In this document: piece by piece, positions 1-64,000 of the stretch
Numbering within the stretch: position 1 is the first letter of the stretch
Layout: every line of letters begins with the position of its first letter
Assembly: GCA_027593175.1 (NCBI GenBank)
Contig: JAQCJI010000001.1
Location: 1 to 64,000, forward strand
DNA: 64,000 bases
Reading direction: 5' to 3'
Source: Bacteroidota bacterium
GTDB taxonomy: Bacteria > Bacteroidota > Bacteroidia > Cytophagales > Cyclobacteriaceae
Translations under genes and position numbers: made by a program
The notes under the pieces: generated by a model
Database searches by the model: none
What the model was told of the DNA's origin: nothing
What the model saw: the letters and a program-made list of their open reading frames with translations, nothing else

Positions 1-130
1 ATCCTTGTTTTTGAGCCACCTCTTCAACTGTGGACTTACTGTTTGTACTAGACCTGAACCAATAGACAATCAGGACCAAGCTCACTAAGACTAAGGAATA
101 AACTATATTTTTTCTTGCGTTCGGACTCAT
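1..130 (-). CDS. N-terminus of a membrane-anchored protein, truncated by the window edge
   Basis: Reverse complement from the ATG at 130 reads MSPNARKNIVYSLVLVSLVLIVYWFRSSTNSKSTVEEVAQKQG..., with one hydrophobic helix and no stop before the edge; divergent from ruvB. Confidence 0.5.
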   Translation of the reverse strand, partial: MSPNARKNIVYSLVLVSLVLIVYWFRSSTNSKSTVEEVAQKQG

Positions 131-242
131 CAGGGATGGAAATTTGAAACAAAATTAGTACCTTTTTCTTCATTCTTTCACGAAAGATTCTCATCCCCGC
201 AGCTTCCGGTTTTTGTCTATATTTGTAGCAATCACACACCAC

Positions 243-1274
243 ATGAGAGAAGATTATTTGACAGGAGACGAAGCACATTTGGGCCCCAAGGACAGGGAGT
301 TTGAGCGTGCTTTACGCCCCTTAAGCTTTGAAGACTTTACGGGGCAGGCCAAAATCATTGAAAATCTTCGAGTCTTTGTACATGCTGCTAAAAAAAGAAA
401 TGAACCCCTAGATCATGTCCTCCTGCATGGACCTCCCGGTTTGGGGAAGACTACGCTCAGTCATATTATCGCCAATGAAATGCAGGCAGGAATTAAAATC
501 ACTTCTGGACCGGTGCTGGACAAGCCCTCCGACCTGGCAGGACTCCTGACCAATCTGGAAGAGGGTGATGTCTTATTTATTGACGAAATCCACCGGCTTA
601 ATCCTGTTGTAGAGGAATACCTCTACTCTGCTATGGAGGATTACCGCATCGACATCATGCTGGACAGTGGACCCAATGCTCGATCGGTACAAATTTCCCT
701 CAGCCCCTTCACCCTGATTGGAGCCACTACCCGTTCGGGACTGTTGACCTCCCCACTGCGGGCGCGTTTTGGAATCAACTCCCGTTTGGAATACTATGAT
801 GCTAAGTTGCTCACCGATATTGTCTTGCGCTCTGGGGGAATCTTGCAAACACCAATTGATGAGGTAGCAGCCTTTGAGCTTGCCCGCCGCAGTCGTGGTA
901 CACCGCGCATTGCCAACATGCTGCTCCGCCGAACGCGTGACTTTGCAGAGATCAAAGGCAATGGTACGATTACCTTGGAGATTGCAAAGATTGCCTTAAG
1001 TGCCTTGAATGTAGATGAAAACGGGTTGGATGAAATGGACAACCGCATTCTCCTAACGATTATCGAAAAGTTTAAAGGGGGTCCTGTAGGCCTAGGAACT
1101 ATTGCTACGGCCTGTGGTGAAGAAGCGGAAACCATTGAGGAAGTGTACGAGCCTTTCTTAATCCAAGAGGGCTACCTCAAGCGCACCTCTCGTGGGAGAA
1201 TGGCTACTGAGCTGGCCTACAAACACTTAAAAATTAAGCCAACGGGTGCAAGCGGCACCCTATTTGACTTGTAA
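243..1274 (+). CDS. ruvB: Holliday junction branch migration DNA helicase RuvB
   Basis: Walker [12 protein letters not shown], Walker [18 protein letters not shown]; the ATG at 243 is preferred to the ORF-caller start at 213. Confidence 0.97.
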
Positions 1275-1284
1275 TACCAATCGG

Positions 1285-1320
1285 AAGCCCTACTCCAAAT
1301 CCATGAAGTAGGGCTTTCTG
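1285..1320 (+). terminator. Rho-independent-like terminator after ruvB
   Basis: Perfect 10-bp inverted repeat AAGCCCTACT...AGTAGGGCTT followed by a T-rich stretch. Confidence 0.7.
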
Positions 1321-1354
1321 CTTTATCTGGGTACAGTTCGGGGGATGAAATTTT

Positions 1355-2644
1355 TTAGGCGAATTTTTGAAGCGATTGCTCCAAAACTCGAGCAAAGCGG
1401 TACACATCCTCGAAGCTCGTGTAGAGTGGTGCTGGAGCCAAGCGGATCACGTTTGGATTTCTCCAATCTCCTACTACTCCCTGGCCATACCATTCGTCAA
1501 AAACGGCTTTGCCTCCCTTATGAATCAACAAAGACAATTGGCATCCTCGTCCCTCCGGGTTTTTTGGGGTGATAATCTCCAAAACTCCCGAATTGCCGCT
1601 GATCTCCTCGATTAAATATTCCAAGTAACCGGTCAACTGGATGCTTTTTTCACGAATGGCAGGCATGCCTGCTTCTTGAAAAATATCCAAAGAAGCTTGG
1701 TGCACCGCCAAGGATAGGACATTGGAACAAGCGAGTTGCCAACCGTCGGCTCCATGCATGGGTTGAAATCCCTTTTCCATTTTGAATCGCTCTTCTTCCT
1801 TGTGGCCCCACCAACCTGCAAATCGAGGAAGGTCTGGACGGTCGCCAAAGGTTTCGTGTACAAAGATCCCGGAGACATTTCCCGGTCCAGAATTCAGGTA
1901 CTTGTAGCTGCACCAGGTGGCAAAGTCCACCTTCCAGTCATGAAGTTGGAGGAGGGCATTTCCTGCTGCATGGGCCAAATCAAATCCTGCAAGTGCCCCT
2001 ACCTCATGAGCCGCTTGGGTGATGGCCCTGATGTCGAAAAGTTGTCCCGTGTAATATTGGATTCCAGCCATATTGACCATAGCCAATGCGCTTCCTTGCT
2101 TTTTGATTTCTGCTAGGATATCCTCTATATGCAAGGTATATTCTCCAGACCTAGGCTGTAGCTCCACCAACACTTCCTTGGGATCTAGTCCATGAAACTT
2201 GATTTGGGTTTCCAGCATGTATTGGTCCGAAGGAAAAGCTCCTGCTTCCACCATAATTTTAAATCGAGTAGGGGTAGGTTGGTAAAAGGAAACCATCAAG
2301 AGGTGTAAATTGACCGAAAGGTAATTCATGGCTACCACCTCATGGGGCAAAGCACCTAGGATTTGAGCCAAAATGGGTTTTGATTTCTTTCTTACGGAAT
2401 ACCAAGGATCTTCCCCATGAAAATACCCATCTACACCCATACTTGCCCAAGCTGCCAATTCCTTCTCTAAGTAAGATGCAGCGGCCTTTGGTTGTAAGCC
2501 TAGCGAATTGCTGCAAAAATACAGGGCATCTTTTCCATTGATTTTGGGAAAGTGAAATCGTGAACGAAAATCTACCAAGGGGTCCAATGCATCTAACTCT
2601 TTGGCAAAAGATTCGGAGTATTGGTAGTGGGGGAAGGGGTTCAT
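1355..2644 (-). CDS. kynU: Kynureninase
   Basis: PLP-dependent aminotransferase-fold protein; YFCSNSLGLQPK, WCSYKYLNSGPGNVSGIFVHE. Confidence 0.93.
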   Translation of the reverse strand: MNPFPHYQYSESFAKELDALDPLVDFRSRFHFPKINGKDALYFCSNSLGLQPKAAASYLEKELAAWASMGVDGYFHGEDPWYSVRKKSKPILAQILGALPHEVVAMNYLSVNLHLLMVSFYQPTPTRFKIMVEAGAFPSDQYMLETQIKFHGLDPKEVLVELQPRSGEYTLHIEDILAEIKKQGSALAMVNMAGIQYYTGQLFDIRAITQAAHEVGALAGFDLAHAAGNALLQLHDWKVDFATWCSYKYLNSGPGNVSGIFVHETFGDRPDLPRFAGWWGHKEEERFKMEKGFQPMHGADGWQLACSNVLSLAVHQASLDIFQEAGMPAIREKSIQLTGYLEYLIEEISGNSGVLEIITPKNPEGRGCQLSLLIHKGGKAVFDEWYGQGVVGDWRNPNVIRLAPAPLYTSFEDVYRFARVLEQSLQKFA

Positions 2645-2872
2645 TGTGGGGGGAGGGGGTATTGGGTGTCTATTCTTAGAATCAAGGCTACTCGATTTTT
2701 GTTTAGGCAGCTTGGGCTAATCTTGGATTAATTTCAATTTTAATCGATTTCAGAGGACCATCTTCTGGCTCAGTTTTTTTCGAAAGATACATGCAAAACT
2801 GTTTCAAAGTCCTAAACAGAACTTCCAACCTATCCTTTTTTTGGCTTAATTTGTATTAAGACTCCCTACTGC

Positions 2873-3859
2873 ATGACCTACCCAATTGCGGACCTTCATT
2901 GTGATCTTCTTTCTTTTTTAGCAAAGATTCCGCAGGCAAATCCCTTTGACCCCAGCCAAATTGCCTGTGCCTTTCCCTGGCTGAAGGCCGGTGGAGTTCG
3001 GGCGCAGGTCCTAGCGATCTATACGGATGTTCATCCCGAGAGCATGGAGTTGGCGAGTCGGCAGGCAGGACTTTTTGTAAGGATTCTTGAAGACCATCCC
3101 GAGACGGTCTGTCGATGGGATTCAGGCTTTCAGCAAAAGCTGGAGGTTACCGATCAATTGGGAATTTTGGCTTCCATTGAAAATGCGTCAGGGATAGGTA
3201 CAGCAACAGCTACTTGGAAGGAAATTTATACTCAGTTTGATGCCTTGCTAGAAAAAGTAGGTTCACTCGCCTACGTCAGTCTCACACACCATACCGAAAA
3301 TCGTTTTGGAGGGGGTAACTATACAGAAGGCATTGGATTGAAAGAGGATGGTAAACGCCTGCTCGATTACATGGCAGGCAAGCGAGTTCCGGTAGACCTT
3401 TCCCATACCTCCGACCTTTTGGCGGAGGGAATTTTAACTCACATCGACCGGTATCAGCTACCCATTCCCATTTTGGCCAGCCACTCCAACTTTCGTAGGA
3501 TTTGGGACCATAAACGAAATTTGACAGATGAATTTGCCCAAGAGATCATCCATCGAGGAGGAATCATTGGGGTCAATTTTCTTCGCGCCTTTTTAGATAG
3601 TCAGCAGCCAGAAAGATTATTTGAACACCTAATCTATGGCTCCAAACTCAATGAGCAGGCTATCGCCTTTGGGGCAGATTTTTTTTATACGCATGATTTC
3701 CCAGATCCAAGCCGTCACCCTTTTTATTTCCCCTTGGCGGAAAATGCAGGTAAGTACCCCAGCATCCTGTCCCACTTGAGTCAAGAGCTGTCTGAGGAGC
3801 AATTATGGAAATTGGCCCATGAAAATGTGTTTCGCTTTTACCAAAATCTCTGGAGCTGA
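2873..3859 (+). CDS. Membrane dipeptidase, peptidase M19 family
   Basis: ADLHCDLL, VDLSHTSD, ILASHSNFR, GGIIGVNF motifs. Confidence 0.9.
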   Translation: MTYPIADLHCDLLSFLAKIPQANPFDPSQIACAFPWLKAGGVRAQVLAIYTDVHPESMELASRQAGLFVRILEDHPETVCRWDSGFQQKLEVTDQLGILASIENASGIGTATATWKEIYTQFDALLEKVGSLAYVSLTHHTENRFGGGNYTEGIGLKEDGKRLLDYMAGKRVPVDLSHTSDLLAEGILTHIDRYQLPIPILASHSNFRRIWDHKRNLTDEFAQEIIHRGGIIGVNFLRAFLDSQQPERLFEHLIYGSKLNEQAIAFGADFFYTHDFPDPSRHPFYFPLAENAGKYPSILSHLSQELSEEQLWKLAHENVFRFYQNLWS

Positions 3860-4473
3860 TGTCAAGCCATCATTTTGTCAAGGAGCAGCAGGAGCCAGCA
3901 GTTTTTATGTTGGAGGTGGAGGGAATTTCCTTTGAGACGGTCGCCCCACTGTTCGAATGGTCTCCAACCGTCCTAGTAGATCAAGAAAGTGTGGAAGTGG
4001 TAGTCAGTTGGGGGATTAAAATAGATGTAATTCTGGCCACTTCCTCCTTCCAAAAGGGGAATATGCAATTACTGGAAGAACAGTATCCAACTCGTTTTTT
4101 AACCATTTCGGCTTCAAAATCCCTGGAAGAGGGCCTTCAGTATTTAGTAGCCTCTCAACACAAAGGAGTGCATTTGGTGGGACTTGATCATCTCCAATGC
4201 CTTCGGCTTGAAGAAAAGACCAGCTTCTTGGATCTGACGGTGGTGGATGGGGATTGGAAATACTACCCAGTGAAAGAGGGGAAGTTTTCCAAATGGTTTG
4301 TCCCTTCAGAAATACGCCTTTTGGCAGCCGAGAATCAGCCGGTGGAGGTGTCCAATGCCAACGGACAAATCCTTTTTCCGATTTGCTATTTGACCCATTT
4401 GGAGGTTCCAGCAGGTAATTCTACCTTCTCCAGTACCGGAATTTTTTGGATTGGAGAGCGCGTGCTGGGTTAG
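3859..4473 (+). CDS. Thiamine pyrophosphokinase-like protein, apparently lacking catalytic motifs
   Basis: 204 aa; start overlaps the M19 stop (TGATG); TPK-like layout with GLDH but no GDxDS motif. Confidence 0.5.
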   Translation: MSSHHFVKEQQEPAVFMLEVEGISFETVAPLFEWSPTVLVDQESVEVVVSWGIKIDVILATSSFQKGNMQLLEEQYPTRFLTISASKSLEEGLQYLVASQHKGVHLVGLDHLQCLRLEEKTSFLDLTVVDGDWKYYPVKEGKFSKWFVPSEIRLLAAENQPVEVSNANGQILFPICYLTHLEVPAGNSTFSSTGIFWIGERVLG

Positions 4474-5213
4474 TTATCCACCAGCATAAATACACCAGCC
4501 GCTAGCAAAGCACCTAAGATAGGGCCCACAACTGGTACCCAAGCATAGCCCCAGTCCGAATCTCCTTTGCCTTTGATGGGCAAGAGTTGATGCATGATTC
4601 TTGGGCCAAGGTCACGAGCAGGGTTGATGGCATAGCCGGTGGTACCCCCTAAAGCCAATCCGATTACCCAAATCAAGAAAGCGACAGGAATCGCCCCAAT
4701 AGAGCCTAATCCAATGGCAGTATTGCTAGTGTCTTCGAGTTTGGCTCCCTCGATGTAAAGAATGACATAGACGAGTACAAAAGTTCCGAGCGCTTCAGAG
4801 AGCACGCTGGTGCTAAAATTACGCACAGTAGGGTCTGTACAAAAGACACCTCTTTTCAATTCGGCATCATCCGTCAGGTCAAAATGATGCCGGTACATGG
4901 CCCAGGCCAATCCCGAACCAAGCATAGCCCCTCCAAGTTGTGCCAAAATGTATCCGGGAGCCAAGGCCCAGTCAAATTTACCTACAGTAGCCAATCCAAT
5001 GGTCACTGCTGGATTGAGGTGCGCTCCGCTAGAAGGTCCTGCAATGACCACCCCACAAAACACGGCAAAAGCCCATGCGGTAGTGATGGCGATCAGACCA
5101 GCCCCATTCCCTTTGGTGCCGGGCAAAATAACATTGGCGACTACGCCTGTTCCTAAAAGAAGCACCACAGAGGTGCCGATAAATTCTGCTACGAGTGGAT
5201 TCATTCTTCCCAA
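4470..5213 (-). CDS. glpF: MIP family aquaglyceroporin (glycerol uptake facilitator)
   Basis: NPAVT and NPARD motifs, multiple TM helices, next to glpK. Confidence 0.93.
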
Positions 5214-6700
5214 TTTTTAGTTCGTTCGACTGCTTTATGCCAAAAATGTACTAATTTTTCCTGTTTGCTGGCCTCCATTGCGGGAGAAAAGGTCTGATCC
5301 GGCTGCCATAATTTTTGGAGTTCCTCCTGATTTTTCCAAAAGCCTACTGCCAATCCCGCTAAAAAAGCAGCACCAAGAGCTGTGGTTTCAATAATCTTTG
5401 GACGCTTGATTTCACAATCTAGTAGGTCTGCTTGGAATTGCATCAGAAAATTATTGGCAGTTGCCCCTCCATCTACTCGGAGCTCCTGCGTGGGTTTGCC
5501 TGCGTCTTTTTCCATGGCTTTCAGTACATCAAAGACTTGGTAAGCGATGGCTTCCAAAGCTGCTCTTGTGAAATGTGCGGTTGTAGTACCTCGGGTAATC
5601 CCAAAAAAAGCACCTCGGGCTTGCTGATCCCAGTGTGGGGCTCCTAATCCTGCGAGGGCAGGAACGAAATAAACCCCCTCATTGCTGTCGATGCTGGTAG
5701 CCAGCTTTTCGGTTTCTTTGGCATCGCTGAACAGCTTAAGGCCATCCCGAAGCCACTGGATCGCTGCGCCTCCAATAAATACAGACCCTTCTAGGGCGTA
5801 GTTGATTTCATTCCCAATCTTCCAGGCCACCGTGGTGAGGAGTTGATTTTTCGAACGAACAGCCTCCTTTCCGGTATTCATCACCAGAAAGCAACCGGTA
5901 CCATAAGTGGTTTTAGCCATGCCCGGCTTGGTGCAAAGTTGCCCAAAAAGTGCAGCCTGCTGATCTCCAGCCACGCCGGCAATCGGGATTTTGGTATTGA
6001 GCACATCTCCAGCTGTTTCAGTAAATACCTCACTGCAGCTTTTGACTTCTGGGAGTAGGGAAATAGGAATATTAAAAAGGGTAAGCAGATCCTGGTCCCA
6101 TTTTTGGGCATGAATATTGAAAATCAGCGTGCGGCTTGCGTTGGTGATGTCGGTCAGGTGGCTTTTGCCAGCAGTAAGTTTCCAGATCAACCAGGTATCA
6201 ACGGTTCCGAAGGCCAGTTCACCCGCTTCCGCTCTTTGTTGAGCTCCGTCGACATGGTCGAGAATCCAGCGGATTTTTGTGGCAGAAAAATAGGCGTCGA
6301 TGACTAGTCCTGTTTTTTCAGCGATTTGGTTGGCGACTCCTTTTTCTTTAAGGGCATCGCAATAGGCAGCGGTGCGGCGGTCCTGCCAGACGATTGCATT
6401 GTAGAGGGGCTTGCCTGTTTTTCGATCCCAGACAAGCGTAGTTTCGCGTTGATTGGTGATGCCAATGGCAGCAATCTGGTCAGGGCGAATCGATTTTTGA
6501 AGTAAGGCTTCCATGAGTACGCTGGACTGACTGGACCAGATCTCCTCTGGATCATGTTCCACCCAGCCTTGCTTGGGGAAGTATTGGGTAAATTCCTTCT
6601 GGGCTAGGGAGACAATCTCTCCTTTTTGATTAAAAATTAAGGCTCGGGAACTGGTAGTGCCTTGGTCTAAGGCTAAAATATAGGGTTTATCAGCAGGCAT
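5201..6700 (-). CDS. glpK: Glycerol kinase
   Basis: [52 protein letters not shown]. Confidence 0.97.
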
Positions 6701-6736
6701 TTTGGGTGATTTGGCTTCTAAAGTGATGGCTCCAAT

Positions 6737-8305
6737 TTAGGGGGTATGAATCATATATTTTTCAGCTATTTTATTAAATTTAATTAATTCTGAAGCAATC
6801 CAGCTTTCCTTCTTTTGAAGGACCTTGGCCATGATTCTTGCTACCCGTTCTGCAGCTGCTACAGCGGCTTCAGGATCGAGGATTAAGAGTCGAATTCTCC
6901 GAGAAAGCACATCTTCAACAGTGAGGGCCATTTCGGATTGGCATGCCCAGACTACTTCTGCGAGGATATGTGGAAAATTGGGATGAATGAGTTCTGCTAA
7001 GCTAGGATCATGGACTGCTAGTGCTTGGATTTTTTGGGCATCTGAGCCATAGATCCCCCAGTGTCCAGGTGGAATAGTTTCGGTGTAGCCATGAATTCGT
7101 TGGGTTGAAGTGGTGCTTGCAGCAATGCTTTGACCGGTTACCTGGGTGAAATAAGAGACCGTATCTGCTCCCATTTTTCGAAAGGTAGTCCATTTTCCTC
7201 CAATGAGGGAGACCAATCCGCTTGGAGAGATGATGATTTTATGGGAGCGGGAAATTTCCTTGGTTTTCGTGCTTCCTTCCTTAGGTATAGCGAGAGGGCG
7301 AAGTCCAGCAAAAACAGCTTTTACATCTTTTCTGCCAGGTTTTCTAGTTAAATAGGCACTTGCCGTTTCCAGCACAAAGTCAATTTCCTCCTGTAGGGCT
7401 TCCGGCTCTAGTTTGGCCTTTTCTCGGATGGTATCCGTGGTACCAAGAAGGAGTTTGCCGTGCCAGGGCACTCCAAATAAAACCCGCCCATCTTTGGTTT
7501 TAGGGATCATCAGTGCGTCATTACCTCCTAAAAATTCCAGATCGAGAATCAGGTGGATTCCTTGGCTGGGCTGTATCGTTTTGGGTGCCTGTGGGTTGTC
7601 AAGTTGCAGGATTTTGTCCGCAAAGACGCCGGTGGCATTGACAATCATTTTGGCTTGAATGTGAAAACTTTCTTTCCGATCCATATCCCGAACTTTTAGT
7701 CCCGTGAGTTTTCCGTTAGCGTCTTTGGATAGCTCAGTGATCTTGGCATAGTTCAGGAGACAAGCTCCTAACTCCTCAGCCGTTTGCGCGAGATTGATGG
7801 CAAGTCGCGCATCGTCAAATTGACCGTCGTAGTAGCGAACTGCTCCTTGGAGTTGGCCTGCCTGAAGGGTGGGAAGTCGACGAAGGGTCTCTTCTTTGGA
7901 GATGAATTTGGAGGGGCCGAGGCTAAGGCTGCCAGCCATCCAATCGTAGAGTTTCAGTCCAATGCTGTATTGGATTCTATCCCACCAGGTGTAGATGGGA
8001 ATCAAGAACGATTGTTTGGAGGTCAGGTGGGGGGCGTTTTTGAGAAGGAATCCTCGTTCTTTTAACGCTTCAATTACCAAGTATGCTTGTCCCTGTCCCA
8101 AGTATCTTACGCCCCCATGGATTAATTTGGTGCTTCTGCTGGAGGTGCCTTTGGCAAAATCCGCTTTTTCAAAGAGGGTAACGGATAGACCTCTTGAGAC
8201 TGCATCCAAGGCCACGCCCAGTCCCGAAGCTCCTCCACCGATGATGGCGAGGTCCCAAACTTTGTTTTTTTCCTGGAGGAGATGGAGGGTGGTCTCCCGG
8301 TTCAT
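6737..8305 (-). CDS. glpD: Glycerol-3-phosphate dehydrogenase (FAD-dependent)
   Basis: IIGGGASGLGVALDAVSRG FAD motif; STKLIHGGVRYL. Confidence 0.96.
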   Translation of the reverse strand: MNRETTLHLLQEKNKVWDLAIIGGGASGLGVALDAVSRGLSVTLFEKADFAKGTSSRSTKLIHGGVRYLGQGQAYLVIEALKERGFLLKNAPHLTSKQSFLIPIYTWWDRIQYSIGLKLYDWMAGSLSLGPSKFISKEETLRRLPTLQAGQLQGAVRYYDGQFDDARLAINLAQTAEELGACLLNYAKITELSKDANGKLTGLKVRDMDRKESFHIQAKMIVNATGVFADKILQLDNPQAPKTIQPSQGIHLILDLEFLGGNDALMIPKTKDGRVLFGVPWHGKLLLGTTDTIREKAKLEPEALQEEIDFVLETASAYLTRKPGRKDVKAVFAGLRPLAIPKEGSTKTKEISRSHKIIISPSGLVSLIGGKWTTFRKMGADTVSYFTQVTGQSIAASTTSTQRIHGYTETIPPGHWGIYGSDAQKIQALAVHDPSLAELIHPNFPHILAEVVWACQSEMALTVEDVLSRRIRLLILDPEAAVAAAERVARIMAKVLQKKESWIASELIKFNKIAEKYMIHTP

Positions 8306-8518
8306 GCAGTGTTAGATTTAGTCTAAATGTAACGAGGAAAAGTGGAAAATGGAAGAAGGGGGGCAATCTAAAAAAAAATTGATACCTGTCGATATGAATA
8401 AAAAATAGAAGAGATGTAGCCTAGATTTCTTTCTATCAGAAACCTAGTAGTTGCGTAATTCCGAATAGTACCTGTGAAATAATTTTATTATAAGAAAAAG
8501 TGTATTCTAGGGTGCGGG

Positions 8519-9016
8519 TTAAAAATCCTTGTAAAGTTTCCGTACCACTTTCGACCCATTTTTCTTCAAGGTTACCACATAGATAAAGTCGTATTCCAAA
8601 TCGGTCAAATCCGCAAAGTTATCATCTTCTCCCACAAAAGTATTGGCCAGCTGGCTCACTGTATTGCTGTGGCCAACCACCAGAATATTACCTTCACTAC
8701 TCCGAAGGTCGGCCTCGAGTGCCTCCTGATTTTTGGGGTCATACACTTCCACTTCTACCCCTGCGGCTGTGGCTGTTGGGCTTGCCGTTGAGCGGGTGCG
8801 GATATAGTCGGTTGACAGTACCCTTTTGATGGCCTCTTTTTCAAGAATCTGGGCTAGTTTTTTGGCGCGTACCTCTCCCACATAGGCCAGTTCTGGATCT
8901 TTACCCTCGAGTTGTTTCTCGGCATGGCGAACAATGTAGAGGGTCTTGGGGGAATTTTGAGCAGTACAGGCCCCAAGAATGAGGAGAAAGCTAAAGAGTA
9001 AAATGAAATTTTTCAT
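8519..9016 (-). CDS. Secreted or lipoprotein histidine phosphatase (SixA/phosphoglycerate mutase-like)
   Basis: LYIVRHAEK catalytic RHG-like motif, GHSNTV, lipoprotein signal LILGAC. Confidence 0.88.
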   Translation of the reverse strand: MKNFILLFSFLLILGACTAQNSPKTLYIVRHAEKQLEGKDPELAYVGEVRAKKLAQILEKEAIKRVLSTDYIRTRSTASPTATAAGVEVEVYDPKNQEALEADLRSSEGNILVVGHSNTVSQLANTFVGEDDNFADLTDLEYDFIYVVTLKKNGSKVVRKLYKDF

Positions 9017-9085
9017 AGGATAGGTTTTAGCTCTAGCATGTTATTTTCGTTGTATTTCTATTGTATTTCAACTCTATTTCTCTCT

Positions 9086-9820
9086 TTACCCCGAAAACGT
9101 ATTATCCAAATGCTGGTCCTTTGCTTTTACGGTTTCAAATTCGAGAAATTGCTCCCAGAATTCCGTTTCTGGCAAGGCACCCCTCAGGAAGATTTTTTCC
9201 TTTTTGATAGGATGCATAAAGACCAAATGGAAGGCATGCAGGTTGATGCTTGCGTCAGGATTGGGTTTGGCAAAGCCATACTTCACATCGCCGCGAATAG
9301 GACAACCCATAGAGGAAAGTTGCACCCGAATTTGATGCGGTCGGCCTGAGATAGGGCGTACCTCAAGGAGCCAGTGGTCATTTAGTTTGCCTAGCACCTT
9401 GTAGTTGAGTTCCGCCTTTTGGGAACCATCTACTTCCTGCTCATGGGCAGTCACAAAATTTTTAATTTCGTCTTTCGTGAGCCAGTGGGTCAATTTGCCT
9501 ATTTCCTCCTTGGGTCTTCGTTTGACAAGGGCCCAGTATACTTTGTGAATGTCTCGTTTGCGGAAGAGTTCCATCATCCGCTCCAAACCTTTGGAGGTTC
9601 GGGCAAAGGCAACTAGACCACTCACTGGGCGATCCAGCCGATGGATAGGATGCAAAAAAACAGCTCCGGGTTTATCGTATTTTTTTGCGATATACTCTCT
9701 GCAATAGTCCGTTAGAGTTTTGTCTTTTGTTTTGTCTCCTTGTACTAAGATTCCTGCCGCCTTATTGACCACAAGGAGGTGATTGTCTTCGTAGACTACG
9801 CTAAACGGTCTTGATATCAT
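9086..9820 (-). CDS. RluA family RNA pseudouridine synthase
   Basis: HRLDRPVSGLVAFARTSK, PISGRPHQIRVQL. Confidence 0.94.
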   Translation of the reverse strand: MISRPFSVVYEDNHLLVVNKAAGILVQGDKTKDKTLTDYCREYIAKKYDKPGAVFLHPIHRLDRPVSGLVAFARTSKGLERMMELFRKRDIHKVYWALVKRRPKEEIGKLTHWLTKDEIKNFVTAHEQEVDGSQKAELNYKVLGKLNDHWLLEVRPISGRPHQIRVQLSSMGCPIRGDVKYGFAKPNPDASINLHAFHLVFMHPIKKEKIFLRGALPETEFWEQFLEFETVKAKDQHLDNTFSG

Positions 9821-9880
9821 GGCACAAAGGTAGTCTTAATTTTTTTGATGCGAGGAAGCGGAAGGTATTGGATGTAGGAG

Positions 9881-10360
9881 TTAGGACTGCAGCAATTTTT
9901 TTATCTCGTAATCTTGGAGGTGGGCATTGAGCCATCCTCCTTCTAGAAGCGCATCATACTTTTTATAAAAGTTGATTGCGGGCTCGTTCCAGTCCAGCAC
10001 TTGCCACATCATGCCGCTGCATTCTTCTTCAAGAGATTTGGACATCATCCGATCAAAAAGCAGCTTTCCTGCTCCATTTCCTCTTTCAGATTCGGTCACT
10101 ACAATATCTTCGAGGTACAATCTTTTCCCCTTCCAGGTAGAATAACGGTAGTAATACACAGCAATTCCAATGATTTCTTGGCTGCTGTCCTTAACACATA
10201 CATAGAATCCATAGACTGGCTGTCGGCCAAAGCCTTCCTTCTCCATTCTATCTACCGTGTTGGTCACTTGCTCTGGGGCTTTTTCATAGAGCGCAAGCTC
10301 TTGGATAAGTTCCAGCACACAGGGGAGGTCTGATTTTTGTCCTTCTCTTAGGGAATACAT
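9881..10360 (-). CDS. GNAT family N-acetyltransferase
   Basis: YLEDIVVTESERGNGAGKLLFD acetyl-CoA-binding motif. Confidence 0.9.
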   Translation of the reverse strand: MYSLREGQKSDLPCVLELIQELALYEKAPEQVTNTVDRMEKEGFGRQPVYGFYVCVKDSSQEIIGIAVYYYRYSTWKGKRLYLEDIVVTESERGNGAGKLLFDRMMSKSLEEECSGMMWQVLDWNEPAINFYKKYDALLEGGWLNAHLQDYEIKKLLQS

Positions 10361-10430
10361 GAGTTTTTAGGGTTGGAAAGTTGATTAATTGCTAACTATG
10401 CCCCTAATTTATATAAAACCTGATACCAAG

Positions 10431-11207
10431 ATGTTTTTAGCCATTGATGTAGGCAATTCCAATGTAGTTTTTGCACTCTATGATTCCATGGGAGGCAAGT
10501 GGACCAATCAGTTTCGATTGGAAACCAAAACGACTCAACTGATTGCGCAGCTGAGTAAAAAGCTGCCCTTGTATTTTTTAGAGCATGGAATCAGGGCGGA
10601 TCAAATTGAGAAAATTGGGTTCAGCTCTGTTGTTCCTGAAGTCAATGGAATCCTCGAACAGTTTTGTGCCCGATTTTTTGGCAAGCTTCCCTACCAAATT
10701 CAGGCAAAAAGTTACGCCAAATTACCTGTTCACACGCTCCGGCCAAATGAAATCGGCTCAGACTTGATGTGCAATGTGATGGCGGCCTACTCGCGGTATG
10801 CAGGTCCAGTCATCGTAGTTGATTTTGGCACAGCTCTTACCTTCACCGCTGTAGATCAATCGGGGAAATTGCTTGGGGTAAGTATTGTTCCTGGGCTCCA
10901 AACAGCCATTAAGGCCCTTTTTATGAATACCTCAAAGTTGCCGGAGGTGGAACTTAAGTTACCCGATTCGGTTCTCGGAAAAAATACGATCCATGCCATA
11001 CAGGCGGGGGTATTGTATGGGTATACTGGCTTGATCAAAGGGATGTTGGAAGCGATTCACTTGGAAACGGGGCTTAAATTTACAGTGGTAGCTACAGGAG
11101 GACTTTCATCCATTCTCAAGAATTTGGAAGGGGTATTCGATGCCGTAGATCGCAATCTTACCTTGGAGGGTTTGCGCTTGATAACGCAGGCAAATTTGGA
11201 AGATTAG
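10431..11207 (+). CDS. coaX: Type III pantothenate kinase
   Basis: MFLAIDVGNSNVVFALYD, VVDFGTALTFTAVD, ATGGLSSIL; the ORF track starts upstream at 10389. Confidence 0.93.
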   Translation: MFLAIDVGNSNVVFALYDSMGGKWTNQFRLETKTTQLIAQLSKKLPLYFLEHGIRADQIEKIGFSSVVPEVNGILEQFCARFFGKLPYQIQAKSYAKLPVHTLRPNEIGSDLMCNVMAAYSRYAGPVIVVDFGTALTFTAVDQSGKLLGVSIVPGLQTAIKALFMNTSKLPEVELKLPDSVLGKNTIHAIQAGVLYGYTGLIKGMLEAIHLETGLKFTVVATGGLSSILKNLEGVFDAVDRNLTLEGLRLITQANLED

Positions 11208-12184
11208 TGGCTCAGGATATCTTGGACAATTGCTGCAGCATGTGAAATGCTGTTTTCGATAAAAAATTCACGGGTATTGAGGCCTCCACAGACTACACCA
11301 GCAAGATAGACTCCGGGCACATTGGATTCTTGGTTGGTCTGGTCGTAACAGGGCTGTCGTTTTTCATCCAGACTAAGGCTGACACCCAGTTGGTCCAAGA
11401 GGCCAAAGTTCGGTTTGTAACCGGTCAATGCAAGTACCCAGTCGTTGGGGAGGCGAAGGTCTCCTTCTGGGGTAGATAGGTGCACCTCATAAGGGAGGAT
11501 TTCTACTACTTTTGAGTTGTTGATGGCTCGTATAGAACCCTCCTTGATTCGATTCATGATGTCTGGGCGTACCCAGTATTTGACATTTTCATCGACTTCT
11601 TCACCAAGTAAAGCCATGCTGACTTGGGCACCTTTTCGCCAGCATTCCAAGGCAGCGTCTACGGCGGAGTTGGCTCCACCGACAACCAATACTTTCTGTC
11701 CTACAAAGGGCCAGGGTTCTTTGTAGTAATGGAGGACTTTTGGCAAGTTTTCTCCAGGGACATTTAGGAGGTTCGGGAGGTCATAAAATCCTGTTGCCAG
11801 AATGATTTTTCTGCTTCTATATTTTCCTTTCGAGGTTTGGATATGAAAAAGGTCTTTCTCTTTTTTTAGCGTTTCCACTTGTTCGTACAAGTTGACTTTC
11901 AAGTCAAATAAAAAGTAAATTCTCCGGTAATAATCCAGCGCCTCCATTCGGGTAGGCTTGGCTCCTGCCGACATAAAGGGGATTTCTGCCAGCTCAAGCC
12001 GCTCTGCGGTGGAAAAAAAAGTCATGTTGACCGGGTAGTTGTAGATGGAGTTGCAAAGAGCACCTTTTTCGAGGATAAGGTAGTTCAAGCCCGCTTTCTT
12101 GGCTTCAATTCCACAAGCAAGACCGATGGGTCCGGCCCCAAGAATCAATAGGTCGTAGAGAGAGTTACTTGGCGGTAGTTGCAT
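11204..12184 (-). CDS. YpdA-like putative bacillithiol disulfide reductase (FAD/NAD(P)-binding)
   Basis: LILGAGPIGLACGIEAKKAG and VLVVGGANSAVDAALECWRKGAQV Rossmann motifs; YpdA-type length and architecture. Confidence 0.88.
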   Translation of the reverse strand: MQLPPSNSLYDLLILGAGPIGLACGIEAKKAGLNYLILEKGALCNSIYNYPVNMTFFSTAERLELAEIPFMSAGAKPTRMEALDYYRRIYFLFDLKVNLYEQVETLKKEKDLFHIQTSKGKYRSRKIILATGFYDLPNLLNVPGENLPKVLHYYKEPWPFVGQKVLVVGGANSAVDAALECWRKGAQVSMALLGEEVDENVKYWVRPDIMNRIKEGSIRAINNSKVVEILPYEVHLSTPEGDLRLPNDWVLALTGYKPNFGLLDQLGVSLSLDEKRQPCYDQTNQESNVPGVYLAGVVCGGLNTREFFIENSISHAAAIVQDILSH

Positions 12185-12312
12185 GGTGATTTTTTGAGGG
12201 GCTGCCCAAATTTAACTTCAAAAGCCTGCGAAATAGGATGTAAATTTTGCTAAAGTTACAAAATTTGAACACTAGGTATTTTTAAGTTTCTTTAAGTACT
12301 TTTCATTTTTCC

Positions 12313-13125
12313 TTGATAGCTATGAATCCTACCTTGATTGTTCTTACTGGGGCTGCCAGTGGCATTGGTAAGCAACTTTTATACACCTTTTTGGAGCGGA
12401 AAGTTCCTTTAATTTTGGTTGACTTGGATGCGTGTAACCTTGAAAATTTGGTACAGGGCCAGGAGTCGGTCTTTTGGGTAGATGGGGATGTAGCTCTTCA
12501 GAGGACTTGGGAGCGCGTGCTGGATACTGCAGAGAATAGTGGGTTTCCGATTTCGCATTTAATCAATTGTGCCGGAGTGATTCGCCCTGGATTTGTGGAT
12601 TGCTATGCCCTAGAGGATATCGATTTCCACTTGAATTGCAATGCCAAGGGAAGCATTCTTGGTACTACTGTAGTTGGCAGAGCGATGAAAAAACAAGGAT
12701 TTGGGCATATTTTGAATATTTCTTCTTTGGCAGGATTGGCACCTGTATCTGGATTGAGCCTATATGTGGCCTCTAAATTTGCCGTGCGGGGATTTTCCTT
12801 GTCTGTGGCGGCGGAGTTGAAGCGTTATGGGGTTTCGGTGAGCGTTATCTGTCCGGACTTAGTGAATACCCCCATGCTAGATCTTCAGTTGGGCTACCCC
12901 GAAGAAGCCAAGTTGACCTTCAGTGGCCCCAAAAGAGTGCTTGAGCCCAAAGAGGTGGTGCAGATCATCCTACAGATTATGGAACGCCCTCGCATGCTCG
13001 TTTGCATTCCAGAATCGAGAGGCTTGCTTGCCAAAATTGTCGGAGCATGGCCATGGATAGGTGAACTATTTCGAAAATCCCTGGAAAAGAAGGGGGAAAA
13101 AGCGATTCAAAGTTGGTTTAAATAG
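12313..13125 (+). CDS. SDR family oxidoreductase
   Basis: TGAASGIGK, NCAG, NISSLAGL, YVASK motifs. Confidence 0.93.
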   Translation: MIAMNPTLIVLTGAASGIGKQLLYTFLERKVPLILVDLDACNLENLVQGQESVFWVDGDVALQRTWERVLDTAENSGFPISHLINCAGVIRPGFVDCYALEDIDFHLNCNAKGSILGTTVVGRAMKKQGFGHILNISSLAGLAPVSGLSLYVASKFAVRGFSLSVAAELKRYGVSVSVICPDLVNTPMLDLQLGYPEEAKLTFSGPKRVLEPKEVVQIILQIMERPRMLVCIPESRGLLAKIVGAWPWIGELFRKSLEKKGEKAIQSWFK

Positions 13126-13281
13126 TACCAAAAAAGCTCCAATTCTTTCTGAAAATAAGCCGCAGTTAAGCGGTTATTTCACATATTTTTTTAACAAAAA
13201 AATTCCACGTAGATCATTTTTTTTGGAGATCCTCCCATTTTGGCAGGACTAGGGGAAAAACTAATCCCAAATTTCAACTCT

Positions 13282-13306
13282 TAAGGGGTTCATTTCCCCT
13301 TATTTT
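13282..13306 (+). terminator. Possible hairpin terminator between the SDR gene and mraZ
   Basis: TAAGGGG-ttcattt-CCCCTTA followed by TTTTAC. Confidence 0.4.
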
Positions 13307-13434
13307 ACTGATTTGAGGGATTTATCCACTTTCTTTCCTCGGATAACTTTCCAAAATCTTGCCCAAAAATTTCTTGTATTTTTTAGTAAAAATTATTGCT
13401 GGCAAGTAATCTTTTGCCTATTTTTGAAATAAAG

Positions 13435-13459
13435 TGGGATAAAGTGGGAAAAAGTGGTA
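13435..13459 (+). promoter_or_regulatory. Putative MraZ operator: three direct repeats TGGGA-N5-TGGGA-N5-TGGTA
   Basis: Sequence GTGGGATAAAGTGGGAAAAAGTGGTAA; 10-bp period matches the TGGGN-N5 repeats described for MraZ, about 60 bp upstream of mraZ. Confidence 0.75.
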
Positions 13460-13521
13460 AATTTTGAAACTTCTTTGCTTACTTTTATTTATATCAGATT
13501 TTACCGAATAGTAGACCATTT

Positions 13522-13956
13522 ATGTTTAACAGTCAATATGATAGCAAACTAGATCCAAAGGGTCGTTTGGCATTGCCCGCTAAGATTAAGGGGGCAATTC
13601 CTCAGGCCAATGGCATGTCGTTAATGCTCCGCATGGCTGAAGACAAGTGTTTAGCGCTCTATCCTATAGTAGAATACAAAAAACTGGAGAGTCAAATTAA
13701 ATCTCTAAACATAAACAATGCAGAGCAGCGCATGTTGCAACGGTCTTTTTTCAATTCCATCGTCGAGGTAGAGTTGGATAGTGCTGGAAGAATATTGATT
13801 CCGAAATTGTACCAAACCTATGCTAGCTTAGAAAAGGATGTGGTGGTCGTTGGCATGGGAACCCGAATTGAACTCTGGAATCCTGAACAATACCTAAAAA
13901 ACATTATTGTGGATACGGCGGACTTGTCTAGCCTCATGGAAAAGCACCTCTCCTAA
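13522..13956 (+). CDS. mraZ: Division/cell wall cluster transcriptional regulator MraZ
   Basis: KLDPKGRLALPAKIK and ELDSAGRILIPK AbrB-like repeats; first gene of the dcw cluster. Confidence 0.95.
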   Translation: MFNSQYDSKLDPKGRLALPAKIKGAIPQANGMSLMLRMAEDKCLALYPIVEYKKLESQIKSLNINNAEQRMLQRSFFNSIVEVELDSAGRILIPKLYQTYASLEKDVVVVGMGTRIELWNPEQYLKNIIVDTADLSSLMEKHLS

Positions 13957-13961
13957 GCGCG

Positions 13962-14873
13962 ATGTCAACTCCGATTTACCATATCCCAGTGATGCTTGAC
14001 CAATGCATTGAAGGTTTGGCTATTCTCCCCAATGGAGTTTATGTCGACGTAACCTTTGGTGGAGGTGGGCATGCCAAAAAGCTTTTAGCTCATTTGGAAG
14101 GGGGGCATCTATTCGGTTTTGATCAAGACAGTGATGCTTTGGCCAATGCTCCTCAAGATCCTCGCTTCACTTTTGTGCAGGCCAATTTTAGGGATATCAA
14201 ACGATACCTGCGCTTGCATGGAATCAAACAAGTCGATGGAATACTAGCTGACCTAGGCATTTCATCCCACCAAATAGATGCGCCTGAGAGGGGGTTTTCG
14301 ACCCGATTTCAGGGTGCCCTAGATATGCGGATGAATCAGTCAGCGGACCTCAGTGCCAAGGAGCTGCTTGCAACCTCTGATGAGGGTAGGCTGCATAAGA
14401 TCCTAGGGATGTATGGGGAGATCAAGAATGCCAAGACCCTAGCCCAGTCCATAGTGGCTGAGCGCTCGGTAAAGCCCTTTACCACAACGGAAGGTTTCAC
14501 TGCCTTTTTGAAGCGGTTTGCGCCTCGTGGGAAAGAATACAAATACTATGCTCAGGTATTTCAGGCCTTGAGAATAGAAGTAAACGATGAAATGGGGGCT
14601 TTGGAAGAGCTGCTGCTGAGTGCAGTGGAGCTTCTCAAGCCTGAAGGTCGTCTAGTAGTGATGAGCTACCACAGCTTAGAGGATCGATTGGTGAAAAGTT
14701 TAATGACCAAAGGGAAGTTTCAGGGAGAGGTGGAAAAGGATTTCTATGGAAATCTCCTTCGTCCACTAGAGCCCGTCAGCCGAGGAGCAATTACGGCTTC
14801 GGAGGAAGAGCTAGTTCTGAATTCCAGAGCCAGAAGTGCCAAATTGAGAATTGCAAAAAAAATAGGGAAATGA
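13962..14873 (+). CDS. rsmH: 16S rRNA (cytosine1402-N4)-methyltransferase
   Basis: YHIPVMLDQCIEGL, VDVTFGGGGHAK, DLGISSHQIDAPERGFS. Confidence 0.97.
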   Translation: MSTPIYHIPVMLDQCIEGLAILPNGVYVDVTFGGGGHAKKLLAHLEGGHLFGFDQDSDALANAPQDPRFTFVQANFRDIKRYLRLHGIKQVDGILADLGISSHQIDAPERGFSTRFQGALDMRMNQSADLSAKELLATSDEGRLHKILGMYGEIKNAKTLAQSIVAERSVKPFTTTEGFTAFLKRFAPRGKEYKYYAQVFQALRIEVNDEMGALEELLLSAVELLKPEGRLVVMSYHSLEDRLVKSLMTKGKFQGEVEKDFYGNLLRPLEPVSRGAITASEEELVLNSRARSAKLRIAKKIGK

Positions 14874-15256
14874 GTCAAAACACCTTCAAGAACAAGCTGA
14901 AAGAAGGGAGCAGTCCGAAGGGCCGCTCAGGGAAGACTATTTTTTCCTGGATGGAAGAAAAGCTAGATGTAAAAAGAATTCTTGGAGAAGGAGTTCCTGT
15001 TCAATTGGTTCCTCCAGTGGGCTTTATCGCTTTATTGGCTTTGATCTACATCTACAGCAACCTGCGTGCAGAGAATAAAATTCGAGAAATCGACGAGGCA
15101 AAGCAAGAAGTGGCGGACATCAGAGCAGATGTCACCACCCTAGAAGCCGAATACATGAAAAGCAGCATGCAATCTGAAGTATCAAAGCGCGTAGCTGCGC
15201 TTGAAATTTATGAATTGAATCAACCTCCGGTAAAAATAGAACTCAATAAAAAGTGA
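14870..15256 (+). CDS. ftsL: FtsL-like division protein
   Basis: Small single-TM protein with coiled coil between rsmH and ftsI; ATGA overlap with rsmH. Confidence 0.8.
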   Translation: MSQNTFKNKLKEGSSPKGRSGKTIFSWMEEKLDVKRILGEGVPVQLVPPVGFIALLALIYIYSNLRAENKIREIDEAKQEVADIRADVTTLEAEYMKSSMQSEVSKRVAALEIYELNQPPVKIELNKK

Positions 15257-17358
15257 ACATCAAACGCGCCATAGTGATCCGAGTTCGGGTGATCTTCATC
15301 CTAGTGGCTTTGGCGGCATGCGCCATTCCCTACAAGGTGGCAGTGGTTCAAATGGTGGAAGGGGAGAAGTGGAAGGCTAAGGCGGAGCAAGTTAATTTTA
15401 AATACAGAGAAGTACCTGCCACGCGTGGTAATATCTATGCTGCCGATGGGAGCTTATTGGCTACAAGCCTGCCTTTCTACCAAGTCGCCATTGACCCCAC
15501 TGTGGTAGATGAAGAAAAATATAAATCCGGTTTAGATGCCTTGGCTGGACAGCTGGCCAACTTCTACAAGGATAGGACTGCTACTGCTTATAAGCGCATG
15601 ATTAATGATGCCAGATCTAATAAAAAGCAGTATTTAATGATCAACAGGAAGCAAATCAACTACCAAGAGATGCAGATCATGAAGACTTGGCCAATTTTTA
15701 AAGAAGACCGAGTGGATGGGGGAGTTATTTTTGAAAAAATTGAACGGCGGTACCAGCCATTCAACTCCCTGGCAAGCAGAACTTTGGGAACATTAAATGA
15801 AGATGGGGTTGGTTCTGGTATTGAATATAGTTTCAATACTCAGCTCAAAGGGAAAAGTGGAAAAGCCTTATTTCAACGGCTGTCCCGCGGTGTATGGAAG
15901 CCACTTTTTAATGAGGAAGATGTTAAGCCACTTGATGGATACGACATTCAAACCACCTTGGATGTGAACATCCAAGATGTAGCCGAAACAGCATTGCGGG
16001 ACCAGCTTAAGGTTACTATGGGAGAATTTGGCTCGGTTATCGTGATGGAAGTTGCAACTGGGTATGTAAAGGCGATATCCAACTTGCAAAAGAATGCCGT
16101 AGGAACTGGGTATGTGGAGAGCTACAATTATGCAGTGGGCGATATGGGAAGAGTCGAGCCCGGCTCTACCTTCAAGCTGGTTTCTATGCTTGCATTGCTG
16201 GAAGAAAATAAAGTAAGCCTTGACGATCAGATTGAAACTGGGAATGGAGTCCATTACTTCTACGGACAGCCCATGTATGATGCTAAAATAGGCGGTTATG
16301 GGACCATCACCATCCGTCAAGCATTTGAAAAGTCTTCCAATGTGGCGATTTCTAAATTGGTTGACATGCACTTCGGATCTAGTCCATCCAAGTTTTTGGC
16401 ACACCTAGATAAGGTGGGCTTAGCGCAACCGTTGAACCTGCAGCTCTCGGGGGAAGGGAAGCCTTTATTTAATAAGCCTAGTACAAAAACTTGGGCCGGC
16501 ACTTCACTTCCTTGGATTTCTATAGGCTACGAGTCCAAGTTGAATCCCATCCATACACTAGCCTTGTACAATGCAGTCGCTAATGGAGGAAAAATGGTGA
16601 AACCGCTCTTTGTGAAGTCGGTCAGTAATGGTGCTCAAGTCATACAGTCCTTCGAGCCGCAAGTCATCCGTGAGGCAATTGCTTCGCCCAAAACAATCGC
16701 TCAACTACAAGAACTACTCCTTGGGGTGGTGGAATATGGAACTGCAAGGAACATTAAAAACCCCAATTACAAAGTTGCTGGTAAGACGGGGACTGCTCAA
16801 AAATATATCAACGGGAAATATCAGGAAATCTACTACACCAGTTTTGTGGGCTACTTCCCTGCGGACCGCCCTAAGTACAGCATGATTGTGGTAATCGATA
16901 ATCCAAAAGGGCCAGCAACCTTTGGAGGTGATGTTTCAGCTCCCGTATTTAAGGCAATTGCGGATAAAATTTTCGCGACGGATCTGGACTTGAACGTGGT
17001 GAACTCATCCAAAATTTTACCTAAAGTACCAAGCGCAAAGTTCCCTTATGTGGCTACGGGCAAAGGGGAGGAACTTCAGAGCATTTTTGATTACCTAAAG
17101 TTACCCCTCAAATTTCCTTCACAGGAGGATTGGGTAGCTGCTTCCACCAGTACAGGTCAGATCCAGCTTCAGCTGGTGGAAACCGAAAAGGCCGTGGTAC
17201 CAAATGTAGCTGGCATGTCTCTTCGCGATGCGCTATACCTTCTAGAGAATAAAGGCCTAAAAGTGAATTTCAACGGAAAGGGTAGAGTCCTTATACAATC
17301 AATCTCTCCAGGAACACGCTTAACCCCGAATACCACCATAGATCTTGTACTTGGATAA
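15253..17358 (+). CDS. ftsI: Division transpeptidase PBP3 with C-terminal PASTA domain
   Basis: EPGSTFKL, SSNVA, KTGTAQ motifs; VPNVAGMSLRDALYLLENKGL PASTA; GTG start overlapping the ftsL stop (GTGA). Confidence 0.95.
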   Translation: MNIKRAIVIRVRVIFILVALAACAIPYKVAVVQMVEGEKWKAKAEQVNFKYREVPATRGNIYAADGSLLATSLPFYQVAIDPTVVDEEKYKSGLDALAGQLANFYKDRTATAYKRMINDARSNKKQYLMINRKQINYQEMQIMKTWPIFKEDRVDGGVIFEKIERRYQPFNSLASRTLGTLNEDGVGSGIEYSFNTQLKGKSGKALFQRLSRGVWKPLFNEEDVKPLDGYDIQTTLDVNIQDVAETALRDQLKVTMGEFGSVIVMEVATGYVKAISNLQKNAVGTGYVESYNYAVGDMGRVEPGSTFKLVSMLALLEENKVSLDDQIETGNGVHYFYGQPMYDAKIGGYGTITIRQAFEKSSNVAISKLVDMHFGSSPSKFLAHLDKVGLAQPLNLQLSGEGKPLFNKPSTKTWAGTSLPWISIGYESKLNPIHTLALYNAVANGGKMVKPLFVKSVSNGAQVIQSFEPQVIREAIASPKTIAQLQELLLGVVEYGTARNIKNPNYKVAGKTGTAQKYINGKYQEIYYTSFVGYFPADRPKYSMIVVIDNPKGPATFGGDVSAPVFKAIADKIFATDLDLNVVNSSKILPKVPSAKFPYVATGKGEELQSIFDYLKLPLKFPSQEDWVAASTSTGQIQLQLVETEKAVVPNVAGMSLRDALYLLENKGLKVNFNGKGRVLIQSISPGTRLTPNTTIDLVLG

Positions 17359-18822
17359 ATGAACGTGCTCAAAGACATATTGTATAAAGTATCGCTGACC
17401 GCAACCTATGGAGACATGGAGATACGGGTGAGTGATGTAGTCTTTGATAGCCGCAAAATCATTGAAAATGCTGCTTTTGTAGCCGTCAAAGGCACGCAGG
17501 TGGATGGGCATGATTTTATATCTGTTGCCTTGGAAAAAGGGGCAACCACTATTGTTTGTGAACAACTTCCGGCGACTCTTGCCGCAGGGATTACCTATAT
17601 CCAAGTGGTGGACTCGGCAAAGGCTCTTGGAATTATTGCCGCCAACTTTTACGGCAACCCTTCCAAAAAAATTAAGGTAGTAGCAGTCACTGGGACCAAC
17701 GGAAAGACCACCACCGTGACCTTACTGCACCAGTTGTTTGTTCGCATGGGCTATAGCACTGGACTTTTATCCACTGTTGAAAATAAACTGAACGAAATCA
17801 TCCTACCCGCGACCCATACTACGCCAGATGCAGTAAGTGTACAGGCTCTGCTTCGCAAAATGGTTGATGCAGGATGTACCCACTGCTTTATGGAGGCTAG
17901 CTCCCACGCAATTGTACAAGAGCGAATTGCAGGATTAAAGTTGGCAGGAGCTGTATTTACGAATATCACACACGACCACTTGGATTACCATGGCACTTTT
18001 GAGGAATACATCAAAGCGAAGAAAAAGCTATTCGATGAACTTCCAAAAGATGCCTTTGCGCTGGTAAATGGAGATGATAAGCACGGATCTGTGATGGTAC
18101 AAAATTGCAGAGGTACACTTCAGACCTTTGGGCTCAAGTCTGTGGCCGATTTCAAGGCAAAAATTCTTTCCAATACCATCGAAGGCTTGGAGTTGGAGGT
18201 GAATGGAAAACTGATTTGGTTCCGGATGATTGGTGCTTTCAATGCATCTAATTTATTAGGGGTATTTGGTACAGCAGTACTTCTTGGAGAGGAAGAAGAT
18301 GAAGCCCTCCGGGAGTTGTCGGCGATTAAAGGGGCAAAGGGCAGGTTTGATCGAATCTCCATTGGCGGCATCACTGCGATAGTGGATTACGCCCATACTC
18401 CAGATGCATTAGACAATGTGCTTAAGACCATCAATGCCATCCGAACTGGTAATGAGCAGCTCATCACGGTAGTAGGTTGTGGAGGCAATCGTGACAAGAC
18501 CAAGCGACCTACTATGGCTAAAATAGCAGTTTCAGAGAGTAATAAGGCCATTTTCACCTCAGATAATCCACGATTTGAGGAGCCCACAGAGATCCTCAAA
18601 GACATGCAAGCGGGGGTAGGGCCAACAGATTTTCGTAAAACCTTGACTATTGAGGACCGAAGAGAAGCCATCAAGACCGCGCTTCTTCTCTGTCAAAAAG
18701 GAGATATCGTTCTCATTGCTGGCAAAGGGCATGAGGACTACCAAGAGATTAAAGGCGTAAAACATCATTTCGATGATGCTGAGGTCGTGACTGAATTATT
18801 GACTCAACTGACAGGAACCTGA
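17359..18822 (+). CDS. murE: UDP-N-acetylmuramoyl-tripeptide synthetase MurE
   Basis: [41 protein letters not shown]. Confidence 0.97.
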
Positions 18823-18823
18823 C

Positions 18824-20035
18824 ATGCTGTATTCACTATTTGACTACTTCGATCGTGTGTTGGACATCCCAGGAACTGGGGTGTTTCGCTACATTTCCTT
18901 CCGTGCAGGGATGGCATCCTTGGTTTCCTTGATGATCACTATCACCTTTGGTCACCATATTATCAACTGGATTCGCAATCGGCAAATAGGGGAGACCGTT
19001 CGCGATTTGGGCCTAGAAGGACAAACCCAAAAGAAAGGCACTCCTACCATGGGCGGCTTGATGATGATTGCAGCCATCTTGATCCCGACGCTTCTATTTG
19101 CCAACCTCAACAATATCTACATTCAGCTCTTGTTGATCACTACCGTCTGGTTGGGGTTGATTGGATTTTTGGACGACTACATCAAGGTATTTCGTAAGAA
19201 TAAGGACGGCCTCAAAGGGCGCTTCAAAATCGTAGGTCAAATTGGAATAGGCATCATTGTAGGCGCTACGCTGTATTACCACGATGATGTAGTGATTCGG
19301 GAGTTTTCTACACCTGTATCGGTGGAAAGTGGAGTGATCGAAACTCCAGCTTTCCAGGATACCAAAGCTTTAAAAACTACTATTCCTTTTTTCAAGAACA
19401 ACGAGCTCAACTACGAATATTTCCTAGGATTCTTGGGTGATTCCATGACTCCAGTACTCTACATTTTTGTTGCTATTTTCATCATTACGGCAGTATCCAA
19501 CGGTGCGAATATTACCGATGGAGTCGATGGTCTTGCTGCGGGTACCTCTGCGATCATTGGCTTGACCATTGCCATTTTTGCGTATTTGAGTGGCAATGCT
19601 ATTTTTTCTCAATACCTCAATATCATGTACATCCCTAACTCTGGGGAGCTGGTAATCTTTACAGCGGCCTTCATCGGTGCCTGTGTGGGATTCCTTTGGT
19701 ATAACTCCTATCCAGCTCAGGTTTTCATGGGAGATACAGGCTCCTTGATGCTGGGCGGAGTCATCGCCGTTTTGGCCTTGACACTTCGAAAAGAACTTCT
19801 TATCCCAGTTCTATGTGGGATATTTTTAGTGGAAAGCTTGAGTATCATGATTCAGGTGGCCTACTTCAAATACACGAGAAAAAAATATGGAGAAGGGCGT
19901 CGGGTATTTCTGATGTCTCCCCTCCATCACCATTATCAGAAAAAAGGAATTCACGAGTCCAAGATTGTCACTCGATTTTGGATTGTGGGGATTCTACTTG
20001 CAGTAGTCACATTAGCCACCCTTAAACTGAGGTAA
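18824..20035 (+). CDS. mraY: Phospho-N-acetylmuramoyl-pentapeptide transferase
   Basis: [47 protein letters not shown]. Confidence 0.97.
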
Positions 20036-20040
20036 TCTTC

Positions 20041-21396
20041 ATGAAGCGGTTAGTCATCCTTGGAGCCGGAGAAAGTGGGTTGGGAGCAGCATTGCTCGCC
20101 AAGAGGGAAGGCTATGCCGTTTGGGTTTCCGATGCAGGGACTATTGCCCCAGCACGAAAGGCACAGCTTCAGGCTGCAGAAATTGAATTTGAAGAGGGGA
20201 AGCACGACGAGGAGCGCATTTTATCTGCTGACTTGCTGATTAAAAGTCCTGGTATTCCCAGCACGGTAGCAGTGGTACAGCAGGCAATTCAGCAGGGCAT
20301 TGTAGTAGTGGATGAACTCGAATTTGCGAGCCGCTACAGCAAGGGGAAGGTGATTGCCATTACCGGAACCAACGGTAAAACCACAACCACCTTGTTGACC
20401 TACCACTTAATGAAAGAATCAGGATGGGATGTGGGGCTTGCTGGAAATGTGGGCAAGAGTTGGGCCGCCCAACTGCTAGAAGGGGATCACGCCTGGTGGG
20501 TTCTGGAGATTTCAAGTTTCCAAATCGATGGGCTAGTTAGTTTGAAGCCCCATATCGCCCTGCTGACTAATATTACTCCAGATCACTTGGATCGATATGG
20601 CTACCAAATGGAACGCTACATCGATTCCAAGATGGCCTTATTCAAAAACATGAATCAGGCAGATGTGGCAATTCTCAACTTGGAAGATTCTTTTTCCAAG
20701 ACTGGACTAGACCGTGCGCCTATTCAGGCTTCGAGATATGGAATTTCTTTGGAAGGAAAACCAAATCAAGGCGGATTTAGTGATGGAGAAGCATTAGTAT
20801 TCCAAGTAGCAGGTGCTCAGGTGTCCATTCCTGTTGCTGCTTTGACCATTCAAGGAAAGCACAACCTGCTGAACGCCTTGGGTGCTGGAGTCGCGGCTCT
20901 CTTAGCTGGATTGACCGAATCGCAGCTGCTCAGCGGCTACCAAACCTTCAAAAATGCTGCGCACCGCATGGAGCTTGTTCGGGTACTGGATGGGGTTCGC
21001 TATGTAAACGATAGCAAAGGCACCAATGTAGAGGCAACCTATTATGCGCTAGGCAGCTATTCAGTGCCTGTGGTATGGATTGCAGGGGGAGTAGACAAAG
21101 GGAATGACTACTCCTTGTTAACTCCTTTGGTGGTAGAAGGTCAGGTAAAGGCCTTGATCTGTTTGGGTAAGGACAATGAAAAATTGAAAACGGCATTTAC
21201 TCCCCACATTTCACAAATCCTTGAAACGCAAGACCTACAGCAGGCGGTATCCTGGGCGCAGGAATTGTCTGAAGATAAAGATGTCGTTCTCTTGTCTCCT
21301 GCTTGTGCAAGTTTTGACTTATTTAAAAACTACGAAGATCGAGGAGATCAATTTAAAGTAGCCGTGGCAGCATTACTTCAAAAACAAAGCGCATGA
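20041..21396 (+). CDS. murD: UDP-N-acetylmuramoyl-L-alanine--D-glutamate ligase
   Basis: [43 protein letters not shown]. Confidence 0.97.
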   Translation: MKRLVILGAGESGLGAALLAKREGYAVWVSDAGTIAPARKAQLQAAEIEFEEGKHDEERILSADLLIKSPGIPSTVAVVQQAIQQGIVVVDELEFASRYSKGKVIAITGTNGKTTTTLLTYHLMKESGWDVGLAGNVGKSWAAQLLEGDHAWWVLEISSFQIDGLVSLKPHIALLTNITPDHLDRYGYQMERYIDSKMALFKNMNQADVAILNLEDSFSKTGLDRAPIQASRYGISLEGKPNQGGFSDGEALVFQVAGAQVSIPVAALTIQGKHNLLNALGAGVAALLAGLTESQLLSGYQTFKNAAHRMELVRVLDGVRYVNDSKGTNVEATYYALGSYSVPVVWIAGGVDKGNDYSLLTPLVVEGQVKALICLGKDNEKLKTAFTPHISQILETQDLQQAVSWAQELSEDKDVVLLSPACASFDLFKNYEDRGDQFKVAVAALLQKQSA

Positions 21397-22574
21397 ATCA
21401 GATAAAAATATGGATAGATGGGCAATTCAAGGGTGATCCAATCATTTGGGCCATCGTGATTTTGCTATCTATATTTAGCATTCTGGTTGTGTATTCTGCA
21501 ACAGGTACCTTGGTGTATAATGAAGAAGTGGTCAACACAGAAGAGTACCTCTTCAGGCATTCCAAATTGGTATTTGCTTCCTTGGTAGTGATGTGGCTGG
21601 CACATAAAATTCCTTACCGAAAATACGCTCTTTACGCAAGGCTATTCATGTTCCTGTCCATCCCTCTTTTGGTGGTGACCTACTTTTATGGGGTCAACAT
21701 TAACGAGGCCAATCGCTGGTTAATGATTCCCGTGATCAATCAAGCCTTTCAGCCTTCGGATTTGGCCAAGCTTTCCTTGATCGCTGCCTTGGCAGCAATG
21801 CTCGCCAAGCGACAGAGTAATATCAAAGATTTTGCAGGAACATTATTTCCCATCATCATTTCCATTGGAGTTATCAGTGCCTTGATTGGCATGGCCAATA
21901 TGTCCACGGCTATTTTACTACTGATCACCTGTTTGTTGATTATGTTCATCGGGAGAGTACCTGCGCAGCACTTGGCATTGGTTGTGATGGTTGGCTTAAT
22001 TGGGCTTTCTGTCTCAATACTTACAGGTCAACGGAAAAACACTTTCGTTTCTCGAATAGAAACCTTTATGGATTCTAAGGAGGATGATAGTAAGGTACCT
22101 TTTCAGGCGGAGCAGTCCTACATCGCGATTGCAACAGGTGGAATTACGGGTAAAGGGCCAGGAAATAGTGAGCAAAGAAATATTCTTCCATACCCCTATT
22201 CAGATTTTATCTATGCCATCATCCTCGAAGAGTACGGTATGGTTGGAGGAGTATCCGTACTCTTTCTATACCTCGCACTACTTTACCGAGGCATGCGCAT
22301 TGTAGCCAATTCAAATAAAGCCTTCGGTGGATTACTTTCTGCAGGCTTGAGCTTTGCCCTAGTCATTCAAGCCTTGGTCAATATGGCCGTAGCGGTGGGT
22401 CTAGGACCAATAACGGGGCTTCCCCTTCCGCTGCTTAGCATGGGTGGATCCTCCTTGATATTTACAGGTATTGCCCTTGGGATCATCCTAAGTGTAAGCC
22501 GAGGAGACCATCAGGAAGAGGCTATGGCCGCTTCTGAAGTCGCCAAAAAAGGAAATCAATTACAAACTGCATAA
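21393..22574 (+). CDS. ftsW: FtsW/RodA/SpoVE family glycosyltransferase
   Basis: Polytopic; FQPSDLAKL, PYPYSDFIYAIILEEYG, LPLLSMGGSSL. Confidence 0.95.
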   Translation: MNQIKIWIDGQFKGDPIIWAIVILLSIFSILVVYSATGTLVYNEEVVNTEEYLFRHSKLVFASLVVMWLAHKIPYRKYALYARLFMFLSIPLLVVTYFYGVNINEANRWLMIPVINQAFQPSDLAKLSLIAALAAMLAKRQSNIKDFAGTLFPIIISIGVISALIGMANMSTAILLLITCLLIMFIGRVPAQHLALVVMVGLIGLSVSILTGQRKNTFVSRIETFMDSKEDDSKVPFQAEQSYIAIATGGITGKGPGNSEQRNILPYPYSDFIYAIILEEYGMVGGVSVLFLYLALLYRGMRIVANSNKAFGGLLSAGLSFALVIQALVNMAVAVGLGPITGLPLPLLSMGGSSLIFTGIALGIILSVSRGDHQEEAMAASEVAKKGNQLQTA

Positions 22575-23694
22575 ACGGACCCCTATCAAAACTGGAACTA
22601 CATATCGAATTCTCATTAGCGGTGGAGGCACTGGTGGGCACATTTACCCAGCCCTTGCCATTGCCAACGCCTGGATGGAAAAACATCCAGACTCAGAGAT
22701 TCTATTTGTAGGTGCTGAGGGAAAAATGGAAATGCAGAAAGTTCCTGAGGCGGGATACCCAATTAAAGGCCTTCCTGTCGCAGGGCTTCAACGAAAATTG
22801 ACTCTAGCAAACCTGAGCTTTCCGATTAAACTCTGTAGAAGCCTTCGCATGGCCTCTCGTATTGTAAAAGAATTTAACCCCCAGCTAGTGGTGGGTGTTG
22901 GAGGATATGCCAGTGGACCTGTGCTTTATGCTGCGCAGTTTAAAGGAATTCCTACTCTCCTGCAAGAGCAGAACTCCTATGCTGGATTGACCAACAAGAT
23001 TTTGGCGAAGAAGGCAGCACGAATTTGTGTGGCCTATCCCGAGATGGATCGCTTTTTCCCCAAAGAAAAAATAAAGCTGACTGGTAATCCTGTTCGAAAG
23101 GATTTGCTGGACCTTGCTGGGAAAAAGGAGGTAGGGCAACAAAAATTTGGGTTGCACGCAAGCCGCAAGACCATTTTGGTCTTGGGGGGATCGCTAGGAG
23201 CCCGGACGCTCAACTTAGCAATGGTCAAGCACATGGTCGAACTGGAAAAAGAGGGCTATCAGGTGCTATGGCAGAGTGGGAAATTTTATTTCAAGGACAT
23301 GGAAGCAGTATTGGAAAAGGCAAGCTTAGCACACATCCATTTGTGGGAGTTTATCCGTGAAATGGATCTAGCCTATGCGGCTGCAGATTTGATTGTTTCT
23401 AGGGCTGGAGCCCTATCGGTTTCTGAGCTTTGCTTGGTTGGAAAGCCAGTGATCTTTATTCCATCGCCCAATGTAGCGGAAGACCACCAAACGAAAAATG
23501 CGGAGACCTGCGTAAAGCAAGGGGCAGCCGTCCTCCTTCCTGATGCATTTGCAGTAGATCAGTTTAAAAATTACATAGATAAGTTACTCCAGCAGGAGGG
23601 AAAGGCCCAAGCGCTAGCAACTGCAATAAAAAAATTGGCCATGCCGGATGCGGCAAATGCCCTAGTAACCGAACTTGAACATCTCTTAAAATGA
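22567..23694 (+). CDS. murG: MurG UDP-N-acetylglucosamine transferase; start codon uncertain and non-canonical
   Basis: The frame upstream of the caller's ATG (22675) encodes TYRILISGGGTGGHIYPALAIANAW, the conserved N-terminal loop; no in-frame ATG/GTG/TTG upstream. CTG at 22567 is the listed candidate start. Confidence 0.9.
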   Translation: MHKRTPIKTGTTYRILISGGGTGGHIYPALAIANAWMEKHPDSEILFVGAEGKMEMQKVPEAGYPIKGLPVAGLQRKLTLANLSFPIKLCRSLRMASRIVKEFNPQLVVGVGGYASGPVLYAAQFKGIPTLLQEQNSYAGLTNKILAKKAARICVAYPEMDRFFPKEKIKLTGNPVRKDLLDLAGKKEVGQQKFGLHASRKTILVLGGSLGARTLNLAMVKHMVELEKEGYQVLWQSGKFYFKDMEAVLEKASLAHIHLWEFIREMDLAYAAADLIVSRAGALSVSELCLVGKPVIFIPSPNVAEDHQTKNAETCVKQGAAVLLPDAFAVDQFKNYIDKLLQQEGKAQALATAIKKLAMPDAANALVTELEHLLK

Positions 23695-25094
23695 CATTGA
23701 AAGGGATACATAGCATATTTTTCCTCGGAATCGGCGGCATAGGCATGAGTGCCTTGGCCCGCTGGTTTCAGCAGGAAGGCTATGCAGTTGCAGGTTACGA
23801 CAAGACCGCTTCGCCCTTGACAGATGCCTTAAAGGAAGAAGGAATGCAGTTCATTTTTACCGATGAGGTGGCTGCGGTTCCAGCCCAATTTAAGGAAAAT
23901 CCTGAGGAGGTCTTGGTGGTTTGGACTCCAGCTATTCCTAAGGACAGCGTACTACTTCATTTTTTCCAGCAGAGCTTTCTTCTCAAGAAAAGAGCGGAAG
24001 TTTTGGGGATGATTACCAAGGACCAGTACACGATTGCTGTAGCGGGTACCCATGGAAAAACCAGCACCTCTTCCCTAGTTGCTCACCTTTTGAAGTCAGC
24101 AGGGAAGCCAGTTTTGGCGTTCTTGGGAGGGATTACCCAAAACTACAACAGCAACCTGATTCTTTCGGGTAAGTCCAAAGAGGCAGTTGTCGTGGTAGAA
24201 GCAGATGAGTTTGACCGATCTTTTCTGCACTTACACCCGAATGAAGCAGTATTGACGAGTGCAGATCCAGACCATTTGGATATTTATGGAGATGAGGAAG
24301 CCATCCTAGAAGGCTTCCGACAGTTTTTGTCCCTTGTGGATAAAAAGGGGAAAGTGTACCTACAAAGTCATGCCCTTTATCGCTTGGGGAATCATGGTAT
24401 TGCTTCCTCCAGCCTGCGGGAGTATGGACTTCGATCTGATGGTATTCATGCCGAAAATATCGTTGCCAAGCCCAACTCTTTTGTTTTTGATTATATCGGA
24501 AGTAAAAATCAGATTAAAGGACTGGAATTGTCTATTCCTGGCTTCCATAATGTGGAAAATGCATTGGCTGCCATTGCCATTGCTCTCGATCATGGCGTTA
24601 GTGAAGCGCAGGTTCGTGAGGGGATCAAGACTTTCCTTGGCGTAAAGCGGCGCTTTGAAATTCACTCCACCCAAGCTGGAAAGATATTTATTGACGATTA
24701 TGCGCACCATCCGGAAGAAATCAAGGCTTGCCTGAGTTCAGTTCGAGCCATGTATCCATCCCAACGGATGACGGTGATTTTCCAACCGCATTTATTTACC
24801 CGTACCCGTGATTTTGCAACTGGGTTTTCCGAGAGCCTTTCCCTTGCTGACGAGGTGGTGCTTTTACCGATTTATCCAGCTAGAGAGCTACCGCTACCTG
24901 GCGTGGAGTCTGAGATGCTTTTAGATAGTATTCAAGCCACTAAGAAGGTTTGCATTCAAAAAAGTGAAGTAATGGATTTCTTGAAAATCTTGTCCCCAGA
25001 GGTGCTGGTCACCTTGGGAGCAGGAGATATCGACAGGCTGGTGCCTAGTATAATATCATGGAATAATTCTAGACCTAATCCTCCGCAACTATGA
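23691..25094 (+). CDS. murC: UDP-N-acetylmuramate--L-alanine ligase
   Basis: FFLGIGGIGMSALARWF; AVAGTHGKTSTSSL; DDYAHHPEEI. Confidence 0.97.
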   Translation: MTLKGIHSIFFLGIGGIGMSALARWFQQEGYAVAGYDKTASPLTDALKEEGMQFIFTDEVAAVPAQFKENPEEVLVVWTPAIPKDSVLLHFFQQSFLLKKRAEVLGMITKDQYTIAVAGTHGKTSTSSLVAHLLKSAGKPVLAFLGGITQNYNSNLILSGKSKEAVVVVEADEFDRSFLHLHPNEAVLTSADPDHLDIYGDEEAILEGFRQFLSLVDKKGKVYLQSHALYRLGNHGIASSSLREYGLRSDGIHAENIVAKPNSFVFDYIGSKNQIKGLELSIPGFHNVENALAAIAIALDHGVSEAQVREGIKTFLGVKRRFEIHSTQAGKIFIDDYAHHPEEIKACLSSVRAMYPSQRMTVIFQPHLFTRTRDFATGFSESLSLADEVVLLPIYPARELPLPGVESEMLLDSIQATKKVCIQKSEVMDFLKILSPEVLVTLGAGDIDRLVPSIISWNNSRPNPPQL

Positions 25095-25846
25095 ACAAGG
25101 CAAAGGTGAAAAAGGTACTTGGAATTGTGCTGCTCTGCCTTATCGCAGGAGGATACATTGGGTTTGTAGAAAAGCAAAACCAAAATAAAGCTTTCAGCAG
25201 CATAGAGATAGACTTGGAGGCAGTTAGTGGGGTCTATTTTGTGGAAGGAAAAGAAATTTTAACCCTTCTTTCCTCTTCCTTTCCAGAGTTGAAAAAGGGC
25301 CTTCCAATGCGGGAGTTGCCCTTAAAGGATATCGAGGAGCGATTGTTGGGACATCCCTTTATTCGGTCTGCGGAGGCTTCAGTAGATCAGCAAGGGATTT
25401 TGAAGTTGAGCCTGACCCAACATGAACCTATGGCCCGAATTGCTAGGCCAGAGGCTGCTGATGGGTACATTACCAAAGAGGGATTGCTCATATCAACCTC
25501 CCCAAGCTATACAAGCCGGGTATTGATTCTTCAAGGAGCTTACATTGGCTCTTTAATGGACCAAGGTAGGTTAGATGCGATCCCTGAATTGATTCCTTTG
25601 ATACGCTTCATTTCGAAGGACAAATTTTGGAGTGCACAGGTGACCGAGTTGGAGATCAATGGGAGAAATGATATTCGCATTCATCAGCAGGTAGGAAAGC
25701 AGGTGATTGAATTTGGAGATGCTCGAGATTTTGAGAACAAGTTTAACCGAATAGCAGTACTCTATAAAGAAATATTGCCTAGAAAAGGCTGGGACGCTTA
25801 CCAGCGAATCAGTGTAAAATATAAAAATCAAATTGTTTGTGAATAA
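25091..25846 (+). CDS. ftsQ: Cell division protein FtsQ
   Basis: Single N-terminal TM, POTRA-like region, position between murC and ftsA. Confidence 0.88.
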   Translation: MNKAKVKKVLGIVLLCLIAGGYIGFVEKQNQNKAFSSIEIDLEAVSGVYFVEGKEILTLLSSSFPELKKGLPMRELPLKDIEERLLGHPFIRSAEASVDQQGILKLSLTQHEPMARIARPEAADGYITKEGLLISTSPSYTSRVLILQGAYIGSLMDQGRLDAIPELIPLIRFISKDKFWSAQVTELEINGRNDIRIHQQVGKQVIEFGDARDFENKFNRIAVLYKEILPRKGWDAYQRISVKYKNQIVCE

Positions 25847-25855
25847 CGCTTGGAT

Positions 25856-27169
25856 ATGGAAAACGACAAACTAATTGTAGGTCTGGACATCGGGACGACC
25901 AAAATATGCGCTATTATAGGCCGCAAAAATGAATTTGGCAAGCTGGAAGTTCTTGGCATGGGCAAGTCCGTATCGGATGGGGTTGAGCGAGGAATCGTGA
26001 CCAACATTGAGAAGACGGTGGATGCTATTGTAAAGGCGGTTGAAGAATGTTCCAACATGGCGGAGGTGGACATTATAGAAGTGATTGTAGGAATTGCAGG
26101 TCAGCACATTCAGAGTAAAATCATGCATGGTAGCATCATGCGTCAACCTACAGAGGATGAAATCACCGTTGAGGATGTGCAGCGTCTGACTGCAGACATG
26201 CACAACATTGTAGTGCCTCCTGGAAACAGTATAATTCACGTGATGCCCCAAGACTATACAGTCGATTACGAAGGAGGCATCAAAGATCCCGTAGGCATGT
26301 CAGGCAATCGTCTGGAGGCAGATTTCCATGTCATTACCGCCCAGACTACGGCTATTAACAACATTAACAAGTGCGTCAAGCGCGCACAGCTCACCTCCAA
26401 GCAATTGATTCTTGAACCCCTTGCGAGCTCCCTTTCTGTTTTGAGCGAGGAGGAAAAAGAGGCAGGTGTTTGTTTAATCGATATTGGAGGAGGAACTACC
26501 GATATCGCCATTTTCTATGAAAACATCATTCGCCATACGGCAGTGATTCCTTTGGGAGGCAACATTATTACCGCTGATATCAAGGAGGGCTGCATGCTGA
26601 TGCAAAACCAAGCCGAGCTCCTGAAGACTCGTTTTGGAAAAGCCATAGCAGCTGAAGCAAATCCCAACGAAATTGTATCCATACCGGGGTTAAAAAACCG
26701 TGCACCTAAAGAAATCTCTATTCGCAACCTAGCTTCCATCATACAAGCACGAATGGAAGAGATCATAGAAATCGTTCAAAACGAAATCATGCAAAGTGGC
26801 CACTACAAGAAATTGGCGGGGGGGATTGTACTCACCGGAGGAGGATCTCAAATGCAATTTATTGCCCAGCTCTTTGAATACATGACGGGTTTGGATACGC
26901 GTATCGGATTTCCAAATGAACACCTAGGGAAATCAGTCTTGGAAGAAGTAAAGAGCCCCATGTATGCTACTACAGTTGGATTGGTATTGGCAGGTTTTAA
27001 GTCCCTCGATATGCGAGAAGATATGTACCAAAATCGTCGTGCCAATTCAGGAGTGAAGCCAAAGGAAATTGAAAAAAGAGAAGGCATCTCCAAGGATTTC
27101 TTTAAAAGCATAGGAGAGCGGCTAAAAAATATTATTTCAGACGATATCGGAGACGATACGGCCTATTAA
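25856..27169 (+). CDS. ftsA: Cell division protein FtsA
   Basis: VGLDIGTTKICAIIG; CLIDIGGGTTDIAIF; GIVLTGGGSQM; start set at ATG 25856. Confidence 0.96.
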   Translation: MENDKLIVGLDIGTTKICAIIGRKNEFGKLEVLGMGKSVSDGVERGIVTNIEKTVDAIVKAVEECSNMAEVDIIEVIVGIAGQHIQSKIMHGSIMRQPTEDEITVEDVQRLTADMHNIVVPPGNSIIHVMPQDYTVDYEGGIKDPVGMSGNRLEADFHVITAQTTAINNINKCVKRAQLTSKQLILEPLASSLSVLSEEEKEAGVCLIDIGGGTTDIAIFYENIIRHTAVIPLGGNIITADIKEGCMLMQNQAELLKTRFGKAIAAEANPNEIVSIPGLKNRAPKEISIRNLASIIQARMEEIIEIVQNEIMQSGHYKKLAGGIVLTGGGSQMQFIAQLFEYMTGLDTRIGFPNEHLGKSVLEEVKSPMYATTVGLVLAGFKSLDMREDMYQNRRANSGVKPKEIEKREGISKDFFKSIGERLKNIISDDIGDDTAY

Positions 27170-27226
27170 AAGTTTAAAATTACCCCAATTATACCCAGCC
27201 TAAAAATAAATTCACCACTTATAATT

Positions 27227-28873
27227 ATGTCAGATAACATGAAAGATTACAGATTTGATCTCCCTAAAAACCAAAAATCCATCATTAAAGTCATCGGTGT
27301 TGGCGGCGGCGGTAGCAATGCCGTCAACCACATGTATGGCTTAGGAATTAAGGATGTAGAATTCGTCGTGGTCAATACCGATGCCCAGGCCTTGAAATCT
27401 AGCCCTGTTCCTTTGAGACTTCAGTTAGGAGCCAACTTGACTGAGGGTCTAGGTGCAGGGGCTAACCCAGAACAAGGGCGTAGTGCTGCCCTAGAGTCAG
27501 AGGATGAAATCCGAGAGCTCCTTGCCGACAATACCAAAATGGCATTTATCACTGCCGGTATGGGAGGAGGTACAGGTACAGGTGCTGCTCCGATAGTAGC
27601 ACGCATTGCCAAGGAATTGAATATCCTAACCGTAGGTATAGTGACCGCTCCCTTTATGTTTGAAGGGAAAAAGAAGATGGCAGTAGCCCAAGCAGGTATT
27701 GAAGCGCTTCGTGAAAATTGCGATACTGTACTTGTTATCCTAAATGACAAGTTGCGAGAAATCTATGGCAACTTGGCGATCAGAACAGCCTTTAGCAAGG
27801 CAGACGATATTTTGAGCACAGCAGCTCGTTCGATTGCAGAAATCATTACGATCCATCAAGATGTAAACGTAGATTTTGAAGACGTGAAAACGGTAATGAA
27901 AGATGCTGGTGCTGCAGTGATGGGTTCAGCTACTGAAGAAGGAGAGGGCCGCGCCATCCGTGCAGCAGGTTTTGCCATTTCTTCTCCTTTGCTCAACAAT
28001 GTAGATATCAAAGGAGCTCAAAAAATCTTGCTATCCATCATGTCAGGAGAAGAAGAAGAGCTTTCTATGGATGAGCTGAGTGACATTACCGAATTCATCC
28101 AAGAGAAAGCTGGAGACAATGCAGAGGTTATCTTTGGCCAGGGTATTGATCCTGAATTGGGTAGAGCGATCCGAGTGACGGTCATTGCCACAGGCTTCGA
28201 GATGGATAGACTTGCGAATGTGCCACTCACAAAACTTAAAGCCGCTCCTATTTCTGCCTTTTTTAGCCCTGAAGTTCCTAATCTAGCGCCTGCGCCGGCT
28301 CCTGAGCAAATCAAAACTGTGATTGATCTGGATTCTGGAAAGTCAGCACAAGTGAAAGAAGAGCCCATTACTGAAGGAACCACCTTTACATTTACTTTTC
28401 CCAAAACCCCAGTAGCGGTAGTAACTCCCCTGATGGAGGAAAAAATGAAAGAAGAAGAATTCTCACCCGATATTCAGCCAGTAGCCGAAAATTCCCTTGT
28501 TGAAGAGCCTGTGGAGGAAGATAAAATTGTACACAATCTCTACCAAGAGGAAGATGTGCCCGTCGCTTCCGCTACGCCAGTTGAACCTCAACAGCCTACT
28601 GCTCCTGTATTTGCCAATGATTATTACGAGCAGATGAAAATGAAAGCTATACAGCGTGCGCACGAAAGATTCGAGAAACTAAAAGGAGGTCGTTCGCTAC
28701 CTACTGCTTCAGATGACTTGACTGAAAAGATGGTAGTGCCTGCCTACCAGCGAAAAAATGTGATTCTCAATGAACCACAGCACAGCTCGGAGTCTAGCCT
28801 TAGCAAGTTTAACCTAAACGAGGAAAACGAGATTTTAGGCAACAATAGATTTCTGCACGACAACGTGGACTAA
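27227..28873 (+). CDS. ftsZ: Cell division protein FtsZ
   Basis: VGGGGSNAVNHM; GMGGGTGTGAAPIVA tubulin signature. Confidence 0.98.
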   Translation: MSDNMKDYRFDLPKNQKSIIKVIGVGGGGSNAVNHMYGLGIKDVEFVVVNTDAQALKSSPVPLRLQLGANLTEGLGAGANPEQGRSAALESEDEIRELLADNTKMAFITAGMGGGTGTGAAPIVARIAKELNILTVGIVTAPFMFEGKKKMAVAQAGIEALRENCDTVLVILNDKLREIYGNLAIRTAFSKADDILSTAARSIAEIITIHQDVNVDFEDVKTVMKDAGAAVMGSATEEGEGRAIRAAGFAISSPLLNNVDIKGAQKILLSIMSGEEEELSMDELSDITEFIQEKAGDNAEVIFGQGIDPELGRAIRVTVIATGFEMDRLANVPLTKLKAAPISAFFSPEVPNLAPAPAPEQIKTVIDLDSGKSAQVKEEPITEGTTFTFTFPKTPVAVVTPLMEEKMKEEEFSPDIQPVAENSLVEEPVEEDKIVHNLYQEEDVPVASATPVEPQQPTAPVFANDYYEQMKMKAIQRAHERFEKLKGGRSLPTASDDLTEKMVVPAYQRKNVILNEPQHSSESSLSKFNLNEENEILGNNRFLHDNVD

Positions 28874-28876
28874 ATC

Positions 28877-29428
28877 CTAAAAGTCGAGCAGCATGTCTGC
28901 CTGGGTATGTAGTAGTTCTACATACAGCCTGTTGGTGAGCAGGTTATCTGACATATTTTGCTCTATCTTAGCCAATTTTGGCTTGAGAGCAAGAACATTC
29001 ATACCCAGGTAATGGAAGATGTCGGTAAGGTGGCTCATAGCGATGCCACCCCCTCCAATTCCTGAAGAGAGCCCAACCATGGCGCATTTTTTGTTCAAAA
29101 ACGAATTAGGATAGGTCATCCCGTCAATAAATGCTTTTAGGATACCTGGAAAAGATCCGTTGTATTCTGGAATAATAAACACAAACTTTTTTCCTTCCTT
29201 CACACGATCATTAAAGGCGTTAAACTCGGGATTTTCCCCATTGTTTTCGTACAAAGCGGTAGCCGTAAAATCTGCTGGCAAGTCCGATATATAAAGAATT
29301 TCAGCTTCTGCTCCCTTTTCTTTTAGGATGTCCTGGTAGAGGGAAGCAAGCGTACTTGAAACTGAATTTTTACGGTTGGTGCTTACAATAATTTGAATCA
29401 TGGGATGAATTTTGTCTCTTTTATACAC
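28877..29428 (-). CDS. NADPH-dependent FMN reductase family protein
   Basis: FVFIIPEYNGSFPGILKAFID flavodoxin-like motif. Confidence 0.9.
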   Translation of the reverse strand: MYKRDKIHPMIQIIVSTNRKNSVSSTLASLYQDILKEKGAEAEILYISDLPADFTATALYENNGENPEFNAFNDRVKEGKKFVFIIPEYNGSFPGILKAFIDGMTYPNSFLNKKCAMVGLSSGIGGGGIAMSHLTDIFHYLGMNVLALKPKLAKIEQNMSDNLLTNRLYVELLHTQADMLLDF

Positions 29429-29497
29429 ACAAGTACCTAGAAAAGTTCGAACAATTTTTCAAAACACTATCTTTAAGTGGCATTAATTAATTTTTAG

Positions 29498-30319
29498 ATG
29501 GACTACAAGCAGCAAGTGGAGCAGGCAACTGCCTACATTCAAGGGATTCATCCCAATCCAGTAGCAATCGGGATTATCTTGGGTACTGGATTAGGAAACT
29601 TAGCTACCCAAATTCATGTAGAGCTGGAAATACCGTACCAGGATATCCCTCATTTTCCTATCTCCACGGTCGAGAGCCATAGTGGAACCTTACTTTTTGG
29701 GCATTTGGCAGGAAAAAAAGTACTGGCTATGAAGGGACGCTTCCATTACTACGAGGGGTATTCCATGAAAGAAGTTTCCTTTCCCATTCGCGTGATGAAG
29801 CAGTTGGGTGTGCAGACACTGCTGGTCTCCAATGCCTCTGGAGGATTAAACCCTGCACAGGCCGTAGGAGAGGTCATGGTGATATCGGATCATATCAACT
29901 TGTTTTCAGAAAACCCGCTTCGAGGGAAAAATTACGAGGAATGGGGACCACGATTTCCAGACATGAGTGTGCCCTATTCCCCACGATTGATTGCCCTGGC
30001 CTTACAGATTGCACAAGAGAGAGGCATCAAGCTGCACACAGGAGTCTATTGTGGTGTGGAGGGTCCAAACTTGGAGACACCTGCTGAATACAGTTACCTA
30101 CGCATTATCGGAGGAGATGCGGTAGGCATGAGTACCGTGCCTGAGGTTCTGGTGGCCTGTCACTCTGGGATGGAAGTGTTTGGCATTTCGGCGATTACCG
30201 ATTTGGGAGTTGTGGGGAAGATCCATCAGGTAACCTTGGATGATGTGCTTGCTGCCGCTGCCAAGGCAGAACCAATCATGAGTCAAATTCTCTTCGAACT
30301 AGTACGTAGGTTGGATTAG
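29498..30319 (+). CDS. punA: Purine-nucleoside phosphorylase
   Basis: ILGTGLGNLA, GRFHYYEGY, VSNASGGLNP, GVYCGVEGPNLETPAEY, GMSTVPEV. Confidence 0.95.
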   Translation: MDYKQQVEQATAYIQGIHPNPVAIGIILGTGLGNLATQIHVELEIPYQDIPHFPISTVESHSGTLLFGHLAGKKVLAMKGRFHYYEGYSMKEVSFPIRVMKQLGVQTLLVSNASGGLNPAQAVGEVMVISDHINLFSENPLRGKNYEEWGPRFPDMSVPYSPRLIALALQIAQERGIKLHTGVYCGVEGPNLETPAEYSYLRIIGGDAVGMSTVPEVLVACHSGMEVFGISAITDLGVVGKIHQVTLDDVLAAAAKAEPIMSQILFELVRRLD

Positions 30320-30320
30320 C

Positions 30321-31613
30321 CTATTTCTTCATACCCATGTAATCAACGACCAGGTAACTCAAGGCGCGGACACCCAAGGTAAATCCACTTTCATCCAGGT
30401 AGAAGTCAGGCGTGTGGTGGGAGGGGGTTTTGAGGGGATCAGCTCCCGGCTTCATTCCGCCCAAGAACACAAATACGCCTGGCTTTTCCTTTTGGAAGAA
30501 GCTGAAGTCTTCCGAAACCGTCATCGGGTCCATCAAGATCAAATTTTCTTTTCCTGCGGCAGCAGTTAGGGATGGCAGCATGGTCGCAGTTAAGGCCTCG
30601 TCATTTACTGTGGCTGGGTAAAGCTTGAGAATGTTGACCTCTGCTTTTGCACCGGCACTTTCTGCGATATTGGTGGTGATCTCGTTGATTCTGCGGTGTA
30701 TGAGTGTTTGTTGCGCTTCTCCAAAGGTGCGGATGGTACCGATTAGTTCTACTTTTTCAGGAATGATGTTGTGACGGATACCGCCATGGATGGCACCAAC
30801 AGTGACTACAGCGGGGTTCTCGGTGACATTTACGCTACGGGAAAGGATGGTTTGCAGGCCAGTAATGATCTGTGCAGAAGTAACGATGGGATCTACACCC
30901 GACCAAGGAGAGGCGCCGTGTGCCTGGGTGCCAAATACGTTGACAGTTAGGATATCTACCGCGGCCATGGTTGGCCCTGGGCGGTAACCGATTTTGCCAG
31001 CTTCTACCTGTGCCCAGATGTGTAGGCCGAAAATAGCGTCCACGTCTTTCATGACTCCTTCCTTCACCATCAATTCGGCTCCTGCCATGGGCACCTCAGT
31101 TACCCCTTCTTCTGCAGGTTGGAAGATAAACTTGACCGAACCCTCCAATTGATTTTTATGTGCAACCAATACCTCGGCTACCCCCATTAAGATGGCGGTG
31201 TGGGAATCGTGTCCGCAGGCATGCATGACTCCTGTTTGTTGGCCGTTGTAGGTGGCTGTAACGGTGGATTTGAAGGGAACATCAACTCGCTCCGTTACGG
31301 GTAGGGCATCCATATCTGCACGAAGGGCCACCATGGGACCGGGTTTGTCGCCACGAAGGACACCGACTACGCCGGTTACCGCTACATTTTCGGTCACTTC
31401 CATGCCTAGGGAACGGAGGTGATCGGCGACGATCTTGGCGGTACGCACTTCCTGATTTCCCAGTTCGGGGTGCTGGTGAAAATCCCGTCTCCACTCGATG
31501 ACCTTGGCTTCCACACCCTGAGCTTTCTGGTCAATGCTGGGACGAAGCTTGGACTGACCTACCGCAGTGGCAGAGATCAAGAGTAGAGGGAGTAGGAGAT
31601 TTTTCATGGTCAT
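30321..31613 (-). CDS. Secreted M20 family amidohydrolase (copy 1)
   Basis: Signal peptide; DFHQHPELGNQE, ALRADMDALP, HACGHDSHTAILMG. Confidence 0.94.
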   Translation of the reverse strand: MTMKNLLLPLLLISATAVGQSKLRPSIDQKAQGVEAKVIEWRRDFHQHPELGNQEVRTAKIVADHLRSLGMEVTENVAVTGVVGVLRGDKPGPMVALRADMDALPVTERVDVPFKSTVTATYNGQQTGVMHACGHDSHTAILMGVAEVLVAHKNQLEGSVKFIFQPAEEGVTEVPMAGAELMVKEGVMKDVDAIFGLHIWAQVEAGKIGYRPGPTMAAVDILTVNVFGTQAHGASPWSGVDPIVTSAQIITGLQTILSRSVNVTENPAVVTVGAIHGGIRHNIIPEKVELIGTIRTFGEAQQTLIHRRINEITTNIAESAGAKAEVNILKLYPATVNDEALTATMLPSLTAAAGKENLILMDPMTVSEDFSFFQKEKPGVFVFLGGMKPGADPLKTPSHHTPDFYLDESGFTLGVRALSYLVVDYMGMKK

Positions 31614-31698
31614 TTCAAGAGCTGATTCGATTCAAACAAATGTAGTAGATTTTAGTAAATGTGGAAGTTTTCCGTGGGTTTAGGATGTCTAAAAAGCA

Positions 31699-31733
31699 AA
31701 AACCCCCATTCCTACATTTGGGATGGGGGTTTG
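31699..31733 (-). terminator. Hairpin terminator for the downstream M20 copy
   Basis: AAACCCCCATTCC-tacattt-GGGATGGGGGTTT inverted repeat immediately 3' of the gene at 31751. Confidence 0.65.
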
Positions 31734-31750
31734 AAATAATTTGGAACTAC

Positions 31751-33043
31751 TTACTTCTTCATTCCCATGTAGTCTACCACAAAGTAGCTCATCACGCGTA
31801 CGCCGAGTACAAATCCACTCTCATCCAAATAAAAGTCTGGGCTATGGTGGGATGGAGTTTTGGTAGGGTCGCCCCCTTTTTTCATACCCCCAAGTCCAAT
31901 AAAGAATCCAGGTTTTTCCTGCTGATAAAAGCTGAAGTCCTCTGAATATGTTTTTGGCAGATCGAGTTCTACATTCAACTTGCCTGCAGCGGATTCCATG
32001 GAGCTTAACATAATGGAAACAAGCTTAGGGTCATTATTTATAGAAGGATAGAGTTTAGTAATTTTTACTTCAGACCTAGCACCAGCGCTCTCTGCAATTT
32101 TTGTTGCAATTTCCGAGATGCGTTGATGTACCTGTTCCTGCTGCTGCTCACCGAAGGTTCGGATGGTGCCGATCATCTCTACCTTTTCAGGGATGATGTT
32201 ATGGCGAATTCCTCCATGAATAGCACCTATGGTTACTACGGCAGGGTTTTGGGTTACATCAATACTTCGGGAAAGGATAGTTTGCAGACCATTGACGATC
32301 TGTGAGGTAGCCACTATAGGATCTACTCCAGACCAAGGTGAAGCACCATGCGCCTGAGTACCGTGAATAATGATTTCCAAGTTATCCACAGCAGCCTGTG
32401 AAGGACCAGAGCGGTAGCTAATTTTTCCTGCCTCGGTTTGTGCAGAAATATGCAATCCAAAGATGACGTCCACATCTTTCATCACGCCCTCAGTGACCAT
32501 TTGCTTGGCTCCCCAGGAGGTGACGCCGGGGATGTAAATTCCTTCTTCAGCGGGTTGGAAGATAAATTTGACGGATCCTTCCAGATGTGATTTCATACCG
32601 GCAAGCACCTCAGCTACTCCCATCAGGATGGCCACATGGCTATCGTGTCCGCAGGCATGCATTACCCCCGTTTGCTGCCCATTGTAGGTGGTAGTGACGG
32701 TGGATTTGAAGGGTAAGTCTACCCGCTCGGTCACGGGTAAGGCATCCATATCGGCACGCAGGGCGACCATTGGACCTGGTTTTCCCCCACGCAAGATGCC
32801 TACTACCCCGGTAGTGGCCACACCTTCCTGCACTTCTATGCCCAAAGCGAGCAAGTGGTCTGCTACTTTTTTGGCAGTACGGGTTTCTTCGTTTCCTAGC
32901 TCTGGGTGCTGGTGGATGTCACGTCTCCAGTCGATTACTTTGGTCTCAATGGCTGCAGCCTTCTGGTCAATACTGGGGCGAAGTTTGCTCTGCGCAAATG
33001 CCGTGCTGCTCAGCAGTAGAAGGGGAAGGAGTATTTTTTTCAT
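31751..33043 (-). CDS. Secreted M20 family amidohydrolase (copy 2)
   Basis: Same 430-aa length and highly similar sequence to copy 1; HACGHDSHVAILMG. Confidence 0.94.
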   Translation of the reverse strand: MKKILLPLLLLSSTAFAQSKLRPSIDQKAAAIETKVIDWRRDIHQHPELGNEETRTAKKVADHLLALGIEVQEGVATTGVVGILRGGKPGPMVALRADMDALPVTERVDLPFKSTVTTTYNGQQTGVMHACGHDSHVAILMGVAEVLAGMKSHLEGSVKFIFQPAEEGIYIPGVTSWGAKQMVTEGVMKDVDVIFGLHISAQTEAGKISYRSGPSQAAVDNLEIIIHGTQAHGASPWSGVDPIVATSQIVNGLQTILSRSIDVTQNPAVVTIGAIHGGIRHNIIPEKVEMIGTIRTFGEQQQEQVHQRISEIATKIAESAGARSEVKITKLYPSINNDPKLVSIMLSSMESAAGKLNVELDLPKTYSEDFSFYQQEKPGFFIGLGGMKKGGDPTKTPSHHSPDFYLDESGFVLGVRVMSYFVVDYMGMKK

Positions 33044-33183
33044 AGTATGTGTTGAGAAGGCATTGGTCTATGTGTTGCTTAATTTAAATTCGCGTGGCGT
33101 AAATTCAAAGAATTTTTGGATAAAGCCTAGAGGTGGAGAACTTTTTGGTTGGAATTGGCTTTGCTAGAAAGAAAAAGCATCTA

Positions 33184-33718
33184 ATGGAATTAAAAAATAA
33201 AGTTGCCATGGTCACCGGCGCAAGTAAGGGACTCGGTTTGGCAATCGTTAAACTTTTGTTTGAAAAGGGGTAGTTGTAGCTGGCTGGGGTAGAATAAAAC
33301 CTGGCTTTTCCCATCCTCATTTTCACTTCTTCTCCTGTGATGTGGCCGATGAGGCACAGGTTGCCAAGGCATACGCCAATACGGTAGTCGCTTTGGGAGA
33401 AGACATCCGCATTCTGGTGAACAATGCCGGCTTTGGGGTGATAGGAGCATTGGAAAGCATGTCTACTGCGGTATGGAACTCCATGTTTGATACCAATTCA
33501 CGGGATCTTCTACGTAACCAAGCGGCTAATCCCAGCTATGAAATTGGCCGATGAAGGTCATATCATCAATGTAGCCTCCATTGCTGGGCTCAATGGAGTA
33601 GCCAACTTTGCGGCCCGAGGATGTAGTCCTAACGATCTTGCAAACCTTAGAGACTCATCCCAATTATTTTGTGGTCGATTTGGAGTGCCGTCCACTCCGT
33701 CCAAAAGGCAAAAAATAG
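33184..33718 (+). pseudogene. Degenerate SDR oxidoreductase with frameshifts and an internal deletion
   Basis: MELKNKVAMVTGASKGLGLAIVKLLFEKG*, then LVNNAGFGVIGALESMS, MKLADEGHIINVASIAGLNGVANFA, then RPEDVVLTILQTLETHPNYFVVDLECRPLRPKGKK* in different frames; YxxxK region absent. Confidence 0.88.
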
Positions 33719-33808
33719 GAAGCAGCACTTCTAAAAATTCACTCTTGCCATTCCAAAGGCAATCTGTATTTTTGTAAGTACTCGATTTATATTGAATCGC
33801 CCCAACGC

Positions 33809-34720
33809 ATGTCTCTCCAGGTTTCTCAGCTCAGTAAACGATATGGCGCTCAAAAAGCACTGGATGAAGTGAGCTTTTCGGCAAATCCTGGGAGGATTTT
33901 GGGATTTTTGGGTCCCAATGGTGCGGGGAAGTCCACCGCCATGAAAATCATAACTGGCTACCTTGCTGCCGATTCGGGAACGGTATCGATCTTGGGGGAA
34001 AATGCCTTGGCAGATCCCAAGAAGCTGGCAGCTCAAATTGGCTATCTCCCCGAAAACAATCCCTTGTACTTAGATTCGTACGTACGCGAGTTTTTGGCAT
34101 TTTCTGGAGGTATCTACGGCATGAAGTCTGCCGACATTCGAAGGCGTACGGAGGAGCTCATCCGTAAAACAGGCCTTCAAAGCGAGAAACACAAAAAAAT
34201 CGGCCAACTTTCCAAAGGCTATCGACAGCGTGTAGGTATTGCAAGAGCCCTCCTGCACGATCCTGCGCTGGTGATTTTGGACGAACCCACCACGGGTTTG
34301 GATCCCAACCAGCTAGTAGATATTCGCAACTTAATCTTAGAGGTAGCCGAAAATAAAACCCTCATTTTTTCCACCCATATCATGCAAGAGGTGGAGGCGG
34401 TTTGCCAAGATGTGGTCATCATCAACGAGGGTAAAATCCGGTCAGCAGGCTCTCTAGCAGACTTGAAGTCTGCCTCTACCCAAGTAACCTTGATACTAGA
34501 AACGGAAGAGCCGATGGACTTATCCTGGTTTGAGTCCATCGGAGTGCCTAGCTTTGGAAGTAAGGGAACCCAGGAATTGGTGCTTATCGCCAAGGATGCT
34601 GGGGAAGCACGCAAGGCTATTTTGCAGGTGGTGAGCCAGCGGCAGCTCAGCTTAATTCGTCTCGACCAAGGCACAAAAAATTTAGAGACCCTGTTTAGAG
34701 AAATTACCCAAGGCCAATGA
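33809..34720 (+). CDS. gldA: Gliding-motility-type ABC transporter ATP-binding subunit GldA
   Basis: LGPNGAGKSTAMKIITGYL Walker A; LSKGYRQRVGIARALLHDP; operon with gldF and gldG. Confidence 0.9.
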   Translation: MSLQVSQLSKRYGAQKALDEVSFSANPGRILGFLGPNGAGKSTAMKIITGYLAADSGTVSILGENALADPKKLAAQIGYLPENNPLYLDSYVREFLAFSGGIYGMKSADIRRRTEELIRKTGLQSEKHKKIGQLSKGYRQRVGIARALLHDPALVILDEPTTGLDPNQLVDIRNLILEVAENKTLIFSTHIMQEVEAVCQDVVIINEGKIRSAGSLADLKSASTQVTLILETEEPMDLSWFESIGVPSFGSKGTQELVLIAKDAGEARKAILQVVSQRQLSLIRLDQGTKNLETLFREITQGQ

Positions 34721-35436
34721 AAAGTTTGTTTCTTAAGGAAATCACGGCCTTTTTCGGCAGCCTGACCGGCTACTTGGTGCTGGTCTTGTTTTTGGTGGCC
34801 ATTGGCTTACTGGTTTGGGTATTTCCGGAAAGTTCGGTGCTTGACTACGGCTATGCCGATTTAGAATCTTTATTTCTCTACACACCTTATGTATTTACTT
34901 TTTTGATTCCAGCAATCTCCATGCGCAGCTTGGCGGAGGAGCGGAGGGTGGGCACTTGGGAACTCTTGCAAACGTCCCCGCTTAGCTTGATTGAAATTGT
35001 ACTAGCCAAGTACCTGGCCCTGCTTGTACTCGTTTTTATGGCAATCCTTCCCACACTGGGCTATGCCTACTCCATCTCCCTGTTGGGCAGCCCTCCGGGC
35101 AACTTGGATTGGGCAGGATTTTTTGGGAGTTGGCTGGGGTTATTGATGATTGGAGCCACTTTTGCAGCTGTAGGCTTGTTTGCCAGTTCTTTGACCTCTC
35201 AGCAGGTGGTGGCCTTTGTCCTTGGTGTATTTCTTTGCTTTGTCTTGTATTTTGGTTTGACTGCTTTGGCAGGGATGGTTCCGGGGGATTGGGCTTATTG
35301 GATAGAAGAACTCAGCCTGAGCTATCATTACAAAAGCCTGAGTAGAGGAATGATCGACAGTAGGGATCTCTTCTTTCTGCTGGGAATGATTTGGGTATTT
35401 CTGGGGGCAACGGTCTTGATTTTGCAAAAGAAATGA
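34717..35436 (+). CDS. gldF: ABC transporter permease GldF
   Basis: Polytopic ABC-2 permease; SMRSLAEERRVGTWELLQTSPLSLIEIVLAKY; ATGA overlap with gldA. Confidence 0.9.
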   Translation: MKSLFLKEITAFFGSLTGYLVLVLFLVAIGLLVWVFPESSVLDYGYADLESLFLYTPYVFTFLIPAISMRSLAEERRVGTWELLQTSPLSLIEIVLAKYLALLVLVFMAILPTLGYAYSISLLGSPPGNLDWAGFFGSWLGLLMIGATFAAVGLFASSLTSQQVVAFVLGVFLCFVLYFGLTALAGMVPGDWAYWIEELSLSYHYKSLSRGMIDSRDLFFLLGMIWVFLGATVLILQKK

Positions 35437-37118
35437 AACGATTGGGATCCCACCGGCTATTTCCACTTGCAGCGCTAATCTTTGGTGTTCTGGTCTTGGT
35501 AGGCTTTGCACAAACGATACGTTTTCGAATTGACCTGACCGAAGAAAAGCGGTATTCGCTACATCCTTCAACATTAAAGTTGTTGGAAAACATAGATCGA
35601 CCCCTGCATGTGGATATTTTATTAACAGGGGAGCAGCTGCCAGGAGGGATGAGGAGACTCCAAAAATCCATTGAAGAGACCGTCCGAACGTTCAATGCCT
35701 ATTCTTCAGAAAATATTACGGTATCCTATTTTGATCCACTGGAAGTGACAGACTCCTTGAAGGAGGAGTTTATCTACACCCTAGCCGACTATGGCATCCG
35801 TCCAACTAACCTCTTTGTCAATCAGGCAACCGGGCAGCAGGAACAGCTTATTTTTCCGGGGGTTTTGGTATCAGATGACACCTACGAAACAGGTGCTCTA
35901 GTCCTGAAAGGGGAGCGGGGCATGTCTGCCGAGCAAACCCTTAATGCGTCAATTGAAAACCTAGAGTTTGAACTGGCTCAGGCCATCCAAAAGCTATTAT
36001 ACCCCCAAAAAAGTGCTTTAGCTCTGATCATTGGGCATGGGGAGCTAGCAGAAGACGATGGATTTGGGATGGTCGAAGCGCTCAATGGACGCTACGAACT
36101 CTTTAAAGTACCGATGGAGCAGGCCCAAAAAGTGGAAGACCTGAGTTCCTTTGAGGTGATTTTCATTTTGGGTCCGAGTAGCCCTTATACAGAGCGGGAG
36201 CTTTTCCTATTAGACCAGTACGTGATGGGAGGAGGTAATTTAGTCATTGGCGTGGAAGGGGTAAGCTTGGATCAATCCCAACTTGCAGGAGAGGGTTCTT
36301 TGGCCTTGCCTTTGGAAAATAGCCTGGATCGCCTCTTGTACCGCTATGGCATTCGTGTCAACAAGGACCTGATTCAGGACCTTATCTTCGGAGTAATTCC
36401 TGTGACGGGTGGAAATTTTGGCAACCAAGAGCAGTTGGTGCCTTTGCCTTGGCCCTATCATTTTCAAGCGGGGCGAATGTACCCTCACCCCATCACCAAG
36501 GGATTGGATCAGGTAAATTTTCGTTATGCAAGCAGCATCGATACGGTGAAGGCTGATGGGGTAATAAAGACCCCCTTGCTCTTTAGTTCGGAGCGATCTC
36601 GGATAATGCCCTTGCCTCATCTGCTCAGCTTGACCGCCTTCCAAGAGCCACCCTTAGAATCCGAGTTTGGGCTTCAAAATTTGCCGCTTGCCTACTTGCT
36701 GGAAGGCGAGTTTACTTCCCTGTTCAAGAACCGATTTGTACCGGAGGAATTTGCGGGTAGTTCAATCAACACCAATGGAAATGGGAAAGTAATAGCGCTC
36801 GGCGATGCCTCCTTATTTCAAAGCCAACTCAACCTAGCGGATCGGGAACCGCTTCCTTTAGGGGAGGATCCACTAGCACAGACTACGTTTGCCAATAAGC
36901 AGTTTTTGGAAAACCTTGTTCAGTACCTCAGTGATCCGGAGGGGATTATTGCTACACGAACCAAGGTCTTGCAAATACGCCCATTGGACAAGGTAAAAGT
37001 CGCTGAAGAAAAACTGAAGTGGCAGCTAATCAACCTAGGGATTCCGGTAATTTTACTAGGGATACTAGGTGGATTGATTGGTTTGCTGCGTGTGAAACGA
37101 TTTTCCCAAAGGAGATAA
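35433..37118 (+). CDS. gldG: Gliding motility-associated ABC transporter substrate-binding protein GldG
   Basis: RIDLTEEKRYSLHPSTLKLLENIDRPLHVDILLTGEQLPGGMRRLQ; N- and C-terminal TM helices; start set at 35433 (ATGA overlap). Confidence 0.9.
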   Translation: MKRLGSHRLFPLAALIFGVLVLVGFAQTIRFRIDLTEEKRYSLHPSTLKLLENIDRPLHVDILLTGEQLPGGMRRLQKSIEETVRTFNAYSSENITVSYFDPLEVTDSLKEEFIYTLADYGIRPTNLFVNQATGQQEQLIFPGVLVSDDTYETGALVLKGERGMSAEQTLNASIENLEFELAQAIQKLLYPQKSALALIIGHGELAEDDGFGMVEALNGRYELFKVPMEQAQKVEDLSSFEVIFILGPSSPYTERELFLLDQYVMGGGNLVIGVEGVSLDQSQLAGEGSLALPLENSLDRLLYRYGIRVNKDLIQDLIFGVIPVTGGNFGNQEQLVPLPWPYHFQAGRMYPHPITKGLDQVNFRYASSIDTVKADGVIKTPLLFSSERSRIMPLPHLLSLTAFQEPPLESEFGLQNLPLAYLLEGEFTSLFKNRFVPEEFAGSSINTNGNGKVIALGDASLFQSQLNLADREPLPLGEDPLAQTTFANKQFLENLVQYLSDPEGIIATRTKVLQIRPLDKVKVAEEKLKWQLINLGIPVILLGILGGLIGLLRVKRFSQRR

Positions 37119-37235
37119 ACAAAAAATCAGAAAGCTATTTTTAACTTTTTTTTCACAATTGGGAGTCATGCCCTCTGAATTAGCATTTTATTTATAAATT
37201 TACCCTACTAGAAAAAACTATACCACCCCTACGAT

Positions 37236-38360
37236 ATGAAATTTATTGTTTCTTCCTCCGCCTTGCTCAAGCGGCTTTCTGCCATCAACGGTGTAGTGAC
37301 CACCAATCCGGTTGTTCCTATTCTGGAAAACTTTCTTTTTGAAATCAAGGGATCTGTATTGACGATCACTGCTTCAGATCTGCAGACTTCCATAATGACG
37401 GAGCTTCAGGTGGAAGCCAAGGAAGACGGGAATATTGCGGTACCTGCACGTATTTTGATTGAAACCTTGAAAAACTTGCCTGAGCAGCCAGTTACCTTCA
37501 GCATCGATCACGACACCTATGCGGTGGAAATTAGCTCTGATAATGGGCGCTACCGTCTGGCTGGTGAAAATGCAACCGACTTTCCGAAAATCCCTACGGT
37601 AAACAATGCCACTTCCGTGGATATGTCCACAGATGTGCTGTCTTCTGCGATTTCTAATACCATTTTTGCGACCTCTTCGGACGAACTTCGTCCTGCTATG
37701 ACCGGGGTATATATCAATTTGAGTCCTACCAACACCACCTTTGTAGCTACGGATGGACACCGTTTGGTACGCTACAGAAGGGTAGATGTAGCATCCGCCA
37801 ATGGGGCGAGCTTGATAATCCCAAGAAAAGCTTTGAACCTCCTGAAGTCTACCTTGCCTTCCGAGAATGTACCAGTTTTGGTGGAATTCAACCAGTCCAA
37901 TGCTTACTTCAAGTTCAACAATATTAAGATGATTTGTCGTTTGGTTGACGAGCGGTTCCCGGATTACGAAAATGTGATTCCAGTAGAGAACCCGAACCGC
38001 ATGAACATCGACCGAACGGAGTTTTTGGGTTCCTTGCGTCGTATCGCCATCTATGCCAACAAAACCACACATCAAGTTCGCTTGAAGTTGACGGGTAGCG
38101 AATTGATGATCTCGGCAGAAGATTTAGACTTCTCTAACGAGGCCAACGAGCGTTTGTCCTGTGATCATGAAGGTGAGGATATCGAAATTGGCTTCAATGC
38201 TAAGTTTTTGGTAGAGATGCTTAACAACCTTTCGTGCAAGGAAGTAAGCTTGAAGTTCTCTGCGCCAAATCGTGCGGGCTTAATCGTGCCGGTTACTCAA
38301 GATGCCAACGAGGACATTTTGATGCTTGTAATGCCGGTTATGCTCAACAACTACGTATAA
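37236..38360 (+). CDS. dnaN: DNA polymerase III beta subunit (sliding clamp)
   Basis: MKFIVSSSALLKRLSAINGVV; ATDGHRLVRYR; C-terminal LMLVMPVMLNNYV. Confidence 0.97.
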   Translation: MKFIVSSSALLKRLSAINGVVTTNPVVPILENFLFEIKGSVLTITASDLQTSIMTELQVEAKEDGNIAVPARILIETLKNLPEQPVTFSIDHDTYAVEISSDNGRYRLAGENATDFPKIPTVNNATSVDMSTDVLSSAISNTIFATSSDELRPAMTGVYINLSPTNTTFVATDGHRLVRYRRVDVASANGASLIIPRKALNLLKSTLPSENVPVLVEFNQSNAYFKFNNIKMICRLVDERFPDYENVIPVENPNRMNIDRTEFLGSLRRIAIYANKTTHQVRLKLTGSELMISAEDLDFSNEANERLSCDHEGEDIEIGFNAKFLVEMLNNLSCKEVSLKFSAPNRAGLIVPVTQDANEDILMLVMPVMLNNYV

Positions 38361-38386
38361 AAAAAACTACCAACCCTTCAAAAAAG

Positions 38387-38417
38387 CCCGATCCACTGCA
38401 GCAGATCGGGTTTTTTT
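38387..38417 (+). terminator. Rho-independent terminator of dnaN
   Basis: CCCGATC-loop-GATCGGG followed by T7. Confidence 0.85.
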
Positions 38418-38452
38418 ACCTTCGTGGTCTTTTAGACCACGAAGGTAAAAAA
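38412..38452. repeat. Perfect inverted repeat, 19-bp arms with a 3-nt loop (possible bidirectional terminator or cruciform)
   Basis: TTTTTTACCTTCGTGGTCT-TTT-AGACCACGAAGGTAAAAAA. Confidence 0.85.
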
Positions 38453-38474
38453 GAATTTACCCTTATTTTTTTGC

Positions 38475-38600
38475 ATTGCCCACCGCTGGGGGCTTACCGA
38501 TCAAAATTTTGTATTTCAAACCCAGGGGTTAAAACCTCTGGTTAAGTTTCTTTCGCCCCGCTGGGGCGGGCATTGCTGCTTGTGATCGAGCCCCGATCAA
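38475..38600. repeat. Cluster of short GC-rich hairpins (REP-like intergenic element)
   Basis: AACCCAGGGGTTaaAACCTCTGGTT; CGCCCC-GCT-GGGGCG; TGATCG-agccc-CGATCA. Confidence 0.45.
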
Positions 38601-38607
38601 CGAATTT

Positions 38608-38856
38608 TTAATTCCCCAATGGTCCGGCCTCTTTTTTGGCATCTCGCAACATTTTGAGGTAGAGGCCTTCTACCCGTGTTCGCGCCCAGGGTGTTTTTCG
38701 GAGGAATTTCAGGCTAGAATCGATGCTGGGATCGTGGGTAAAGCATCGGATGGTAATGCGTTCACCGAGGTCTTCCCAACCGTAAAAAGAGACCAATTGG
38801 GCGATCATGTCAGCGAGGGTGACTCCGTGTAGGGGATTGTTGGCTTGGGTGTCCAT
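38608..38856 (-). CDS. VF530 family (DUF2132) protein
   Basis: [17 protein letters not shown]...[30 protein letters not shown]. Confidence 0.9.
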
Positions 38857-38879
38857 GGAAAAAGGAATAAGTAGTATGG

Positions 38880-39284
38880 CTAGATAGAAGCTTCGGAGCT
38901 ATTGGGTTGAATCAGATCCCACAAGTTGCCGTAAAGATCGGTAAAGACAGATACGATCCCATAGGGCTCCTCTGTAGGAATGCGGATAAATTCTACTCCA
39001 CGGGAGCAGTATTTGTGGTAGTCTCTCCAAAAGTCATCGGTATATAGAAAGAGGAAGACTCTTCCACCAGCTTGATGACCCACCTGACTTAGCTGCGTTT
39101 CATTGACAGCCTTGGCAAGTAGCAACTGACAGGTAGAGCCTAAAGGCGCTACCCGCACCCAGCGTTTAGCGTTCGTCAAGGGGCTATCTTCCAGGAGTTC
39201 GAAATCCAAAATTTGGGTGTAGTAGCGAATGGCTTCGTCGTAGTCTTTCACCAGCAGAGCTAGCTGTCCGAGTTGTTGCTGCAT
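38880..39284 (-). CDS. VOC (glyoxalase/bleomycin resistance) family protein
   Basis: [38 protein letters not shown]. Confidence 0.9.
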
Positions 39285-39324
39285 GGTGTTGGTGGGGAAA
39301 GGCTTTGTCTTCTTGCTTTGATCT

Positions 39325-40257
39325 TTAGGCTTTTTGAAAGGACTCTAGAATTTGCCGGATAGCCACTATACTTTCCCATTCTTTATCCTGATCGCCATGT
39401 TCAATGCCTACATGTCCATTGTACCCATGGGATAGGACGATTTTCATCATGCGGGCATAATCCAAGTCTGACTCTTGGCCTGCATCGTCCCATACGCGGG
39501 GCTTGAGGCTGACTCCAGTGGCCAATGGCATCAATTCATCCACCCCTCGATAAGAATCGTAGGAAACAGGTTTCCCATCTAGGGTACTGATACGGAAGTT
39601 TCCAAAGTCTGGAAGCGTACCGGCTAGGGGATGGTTCGCATTTCGGATGGTGTCTGCCAACCATTTGCCATTGGAAGAGAAGCCTCCATGGTTTTCAATC
39701 ACGATATGGATGCCGGTAGGTGCTGCATAGGTGGCGAGCTGGTGGATGCTGTCACTTACCAGCTTGGAGGCTTCAGCTGCATCTTCTGCACGGGTGGACC
39801 AGGAAATATTCGAATAGCCATTGACGCGTACGGTGTGGCAGCCTAGAAATTTGGCGGCATCAATCCACTTTTTGTGATTTTCTACTGCCTTTTGGCGATC
39901 TGTGGCTGACCGAGCACCCAGCATTCCTTCTAGATCCACCATGATCAATACCTGGGTGATGCCTTCATTGGTGCATCGGGTATTCATTTCTTTTAGGTAA
40001 ACAAAGTCCTTTGCCTTATCCATGAAAAACTGGTTGACATATTCCACCGCAAAAATGCCGTGCCTCTTTGCTTCAAGCGCAAAATCTAGATGGTCTAGCT
40101 GCTTGGTAAAAAGTAGTCGGTTCACGGACCACTCGGCCAAGGAAATTTTGAAGGGGAGCGCAGCAGTTTGCTGAGCAAAGCTCAAGGAGGGAAGGCCTAA
40201 TCCAAGGGCCGTAGTGGCTAGCCCAGTGGTTTTTAGAAAATTTCTTCTGCTGTTCAT
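39325..40257 (-). CDS. Exported sugar phosphate isomerase/epimerase-like TIM-barrel protein
   Basis: MNSRRNFLKTTG Tat-like signal; HIVIENHGGFSS, HVGIEHGD; the ORF track extends to 40392. Confidence 0.88.
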   Translation of the reverse strand: MNSRRNFLKTTGLATTALGLGLPSLSFAQQTAALPFKISLAEWSVNRLLFTKQLDHLDFALEAKRHGIFAVEYVNQFFMDKAKDFVYLKEMNTRCTNEGITQVLIMVDLEGMLGARSATDRQKAVENHKKWIDAAKFLGCHTVRVNGYSNISWSTRAEDAAEASKLVSDSIHQLATYAAPTGIHIVIENHGGFSSNGKWLADTIRNANHPLAGTLPDFGNFRISTLDGKPVSYDSYRGVDELMPLATGVSLKPRVWDDAGQESDLDYARMMKIVLSHGYNGHVGIEHGDQDKEWESIVAIRQILESFQKA

Positions 40258-40300
40258 AAGGGTATTTTGGGTTTGAAAATGAAGGTAGAATCGGGTTGAA

Positions 40301-41815
40301 TTAAATCTCCCAACCCACTCGATAGGTTCTAGTGAGCAAGTGCTGGGCTTTTGGGTCGTTGGTAATCTGTATTTTTTGGGAATCAAAATCAATTTTCTTG
40401 CCTGTCCTTAAGGCAATGGCCCCCAGGTTGATGGTATCGGTAATGCATTGGGCGCGGGTAAAGCTGCCAGGGGTTTGTTTTCCTTCCAGCATGGACTCAA
40501 CCCATAGGTCGGTCTTGCGGTCCACTTCTCGTGAATTGATACGCTCTGCATCGCGGCCTTGCATGGCAGTATTTTCTGGAAGTAACACTGGGTTTTCACC
40601 TCGGAAGCCGCCCAAAATTTTCCCTTTGCTGCCTACCAAAAGCAATCCTTCTTCCGGAATATCTTTGCCTTCCGACTCAAGTTCCGCACAAGCAAAAGGC
40701 TTCATGCCTCCATCGTACCAAAATAAATCGAAGGATGGGAGTTGGGCTTGCTGGGGAAACTTCCACTTGATCATGCAGCTTGCAGGAAAGGCCACCTCAT
40801 TTTTGACCCACTGGTACACTTGGTTGACTTCTTCTCGGGTGGTTGTACCATAGGCGCGTACTGAAATGGGGCTTCTGTCGATACCCAAGGTCTCGAACAG
40901 TGGGAATAAACTGTAATGGCCCATGTCGGCGATGGACCCACCACCAAATTCGTACCAGCCGCGGAATACATTGTGCGTGTACTGCTTGTGGTAAGGCATA
41001 TCAGGAACGGGTCCCAGCCAAAGTTGCCAGTTAAATCCCGAAGGGATCGACTGAGCCTCGGTAGGGCGGCTGGTCCACTGCTGCCACACGGGGCGATAGG
41101 ACCAGTTGTGGATTTCTTGTAACTCTCCAATCAGGCCAGCATCTACCCAAGCTTTGATTTGTCGGTATTCAGGACGATCCGACCAGGCGAGTAGGTGGGT
41201 GATTGCACCTGATTCTTTTGCTTTTTGGATAACTTTTCTGCCTTCCAAAAGCCTGTTGGCAATGGGCTTGTGTGTGACCACATGTATTTTATTTGCCATT
41301 GCAGCCAAGGCGATAGGCGCATGGGTATGGTCGGGAGTCATGATTTTGACCACATCGATGCCCTTTTCTTTGTCTAGGAGCTCTCGGTAATCCTCATAGC
41401 TTGCACAGCCTTTGTACCTGCCGGAAGGGGTATTTTTCGCATAGAATTTTTCCACATATTCTTGGCCAATGTCTCGGCCTCCTAGGATTCCGGGTTTGCC
41501 CTCCCACCAAGAATTATCTCCTATTGTTTCTCGAATGTCATTCCTAATCCCATAGGGAGACCAGTCGATGTAGTCGCTGGAAGATTTGTTTACATCACAT
41601 ACTGCGACCAATCGAATTTTGGGATTTTTGAGCAATTCTCCCATCTCTCGAAGTCCCTGGGTGCCGCAGCCGATGTTGGCAACGGTCAGTTGGTCGGATG
41701 GTGGAACATGCCCCGTGCCAGCAATCACTGAAGCCGGTACGATAGAAATAGTAGCTGCAATGTTGGCAGCAGAGGTGAGAAATTCCCTACGGTTGAGTTT
41801 TTCAGAATGAGGCAT
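40301..41815 (-). CDS. Exported Gfo/Idh/MocA family oxidoreductase
   Basis: LNRREFLTSAA Tat-like signal; IGCGTQG; KIMTPDHTHAPIALAAMANKIHVVTHKPIA. Confidence 0.93.
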   Translation of the reverse strand: MPHSEKLNRREFLTSAANIAATISIVPASVIAGTGHVPPSDQLTVANIGCGTQGLREMGELLKNPKIRLVAVCDVNKSSSDYIDWSPYGIRNDIRETIGDNSWWEGKPGILGGRDIGQEYVEKFYAKNTPSGRYKGCASYEDYRELLDKEKGIDVVKIMTPDHTHAPIALAAMANKIHVVTHKPIANRLLEGRKVIQKAKESGAITHLLAWSDRPEYRQIKAWVDAGLIGELQEIHNWSYRPVWQQWTSRPTEAQSIPSGFNWQLWLGPVPDMPYHKQYTHNVFRGWYEFGGGSIADMGHYSLFPLFETLGIDRSPISVRAYGTTTREEVNQVYQWVKNEVAFPASCMIKWKFPQQAQLPSFDLFWYDGGMKPFACAELESEGKDIPEEGLLLVGSKGKILGGFRGENPVLLPENTAMQGRDAERINSREVDRKTDLWVESMLEGKQTPGSFTRAQCITDTINLGAIALRTGKKIDFDSQKIQITNDPKAQHLLTRTYRVGWEI

Positions 41816-41932
41816 GCCGTGACTAAGGATGATGAAACTTTAAATTAAACAAAAGCAGTTAATTGGAATACTTTTAAAAGCAAATTTTACAGCAAAGGAT
41901 ATGCTTTACTCGCCTCTTCATCTTCAAAGATC

Positions 41933-43793
41933 TTATTCCTTCACCTCAAAAGCTGCCGACTCCCAAGGTCCTAGGATCAGTTCGATTTGGGCACCTTGCT
42001 CGTTTACGTAAAGCTTGGTTTTTTTCTTCCCAAACATTTTTTCCTCCAGCTCCCGAGTCCCTGGCTTCAAATTCCAAGCTTTTAGGAGCTCAGGAGAAAG
42101 TCGAAGGGTGGTATTCAGAGAGCGGTATTCGTCAAAGTTGGTGACTACAAGTAGCCTTTGGTTCTCGTCCCAGCGAGCAAAAGCAAAGGAGGTGTTGGTG
42201 TAATCGGGATTTAACTTCCGGTTGTGAGTGTGCAGCTCGAGGCACTCTCCCATTAAGGCCGAGCTGTTGCGCGTAAAATTCAATACTTCGGCATAGTAGT
42301 TTCGCAAAGCCTTTTCGTCCGATGAAAGTTGGCCCCCATCAAACTTCCTTTCGTTCATCCATTTCTGATGCTGAGGTACGCCGATGTAGTCAAAGATAGA
42401 GGTGCGGCTGGGCTGCCCAAATCCGGCTATTTCTGCGCCAGGCTCACCTACTTCTTGACCAAAGTAAATCATGGTCGGTGCAGTAGTGCTCGTGGCCGAC
42501 ACCACAAATGCAGGAAGTGCTTTCCAGGGATTGCCAGCAAATTCTGGACTTGCAATGCGTTGCTCGTCGTGGTTTTCTAGGAAGTGGAGCATGTGATGCT
42601 CTATATCTGACAAAACCTGTAGGATGGGCACCAAATTATCCGTGGAGCCATGGCCTTGCATGATTTGCTTTAGTGTGTCGTAGAGCTCTACCTTGTCGTA
42701 GAGGTAATCCATCTTTCCCTTATGAATGTAGTCGCGGTAGAGGCTTGGGTTATACACCTCTGCCAAAAGCAAGGCTTTGGGATTCGTCTTTTTGATGTGG
42801 GAGTTGAGGTAGGACCAGAACTCCACCGGGACCATTTCGGCCATGTCAAATCGGAAGCCATCCACACCCTTGCTCAACCAGAATTGGGTGATGTCTTTAA
42901 ATTTTCTCCAGGAGTCAGGTACCGCTTTTCCTTGCCAAAACTCGTAATGTGAGCTCCAATCTAAGGTTGCTGCATCGGCGGGTAGTTTTTCAAACTCTTT
43001 TTTACCTTCTGGGCTGACTCCATAGTTTATTTTTACGGTTTCGTACCAATCGTAGAAGTCTGGCTGGGCCTTTCGGGAGCCATTGCCGGTCCACTTTACC
43101 GGGTCTTCTAGAAAAATACCATTTGCCAGGGGATGGGTTTCCCCTCCCAAGGGCTGGTATCCATTTTTGGATTCAGGTAACCGAAACGATTCTCCCGGGA
43201 TATAATAGAAGTTGTTGTCTTTATGATAGGCCACCGTATTGTCGTCAGTGGCGCCGAAATCCTGAACTCCGCTGGGATTATTTTTCCCTTCGTAATGGCG
43301 GGAAACGTGATTGGGTACCATATCGATAATCACCTGCATGTCCTGGGTATGCGTACGGGCAATCAGCGCTTCAAACTCTTCCATGCGGCGCGTGACATCT
43401 ACGGCAAGATCGGGATTAACCTGGTAGTAGTCCCGCACAGCATAGGGGGATCCTGCGCGGCCTTTGATCACATCTGGATCGTCTGAAGGTACTCCTATTT
43501 CGGGAAAATCTCCGATTATGCCATGGTGAGGAATTCCTGTGTACCAGATGTGGGACACACCCAGCTTCTTGATTTCTGCCAAAGCGGCATCTGTAAAGTC
43601 GTTAAATTTTCCAACCCCATTTTGTTCCTTGGTACCCCAAGGAATGTTGCTGCGGTTGGTATTGCCAAAAAGTCGAGTGAATACCTGATAAACGATAATT
43701 TTCTTGGGAGGCATGGAGTTGGGATCGTCAGGGTTGGGAGTTTGGCTAGAAAGTAGGATCAAGGCCAACAGGGAAGGAAAGATTTTTTTTCAT
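41933..43793 (-). CDS. Secreted alpha-amylase family (GH13) enzyme; signal peptide frame-disrupted by an A8 homopolymer
   Basis: DMVPNHVSRHY, GFRFDMAEM, LLAEVYNP, FLENHDEQRIAS GH13 motifs; ATG at 43793 is in another frame until one A is removed (MKKIFPSLLALILLSSQTP...). Confidence 0.85.
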
Positions 43794-43838
43794 CTGCTTA
43801 TCGGGTCAGGCGATACAGCAGGAGTGTGTTACGTTTGA

Positions 43839-44624
43839 TTAAGGAGTGGATTTGGATAGCCAATTTTTGAGTTTTTTATATTCAAGGAGCTGCGCCAGGG
43901 GTTTAAGAAAAAAGAGAAATCGATTCAAGAGGAGGAAACTTCGAAAGAGTGTGGAAGGAAAAATCTTCTTTTTCCCTTTTGCGGCACCAATTAGCATGCT
44001 TTCGACCACTTTTTGCGGGCTTTGAATTGGAAATGCTTTCGGAATATTGGTTCCTGCAGCATCGAAAAAGGAGGTGGCTGTGGATATGGGAAATACGAGG
44101 GTCAACCAATCTCCCGCCCGCTCCGCCCAGAGCGATTCGGCCCATTGAAGGAGTGCTGCCTTGGTGCTGCCGTATAGGCTGTATCCGGGAATTGACCAGT
44201 AGGCAATTGCGGAACAGGTAATCACATATCGTAGTGAGTGGCCAGGAAAAGACTGTTTAAAGGCCAACCCAAGTTGGATGGGTGAATGGACATTCAGTTG
44301 AAAGAGGCGATCCATCTCTTCCCAATTTTGTTGGCATGCGGCGCCATACTCTGCTCTGCCCGCATTGGCGAAGCAAACATCCACTTGTGTCCAATGGGCA
44401 CGGACCCAGGCCAAAATAGCGCCGTTTCCTTCCTTGAGGCTTAGGTCTGCACACAAGGTGTTTACATGTGGGAATTCACTTTGAAGAGATTTCAGCGATT
44501 TGGGAAGGTAGTCTACTGCCAAAATCTTTTGGGTCTGTGGGTAAAGTTGACGAATCAGCTCTCGACCTATGCCGGAACCCGCTCCCGTGACAATGATCTG
44601 GGCGTCCTTGAATCTATTCATCAT
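43839..44624 (-). CDS. SDR family oxidoreductase
   Basis: VTGAGSGIGRELIRQL, YGSTK motifs; probable start MMNRFKDAQIIVTG. Confidence 0.88.
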   Translation of the reverse strand: MMNRFKDAQIIVTGAGSGIGRELIRQLYPQTQKILAVDYLPKSLKSLQSEFPHVNTLCADLSLKEGNGAILAWVRAHWTQVDVCFANAGRAEYGAACQQNWEEMDRLFQLNVHSPIQLGLAFKQSFPGHSLRYVITCSAIAYWSIPGYSLYGSTKAALLQWAESLWAERAGDWLTLVFPISTATSFFDAAGTNIPKAFPIQSPQKVVESMLIGAAKGKKKIFPSTLFRSFLLLNRFLFFLKPLAQLLEYKKLKNWLSKSTP

Positions 44625-45276
44625 TAGTAAGTAGGGAAGGAATAGGGAAATGGATGGTAAATGGATTGACTTTGAGGGCAAGCAAAGGCTGAATGCCTTC
44701 GAGGTCAGGGAAGAGCTGGGGGTCTACCCGCATGCGTTGCACCCTGGCCAATTTACCCCAACCACTTCCTTTGGGAAGTGTCACCCATGTCTTTCCATCT
44801 AGCATTTGCTTCAGGCGTAAAGGTAGCAAGGCGGTGCTGATGGGAAATGATATTCCCCCGTGGGTGATTTCTGTGTCGAGTATGGTTTTTCCCTCCAGTT
44901 CCACTTCAATGCGGTCCTTTCCCTTTTCTTTTTCCCAGCAGAAGCTGGCCGTCTCCTTGGGGATACCCCAGTTTTTTCTACCCTGGTCGGTGCTTGCCTC
45001 CGAGTTTACGAAAATGCGGGTGATGGATTGAAACTTATTTTCTCCAAACTGACCTGGGATAAATAGGAGTTCTTGGTAGGGGCCTACTGGGGAGCTACTG
45101 TAATCTACGAGCATCACATAGCCGAAGCCCCCTTTAAACTGACCTTGGAGGTGTTCAGGGAGATTGGACTTGCTTTCTACCCAAGATTTTTTGAAGCGGT
45201 AGAGCAATAGAATTCCTTCCCCATGTAGGGTCCATGGAGGAGGAGCTGGAGCAAAGTTTGGACTGGTATTAGGCAT
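44614..45276 (-). CDS. Acetoacetate decarboxylase (ADC)-like fold protein
   Basis: FGYVMLVDYSSSPVGPYQELLFIPG; STDQGRKNWGIPKETASF, the ADC Lys-containing motif; start MPNTSPN preferred. Confidence 0.82.
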   Translation of the reverse strand: MPNTSPNFAPAPPPWTLHGEGILLLYRFKKSWVESKSNLPEHLQGQFKGGFGYVMLVDYSSSPVGPYQELLFIPGQFGENKFQSITRIFVNSEASTDQGRKNWGIPKETASFCWEKEKGKDRIEVELEGKTILDTEITHGGISFPISTALLPLRLKQMLDGKTWVTLPKGSGWGKLARVQRMRVDPQLFPDLEGIQPLLALKVNPFTIHFPIPSLLTNDE

Positions 45277-46057
45277 AAGGGGAAGGGCTGATAGCGGTCC
45301 ATCCCCCATCGATGATTAGGGTTTGGCCGGTAATGTGTCGGGCATCATCCGAAAGTAAAAAGGCTGCTGCCGCTGCAATATCTTCCGGAAATGCAGGCCT
45401 AGATAGCGGTGTGAGCTTGGACCAGGTGGCCGAGTAGCCTGGGTCCAAGGTCGTCCTTTCAGTAAGCGTTGCTCCTGGGGCAATGGTATTGATGCGTATG
45501 CCTAAGGGAGCAAGTTCTAGCACCAGATTTTTTGCCAGCATTTCAATGGCTGCCTTACTCATGGCATAGGCTGCCAGATTTTCATGACTTTGGTGGGCAG
45601 TCACAGAAGAGGTAAATAGAATTGCACCTCCCTTTTCTTGAGATTTCATGAGGCGAGCCACTGCTTGGGTTAGAAAGAAGGTGCCCAACTGATTCACACG
45701 GGCTACCTCTATAAAATCTTCCCTTCCATAGTCCATAAAATTTCCAAATAGGGTAATTCCTGCATTGCAAACCAGTTGGTCGATGGTGCCGTGATTTTTT
45801 ACGGCAAGGCCTACCATCTCCTCGATGACCTCGGGGTTGGCGGCGTCTCCTGAGCAGCCGATGACCGATCCTTTTCCCAAACGAGAAAGCTGGGCCACAG
45901 CCTCATGGGTTAGGCTTTTCTCCCGGTCATTGAGGAGAATATGTGAACCCTCTTCCAGTAATTTTCTGGCGATAGCGAGTCCTATCCCTTGTCCTGCTCC
46001 AGTGATGAGTGCTACTTTGGTCATATCTTTTTTTATGGATTTGCCTTCAGGCGGCAA
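45269..46057 (-). CDS. SDR family oxidoreductase (sugar dehydrogenase-like)
   Basis: ITGAGQGIGLAIARKL, NAGI, YAMSK, DDARHITGQTLIIDGGW. Confidence 0.93.
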   Translation of the reverse strand: MPPEGKSIKKDMTKVALITGAGQGIGLAIARKLLEEGSHILLNDREKSLTHEAVAQLSRLGKGSVIGCSGDAANPEVIEEMVGLAVKNHGTIDQLVCNAGITLFGNFMDYGREDFIEVARVNQLGTFFLTQAVARLMKSQEKGGAILFTSSVTAHQSHENLAAYAMSKAAIEMLAKNLVLELAPLGIRINTIAPGATLTERTTLDPGYSATWSKLTPLSRPAFPEDIAAAAAFLLSDDARHITGQTLIIDGGWTAISPSPYA

Positions 46058-46076
46058 TTCTACTTGTAGTAAAAAA

Positions 46077-47825
46077 CTAGTGGGAATCTCGTTTCACTTC
46101 GGGTCCAGAGCTTCCTTGGAGAAAATCAAAATCTACCCCTTCATGGGCTTGGTTGACCTTGTCGAGAAACAAGTTTACATAGCCTCTGTAGTAAGGGAGA
46201 GGGCTAGGCCTAAAGGCTGCTTGCCTATTCGCTAGCTCCTCCTCAGATATCAGCAGGTTTAAGCTTCGTTTGGGTACATTAAGCGAAATCAAATCTCCGT
46301 TTTTGACTAAGGCAAGTGGTCCACCGATGGCAGACTCGGGAGAGACATGCAGCACCACGGTACCAAATCCTGTACCGCTCATCCGCCCATCTGAAATACG
46401 AACCATATCTTTGATTCCTTTTTCAAGCAACTTTTTGGGAAGGCCCATGTTGCCAACCTCTGGCATGCCGGGGTATCCTTTGGGACCAACTTTTTTCAGG
46501 ACCATCACGCAAGTCTCGTCAATATCCAGTTGGGGATCGTCGATTCGTGCTTTGTAGTCGTCAATATCTTCAAATACCACTGCCCTTCCGGTATGGGTCA
46601 GCAAGGTTGGGCTGGCAGCAGAGGGCTTCAACACAGCGCCTTGGGGGCAAAGGTTTCCTTTCAGTACGGCGATACCAGACTCTGGTTTGATGGGCTGTTC
46701 GAATGTACCGATCAAGTTTCTATCCCAGCATTCGGCGAATTGAATATTTTCGCCCAAGGTCTTGCCATTGACGGTGAGTGCGTCGGTATGGAGGAGTTGT
46801 TGGATCTCCTTCATGACCGCAGGAAGTCCACCGGCATAGAATAGGTCCTCTACCCAATGCTCCCCGGAGGGCTGTATATTGGCGATGAGGGGGATTTTGG
46901 AAGAAAATTCATCAAAGTCTGCCAGGTCCAAGGGAACTCCTATTCGTTTGGCGATGGCGATGAGGTGCAGGATAAAATTGGTCGATCCTCCTACAGCGGC
47001 ATTGACCATGATGGCATTTTCAAAGGCCTTTCGGGTTAGGAGCTTATCCATCGTCAGGTCTTCCTTCACCATCTCCACGATACGTATACCCGCCATATGT
47101 GCCATTACTTTTCGTCGGGAATCTGCCGCAGGGATAGTGGCATTGTCAGGGAGGGCTAGTCCCAAGGCTTCCACCATGGCAGCCATAGTAGAAGCGGTGC
47201 CCATAGGAGCGCAGTGCCCTACCGATCGTGACATGGCCGCTTCAGCTTCTATAAATTCTTTTTGGGATAGTTTACCGAGCTTAAAATCTTCGGCAAATCG
47301 CCAAATGTCGGAAGTGCCTATTTTTTTGCCTTTGTATCTACCCACGAGCATAGGGCCTCCCGAGAGAACAAGCGTAGGGAGGTTGACCGAGGCAGCACCC
47401 ATCACGAGTGAGGGGGTGGTTTTGTCGCATCCACACATGAGGATTACGCCATCCATTGGATTGGCCCGAATGCTCTCTTCCACATCCATGGAAGCGAGAT
47501 TTCGAAACAACATGGCAGTAGGCTTGATGGAGCATTCGCCTAGGGACATGACTGGAAACTCGAGGGGAAATCCGCCTGCTTCCCAGACGCCTCGCTTGAG
47601 AGCATCGGCCAAATCACGGAAATGGGCGTTGCAGGGGGTCAGTTCGGACCAGGTATTGCAGATGCCGATCACGGGCTTTTCGCCTTCAAAAAGATGGTGG
47701 GGGAGTCCCTGGTTTTTCATCCAGGACCGGTAGATAAATCCATCTTTGCCGGTTCTTCCGTACCATTCTTGGCTTCGGAGTTTCTTTTTGGTCATGAGGT
47801 TACTTAGGTTTTGTAAATTGGCCAA
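46077..47825 (-). CDS. IlvD/Edd family dehydratase, probably sugar-acid (arabonate/xylonate-type)
   Basis: GICNTWSELTPCNAHFRDLA, LMCGCDKTTPSLVMGA, GHCAPMGTASTM, DGRMSGTGFGTVVLH. Confidence 0.88.
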   Translation of the reverse strand: MANLQNLSNLMTKKKLRSQEWYGRTGKDGFIYRSWMKNQGLPHHLFEGEKPVIGICNTWSELTPCNAHFRDLADALKRGVWEAGGFPLEFPVMSLGECSIKPTAMLFRNLASMDVEESIRANPMDGVILMCGCDKTTPSLVMGAASVNLPTLVLSGGPMLVGRYKGKKIGTSDIWRFAEDFKLGKLSQKEFIEAEAAMSRSVGHCAPMGTASTMAAMVEALGLALPDNATIPAADSRRKVMAHMAGIRIVEMVKEDLTMDKLLTRKAFENAIMVNAAVGGSTNFILHLIAIAKRIGVPLDLADFDEFSSKIPLIANIQPSGEHWVEDLFYAGGLPAVMKEIQQLLHTDALTVNGKTLGENIQFAECWDRNLIGTFEQPIKPESGIAVLKGNLCPQGAVLKPSAASPTLLTHTGRAVVFEDIDDYKARIDDPQLDIDETCVMVLKKVGPKGYPGMPEVGNMGLPKKLLEKGIKDMVRISDGRMSGTGFGTVVLHVSPESAIGGPLALVKNGDLISLNVPKRSLNLLISEEELANRQAAFRPSPLPYYRGYVNLFLDKVNQAHEGVDFDFLQGSSGPEVKRDSH

Positions 47826-47891
47826 GAAGTTACCAAAAAATCTGGGAATTGGATAGTTTAAAAGGGATGGAATGAAAAAGTTGGTGTAGAT

Positions 47892-47923
47892 AAAAAAAAA
47901 TCCCTTGATTCAGTACCAAGGGA
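47892..47923 (-). terminator. Terminator downstream of murA
   Basis: TCCCTTG...CAAGGGA stem with a T-run on the minus strand. Confidence 0.7.
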
Positions 47924-47950
47924 ATGAACAAGCATTGAAAATCAGCGCTT

Positions 47951-49258
47951 TTAGTCTATTCGGGTGATTTTGGCACCAAGGGCATTGAGACGCTCGTCAA
48001 TGTTTTGGTAGCCTCGATCGATTTGCTCGATGTTATCGATCACCGAAGTACCGTTAGCGGACATGGCCGCGATCAAGAGGGATACGCCTGCACGGATGTC
48101 GGGGGAGGTCATTTTGATGCCCCGGAGTGGGTACTTGCGATCCAATCCAATGACCGTAGCGCGGTGAGGGTCGCAAAGAATGATCTGGGCACCCATGTCG
48201 ATCAACTTGTCCACGAAGAACAGACGGGATTCAAACATTTTTTGGTGCACGAGGACCGTTCCCTTGGCCTGTGTGGCAATAACCAAAATGATAGAAAGCA
48301 AGTCTGGAGTGAATCCAGGCCAAATCTGATCGGCTATGGTGAGAATGGAACCATCGATGAAAGTTTCGATCTCGTAGTGCTTTTGTTCAGGAACAAATAT
48401 GTCATCTCCTCTAAATTCCAGATGAATACCCATGCGTCGGAAAGTGTCTGGAATGATTCCCAAGCGGTGGATTTGACAGTCCTTGATGGTGATTTCGGAT
48501 TGGGTCATGGCGGCCATCCCAATAAATGAGCCGATCTCAATCATGTCTGGAAGAAGCGTATGCGTGGTGCCTCCGAGTACTTTTACGCCTTCGATCTGCA
48601 GGAGATTAGAGCCTACACCTGTGATCTGAGCACCCATACGGTTGAGCATGTCGCAAAGTTGCTGCAGATAGGGCTCACAGGCGGCATTGTAAATTGTGGT
48701 TTTTCCTTCGGCCATCACTGCTGCCATGACGATATTAGCGGTACCTGTTACGGAGGCCTCATCTAGGAGCATGTAAGTGCCTTTGAGCTCTTTTCCATCA
48801 ATGTGAAAGATCTCATTTTTAGCATCATACTGAAACTGTGCACCAAGCTTTTGAAAGCCAAAAAAGTGGGTATCCATGCGACGGCGACCGATTTTATCGC
48901 CTCCCGGCTTGGACAGCTTCCCTGTACCAAATCGAGCCAACAAAGGACCAAGAATCATCACCGATCCCCGAAGTGCGGAGGCTTTGTTGAGGAAATCTTG
49001 AGTTTCTAAGTAGGCTAAGTTGACTTCATCGGCTTGGAAGGTGTAGGATTCAGGTCCAAGTTTCTGAACCTTCACCCCCATATCTGAAAGGAGTTCGATG
49101 AGTTTGTTGACGTCCCGGATGTCGGGTATTTTCTGAATGGTTACCTTTTTAGTGGTTAAGAGCACGGCACAAAGAATTTGTAGTGCTTCGTTTTTTGCTC
49201 CCTGCGGAGTGATTTCTCCTTTGAGGCGGTGTCCACCTTCTACCTTAAAAGACGCCAT
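47951..49258 (-). CDS. murA: UDP-N-acetylglucosamine 1-carboxyvinyltransferase
   Basis: MASFKVEGGHRLKGEITPQGAKNEALQ; SALRGSVMILGPLLARFGTGKLSKPGGDKIG; the ORF track start 49378 is over-extended. Confidence 0.95.
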   Translation of the reverse strand: MASFKVEGGHRLKGEITPQGAKNEALQILCAVLLTTKKVTIQKIPDIRDVNKLIELLSDMGVKVQKLGPESYTFQADEVNLAYLETQDFLNKASALRGSVMILGPLLARFGTGKLSKPGGDKIGRRRMDTHFFGFQKLGAQFQYDAKNEIFHIDGKELKGTYMLLDEASVTGTANIVMAAVMAEGKTTIYNAACEPYLQQLCDMLNRMGAQITGVGSNLLQIEGVKVLGGTTHTLLPDMIEIGSFIGMAAMTQSEITIKDCQIHRLGIIPDTFRRMGIHLEFRGDDIFVPEQKHYEIETFIDGSILTIADQIWPGFTPDLLSIILVIATQAKGTVLVHQKMFESRLFFVDKLIDMGAQIILCDPHRATVIGLDRKYPLRGIKMTSPDIRAGVSLLIAAMSANGTSVIDNIEQIDRGYQNIDERLNALGAKITRID

Positions 49259-49262
49259 GTGC

Positions 49263-49880
49263 TTATCTGCGTTTTTTGTGAGTAGGACGGAATTTTTTTC
49301 CGTGGTTGTTTTTCTTTTTGGAGGAATGCTCCTCTTCTTGGTGAGGAATTTTAAAATCTCTTCGGGTATTTGATTCAAAGAGGGCGTTCTCCCGAACCTT
49401 TTCCAAGTCGATATGTAGCTTGCCCTTGGAGAGTGTTTTGATGTCGTCTAGGATGATACCGTCGTCAAAATTGTCTCTGTTCCATGTGGAGTGGAAACTC
49501 CGCATCAGCTGCCCGATGTAGATGATGGCATTTTCTTGGTCCTCGTCGTTTTCGATTTCAATGGCTTTTTCGATCAGTTTCTCGATATTTCTACCGTAGT
49601 GCTTAAACTTGATTTGACCTTTTGGGTAGCCAATATGAGGAGGTCTTTTACCCAGCAATTCCTTTTCTGGCATGGGATAGGGACCGTCGATATCCAAAGT
49701 GAAATTGGACATGATGTACAAGTCGTCCCAAAGCTTCTGGTCATTTTCTTGCTTAAGGGGAGGATTAAGCTGCTTGATGATTTCCACAATAGTGTACGCA
49801 CTTTGTGTGCGTCGTTCTCGATCGGCAATCTCAATTACATGCTGTACCAGTTGTTGGATATTCTTTCCGTATTCTTTCAA
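49263..49880 (-). CDS. DUF4290 domain protein
   Basis: EYGKNIQQLVQHVIEIADRERRTQSAYTIVEII; immediately upstream of murA. Confidence 0.85.
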   Translation of the reverse strand: MKEYGKNIQQLVQHVIEIADRERRTQSAYTIVEIIKQLNPPLKQENDQKLWDDLYIMSNFTLDIDGPYPMPEKELLGKRPPHIGYPKGQIKFKHYGRNIEKLIEKAIEIENDEDQENAIIYIGQLMRSFHSTWNRDNFDDGIILDDIKTLSKGKLHIDLEKVRENALFESNTRRDFKIPHQEEEHSSKKKNNHGKKFRPTHKKRR

Positions 49881-49980
49881 AATAAGTTATTTTTTTTTTG
49901 AATCGTTATGCTCCATGACATCTCCTATTTTTGCCTTGTATAAGGTAATAAAAAAACAGCAATGGTAGACGTATGCGGAA

Positions 49981-52242
49981 TTAGTCTATAATTCTAAGCT
50001 TTGCAAAGCTAAGCAATAAAGTTTTCTCTCCAAAATGTTCAAATTGAATGCTTGCCTTTTTGTTAAGCCCTTCGGTTTCAATTTTTTGAACCTTACCAAA
50101 TCCAAATTTAGGATGCTCCACAAGTTGTTCTACCTGAAGTCCATTTGTATTGCTTGGCTTGAAGTCAGGGTTTGGGGTATGTACATGCATTGTGTTAGGC
50201 AGCCGAGTCTCAGATTGTTTTTTAATACCGATAAATCCTGAAGCACCTGGAGGGCCTTCTTTTCGGAAGGCGCCCGGTAGCTCTCGGGTGGCAGACATGC
50301 GCTTGTTAACCTTGAGCATGGCGGGATTGACTTCCTCCAAAAATCTGCTGGGCTCACAGTTGAGCAGTCGGCCAAATCGGTAGCGGGTCAGTGCATAGCT
50401 CAGGTAGAGCTTCTCCATGGCACGCGTAGAGGCCACATAAAACAGCCTTCTTTCCTCTTCTAGATCCTCTCTACTTTGCATCATCATCTGGGACGGAAAG
50501 AGATCTTCTTCCATACCCACCACAAATACCTGTTTAAATTCCAGCCCTTTGGAGGCGTGGATGGTCATCAGTATGATCGCATCGGTTTGGTTTTTGTCTT
50601 GGTCGTTGTCGGTGAGCAGGGCGATTTCTTGCAGAAAGGCACCCAAGCTTTTGTCCTCATTTTCGGGATTATCCACATACTCTTTAATTGCATTGAGCAA
50701 TTCCTGCACGTTTTCATAGCGGTTGAGGCCCTCGATAGTCTTGTCTTCGTAGAGTTCACGGAGCAAGCCACTCTGTTTGGCCACCGAGCTCGCTGCCTCA
50801 AAGGCATCCTTGCGTTCAATTTCGATTTGAAAGGCCTTGATCATCGTTGAAAAGTCGTCCACAGAAACCCCTGCTCGGCCTCCCAAGAAGCTGGGAGCAT
50901 TTTGAACCACATCCCAGAGGGGGATGTCGTGTTCGTAGGCAGAAACGAGAATTTTTTCTACGGAGGTATCGCCAATACCTCTTTTAGGGTAGTTGATGAT
51001 TCGTTTGAAGGCTTCCTCGTCTGCAGGATTTACTGCAAAGCGTAGGTAGGCCATGAGGTCCTTGATCTCTTTTCGTTGGTAAAAGGAGAGCCCTCCTACG
51101 ATTTTGTAGGTTAGGTTGAGCTTCCGTAATGCCTCCTCCATGGATCGGGACTGGGAGTTGGTGCGGTAGAGAATAGCAAAGTCACTATTCTGGAGCTGCT
51201 TATTGTTTTTTTCCTCAAAAATGGTGGTTGCCACGAGTCGCCCCTCCTCGTTGTCTGAGGATGCTTTAAAGAGCTCGATGAGGTCTCCCTCGGGATTAGA
51301 GGTCCAAACCACCTTCTTGAGTTGGGCTTTGTTTTTGTCAATGATGGAGTTGGCTGCTTCGACGATGGTCTTCGTAGATCGATAGTTTTGTTCCAGCTTG
51401 ACCACAAATAAGTCAGGGTAATCTTTTTCAAAATTCAGGATATTTTGAATGTCAGCTCCTCGGAAGGCATAGATACTTTGGGCATCGTCACCCACTACGC
51501 AGATATTTTGGTGGACTGCCGCCAGCTTTTTGGTGATCAGGTATTGGGAGATGTTGGTGTCCTGAAACTCGTCTACCATTACGTATTTGAAGCGCTGTTG
51601 GTACTTATTGAGGACCTCGAGGTGATCTCGAAATAGTACGTTGGTATTGAAAAGAAGGTCGTCAAAGTCCATTGCGCCAGCCTTAAAAAGACGATCTTGG
51701 TACCTTTGGTAGATTTCACCCATTCTTGGGCGTAGTGCGGCCTCGTCGTCCGCTTTGACAAAGGGATCATTTTGGTAGGTTTGCCAGGAGATCAGCCTAT
51801 TTTTTGCGCCAGAAATCCGGGACAGTATCACGCTGGGCTTGTATACCTTGTCGTCTAGTCGGAGTTCCTTCACCAAAGTACGGATAAGGGATTTGGAATC
51901 ATCCGAATCGTAAATGGTAAAGTTGGAAGGGTAGCCAATTTTGTCTGCTTCCACGCGCAAGATTTTGGCAAAAACGGAGTGAAAGGTTCCCATCCAGGTA
52001 TTTCTTGCTTCTAGGCCTGCCAATTTTTCGATGCGGCGCTTCATTTCGCTTGCCGCTTTATTGGTAAAAGTGAGGGATAGGATATGGAATGCATCCACCC
52101 CTTTGGCATAGATCAGGTGGGCGATTCGGTAGGTGAGGACCCGTGTTTTTCCAGATCCAGCCCCGGCGATAATCATCACAGGTCCTTCAGTATGTTCTAC
52201 GGCTTGGCGTTGTTCGGGATTGAGTTCCTTGAGGTAATCCAT
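49981..52242 (-). CDS. UvrD/PcrA-type ATP-dependent DNA helicase
   Basis: LNPEQRQAVEHTEGPVMIIAGAGSGKTRVLTYRIAHL; VDEFQDTN; TIHASKGLEFKQVFVVG. Confidence 0.96.
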   Translation of the reverse strand: MDYLKELNPEQRQAVEHTEGPVMIIAGAGSGKTRVLTYRIAHLIYAKGVDAFHILSLTFTNKAASEMKRRIEKLAGLEARNTWMGTFHSVFAKILRVEADKIGYPSNFTIYDSDDSKSLIRTLVKELRLDDKVYKPSVILSRISGAKNRLISWQTYQNDPFVKADDEAALRPRMGEIYQRYQDRLFKAGAMDFDDLLFNTNVLFRDHLEVLNKYQQRFKYVMVDEFQDTNISQYLITKKLAAVHQNICVVGDDAQSIYAFRGADIQNILNFEKDYPDLFVVKLEQNYRSTKTIVEAANSIIDKNKAQLKKVVWTSNPEGDLIELFKASSDNEEGRLVATTIFEEKNNKQLQNSDFAILYRTNSQSRSMEEALRKLNLTYKIVGGLSFYQRKEIKDLMAYLRFAVNPADEEAFKRIINYPKRGIGDTSVEKILVSAYEHDIPLWDVVQNAPSFLGGRAGVSVDDFSTMIKAFQIEIERKDAFEAASSVAKQSGLLRELYEDKTIEGLNRYENVQELLNAIKEYVDNPENEDKSLGAFLQEIALLTDNDQDKNQTDAIILMTIHASKGLEFKQVFVVGMEEDLFPSQMMMQSREDLEEERRLFYVASTRAMEKLYLSYALTRYRFGRLLNCEPSRFLEEVNPAMLKVNKRMSATRELPGAFRKEGPPGASGFIGIKKQSETRLPNTMHVHTPNPDFKPSNTNGLQVEQLVEHPKFGFGKVQKIETEGLNKKASIQFEHFGEKTLLLSFAKLRIID

Positions 52243-52458
52243 TTTCTAGTTTCAAGTATCTAGATTTTAGGTTCAAGACTTTTGAGTCAGGACATTTGAA
52301 TCTAATGAATTTCTATAATCAATTATTTTATTCACTCTGCTTCTGCGTCAAATTCAGCATTTCAGGGGGAAAAATGAAGATGGAAATTTCATATTGTAAA
52401 CCCAACATGAATCATTTTCCCAAAATATACGTACTCCCCTGCTTTCTAATTCTCTTAC

Positions 52459-53295
52459 CTAAAGTCTCCATCGCTTGTGACTCCAGAGGTACAAGTCGGG
52501 CTGAAAGTGAATATTGGCTTCCAATCTATCGCAGAAGGCATCGGTGATGCTATGTTCCCCATGCGAAGCATAAGGTCCTTTCGCGAGCAGTTCATAGGTG
52601 GCCTGATAGTGTCCTCTCCCCTTTTTAGTGATTTCTCCAAAGTAAACTGGCAGGTCCATACTTTTGGCAATTTGCTCTGCTCCTTCGAAGAAATAGGCAG
52701 GACGATTCAGAAAGGAACGCTGGTAACGGGTGGTCCGATTGTTGGGTCGTTGATCCGCGGCGAGTTGTACTACTCGGTGCTGGGTGTCTAGGGTTTTGAC
52801 CGTATCCCGAAAATCTTTTTTCTCCGTGATGGTATTTCCAAAGCGGGTTCGTGCCTGGTACATGAGCTGATCGAAAAAAGGGTTGTTGATCTTCAGATAT
52901 ATACCTTCCGAAGGGACCTTACTAAGTACAGCAGCTTGTTGCAGTCCAAGTTCCCAATTGAAAAAGTGGCCGGCAAGGAGCAAGACACTTTTCCCGTTTT
53001 TCACCTCTTGATCGAGGAAATCCTGATTCGTGATGGTAAATCTTTGGGACAATTCGGCTTTGGAGATGGTGAGTGATTTAATAGTTTCGGCGATGGAGTC
53101 CGTGAAGTTTCGGTAGAACCGATTGCGGATGGACTTTCGGTCGTACGTGGTTTTTTGGGGAAATGCATAGCGCAAATTTTCATCGATCACTTTTTTGCGG
53201 TAGCGGACGACATACCTGGCAATGAGGTAAAGAAAATCAGAAAAAAGATACAAAATTCCGAGTGGTACTCGGGAAAATAGCCTAAAGAAAAGCAT
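52459..53295 (-). CDS. Lysophospholipid/lipid A acyltransferase (LpxL/HtrB family)
   Basis: LLLAGHFFNWELG (HxxxxE), AADQRPN. Confidence 0.9.
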   Translation of the reverse strand: MLFFRLFSRVPLGILYLFSDFLYLIARYVVRYRKKVIDENLRYAFPQKTTYDRKSIRNRFYRNFTDSIAETIKSLTISKAELSQRFTITNQDFLDQEVKNGKSVLLLAGHFFNWELGLQQAAVLSKVPSEGIYLKINNPFFDQLMYQARTRFGNTITEKKDFRDTVKTLDTQHRVVQLAADQRPNNRTTRYQRSFLNRPAYFFEGAEQIAKSMDLPVYFGEITKKGRGHYQATYELLAKGPYASHGEHSITDAFCDRLEANIHFQPDLYLWSHKRWRL

Positions 53296-53421
53296 GCGTC
53301 CGGTGTGGTGTTGGGTAATTGGCCCTGAAGTGGAGATCTTATAATCTACAAAATAAAGGAAAAGCAGGGAAATAGGAGAGGAATCTAGGTATAATTTGAG
53401 TCATTGTGTACTTTTGAGCTT

Positions 53422-54018
53422 ATGTCTGAAGTTCACCGAAGGAAATATTCTCAAGAAGAAAGGTCGGTCATCTTTGATGGGGAGTTTATGCCCCACATCG
53501 ATTCCATGTACAACTTTGCTTTTAGATTAACTTTCGATGAGGACGATGCGAAGGATTTGGTGCAGGAAACCTACATGAAAGCTTTTCGATTCATCAATTC
53601 CTTTGAGCAGGGAACCAATGCGAAGGCTTGGCTTTTCCGCATACTCAAAAATAGTTTTATCAACGATTACCGAAAGAAAAGCAAAAAGCCTGTGACGGTG
53701 GATTATCAGGAAGTAGAAACCTTCTATAATTCCGATGATGTAGACTATCAGAGCACAAGTGATCTTCGGGCAGAGTCGGTGAAAGATATGTTGGGGGATG
53801 AGATCTCCAATGCCTTGAATGATTTGGCAGTAGATTTTCGCACCGTCATTATTTTGGCGGATTTGGAGGGGTTCACGTACGAAGAAATGGCAAAAATTTT
53901 GGATATTCCCATCGGAACCTTAAGGTCTAGGCTCCATCGGGCGAGGAATCTCTTGAAAGACAAATTAAAAGGCTATGCCCAATCTATGGGATATGGCCGG
54001 GACGAAGAAGAGAACTAA
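53422..54018 (+). CDS. RNA polymerase sigma-70 (ECF-type) factor
   Basis: FDEDDAKDLVQETYMKAFRFINSFEQGTNAKAWLFRILKNSFINDYRK; IPIGTLRSRLHRAR; start set at MSEVHRRKYS. Confidence 0.93.
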   Translation: MSEVHRRKYSQEERSVIFDGEFMPHIDSMYNFAFRLTFDEDDAKDLVQETYMKAFRFINSFEQGTNAKAWLFRILKNSFINDYRKKSKKPVTVDYQEVETFYNSDDVDYQSTSDLRAESVKDMLGDEISNALNDLAVDFRTVIILADLEGFTYEEMAKILDIPIGTLRSRLHRARNLLKDKLKGYAQSMGYGRDEEEN

Positions 54019-54028
54019 ACGATTAGCT

Positions 54029-54301
54029 ATGAAAAATAAAGATGCATCATCCCCTGAGCGGAAATTGCAGTGCAGCGACGTAAGCAAATGCTTTCAGCTT
54101 CTAGAGCGTATCCTCGATGGAGAACTGGTGGAGGGAGGCAAGGAAATGTTGCAGGAGAAGTTGGACAAATGTCAGCCCTGCTTTGCACATTTTCACTTGG
54201 AGCAAGCCATTCGTGAGGTGTTAAAAAATAAATGCACCAAACAACCTCTACCCGATAAATTGGCGGAGTCTATTCGTCAAATGATTCAAGACGCACGATG
54301 A
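54029..54301 (+). CDS. Putative anti-sigma factor (zf-HC2-like)
   Basis: CSDVSKCFQLLERILDGEL...LQEKLDKCQPCFAHF, directly after the sigma factor. Confidence 0.75.
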   Translation: MKNKDASSPERKLQCSDVSKCFQLLERILDGELVEGGKEMLQEKLDKCQPCFAHFHLEQAIREVLKNKCTKQPLPDKLAESIRQMIQDAR

Positions 54302-54876
54302 GTTTCCCCTCTGGTAAAGCCATTATTTTTTCCGCCCCCTCTGGATCTGGAAAAACATCCCTAGTCAAGCGCCTCATGCAGGAGGTTCCTAATTTGGGGT
54401 TTTCAATCTCTGCCTGTACGCGCGACAAGCGGGGAAGACATGAGGTAAATGGGCGAGATTACTATTTTTTGAGTATCGACGAGTTTAAGGAAAAGATCGA
54501 TCAAGATGCATTTGTGGAGTGGGAAGAAGTGTATTCAGGCAATTTTTACGGTACGCTTAAAGAGGAATTACATCGAATCTGGAAGGAAGGGAAAGCGATC
54601 ATCTTTGATGTTGATGTCAGAGGGGGACTTGCCTTGAAAAAGTATTTTGGAGATCAGGCCTTCGCCATCTTTTTAAAGGTTCCCTCCTTGGAGGTATTGG
54701 AATCACGGCTCAATGACCGAGGAACTGAAACGGAAGAATCCCTTTCCCGCAGAATTTATAAGGCAAAGTTTGAAATGACCTTTGAGCAACAGTTTGATGT
54801 AATCGTATTCAATGATGATTTTGCCCGTTCTTTGGCAGAGACAGTTGACCTAGTGACTGATTTTCTTACGTCTTAA
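54298..54876 (+). CDS. gmk: Guanylate kinase
   Basis: IIFSAPSGSGKTSLVKRLM; SISACTRDKRGRHEVNGRDYYF. Confidence 0.96.
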   Translation: MSFPSGKAIIFSAPSGSGKTSLVKRLMQEVPNLGFSISACTRDKRGRHEVNGRDYYFLSIDEFKEKIDQDAFVEWEEVYSGNFYGTLKEELHRIWKEGKAIIFDVDVRGGLALKKYFGDQAFAIFLKVPSLEVLESRLNDRGTETEESLSRRIYKAKFEMTFEQQFDVIVFNDDFARSLAETVDLVTDFLTS

Positions 54877-54878
54877 CT

Positions 54879-55445
54879 ATGGAAATAGGGCTATACTTCG
54901 GTAGTTTCAATCCCATTCATTTGGGACATCTGATCATCGCCCAGACCCTTTATAAACGCGGGGGGCTAGACCAGGTTTGGTTTGTGGTCAGCCCACAGAA
55001 TCCATTTAAGCGACAGGAGTCTCTGGCCCACGAGCAAGACCGATTGCGCATGGTGGAACTTGCCATTGCAGATAATTTTGATTTTCGGGTCTCAGATGTG
55101 GAGTTTCGCATGCCCAAACCTAGTTACACCATTGACACGCTCACACTTCTCAGTGAAAAGCATCCCCAGCACCAATTTTCTCTTTTCCTAGGATCGGACA
55201 GCTTGAGTCATTTCCACAAATGGAAAAATTACAAGGCCATCTTGGATCACTATCCCCTGCTAGTGTATCCTCGCCCTGGGGAATTCAAAAAGCTAGAACA
55301 TCCGGGAATTAGTTATTTAGATGCTCCCTTGCTAGACATTTCGGCCACCTTTATTCGGCAATCAATCCTAGAGGGATTGTCTGTTCGCTACCTCCTTCCA
55401 GAGGGGGTGAGCCAGTATATTGTAGACAAAAATTTATACAGCTAA
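54879..55445 (+). CDS. nadD: Nicotinate-nucleotide adenylyltransferase
   Basis: IGLYFGSFNPIHLGHLIIAQ; DISATFIRQSI. Confidence 0.95.
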   Translation: MEIGLYFGSFNPIHLGHLIIAQTLYKRGGLDQVWFVVSPQNPFKRQESLAHEQDRLRMVELAIADNFDFRVSDVEFRMPKPSYTIDTLTLLSEKHPQHQFSLFLGSDSLSHFHKWKNYKAILDHYPLLVYPRPGEFKKLEHPGISYLDAPLLDISATFIRQSILEGLSVRYLLPEGVSQYIVDKNLYS

Positions 55446-55447
55446 AA

Positions 55448-55478
55448 AAAATCCCGAAGATAGATCTTCAGGATTTTT
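55448..55478. terminator. Bidirectional terminator between nadD and the haloperoxidase gene
   Basis: AAAATCCcGAAGAT-ag-ATCTTCaGGATTTT with flanking A and T runs, between convergent genes. Confidence 0.85.
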
Positions 55479-56867
55479 TTAGTTTTTGGAAATTACTTTT
55501 TTGGGTTTGGTGGAAATTTTTTTCCAGATCAGTTCTCCCACCTGTTTCCCTTGTTTGATCCCCTCTTCAATGGCGGCCATGTAGTGAATTCCTCCATAAA
55601 AGCGGCTGATTGACGCCTCGGATCCAGCTTGAGAGAAGGAGTCATACTCGCGGATGGGCAGTCCATAGGCCTCCTCAGTGCTGTCTACCAGGTGAAGCTG
55701 GTCTCCAAAAATTTGCGCCAAGGTGTAGGAGGCAGCCGTGGAGGCTACACTATGCCCTGAGGTATGTTCTGGGAAGGGGGGTGTTTGTAGCAGGGGAACC
55801 CAGTTTTCATCGATGTGCTGGTTGATATAGGTTTCGGGACGGATCAGTTTGCTTCTGTATTTTTCATCCCAGCAGGCGATAAAGGCTTCGTTGAGCGAGA
55901 TGGCAGTGAGGGCCAAGGCTTCCACCGTACCCTTCCAGTCTTTGCCTGCTGCCGCAGAGGCGATGGAGGCAATCCCCATCCAGTGACCCCCAGGAGTAAT
56001 TTTTTTGGTGGCAAACATAACGTGGCCCTTTACATTCATTTTGTAGGGATTGCAGTCCCAGAACATCGCAATGTCGGTTTGTTCTTTGCGCGCACTTTTT
56101 TGAACTTCGTAGACCTCAAGCGCTTTTTTGTAGAACTCAGAACTGGGATCGGTTGAAAATGCAGGCGGAGGGTTTACTTTAAATTGGGCGGCAGAGTCCA
56201 ATACAAAGGGGCGAATCTTGTTCCAGTGTGGCTCTACCGCCTCCATATAGGCAGGAGGTGTGGGTTGCCAGGTGCCCGGTTCATTGGTTACCGAGTACTT
56301 GGGGAAGGAGCGGCTTTGGTGGTAGTTATCTTTTTTGGCATAGGCCTTCACTTGCTCACCTACTGCTTGCCCATAGGCTATCGAAGCCTCTAGGATGTCT
56401 TTGGGGATACCCTTTTCCTGGAGAACAGTAAATACCGAATCCCGGTGTTCCGTCATTTTTTCTTCTGAAAAAATTAAGGCGGTACTTACATGGTAATATG
56501 CTGCCAAAGAGGCTAAAGGGGGATAGATATTTTCAGGAACGGGTATGGTAATAGCTTCAGAGCCGTTCAGCTGACCCATCAAGGGGGCATAATTTGTGCC
56601 ATCCGTCGCTGCAACCACCTCATATGCTGCCAAGGAGGAATAGGAATAAATCCTTGTGGCTACAGGTGGCGAAAAAATATCGTGAATGATCACTTCGGTT
56701 ACTTGCTTTTGGGCTTCATGAAAATAATAGCCGTCTGTAATGGCTTGAGAGTAGTCCTTTTTCTCTTGGCAAGAGTCCAGTACAATCAGCAGCAAGCAAG
56801 CAAGAAGTATGTAGCTTCTTGATGTCGAGCAAAATTTATCAGTAAGTGAGCGGATTAAACCTGTCAT
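55479..56867 (-). CDS. Vanadium-dependent haloperoxidase/PAP2-like lipoprotein
   Basis: KYRSKLIRPETY (Kx6RP), PFPEHTSGHSVAS, SRFYGGIHY (SRx5H); signal ending LDSC. Confidence 0.88.
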   Translation of the reverse strand: MTGLIRSLTDKFCSTSRSYILLACLLLIVLDSCQEKKDYSQAITDGYYFHEAQKQVTEVIIHDIFSPPVATRIYSYSSLAAYEVVAATDGTNYAPLMGQLNGSEAITIPVPENIYPPLASLAAYYHVSTALIFSEEKMTEHRDSVFTVLQEKGIPKDILEASIAYGQAVGEQVKAYAKKDNYHQSRSFPKYSVTNEPGTWQPTPPAYMEAVEPHWNKIRPFVLDSAAQFKVNPPPAFSTDPSSEFYKKALEVYEVQKSARKEQTDIAMFWDCNPYKMNVKGHVMFATKKITPGGHWMGIASIASAAAGKDWKGTVEALALTAISLNEAFIACWDEKYRSKLIRPETYINQHIDENWVPLLQTPPFPEHTSGHSVASTAASYTLAQIFGDQLHLVDSTEEAYGLPIREYDSFSQAGSEASISRFYGGIHYMAAIEEGIKQGKQVGELIWKKISTKPKKVISKN

Positions 56868-56945
56868 CGGGGAATTGGTCCTAGTGCCTGTATTCTTCAA
56901 AGTTACGGAATCGGGAGGTAATCCCAACTGATTTTACGCAGGTTT

Positions 56946-57470
56946 TTATCGTATCCAGATAGGGTTGTACCCATTTTTGGCTCCCAAAATCCATCGTTCT
57001 CCTTTCACTTTAATCTCGTGTAGGGTTCGTACCTCTACTGGGCCTGGAACAGTAGTGTCCAGAGCCATTGGTGCCCAGCCTCCATCTCCATTCACATCGG
57101 CCATGGTGACGACAGTAGACTACCTTCCCTCTCCAGTCATTGCGGCAGATTCAGTGATGTCTTCAAATTTTTGCCTCCCCTTGTTGTGGTAGAGTTTGTT
57201 GGAAACTTGATTGCCGGTAAAGTAAAGGTCAATTAGGCCATCGTTATCTAGGTCACCTGCGGCTATGCCACCCCCATTGTAGAAGTAGAGGTACTCTAGG
57301 ATGTTTGCTGAATCACTGGATTGCAGTTGATTTTGAAAACGAATGCCTGTTTCTCCTGAATTTTTTAGGAGGAAAAGTGGATTGTCCGGGGCATCTTTCT
57401 TGTTGGAGCAGGAACTGCCAAGAAAAATAACGACCAAAATGGTGAGTGCTGGGTGTCGTATTTACTGCAT
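56946..57470 (-). pseudogene. Remnant of an FG-GAP/VCBS (ASPIC/UnbV-type) lipoprotein with two in-frame stops and an internal deletion
   Basis: Single frame reads MQ*IRHPALTILVVIFLGSSCSNKKD...EDITESAAMTGEGR*STVVTMADVNGDGGWAPMALDTTVPGPVEVRTLHEIKVKGERWILGAKNGYNPIWIR*; ATG overlaps the upstream stop (TAATG). Confidence 0.8.
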
Positions 57471-60400
57471 TAATAGTTCCAAATTTCTGCTGCTGCATTG
57501 TTTTTGACAAGGAGTAGTTGATTTTTACCGATTTGTTTTATGGCTCGAATATCTCCTTCCCATTTCAGTCCATGATTTCGGTTGGGCCAGAAAGTAAAGG
57601 TGCCGTCTCCTTTTCCAAGGAGCACTTCTCCATAGCCTGCATCGTATTTTCCAAGTTCAGGCTTGACATTGGATAGATTGCCACCTAAAATCACATCTTG
57701 AATCCCATCTGCATTGATATCGAAAACATGAATGGCAAAAATCCAGGACTTTTGCCCATAAATTGGGAAGGGCTTCCAAGCAAAATTACCAGCCCCTTGG
57801 TTGAGCAAGATGCCAGATTCCAGGTGATTCATTTCTTGGATGATGGATTTGTCGATCACTTCTTGCGCGAAAATATCGGAAAGACTTTGGCCTGAGTAGT
57901 CGGCGTAGTGTAAGTATTTTTTTTTGATACTTGGTACCTGTCTTTCCAATTCGTGCTTTAGGGTGAAAGGGATTTGGACGGATTGGATTTGTTGGGTAAA
58001 GAGATGTTCTAAAGATCCATTTTGGTCAAAATCGTTGACGTATAGTCGGATTGGACTCTCTAAAGATCCTTTCATCCGTGTATTTAAACCTTGATTGCCT
58101 AAGGCAAGGTCGGGCTTACCGTCCTTATTAAAGTCACCTATCTCTACGGTTTGGTACCAGCCTTTAAGTTTATCTAAGCCGGGCAAGGTCATTTTTTCCA
58201 ACTTGTTCCCTATATTTTTGAAGAAGGTTGGAGCCATCCATTCTCCTACTACGACCAGATCCTTAAGGCCATCACCATCGTAATCTAGGACTTTGGCGTC
58301 AGTGACCAAACCCAATCTCTTGAAGTCTGGAGCCAAGGTGCTTGATTGTTCGGTGAAATTTCCTTTGCCATCGTTCATCCAAAGCTGGGTATCGGCAGGA
58401 GCGCCATAAGTGAAGGGAATAAGCCTGCCTCCTACTACCAAGTCGAGAGCCCCATCAGCATTCAAGTCCAGAGGGACTGCGACAGTACTACTTCCAAATA
58501 TACCAGCATTGCCCGTTTGAAAGCCTTTGCTGAAGTTGCCTTTACCATCGTTCAGGTACAGGCGATCTGCAAGGTCAGGGTTGCCAAAGCCGGACTCATT
58601 GCCGCCGGAGGTTACAAACAGGTCTATGTCCCCATCTTGATCTGCGTCAAAGAAGAGAGCGTCTGTGTCTTCGGAGAGAGCGTCTAGTTCAAAGGCCTCT
58701 TGGGGAAGGTAGCGGTAGCTACCTTTAGCCGATCCGTGGTACAGTTTGCCTGCAAAGGTCTTGGCTCCACCAAAGAAAAGATCATCGAAGCCATCTCCAT
58801 TTACATCTGCCTTGGCCACTGCCGGTCCTTCGGTGGATAACATCAAGTAGGTGAGTCGGTCTCGGTCGAAATCGACAAATTCATTTTCCTGGTGTGTAAA
58901 ATCAAGCACGGGCTTAGTGGATTTTACAAATCGTGGAGGGGTAGATGCTTGGAAAAAGGAAGTTTCTTCGGGAAGTACTCCTGCTTCTGCCCATTTTAGG
59001 GTTAGGAGTTGATTCACAGGTACCTCGCTAAGTTGGGTAAAAGCTCCATCGGGCCAGAGGACTTTGATTTGGTCTATCATCGTTACTTTCCCTAGCCCTA
59101 TGGTGATTTTGGGGTCTACACTAGACTGGAATCCTCGGTTGGGCATCTGCTCGGTATAAAACACTTCTTCGCCAACTGTAATTAGGATCTGCGCTCCAAT
59201 GGCAGCAGTATTTTTCCCTTTACCGATTAGTTGAAGCTGGATGCTTTGGTTCTCGGGATTTAGTATTTTTCCCTTATTTTTAAAAATTTGGGCAGGGGTG
59301 TTGACATTGTTGACCACTAGGTCTAGAGCGCCGTCATTATCTAAGTCTCCGTAGGCGGAGCCATTGGAATGGATGGCTTTCCCCAATCCCCATTGGTCGG
59401 CCATATTTTCTAAGCGAAGGTCCCCCAAATTCCTATAGGCATAGTTAGGGATAGGGGTGATCGGAATAGGGTCAATTAAGGCCTTGTAGTTTACCCCGTT
59501 TTGGGAGATTATTTTTGCTTTGGTGTCCTCGTCATCAATAAAATTGAGGTAGTCCAAGTCGGTAATATCTTGGTAGATGCCGTTGGCCACAAAAATATCG
59601 CGCTTTCCATCGTTGTCCATGTCAAAGAGGAGGGCTCCCCAGCTCCAATCGGTGGCTTCTACATTGGCGAGTCTACCCACCTCACTGAAGGTTCCGTCTC
59701 CATTGTTGAGGTGGAGCATATTGCGAGAGAATTGGTAGTGGTAGCCATGGGTTTTGTTGAACTGAAATTTATCCCAACTTTCGAAGGTGGTCACTTGCTT
59801 GAGCCGCGTGGGAAGCTCAGGAAGCATGTCGGTTACAAAGATATCCAACAAGCCATCTCCGTTGAGATCACCGATGTCTGCGCCCATGGAAGCAGCGCTC
59901 AGGGAGCGCATGGACGATTCCAGTGACTCGGTAAAGGTACCATCTTGGTTGTTGATGTAGAGGTAGTCCCGCTCAAAAAAATCATTGGATATAAAAATGT
60001 CGGGCCAAGTATCCTGGTTTATGTCGCCAATAGTGATGCCTAATCCAAACCCAATGACAGATCCATAGATTCCTGCTTCTTCGCTGACATCTGTAAATTT
60101 CTCTCCATCATTTCGGAAGAGCTTGTCTCCCCCTACTGGGTCGCGAACAGGCCGCTCATTCTGCATTTTATTGAAGGTACCAATGGCCTGATAGGAATTA
60201 TTGAGGAGGTAGACGTCTAGGTCTCCATCCTTGTCGTAATCAAAAAATACAGCGTGCGTAGAAAAGCCTTGATTGGCTAACCCATAGGCTTCCGCCATTT
60301 CTTTGAAGGTTCCATTTCCTTGGTTGATAAATAATTCATTTTGCTTGTTGTCTCCTGCTACATCCCCTGAGTTGCAAACATAAATGTCTAGCCAGCCATC

Positions 60401-60769
60401 TCCATTGACGTCTGCCATGGCTACGCCTGTACTCCAGGCACGGGTCCCCGCAACTTCTGCCTTCTCAGTAATGTCTTCAAACTTGAAATCTCCCTTGTTG
60501 AGGTATAACTTATTGGGGCCTAGATTGGCTGTAAAATACAGGTCTACTAACCCATCGTTGTTCACATCACCAATGGCTACTCCTCCACCATTATAGAAAT
60601 TTCGGTAGGTAAAAATATTAAAGTTCTCGTCAAAGGTGAGGTCGTTTTTAAAGCTCACCCCAGACATTTCAGGGAGTATTTCTTCAAATAAGGGAGGGAC
60701 TTTTTCTTCCGAACCACAGGCTGAGCCTAGGAGCGAAAGGAAAACTAATCCGCCAAGGAGCCTTTTCAT
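57470..60769 (-). CDS. FG-GAP/VCBS repeat lipoprotein with ASPIC/UnbV domain (CRTAC1-like)
   Basis: Lipobox GSAC; repeated DxNxDGxxDI motifs; PNRGFQSSVDPKITIGLGKV ASPIC/UnbV-like segment. Confidence 0.92.
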   Translation of the reverse strand: MKRLLGGLVFLSLLGSACGSEEKVPPLFEEILPEMSGVSFKNDLTFDENFNIFTYRNFYNGGGVAIGDVNNDGLVDLYFTANLGPNKLYLNKGDFKFEDITEKAEVAGTRAWSTGVAMADVNGDGWLDIYVCNSGDVAGDNKQNELFINQGNGTFKEMAEAYGLANQGFSTHAVFFDYDKDGDLDVYLLNNSYQAIGTFNKMQNERPVRDPVGGDKLFRNDGEKFTDVSEEAGIYGSVIGFGLGITIGDINQDTWPDIFISNDFFERDYLYINNQDGTFTESLESSMRSLSAASMGADIGDLNGDGLLDIFVTDMLPELPTRLKQVTTFESWDKFQFNKTHGYHYQFSRNMLHLNNGDGTFSEVGRLANVEATDWSWGALLFDMDNDGKRDIFVANGIYQDITDLDYLNFIDDEDTKAKIISQNGVNYKALIDPIPITPIPNYAYRNLGDLRLENMADQWGLGKAIHSNGSAYGDLDNDGALDLVVNNVNTPAQIFKNKGKILNPENQSIQLQLIGKGKNTAAIGAQILITVGEEVFYTEQMPNRGFQSSVDPKITIGLGKVTMIDQIKVLWPDGAFTQLSEVPVNQLLTLKWAEAGVLPEETSFFQASTPPRFVKSTKPVLDFTHQENEFVDFDRDRLTYLMLSTEGPAVAKADVNGDGFDDLFFGGAKTFAGKLYHGSAKGSYRYLPQEAFELDALSEDTDALFFDADQDGDIDLFVTSGGNESGFGNPDLADRLYLNDGKGNFSKGFQTGNAGIFGSSTVAVPLDLNADGALDLVVGGRLIPFTYGAPADTQLWMNDGKGNFTEQSSTLAPDFKRLGLVTDAKVLDYDGDGLKDLVVVGEWMAPTFFKNIGNKLEKMTLPGLDKLKGWYQTVEIGDFNKDGKPDLALGNQGLNTRMKGSLESPIRLYVNDFDQNGSLEHLFTQQIQSVQIPFTLKHELERQVPSIKKKYLHYADYSGQSLSDIFAQEVIDKSIIQEMNHLESGILLNQGAGNFAWKPFPIYGQKSWIFAIHVFDINADGIQDVILGGNLSNVKPELGKYDAGYGEVLLGKGDGTFTFWPNRNHGLKWEGDIRAIKQIGKNQLLLVKNNAAAEIWNY

Positions 60770-60777
60770 TCTGGTTT

Positions 60778-61341
60778 TTAGCTAAGCTTTTTTTGAACGG
60801 GGATGTATGAAATCGCAGCTCTTACCGAGGCGATGGTTTTTTTGAAGACGCGTATCCGTCGACTACCATCCATTTTCACAAAGGCAATTTGAGATTTATC
60901 TTCATTGATTACCTCGATAAATCCTTCTCCATACCAATTTTCGAAAAGCTGAATAACATCTGCTTTCAAGACTTCTAAAGCGAGTTCTTTATTCCAATGC
61001 GACCAGCCATCGTAGGTGAATTCTAATGGCATTAAGTAGATTTTATCGGCTTCAAATTGAGGGTAGAAACGCATTTTACCAGGGGTTCCAGAGGGGAACA
61101 CTAGGCTATGTTCCACCGAAAGTTCAGTGGGGCCATTGGTGAGTACTCCTTCTTTATTAAGAGTCCAGCAGATTTCGAAAAATTGCTTTTGACTCATTCC
61201 CAATTCCACTCCAAAGAATAGTTCCTTCACCGTCTTTCCTGAGGAAAGCTCTTGTTCCTCCATCTTCTGGTAGTCAGATTTACAAGAAGGCTGAGTGATT
61301 AGGATAAGGCTAACGAGTAGTAAATACCAACGGTTTGTCAT
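60778..61341 (-). CDS. Hypothetical lipoprotein
   Basis: MTNRWYLLLVSLILITQPSC lipoprotein signal; between two FG-GAP genes and overlapping the end of the upstream one. Confidence 0.65.
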   Translation of the reverse strand: MTNRWYLLLVSLILITQPSCKSDYQKMEEQELSSGKTVKELFFGVELGMSQKQFFEICWTLNKEGVLTNGPTELSVEHSLVFPSGTPGKMRFYPQFEADKIYLMPLEFTYDGWSHWNKELALEVLKADVIQLFENWYGEGFIEVINEDKSQIAFVKMDGSRRIRVFKKTIASVRAAISYIPVQKKLS

Positions 61342-64000
61342 TGTTTCGAAATACGAATAATTGAGTTTGTTTGTTGGATTGAATCCATTGAAAATCGCGA
61401 ATCTCTCCCGGAATAAAGAGGCCACTTTCTTGAGGTTTTAAGGCTTTCCATTTGTTGCGTGCATCTTTTTCTAGTACCCAGGCATAACTCCCCAATTGGG
61501 TACCAAGTTCAGGTTTGATCCGACTTTCATTTCCTCCAAGAAGAATTAAGGCAGATTTTCCCGGTCTAGGAAGAACAGCTAGTGCGTGAACAGGGGCGTA
61601 TTGAACCTCTGCTGGTAGCGACTCTTGCCTCATTTTTCCGTTTCCTTGGTTGATCCAAAGGGTAGTTTCCATCCAATCTGTCTGCAAAATTAGTGAATTT
61701 GCCCATACCGATTGCGAAAAGAGTTCTTCCAAAGTTTTGTCTTTATATGCGGCATAAGTAAGTATTTGTTTCTTCAAGGAGGGGATTTGTTTGAGAAGGG
61801 TATTTTTCAGCACCCATGGAATGCTTTTCCCATTTTCATGGTGGTGGAGAATTTGTTCGAGGGAACCATTTTGATCAAAATCATTGATGGCTAGGCGCAG
61901 CTTCTTTTCGTTGCTGGTGCGCAACCTGGAGTTGGTTCCAGCGTTTCCTACGAGCAGATCGGTCTTCCCATCTCCATTGATATCGCCTAGGTAAAGTCGC
62001 TTCCAAAAGCCGTTAGTATTTTCTAGTCCAAATTGGGCTGTGCTTTCTTTCCAGGATCCTTTGTTCCAAGTAAAAATGCGGATAGGCATCCATTCGCCAG
62101 TGAGGACGAGTTCTGGTTTGCTGTCTCCATCCAGGTCAGCTAATGCACCATCGGTAAGCATGCCTAGGGATGCAAAAGTTTCTTCCCATACAGTACTGTT
62201 GTTGGTAAAATTACCCTTCCCGTCATTTTGCCAAAACTGCAGGCCCACCGGTATGCCATAGCCAAATGGAACTGCTCGCTGCCCAATAATCAGGTCTTGA
62301 TCTCCGTCTGCATCATTATCCCAACTGAGAATAAAGGAGGTAGGAGTCTGTGCAAACTGCTGGTTGGAGCGTGAAAAATTCCCTTTTCCGTTATTGATGT
62401 AGAGACGATCCATGTAGTTGGGCGAGTAGTCTGAAAACTCTATGCCTCCACTACCCACGAGCAAGTCAGGTGCCCCATCTCCATTGGCATCAAAAAAGTG
62501 GCCCAGTACATCTTCAGCGAGGCTATCTTGGTCAAAAAGGGTGATTTGTGTAGCTTTCCAAGTACCTGATGCACTTTGTATTAAAAGGCGAGAGGGCTGA
62601 CCCTTGGCATTTGGAATAAATAGATCCACTAAGCCGTCCCCATTGACATCTTCCTGAGCAGCTCGAGGCCCTTCGTTGCTGATGGACCAAAAGCGGAGAC
62701 GGTCGCGGTCAAAATCCACAAAATCACTTTCTTGATGTTTGAAAGGGAAATTTATAGCAGGAGAACCCGTAAAATAAGGAGTAGATAAGCTTGGCAAAAT
62801 AGCGCTGCTTGTGACTTCCTTTTCTTTTGGGGAAAGGACTTGGTTAGAGGGGATATTTTTATAGCTACTGTGCTTGCCTGAGGGCCAAAGGATGTGAAGG
62901 GAATCTATTTTGGTGTGCACTCCCAGGCCAAAATGAAGGCGTGGATCCACCGAAGACATGTATCCTTTGACGGGTTGGTATTCTTGAACTTGCGTTTCAT
63001 TACCTGCGTATACAGTTACTTTGGCTCCAAAGGCGGCCCCCAAATCAAGGTTAATAAAATTCGTGCTTGTTCCCGGATTGCTATTGTTCCGGTAGACGAA
63101 GGCTCGCTCGTTCAGGTTGTTGACTACCAAGTCCAAGTCTCCATCGTTATCCAGGTCGGCATAGGCAGACCCTGTGCTGAAGGTGAGTTGCTCCATCCCA
63201 TTGGTTGAGGCTTGGTTCTCAAACTGCATCTGCCCTTTGTTTTTGAAAAAGAAATTTTGTTGCAGTATAGAAGGGAACGCATCAATTAATTTGGTGACTA
63301 GAATTGAGTCTTTGCGGTATTCAGAAATTTTTCCTTGGTTATTGGCATAGAAATCTACAAAGTCAAAGTCGGTCAGATCTTTTACGATGCCGTTGGCGAC
63401 AAATATGTCTTTCTTTCCATCCAAGTCTGCATCAAATATTAAGGCACCCCAGCTCCAGTCGGTGGCTTCTATTCCTGCATAGCGACTCACCTCAGCAAAA
63501 ATAGGGGTACTGTCTTGTGGGTGGATTCCTAGGTGCCGCTGCAGGGTATTGCGTGTAAATTGCCGATGATATCCCCCATTTTGATTGGCCTGAAACTTGT
63601 CCCATTCCTCAAAAGGGGTTTTGGATTTGACCCGAGCAAGGTCTTGGGGGAGCATCTCTGTAATGACTAGATCAGGTAAAAGGTCGTTGTCCAGGTCGGC
63701 AATGTCTGCACCCATGGACCCCATGCTGATTTCAGGCATGGCTTGAGGCAAGGTTTCCAAAAAGGTGCCATTTTTTTGGTTGAGGTATAGGTAATCTCGC
63801 TCAAAAAAGTCGTTGGAGACATAGAGATCGGGCCATCCATCTAGGTTGAGGTCGGCGACAGTTACGCCGAGTCCGTAGCCAATTGTGCTGCCATAGATGC
63901 CGGCCTCAGCCGATACGTCTGTAAATCGGCTGCCCTCATTTCTGAAAAGTTTATTACCCCCATCAGGGTCTCGAAGTTCTCGCTGTCCCAGGCGCAAGTC
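61310..64000 (-). CDS. FG-GAP/VCBS repeat protein with ASPIC/UnbV domain, 5' end outside the window
   Basis: Strong similarity in order and motifs to 57470..60769; PVKGYMSSVDPRLHFGLGVH; open frame to the window edge. Confidence 0.9.
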   Translation of the reverse strand, partial: DLRLGQRELRDPDGGNKLFRNEGSRFTDVSAEAGIYGSTIGYGLGVTVADLNLDGWPDLYVSNDFFERDYLYLNQKNGTFLETLPQAMPEISMGSMGADIADLDNDLLPDLVITEMLPQDLARVKSKTPFEEWDKFQANQNGGYHRQFTRNTLQRHLGIHPQDSTPIFAEVSRYAGIEATDWSWGALIFDADLDGKKDIFVANGIVKDLTDFDFVDFYANNQGKISEYRKDSILVTKLIDAFPSILQQNFFFKNKGQMQFENQASTNGMEQLTFSTGSAYADLDNDGDLDLVVNNLNERAFVYRNNSNPGTSTNFINLDLGAAFGAKVTVYAGNETQVQEYQPVKGYMSSVDPRLHFGLGVHTKIDSLHILWPSGKHSSYKNIPSNQVLSPKEKEVTSSAILPSLSTPYFTGSPAINFPFKHQESDFVDFDRDRLRFWSISNEGPRAAQEDVNGDGLVDLFIPNAKGQPSRLLIQSASGTWKATQITLFDQDSLAEDVLGHFFDANGDGAPDLLVGSGGIEFSDYSPNYMDRLYINNGKGNFSRSNQQFAQTPTSFILSWDNDADGDQDLIIGQRAVPFGYGIPVGLQFWQNDGKGNFTNNSTVWEETFASLGMLTDGALADLDGDSKPELVLTGEWMPIRIFTWNKGSWKESTAQFGLENTNGFWKRLYLGDINGDGKTDLLVGNAGTNSRLRTSNEKKLRLAINDFDQNGSLEQILHHHENGKSIPWVLKNTLLKQIPSLKKQILTYAAYKDKTLEELFSQSVWANSLILQTDWMETTLWINQGNGKMRQESLPAEVQYAPVHALAVLPRPGKSALILLGGNESRIKPELGTQLGSYAWVLEKDARNKWKALKPQESGLFIPGEIRDFQWIQSNKQTQLFVFRNNDKPLVFTTR

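Follow-up and report, generated by a model that had tools for sequence, protein, structure and literature searches.

Four closely packed genes on one strand raise the question of whether they serve one pathway or several. They lie in a 64,000-nucleotide stretch (the window) of the genome of a freshwater Algoriphagus, with a completeness of 83.5%. The earlier note had read an IlvD/Edd-family dehydratase (DHT), a short-chain dehydrogenase (SDR1), an acetoacetate-decarboxylase-superfamily protein (ADC) and a second short-chain dehydrogenase (SDR2) as a candidate undescribed sugar-acid pathway. Our check of the open reading frames, together with Pfam matches, recovered all four genes, tightly packed between 43839 and 47825 (Table 1). 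Start sites of all four were trimmed by comparison with relatives. DHT then begins at ATG 47795, which gives the protein length seen in the genus, and the longest reading frame runs from TTG 47825; SDR1 begins at ATG 46024. The starts of ADC (ATG 45276) and SDR2 (ATG 44624) fall exactly where the earlier note had put them and overlap the preceding stops at the SDR1/ADC (ATGCCTAA) and ADC/SDR2 (ATGATGAATAG) junctions, and a gap of ∼50 bp separates DHT from SDR1. On the other side, murA is set apart from the quartet by a terminator-like stem with a T run (47923-47901, pattern match only). The quartet is probably transcribed together in the window's lineage.

Table 1. Features of the locus, with positions in the window
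Feature	Position	Strand	Basis
DHT, IlvD/Edd-family sugar-acid dehydratase (predicted), 572 aa	46077..47795	-	PRK06131, PDB matches, conserved residues
SDR1, classical NAD(P)-type short-chain dehydrogenase, 251 aa	45269..46024	-	Pfam adh_short_C2, linkage to DHT
ADC, acetoacetate-decarboxylase-superfamily protein, 220 aa	44614..45276	-	Pfam ADC, AlphaFold2, Foldseek, residue mapping
SDR2, second SDR, separate subfamily	43839..44624	-	Pfam adh_short, alignment, tree, phylum scan
Terminator-like hairpin and T run, between murA and DHT	47901..47923	-	Pattern match only
Deletion junction, SDR2 3' end and last codons of M20 peptidase IKRNTLLLYRLTR	43798..43854	-	Comparison with relatives
Alpha-amylase-family gene, neighbour outside both modules	41933..43768	-	Pfam, relatives' loci

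Gene overlap within a single genome can be misleading; here the neighbourhoods of relatives divide the apparent pathway into two modules. DHT was found in 35 of 37 Algoriphagus genomes with SDR1 adjacent in every case (35/35), and the same linkage is seen in other Bacteroidota families, which bears out the view that these two genes belong together. ADC was present in 26 of the 37 genomes; SDR2 accompanied it in 21 of these 26 and never occurred without it. Seven Algoriphagus genomes keep an intact DHT-SDR1 locus with neither ADC nor SDR2, and Mongoliitalea lutea shows the reverse, with DHT-SDR1 missing and ADC-SDR2 kept beside murA. In sister genera an extra gene separates SDR1 from ADC, and in one genome (G427) DHT-SDR1 and ADC lie on separate contigs. 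DHT is also far more conserved within the genus than ADC (84-94% versus 45-88% identity).

Outside Cyclobacteriaceae, no DHT was seen near ADC at the loci examined, and ADC-SDR2 occurs without any DHT in Clostridia, spirochaetes, one Syntrophaceae genome and other Bacteroidota. Of 23 ADC loci that lack DHT (Mongoliitalea counted), 11 have a relative of SDR2 next to ADC; ADC comes first in Bacteroidota (ADC-SDR2) and second in Firmicutes, spirochaetes and Syntrophaceae (SDR2-ADC). The SDRs linked to ADC cluster with SDR2 in the tree, apart from SDR1. The SDR2 profile matched at ≤1e-50 in 6 of 396 Bacteroidota genomes, all within the 8 that bear ADC and at adjacent coordinates; since this profile was partly built from ADC neighbours, only 3 of the 6 genomes are independent support. 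We conclude that the quartet very probably consists of two functionally separate gene pairs, DHT-SDR1 and ADC-SDR2. Against this, ADC-SDR2 sits behind DHT-SDR1 with overlapping starts in most Algoriphagus, and a link within the clade may therefore still exist. The earlier note had proposed that a lack of co-conservation of the quartet would refute a single sugar-acid pathway; the outcome goes partly against that pathway, since the DHT-SDR1 half stayed together and the ADC-SDR2 half separated from it.

The first pair, DHT-SDR1, is the core of the quartet. DHT matches Pfam ILVD_EDD_N (378 bits) and ILVD_EDD_C (205 bits) and scores 888.7 bits against PRK06131 (cut-off, 539). Its best PDB matches, the Rhizobium leguminosarum L-arabinonate dehydratase (5j83, 9evv) and the Paralcaligenes ureilyticus dehydratase (8ej0), align over the full length at 766-828 bits and share with it three cluster cysteines, the catalytic-loop serine and the terminal histidine. 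Unlike the L-arabinonate dehydratase family, DHT falls under the curated cut-off of the equivalog NF009559 (841.5 against 882 bits). The motifs TPCN, GCDK and GHC/GSC are conserved, as is the catalytic-loop serine in SDxRMSG, and both the three iron-sulphur-cluster cysteines and the terminal histidine (...RDSH or ...RESH) were kept in 39/39 orthologues. In sugar-acid IlvD/Edd dehydratases, the C-terminal histidine completes the active site of the neighbour (PMC11316719). Family, active-site residues and C-terminal histidine thus uphold the assignment of DHT as a sugar-acid dehydratase, and they argue strongly that it converts a sugar acid into a 2-keto-3-deoxy acid.

SDR1 matches Pfam adh_short_C2 (191 bits). 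Its sequence identity is low, 31% with the presumed L-KDF 4-dehydrogenase from the fucose cluster and 34% with the fucose dehydrogenase, which speaks against a firm assignment of its reaction. SDR1 would most likely oxidise C4 of the DHT product; an FAH-family hydrolase would then cut the 2,4-diketo acid so formed into pyruvate and either glycolate or lactate, in the manner of Route III, whose enzymology was described for H. huttiense and for L-fucose and L-rhamnose pathways (PMC6336799). As in that non-phosphorylative route, genes for a dehydratase, an SDR and an FAH-type hydrolase are all found in the window's genome, but here the hydrolase is encoded away from DHT-SDR1 and the C4 reaction of SDR1 is putative. 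The candidate hydrolase gene, which scores 331.6 bits and so lies below its cut-off of 500, is on contig C90 with genes for a fuconolactonase-like protein and a fucose dehydrogenase. A KDPG-family aldolase is present in 39 of 41 Algoriphagus genomes, that of the window included. Counterparts of the lactonase and aldolase that had been listed as missing are thus encoded on other contigs, along with the candidate 2,4-diketo-acid hydrolase. An FAH hydrolase occurs in 17 of 20 DHT genomes (13 of 16 outside the genus) versus 23 of 375 others, with p = 3e-16 in a test that ignores kinship, and genes of this kind are numerous in the large genomes of sugar degraders. A Route III-like breakdown by DHT-SDR1 with the C90 hydrolase in trans is a possibility that we hold tentatively. 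For the locus as a whole, we favour, with some reserve, two stacked pairs: DHT-SDR1 with its hydrolase in trans, and a separate ADC-SDR2.

SDR1 is nearly as likely to act as an aldose 1-dehydrogenase. Its best-scoring subfamily is PRK07231, 'glucose 1-dehydrogenase' (210 bits, just below the cut-off of 215), but this is a broad subfamily that matches many SDRs, the presumed KDF dehydrogenase among them. Together with DHT as aldonate dehydratase it would form the upper part of a Weimberg/Dahms-like pathway, with the lactonase and lower steps elsewhere. In other Bacteroidota, the neighbours of DHT homologues (62-65%) are a GntP permease, an FAH-type protein and sometimes an aldehyde dehydrogenase, and at one locus (L170) a glucose/sorbosone dehydrogenase gene lies between DHT and SDR1. 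However, SDR1 is missing from the clusters that have Weimberg-like partners, and those partners are missing from the DHT-SDR1 loci; the KDP dehydratase and ketoglutarate-semialdehyde dehydrogenase of the Weimberg pathway (Route II) are absent near DHT-SDR1. We rate this pathway as less likely than not, close behind Route III.

The conserved dehydratase-SDR pair is also a target for study, and Algoriphagus has a published gap at the L-fuconate dehydratase step: the reconstruction of the L-fucose pathway of A. marincola HL-49 left FucD missing, and the L-fucose account, in the part of the source available, does not mention the DHT-SDR1-ADC-SDR2 locus (PMC5507952). The window's genome belongs to the same genus and has the same gap, and HL-49 itself bears the quartet (locus L114). 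The C90-type cluster comprises genes for fucose dehydrogenase (401 bits; cut-off, 300), a fuconolactonase-like protein, the presumed KDF dehydrogenase, the FAH hydrolase, a permease and a mutarotase, and no dehydratase gene. DHT could supply this step in trans, as its strong co-occurrence with FAH genes would suggest, but in one genome (G002) the FAH cluster is present and DHT is absent. The configuration of L-fuconate at position 4 is opposite to that of 4S substrates. RlArDHT, a characterised relative of DHT, prefers 4S substrates (D-fuconate, L-arabinonate and D-galactonate), and this runs against L-fuconate as the DHT substrate (PMC11316719). In other Bacteroidota, a UxaA-family dehydratase gene lies beside KDFDH-FAH in 7 of 13 cases with DHT versus 11 of 21 without it (p = 1), which leaves non-orthologous displacement by DHT unsupported. 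The Algoriphagus UxaA-family gene, which adjoins the KDPG aldolase, could fill the role instead; the gap thus has two candidate genes, and we think it improbable that DHT is the missing enzyme. An enolase-type L-fuconate dehydratase was rejected, as the best MR_MLE matches among the Algoriphagus genomes start with a Tat-like leader and adjoin RraA-like genes outside the fucose cluster. One enolase-family reading frame was seen inside a fucose cluster from outside the genus (L232).

The second pair is built around a shortened member of the acetoacetate decarboxylase superfamily. ADC matches Pfam ADC at 46.6 bits (cut-off, 29.8), and its AlphaFold2 model (pLDDT 89.9) gave 24 top Foldseek matches, all 24 of them significant PDB fold matches to this superfamily; a PDB profile search with the ADC alignment gave no match at E 0.01. 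ADC has in common with the superfamily members 3bgt, MppR (4jm3), Sbi00515 (4zbo/6eej) and Swit_4259 (5upb) the fold, the Schiff-base lysine and a glutamate equivalent to E76, but it is shorter, only 11-18% identical and without equivalents of E61 and K116. By residue mapping, Lys107 and Glu69 correspond to K115 and E76 in the numbering of the clostridial acetoacetate decarboxylase; the equivalent of E61 is Val, Leu or Met and that of K116 mostly Glu. With two of the four residues kept, ADC is not predicted to be a true acetoacetate decarboxylase. Lys107 was retained in 85/85 sequences of the named-locus search, a count that is biased because the search pattern included the IPK motif, and in one copy from the genus (L059, G011) neither Lys107 nor Glu69 is retained.

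SDR2, which matches Pfam adh_short (76.5 bits), has a hydrophobic C-terminal segment, and such a recurring SDR partner distinguishes ADC from the known superfamily systems. Lys107 of ADC would form a Schiff base with a keto acid, leading to decarboxylation or aldol/dehydration chemistry, and SDR2 would reduce or oxidise the carbonyl compound of that reaction. The pair recurs as a two-gene module in many unrelated bacteria, where no sugar-acid enzyme adjoins it, and in Cyclobacteriaceae it sits behind DHT-SDR1. It is a further target for study, and no description of an ADC-SDR pair was found in the literature searched. With less than even confidence, we suggest that the two genes form an undescribed unit, distributed among Bacteroidota, Firmicutes, spirochaetes and Syntrophaceae. 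Its SDR would be dedicated to the product of the ADC-fold enzyme and probably associated with the membrane, and in Cyclobacteriaceae the unit would have been recruited to a sugar-acid locus. A single undescribed pathway in which ADC acts on the 2-keto-3-deoxy acid and SDR2 provides a second redox step would fit the overlapping starts, the linkage of ADC in 26 genomes, the retained lysine and the presence of the pyruvate/keto-acid-binding Sbi00515 and MppR among the top fold matches, but it is very unlikely given the genomes that carry one pair without the other, the recurrence of ADC-SDR2 without DHT in other phyla, the intervening gene in sister genera, the unequal conservation of DHT and ADC, and the hydrolase and aldolase encoded elsewhere; the keto-deoxy-acid role proposed for ADC thus finds no support.

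Downstream of SDR2, the neighbourhood in the window has been changed by a local deletion. In close relatives, three genes lie between SDR2 and the amylase; these conserved genes (c6, c12 and c15) encode a lipoprotein without a Pfam match, a Tat-NIF3-like protein and an M20-type peptidase, and they were therefore rejected as lactonase, aldolase or transporter partners. All three are deleted in the window, where the last codons of the peptidase survive directly behind the SDR2 stop, and no other copy of the M20 peptidase was found in the window's genome at its present completeness. The alpha-amylase, Gfo/Idh/MocA and TIM-barrel isomerase genes pointed out as neighbours in the earlier note are real.

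An earlier note had proposed a candidate undescribed sugar-acid pathway encoded by an IlvD/Edd-family dehydratase (DHT), two short-chain dehydrogenases (SDR1 and SDR2), and an acetoacetate-decarboxylase-superfamily protein (ADC). The four-ORF group and its overlapping starts were confirmed, with all ORFs and Pfam domains found, SDR1 overlapping ADC in ATGCCTAA and ADC overlapping SDR2 in ATGATGAATAG. DHT and SDR1 are ∼50 bp apart, and a terminator-like hairpin with a T run lies between the preceding gene, murA, and the quartet. The genome (2.49 Mb, 117 contigs, 83.5% complete) belongs by its named relatives to Algoriphagus (Cyclobacteriaceae).

Features of the locus in the window, with start sites set against relatives
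Feature	Position	Strand	Start	Remark
DHT	46077-47795	-	47795
SDR1	45269-46024	-	46024
ADC	44614-45276	-	45276
SDR2	43839-44624	-	44624
Probable deletion junction	43798-43854			Last 13 codons of M20 peptidase (IKRNTLLLYRLTR) directly behind SDR2; three genes gone
Amylase start	43701-43800			Likely ATG and signal-peptide start out of frame with main ORF, at an A run

We extracted the locus from every DHT-bearing Algoriphagus genome among the relatives. DHT is present in 35 of 37 genus genomes, with SDR1 next after it in all of them, while ADC is found in 26 and SDR2 in 21 of these 26, never without ADC. In seven genomes (G015, G016, G019, G020, G022, G027, and G031), all of them with uninterrupted context, DHT-SDR1 is present and both ADC and SDR2 are lacking. 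Mongoliitalea lutea carries murA followed by ADC-SDR2, with DHT-SDR1 absent within the 12.6 kb examined. At sister-genus loci L103 (Mongoliibacter), L113, L117 (Cognataquiflexum), and L136 (Cecembia), an ORF of 147 to 151 aa, DinB-like as judged by eye, separates SDR1 from ADC. The genes form a real same-strand run, but the reading of a single pathway has only partial support. The reading that can be defended divides them into two modules: DHT-SDR1, in which a sugar-acid dehydratase and an SDR make a conserved pair, and the independent pair ADC-SDR2.

ADC occurs without a nearby DHT at 23 loci, Mongoliitalea included, and an SDR2 relative adjoins it in 11 of these (one fragmentary). The gene order is ADC-SDR2 at the Bacteroidota loci; Clostridia, other Firmicutes, Treponema, Gracilinema, and Syntrophaceae have SDR2-ADC. 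Among 396 Bacteroidota genomes, ADC was found in eight and SDR2 (threshold, 1e-50) in six, all within those eight. In a quick tree with a narrow sample of other SDRs, ADC-linked SDRs group with SDR2, apart from SDR1 and other classical SDRs.

The AlphaFold2 model of ADC (16 family members as input) has a pLDDT of 89.9, and all 24 significant PDB fold matches are ADC-superfamily structures (11 to 18% identity). Alignment with 3bgt places K115 and E76, in the numbering of the clostridial acetoacetate decarboxylase, at Lys107 and Glu69, with E61 and K116 replaced. Equivalents of Lys107 and Glu69 occur in 85/85 sequences, found with a search pattern that partly selects for the lysine. Because of these retained residues and the fold, ADC would likely perform Schiff-base chemistry on an acid. 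In the G011 copy (L059), neither the Schiff-base lysine nor the conserved glutamate has survived, probably reflecting decay or a new role, and SDR2 is also absent from that genome. Further afield, ADC has an iron alcohol dehydrogenase as a neighbor at L147 and a flavin monooxygenase at L157, weakly compatible with carbonyl or ketone metabolism. In deltaproteobacterial MAGs (L129 to L131), an ADC homologue directly follows a trpA-like gene, by eye the end of a tryptophan operon.

DHT scored 888.7 bits on PRK06131 and fell under the equivalog cutoffs for IlvD, Edd, and L-arabinonate dehydratase; its closest solved structures are 8ej0 and Rhizobium L-arabinonate dehydratase. All 39 orthologues keep the cysteine motifs, the catalytic-loop Ser, and the C-terminal His that marks the sugar-acid branch of IlvD/Edd (PMC11316719). 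A second IlvD/Edd gene (contig C29, 35% identity to DHT) is presumably the biosynthetic IlvD. Some DHT homologues of other Bacteroidota (62 to 65%) lack SDR1 and adjoin a GntP permease and an FAH-family protein, sometimes with an aldehyde dehydrogenase, a Weimberg-like set; others are paired with an SDR1 homologue (46 to 54%), as in the window.

The lactonase and aldolase reported missing are indeed absent from the quartet, but a KDPG-family aldolase and a fuconolactonase-like gene are encoded elsewhere in the genome. The aldolase gene adjoins a UxaA-family gene in what would be a probable uronate locus. Contig C90 carries the fuconolactonase-like protein (285 bits; cutoff, 400), a putative 2,4-diketo-acid hydrolase of the FAH family (331.6 bits with the 2,4-didehydro-3-deoxy-L-rhamnonate hydrolase model; cutoff, 500), an L-fucose dehydrogenase (401 bits, above the cutoff of 300), and a permease; equivalents in relatives add a presumed L-KDF dehydrogenase (KDFDH) and a mutarotase. 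A dehydratase is absent from this non-phosphorylating L-fucose cluster in Algoriphagus (L168 on C90, L167, L185, and L186), a gap already described for A. marincola HL-49 (PMC5507952). In many other Bacteroidota, a UxaA-family gene adjoins the KDFDH-FAH genes (L208, L210, L211, L213, L215 to L218, L220, L223, L224, L226 to L230, L233, and L235); as a member of the altronate-dehydratase family, it is a candidate for the L-fuconate dehydratase.

The FAH hydrolase occurs in 17/20 DHT genomes versus 23/375 others, a strong co-occurrence in a count that takes no account of phylogeny. Displacement of a cluster-borne dehydratase by DHT was not supported because, outside the genus, UxaA-family genes adjoin KDFDH-FAH about as often in DHT-plus (7/13) as in DHT-minus (11/21) clusters. 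A better account of the co-occurrence would be that the hydrolase also serves DHT-SDR1, on whose product it would act in the manner of Route III (dehydratase, 4-dehydrogenase, and such a hydrolase; PMC6336799).

In relatives, lipoprotein, NIF3-like, and M20 peptidase genes lie between SDR2 and the amylase. Their loss is likeliest a deletion, and a MAG misjoin is possible; the rest of this 83.5% complete genome yielded no copy of the M20 peptidase. Unlike in the window, the amylase frame is open at the same place in a relative (L037). In many Algoriphagus, a GMC oxidoreductase and gluconate-2-dehydrogenase-subunit-3 pair (L056:13638-15942) lies just downstream, convergent to the locus.
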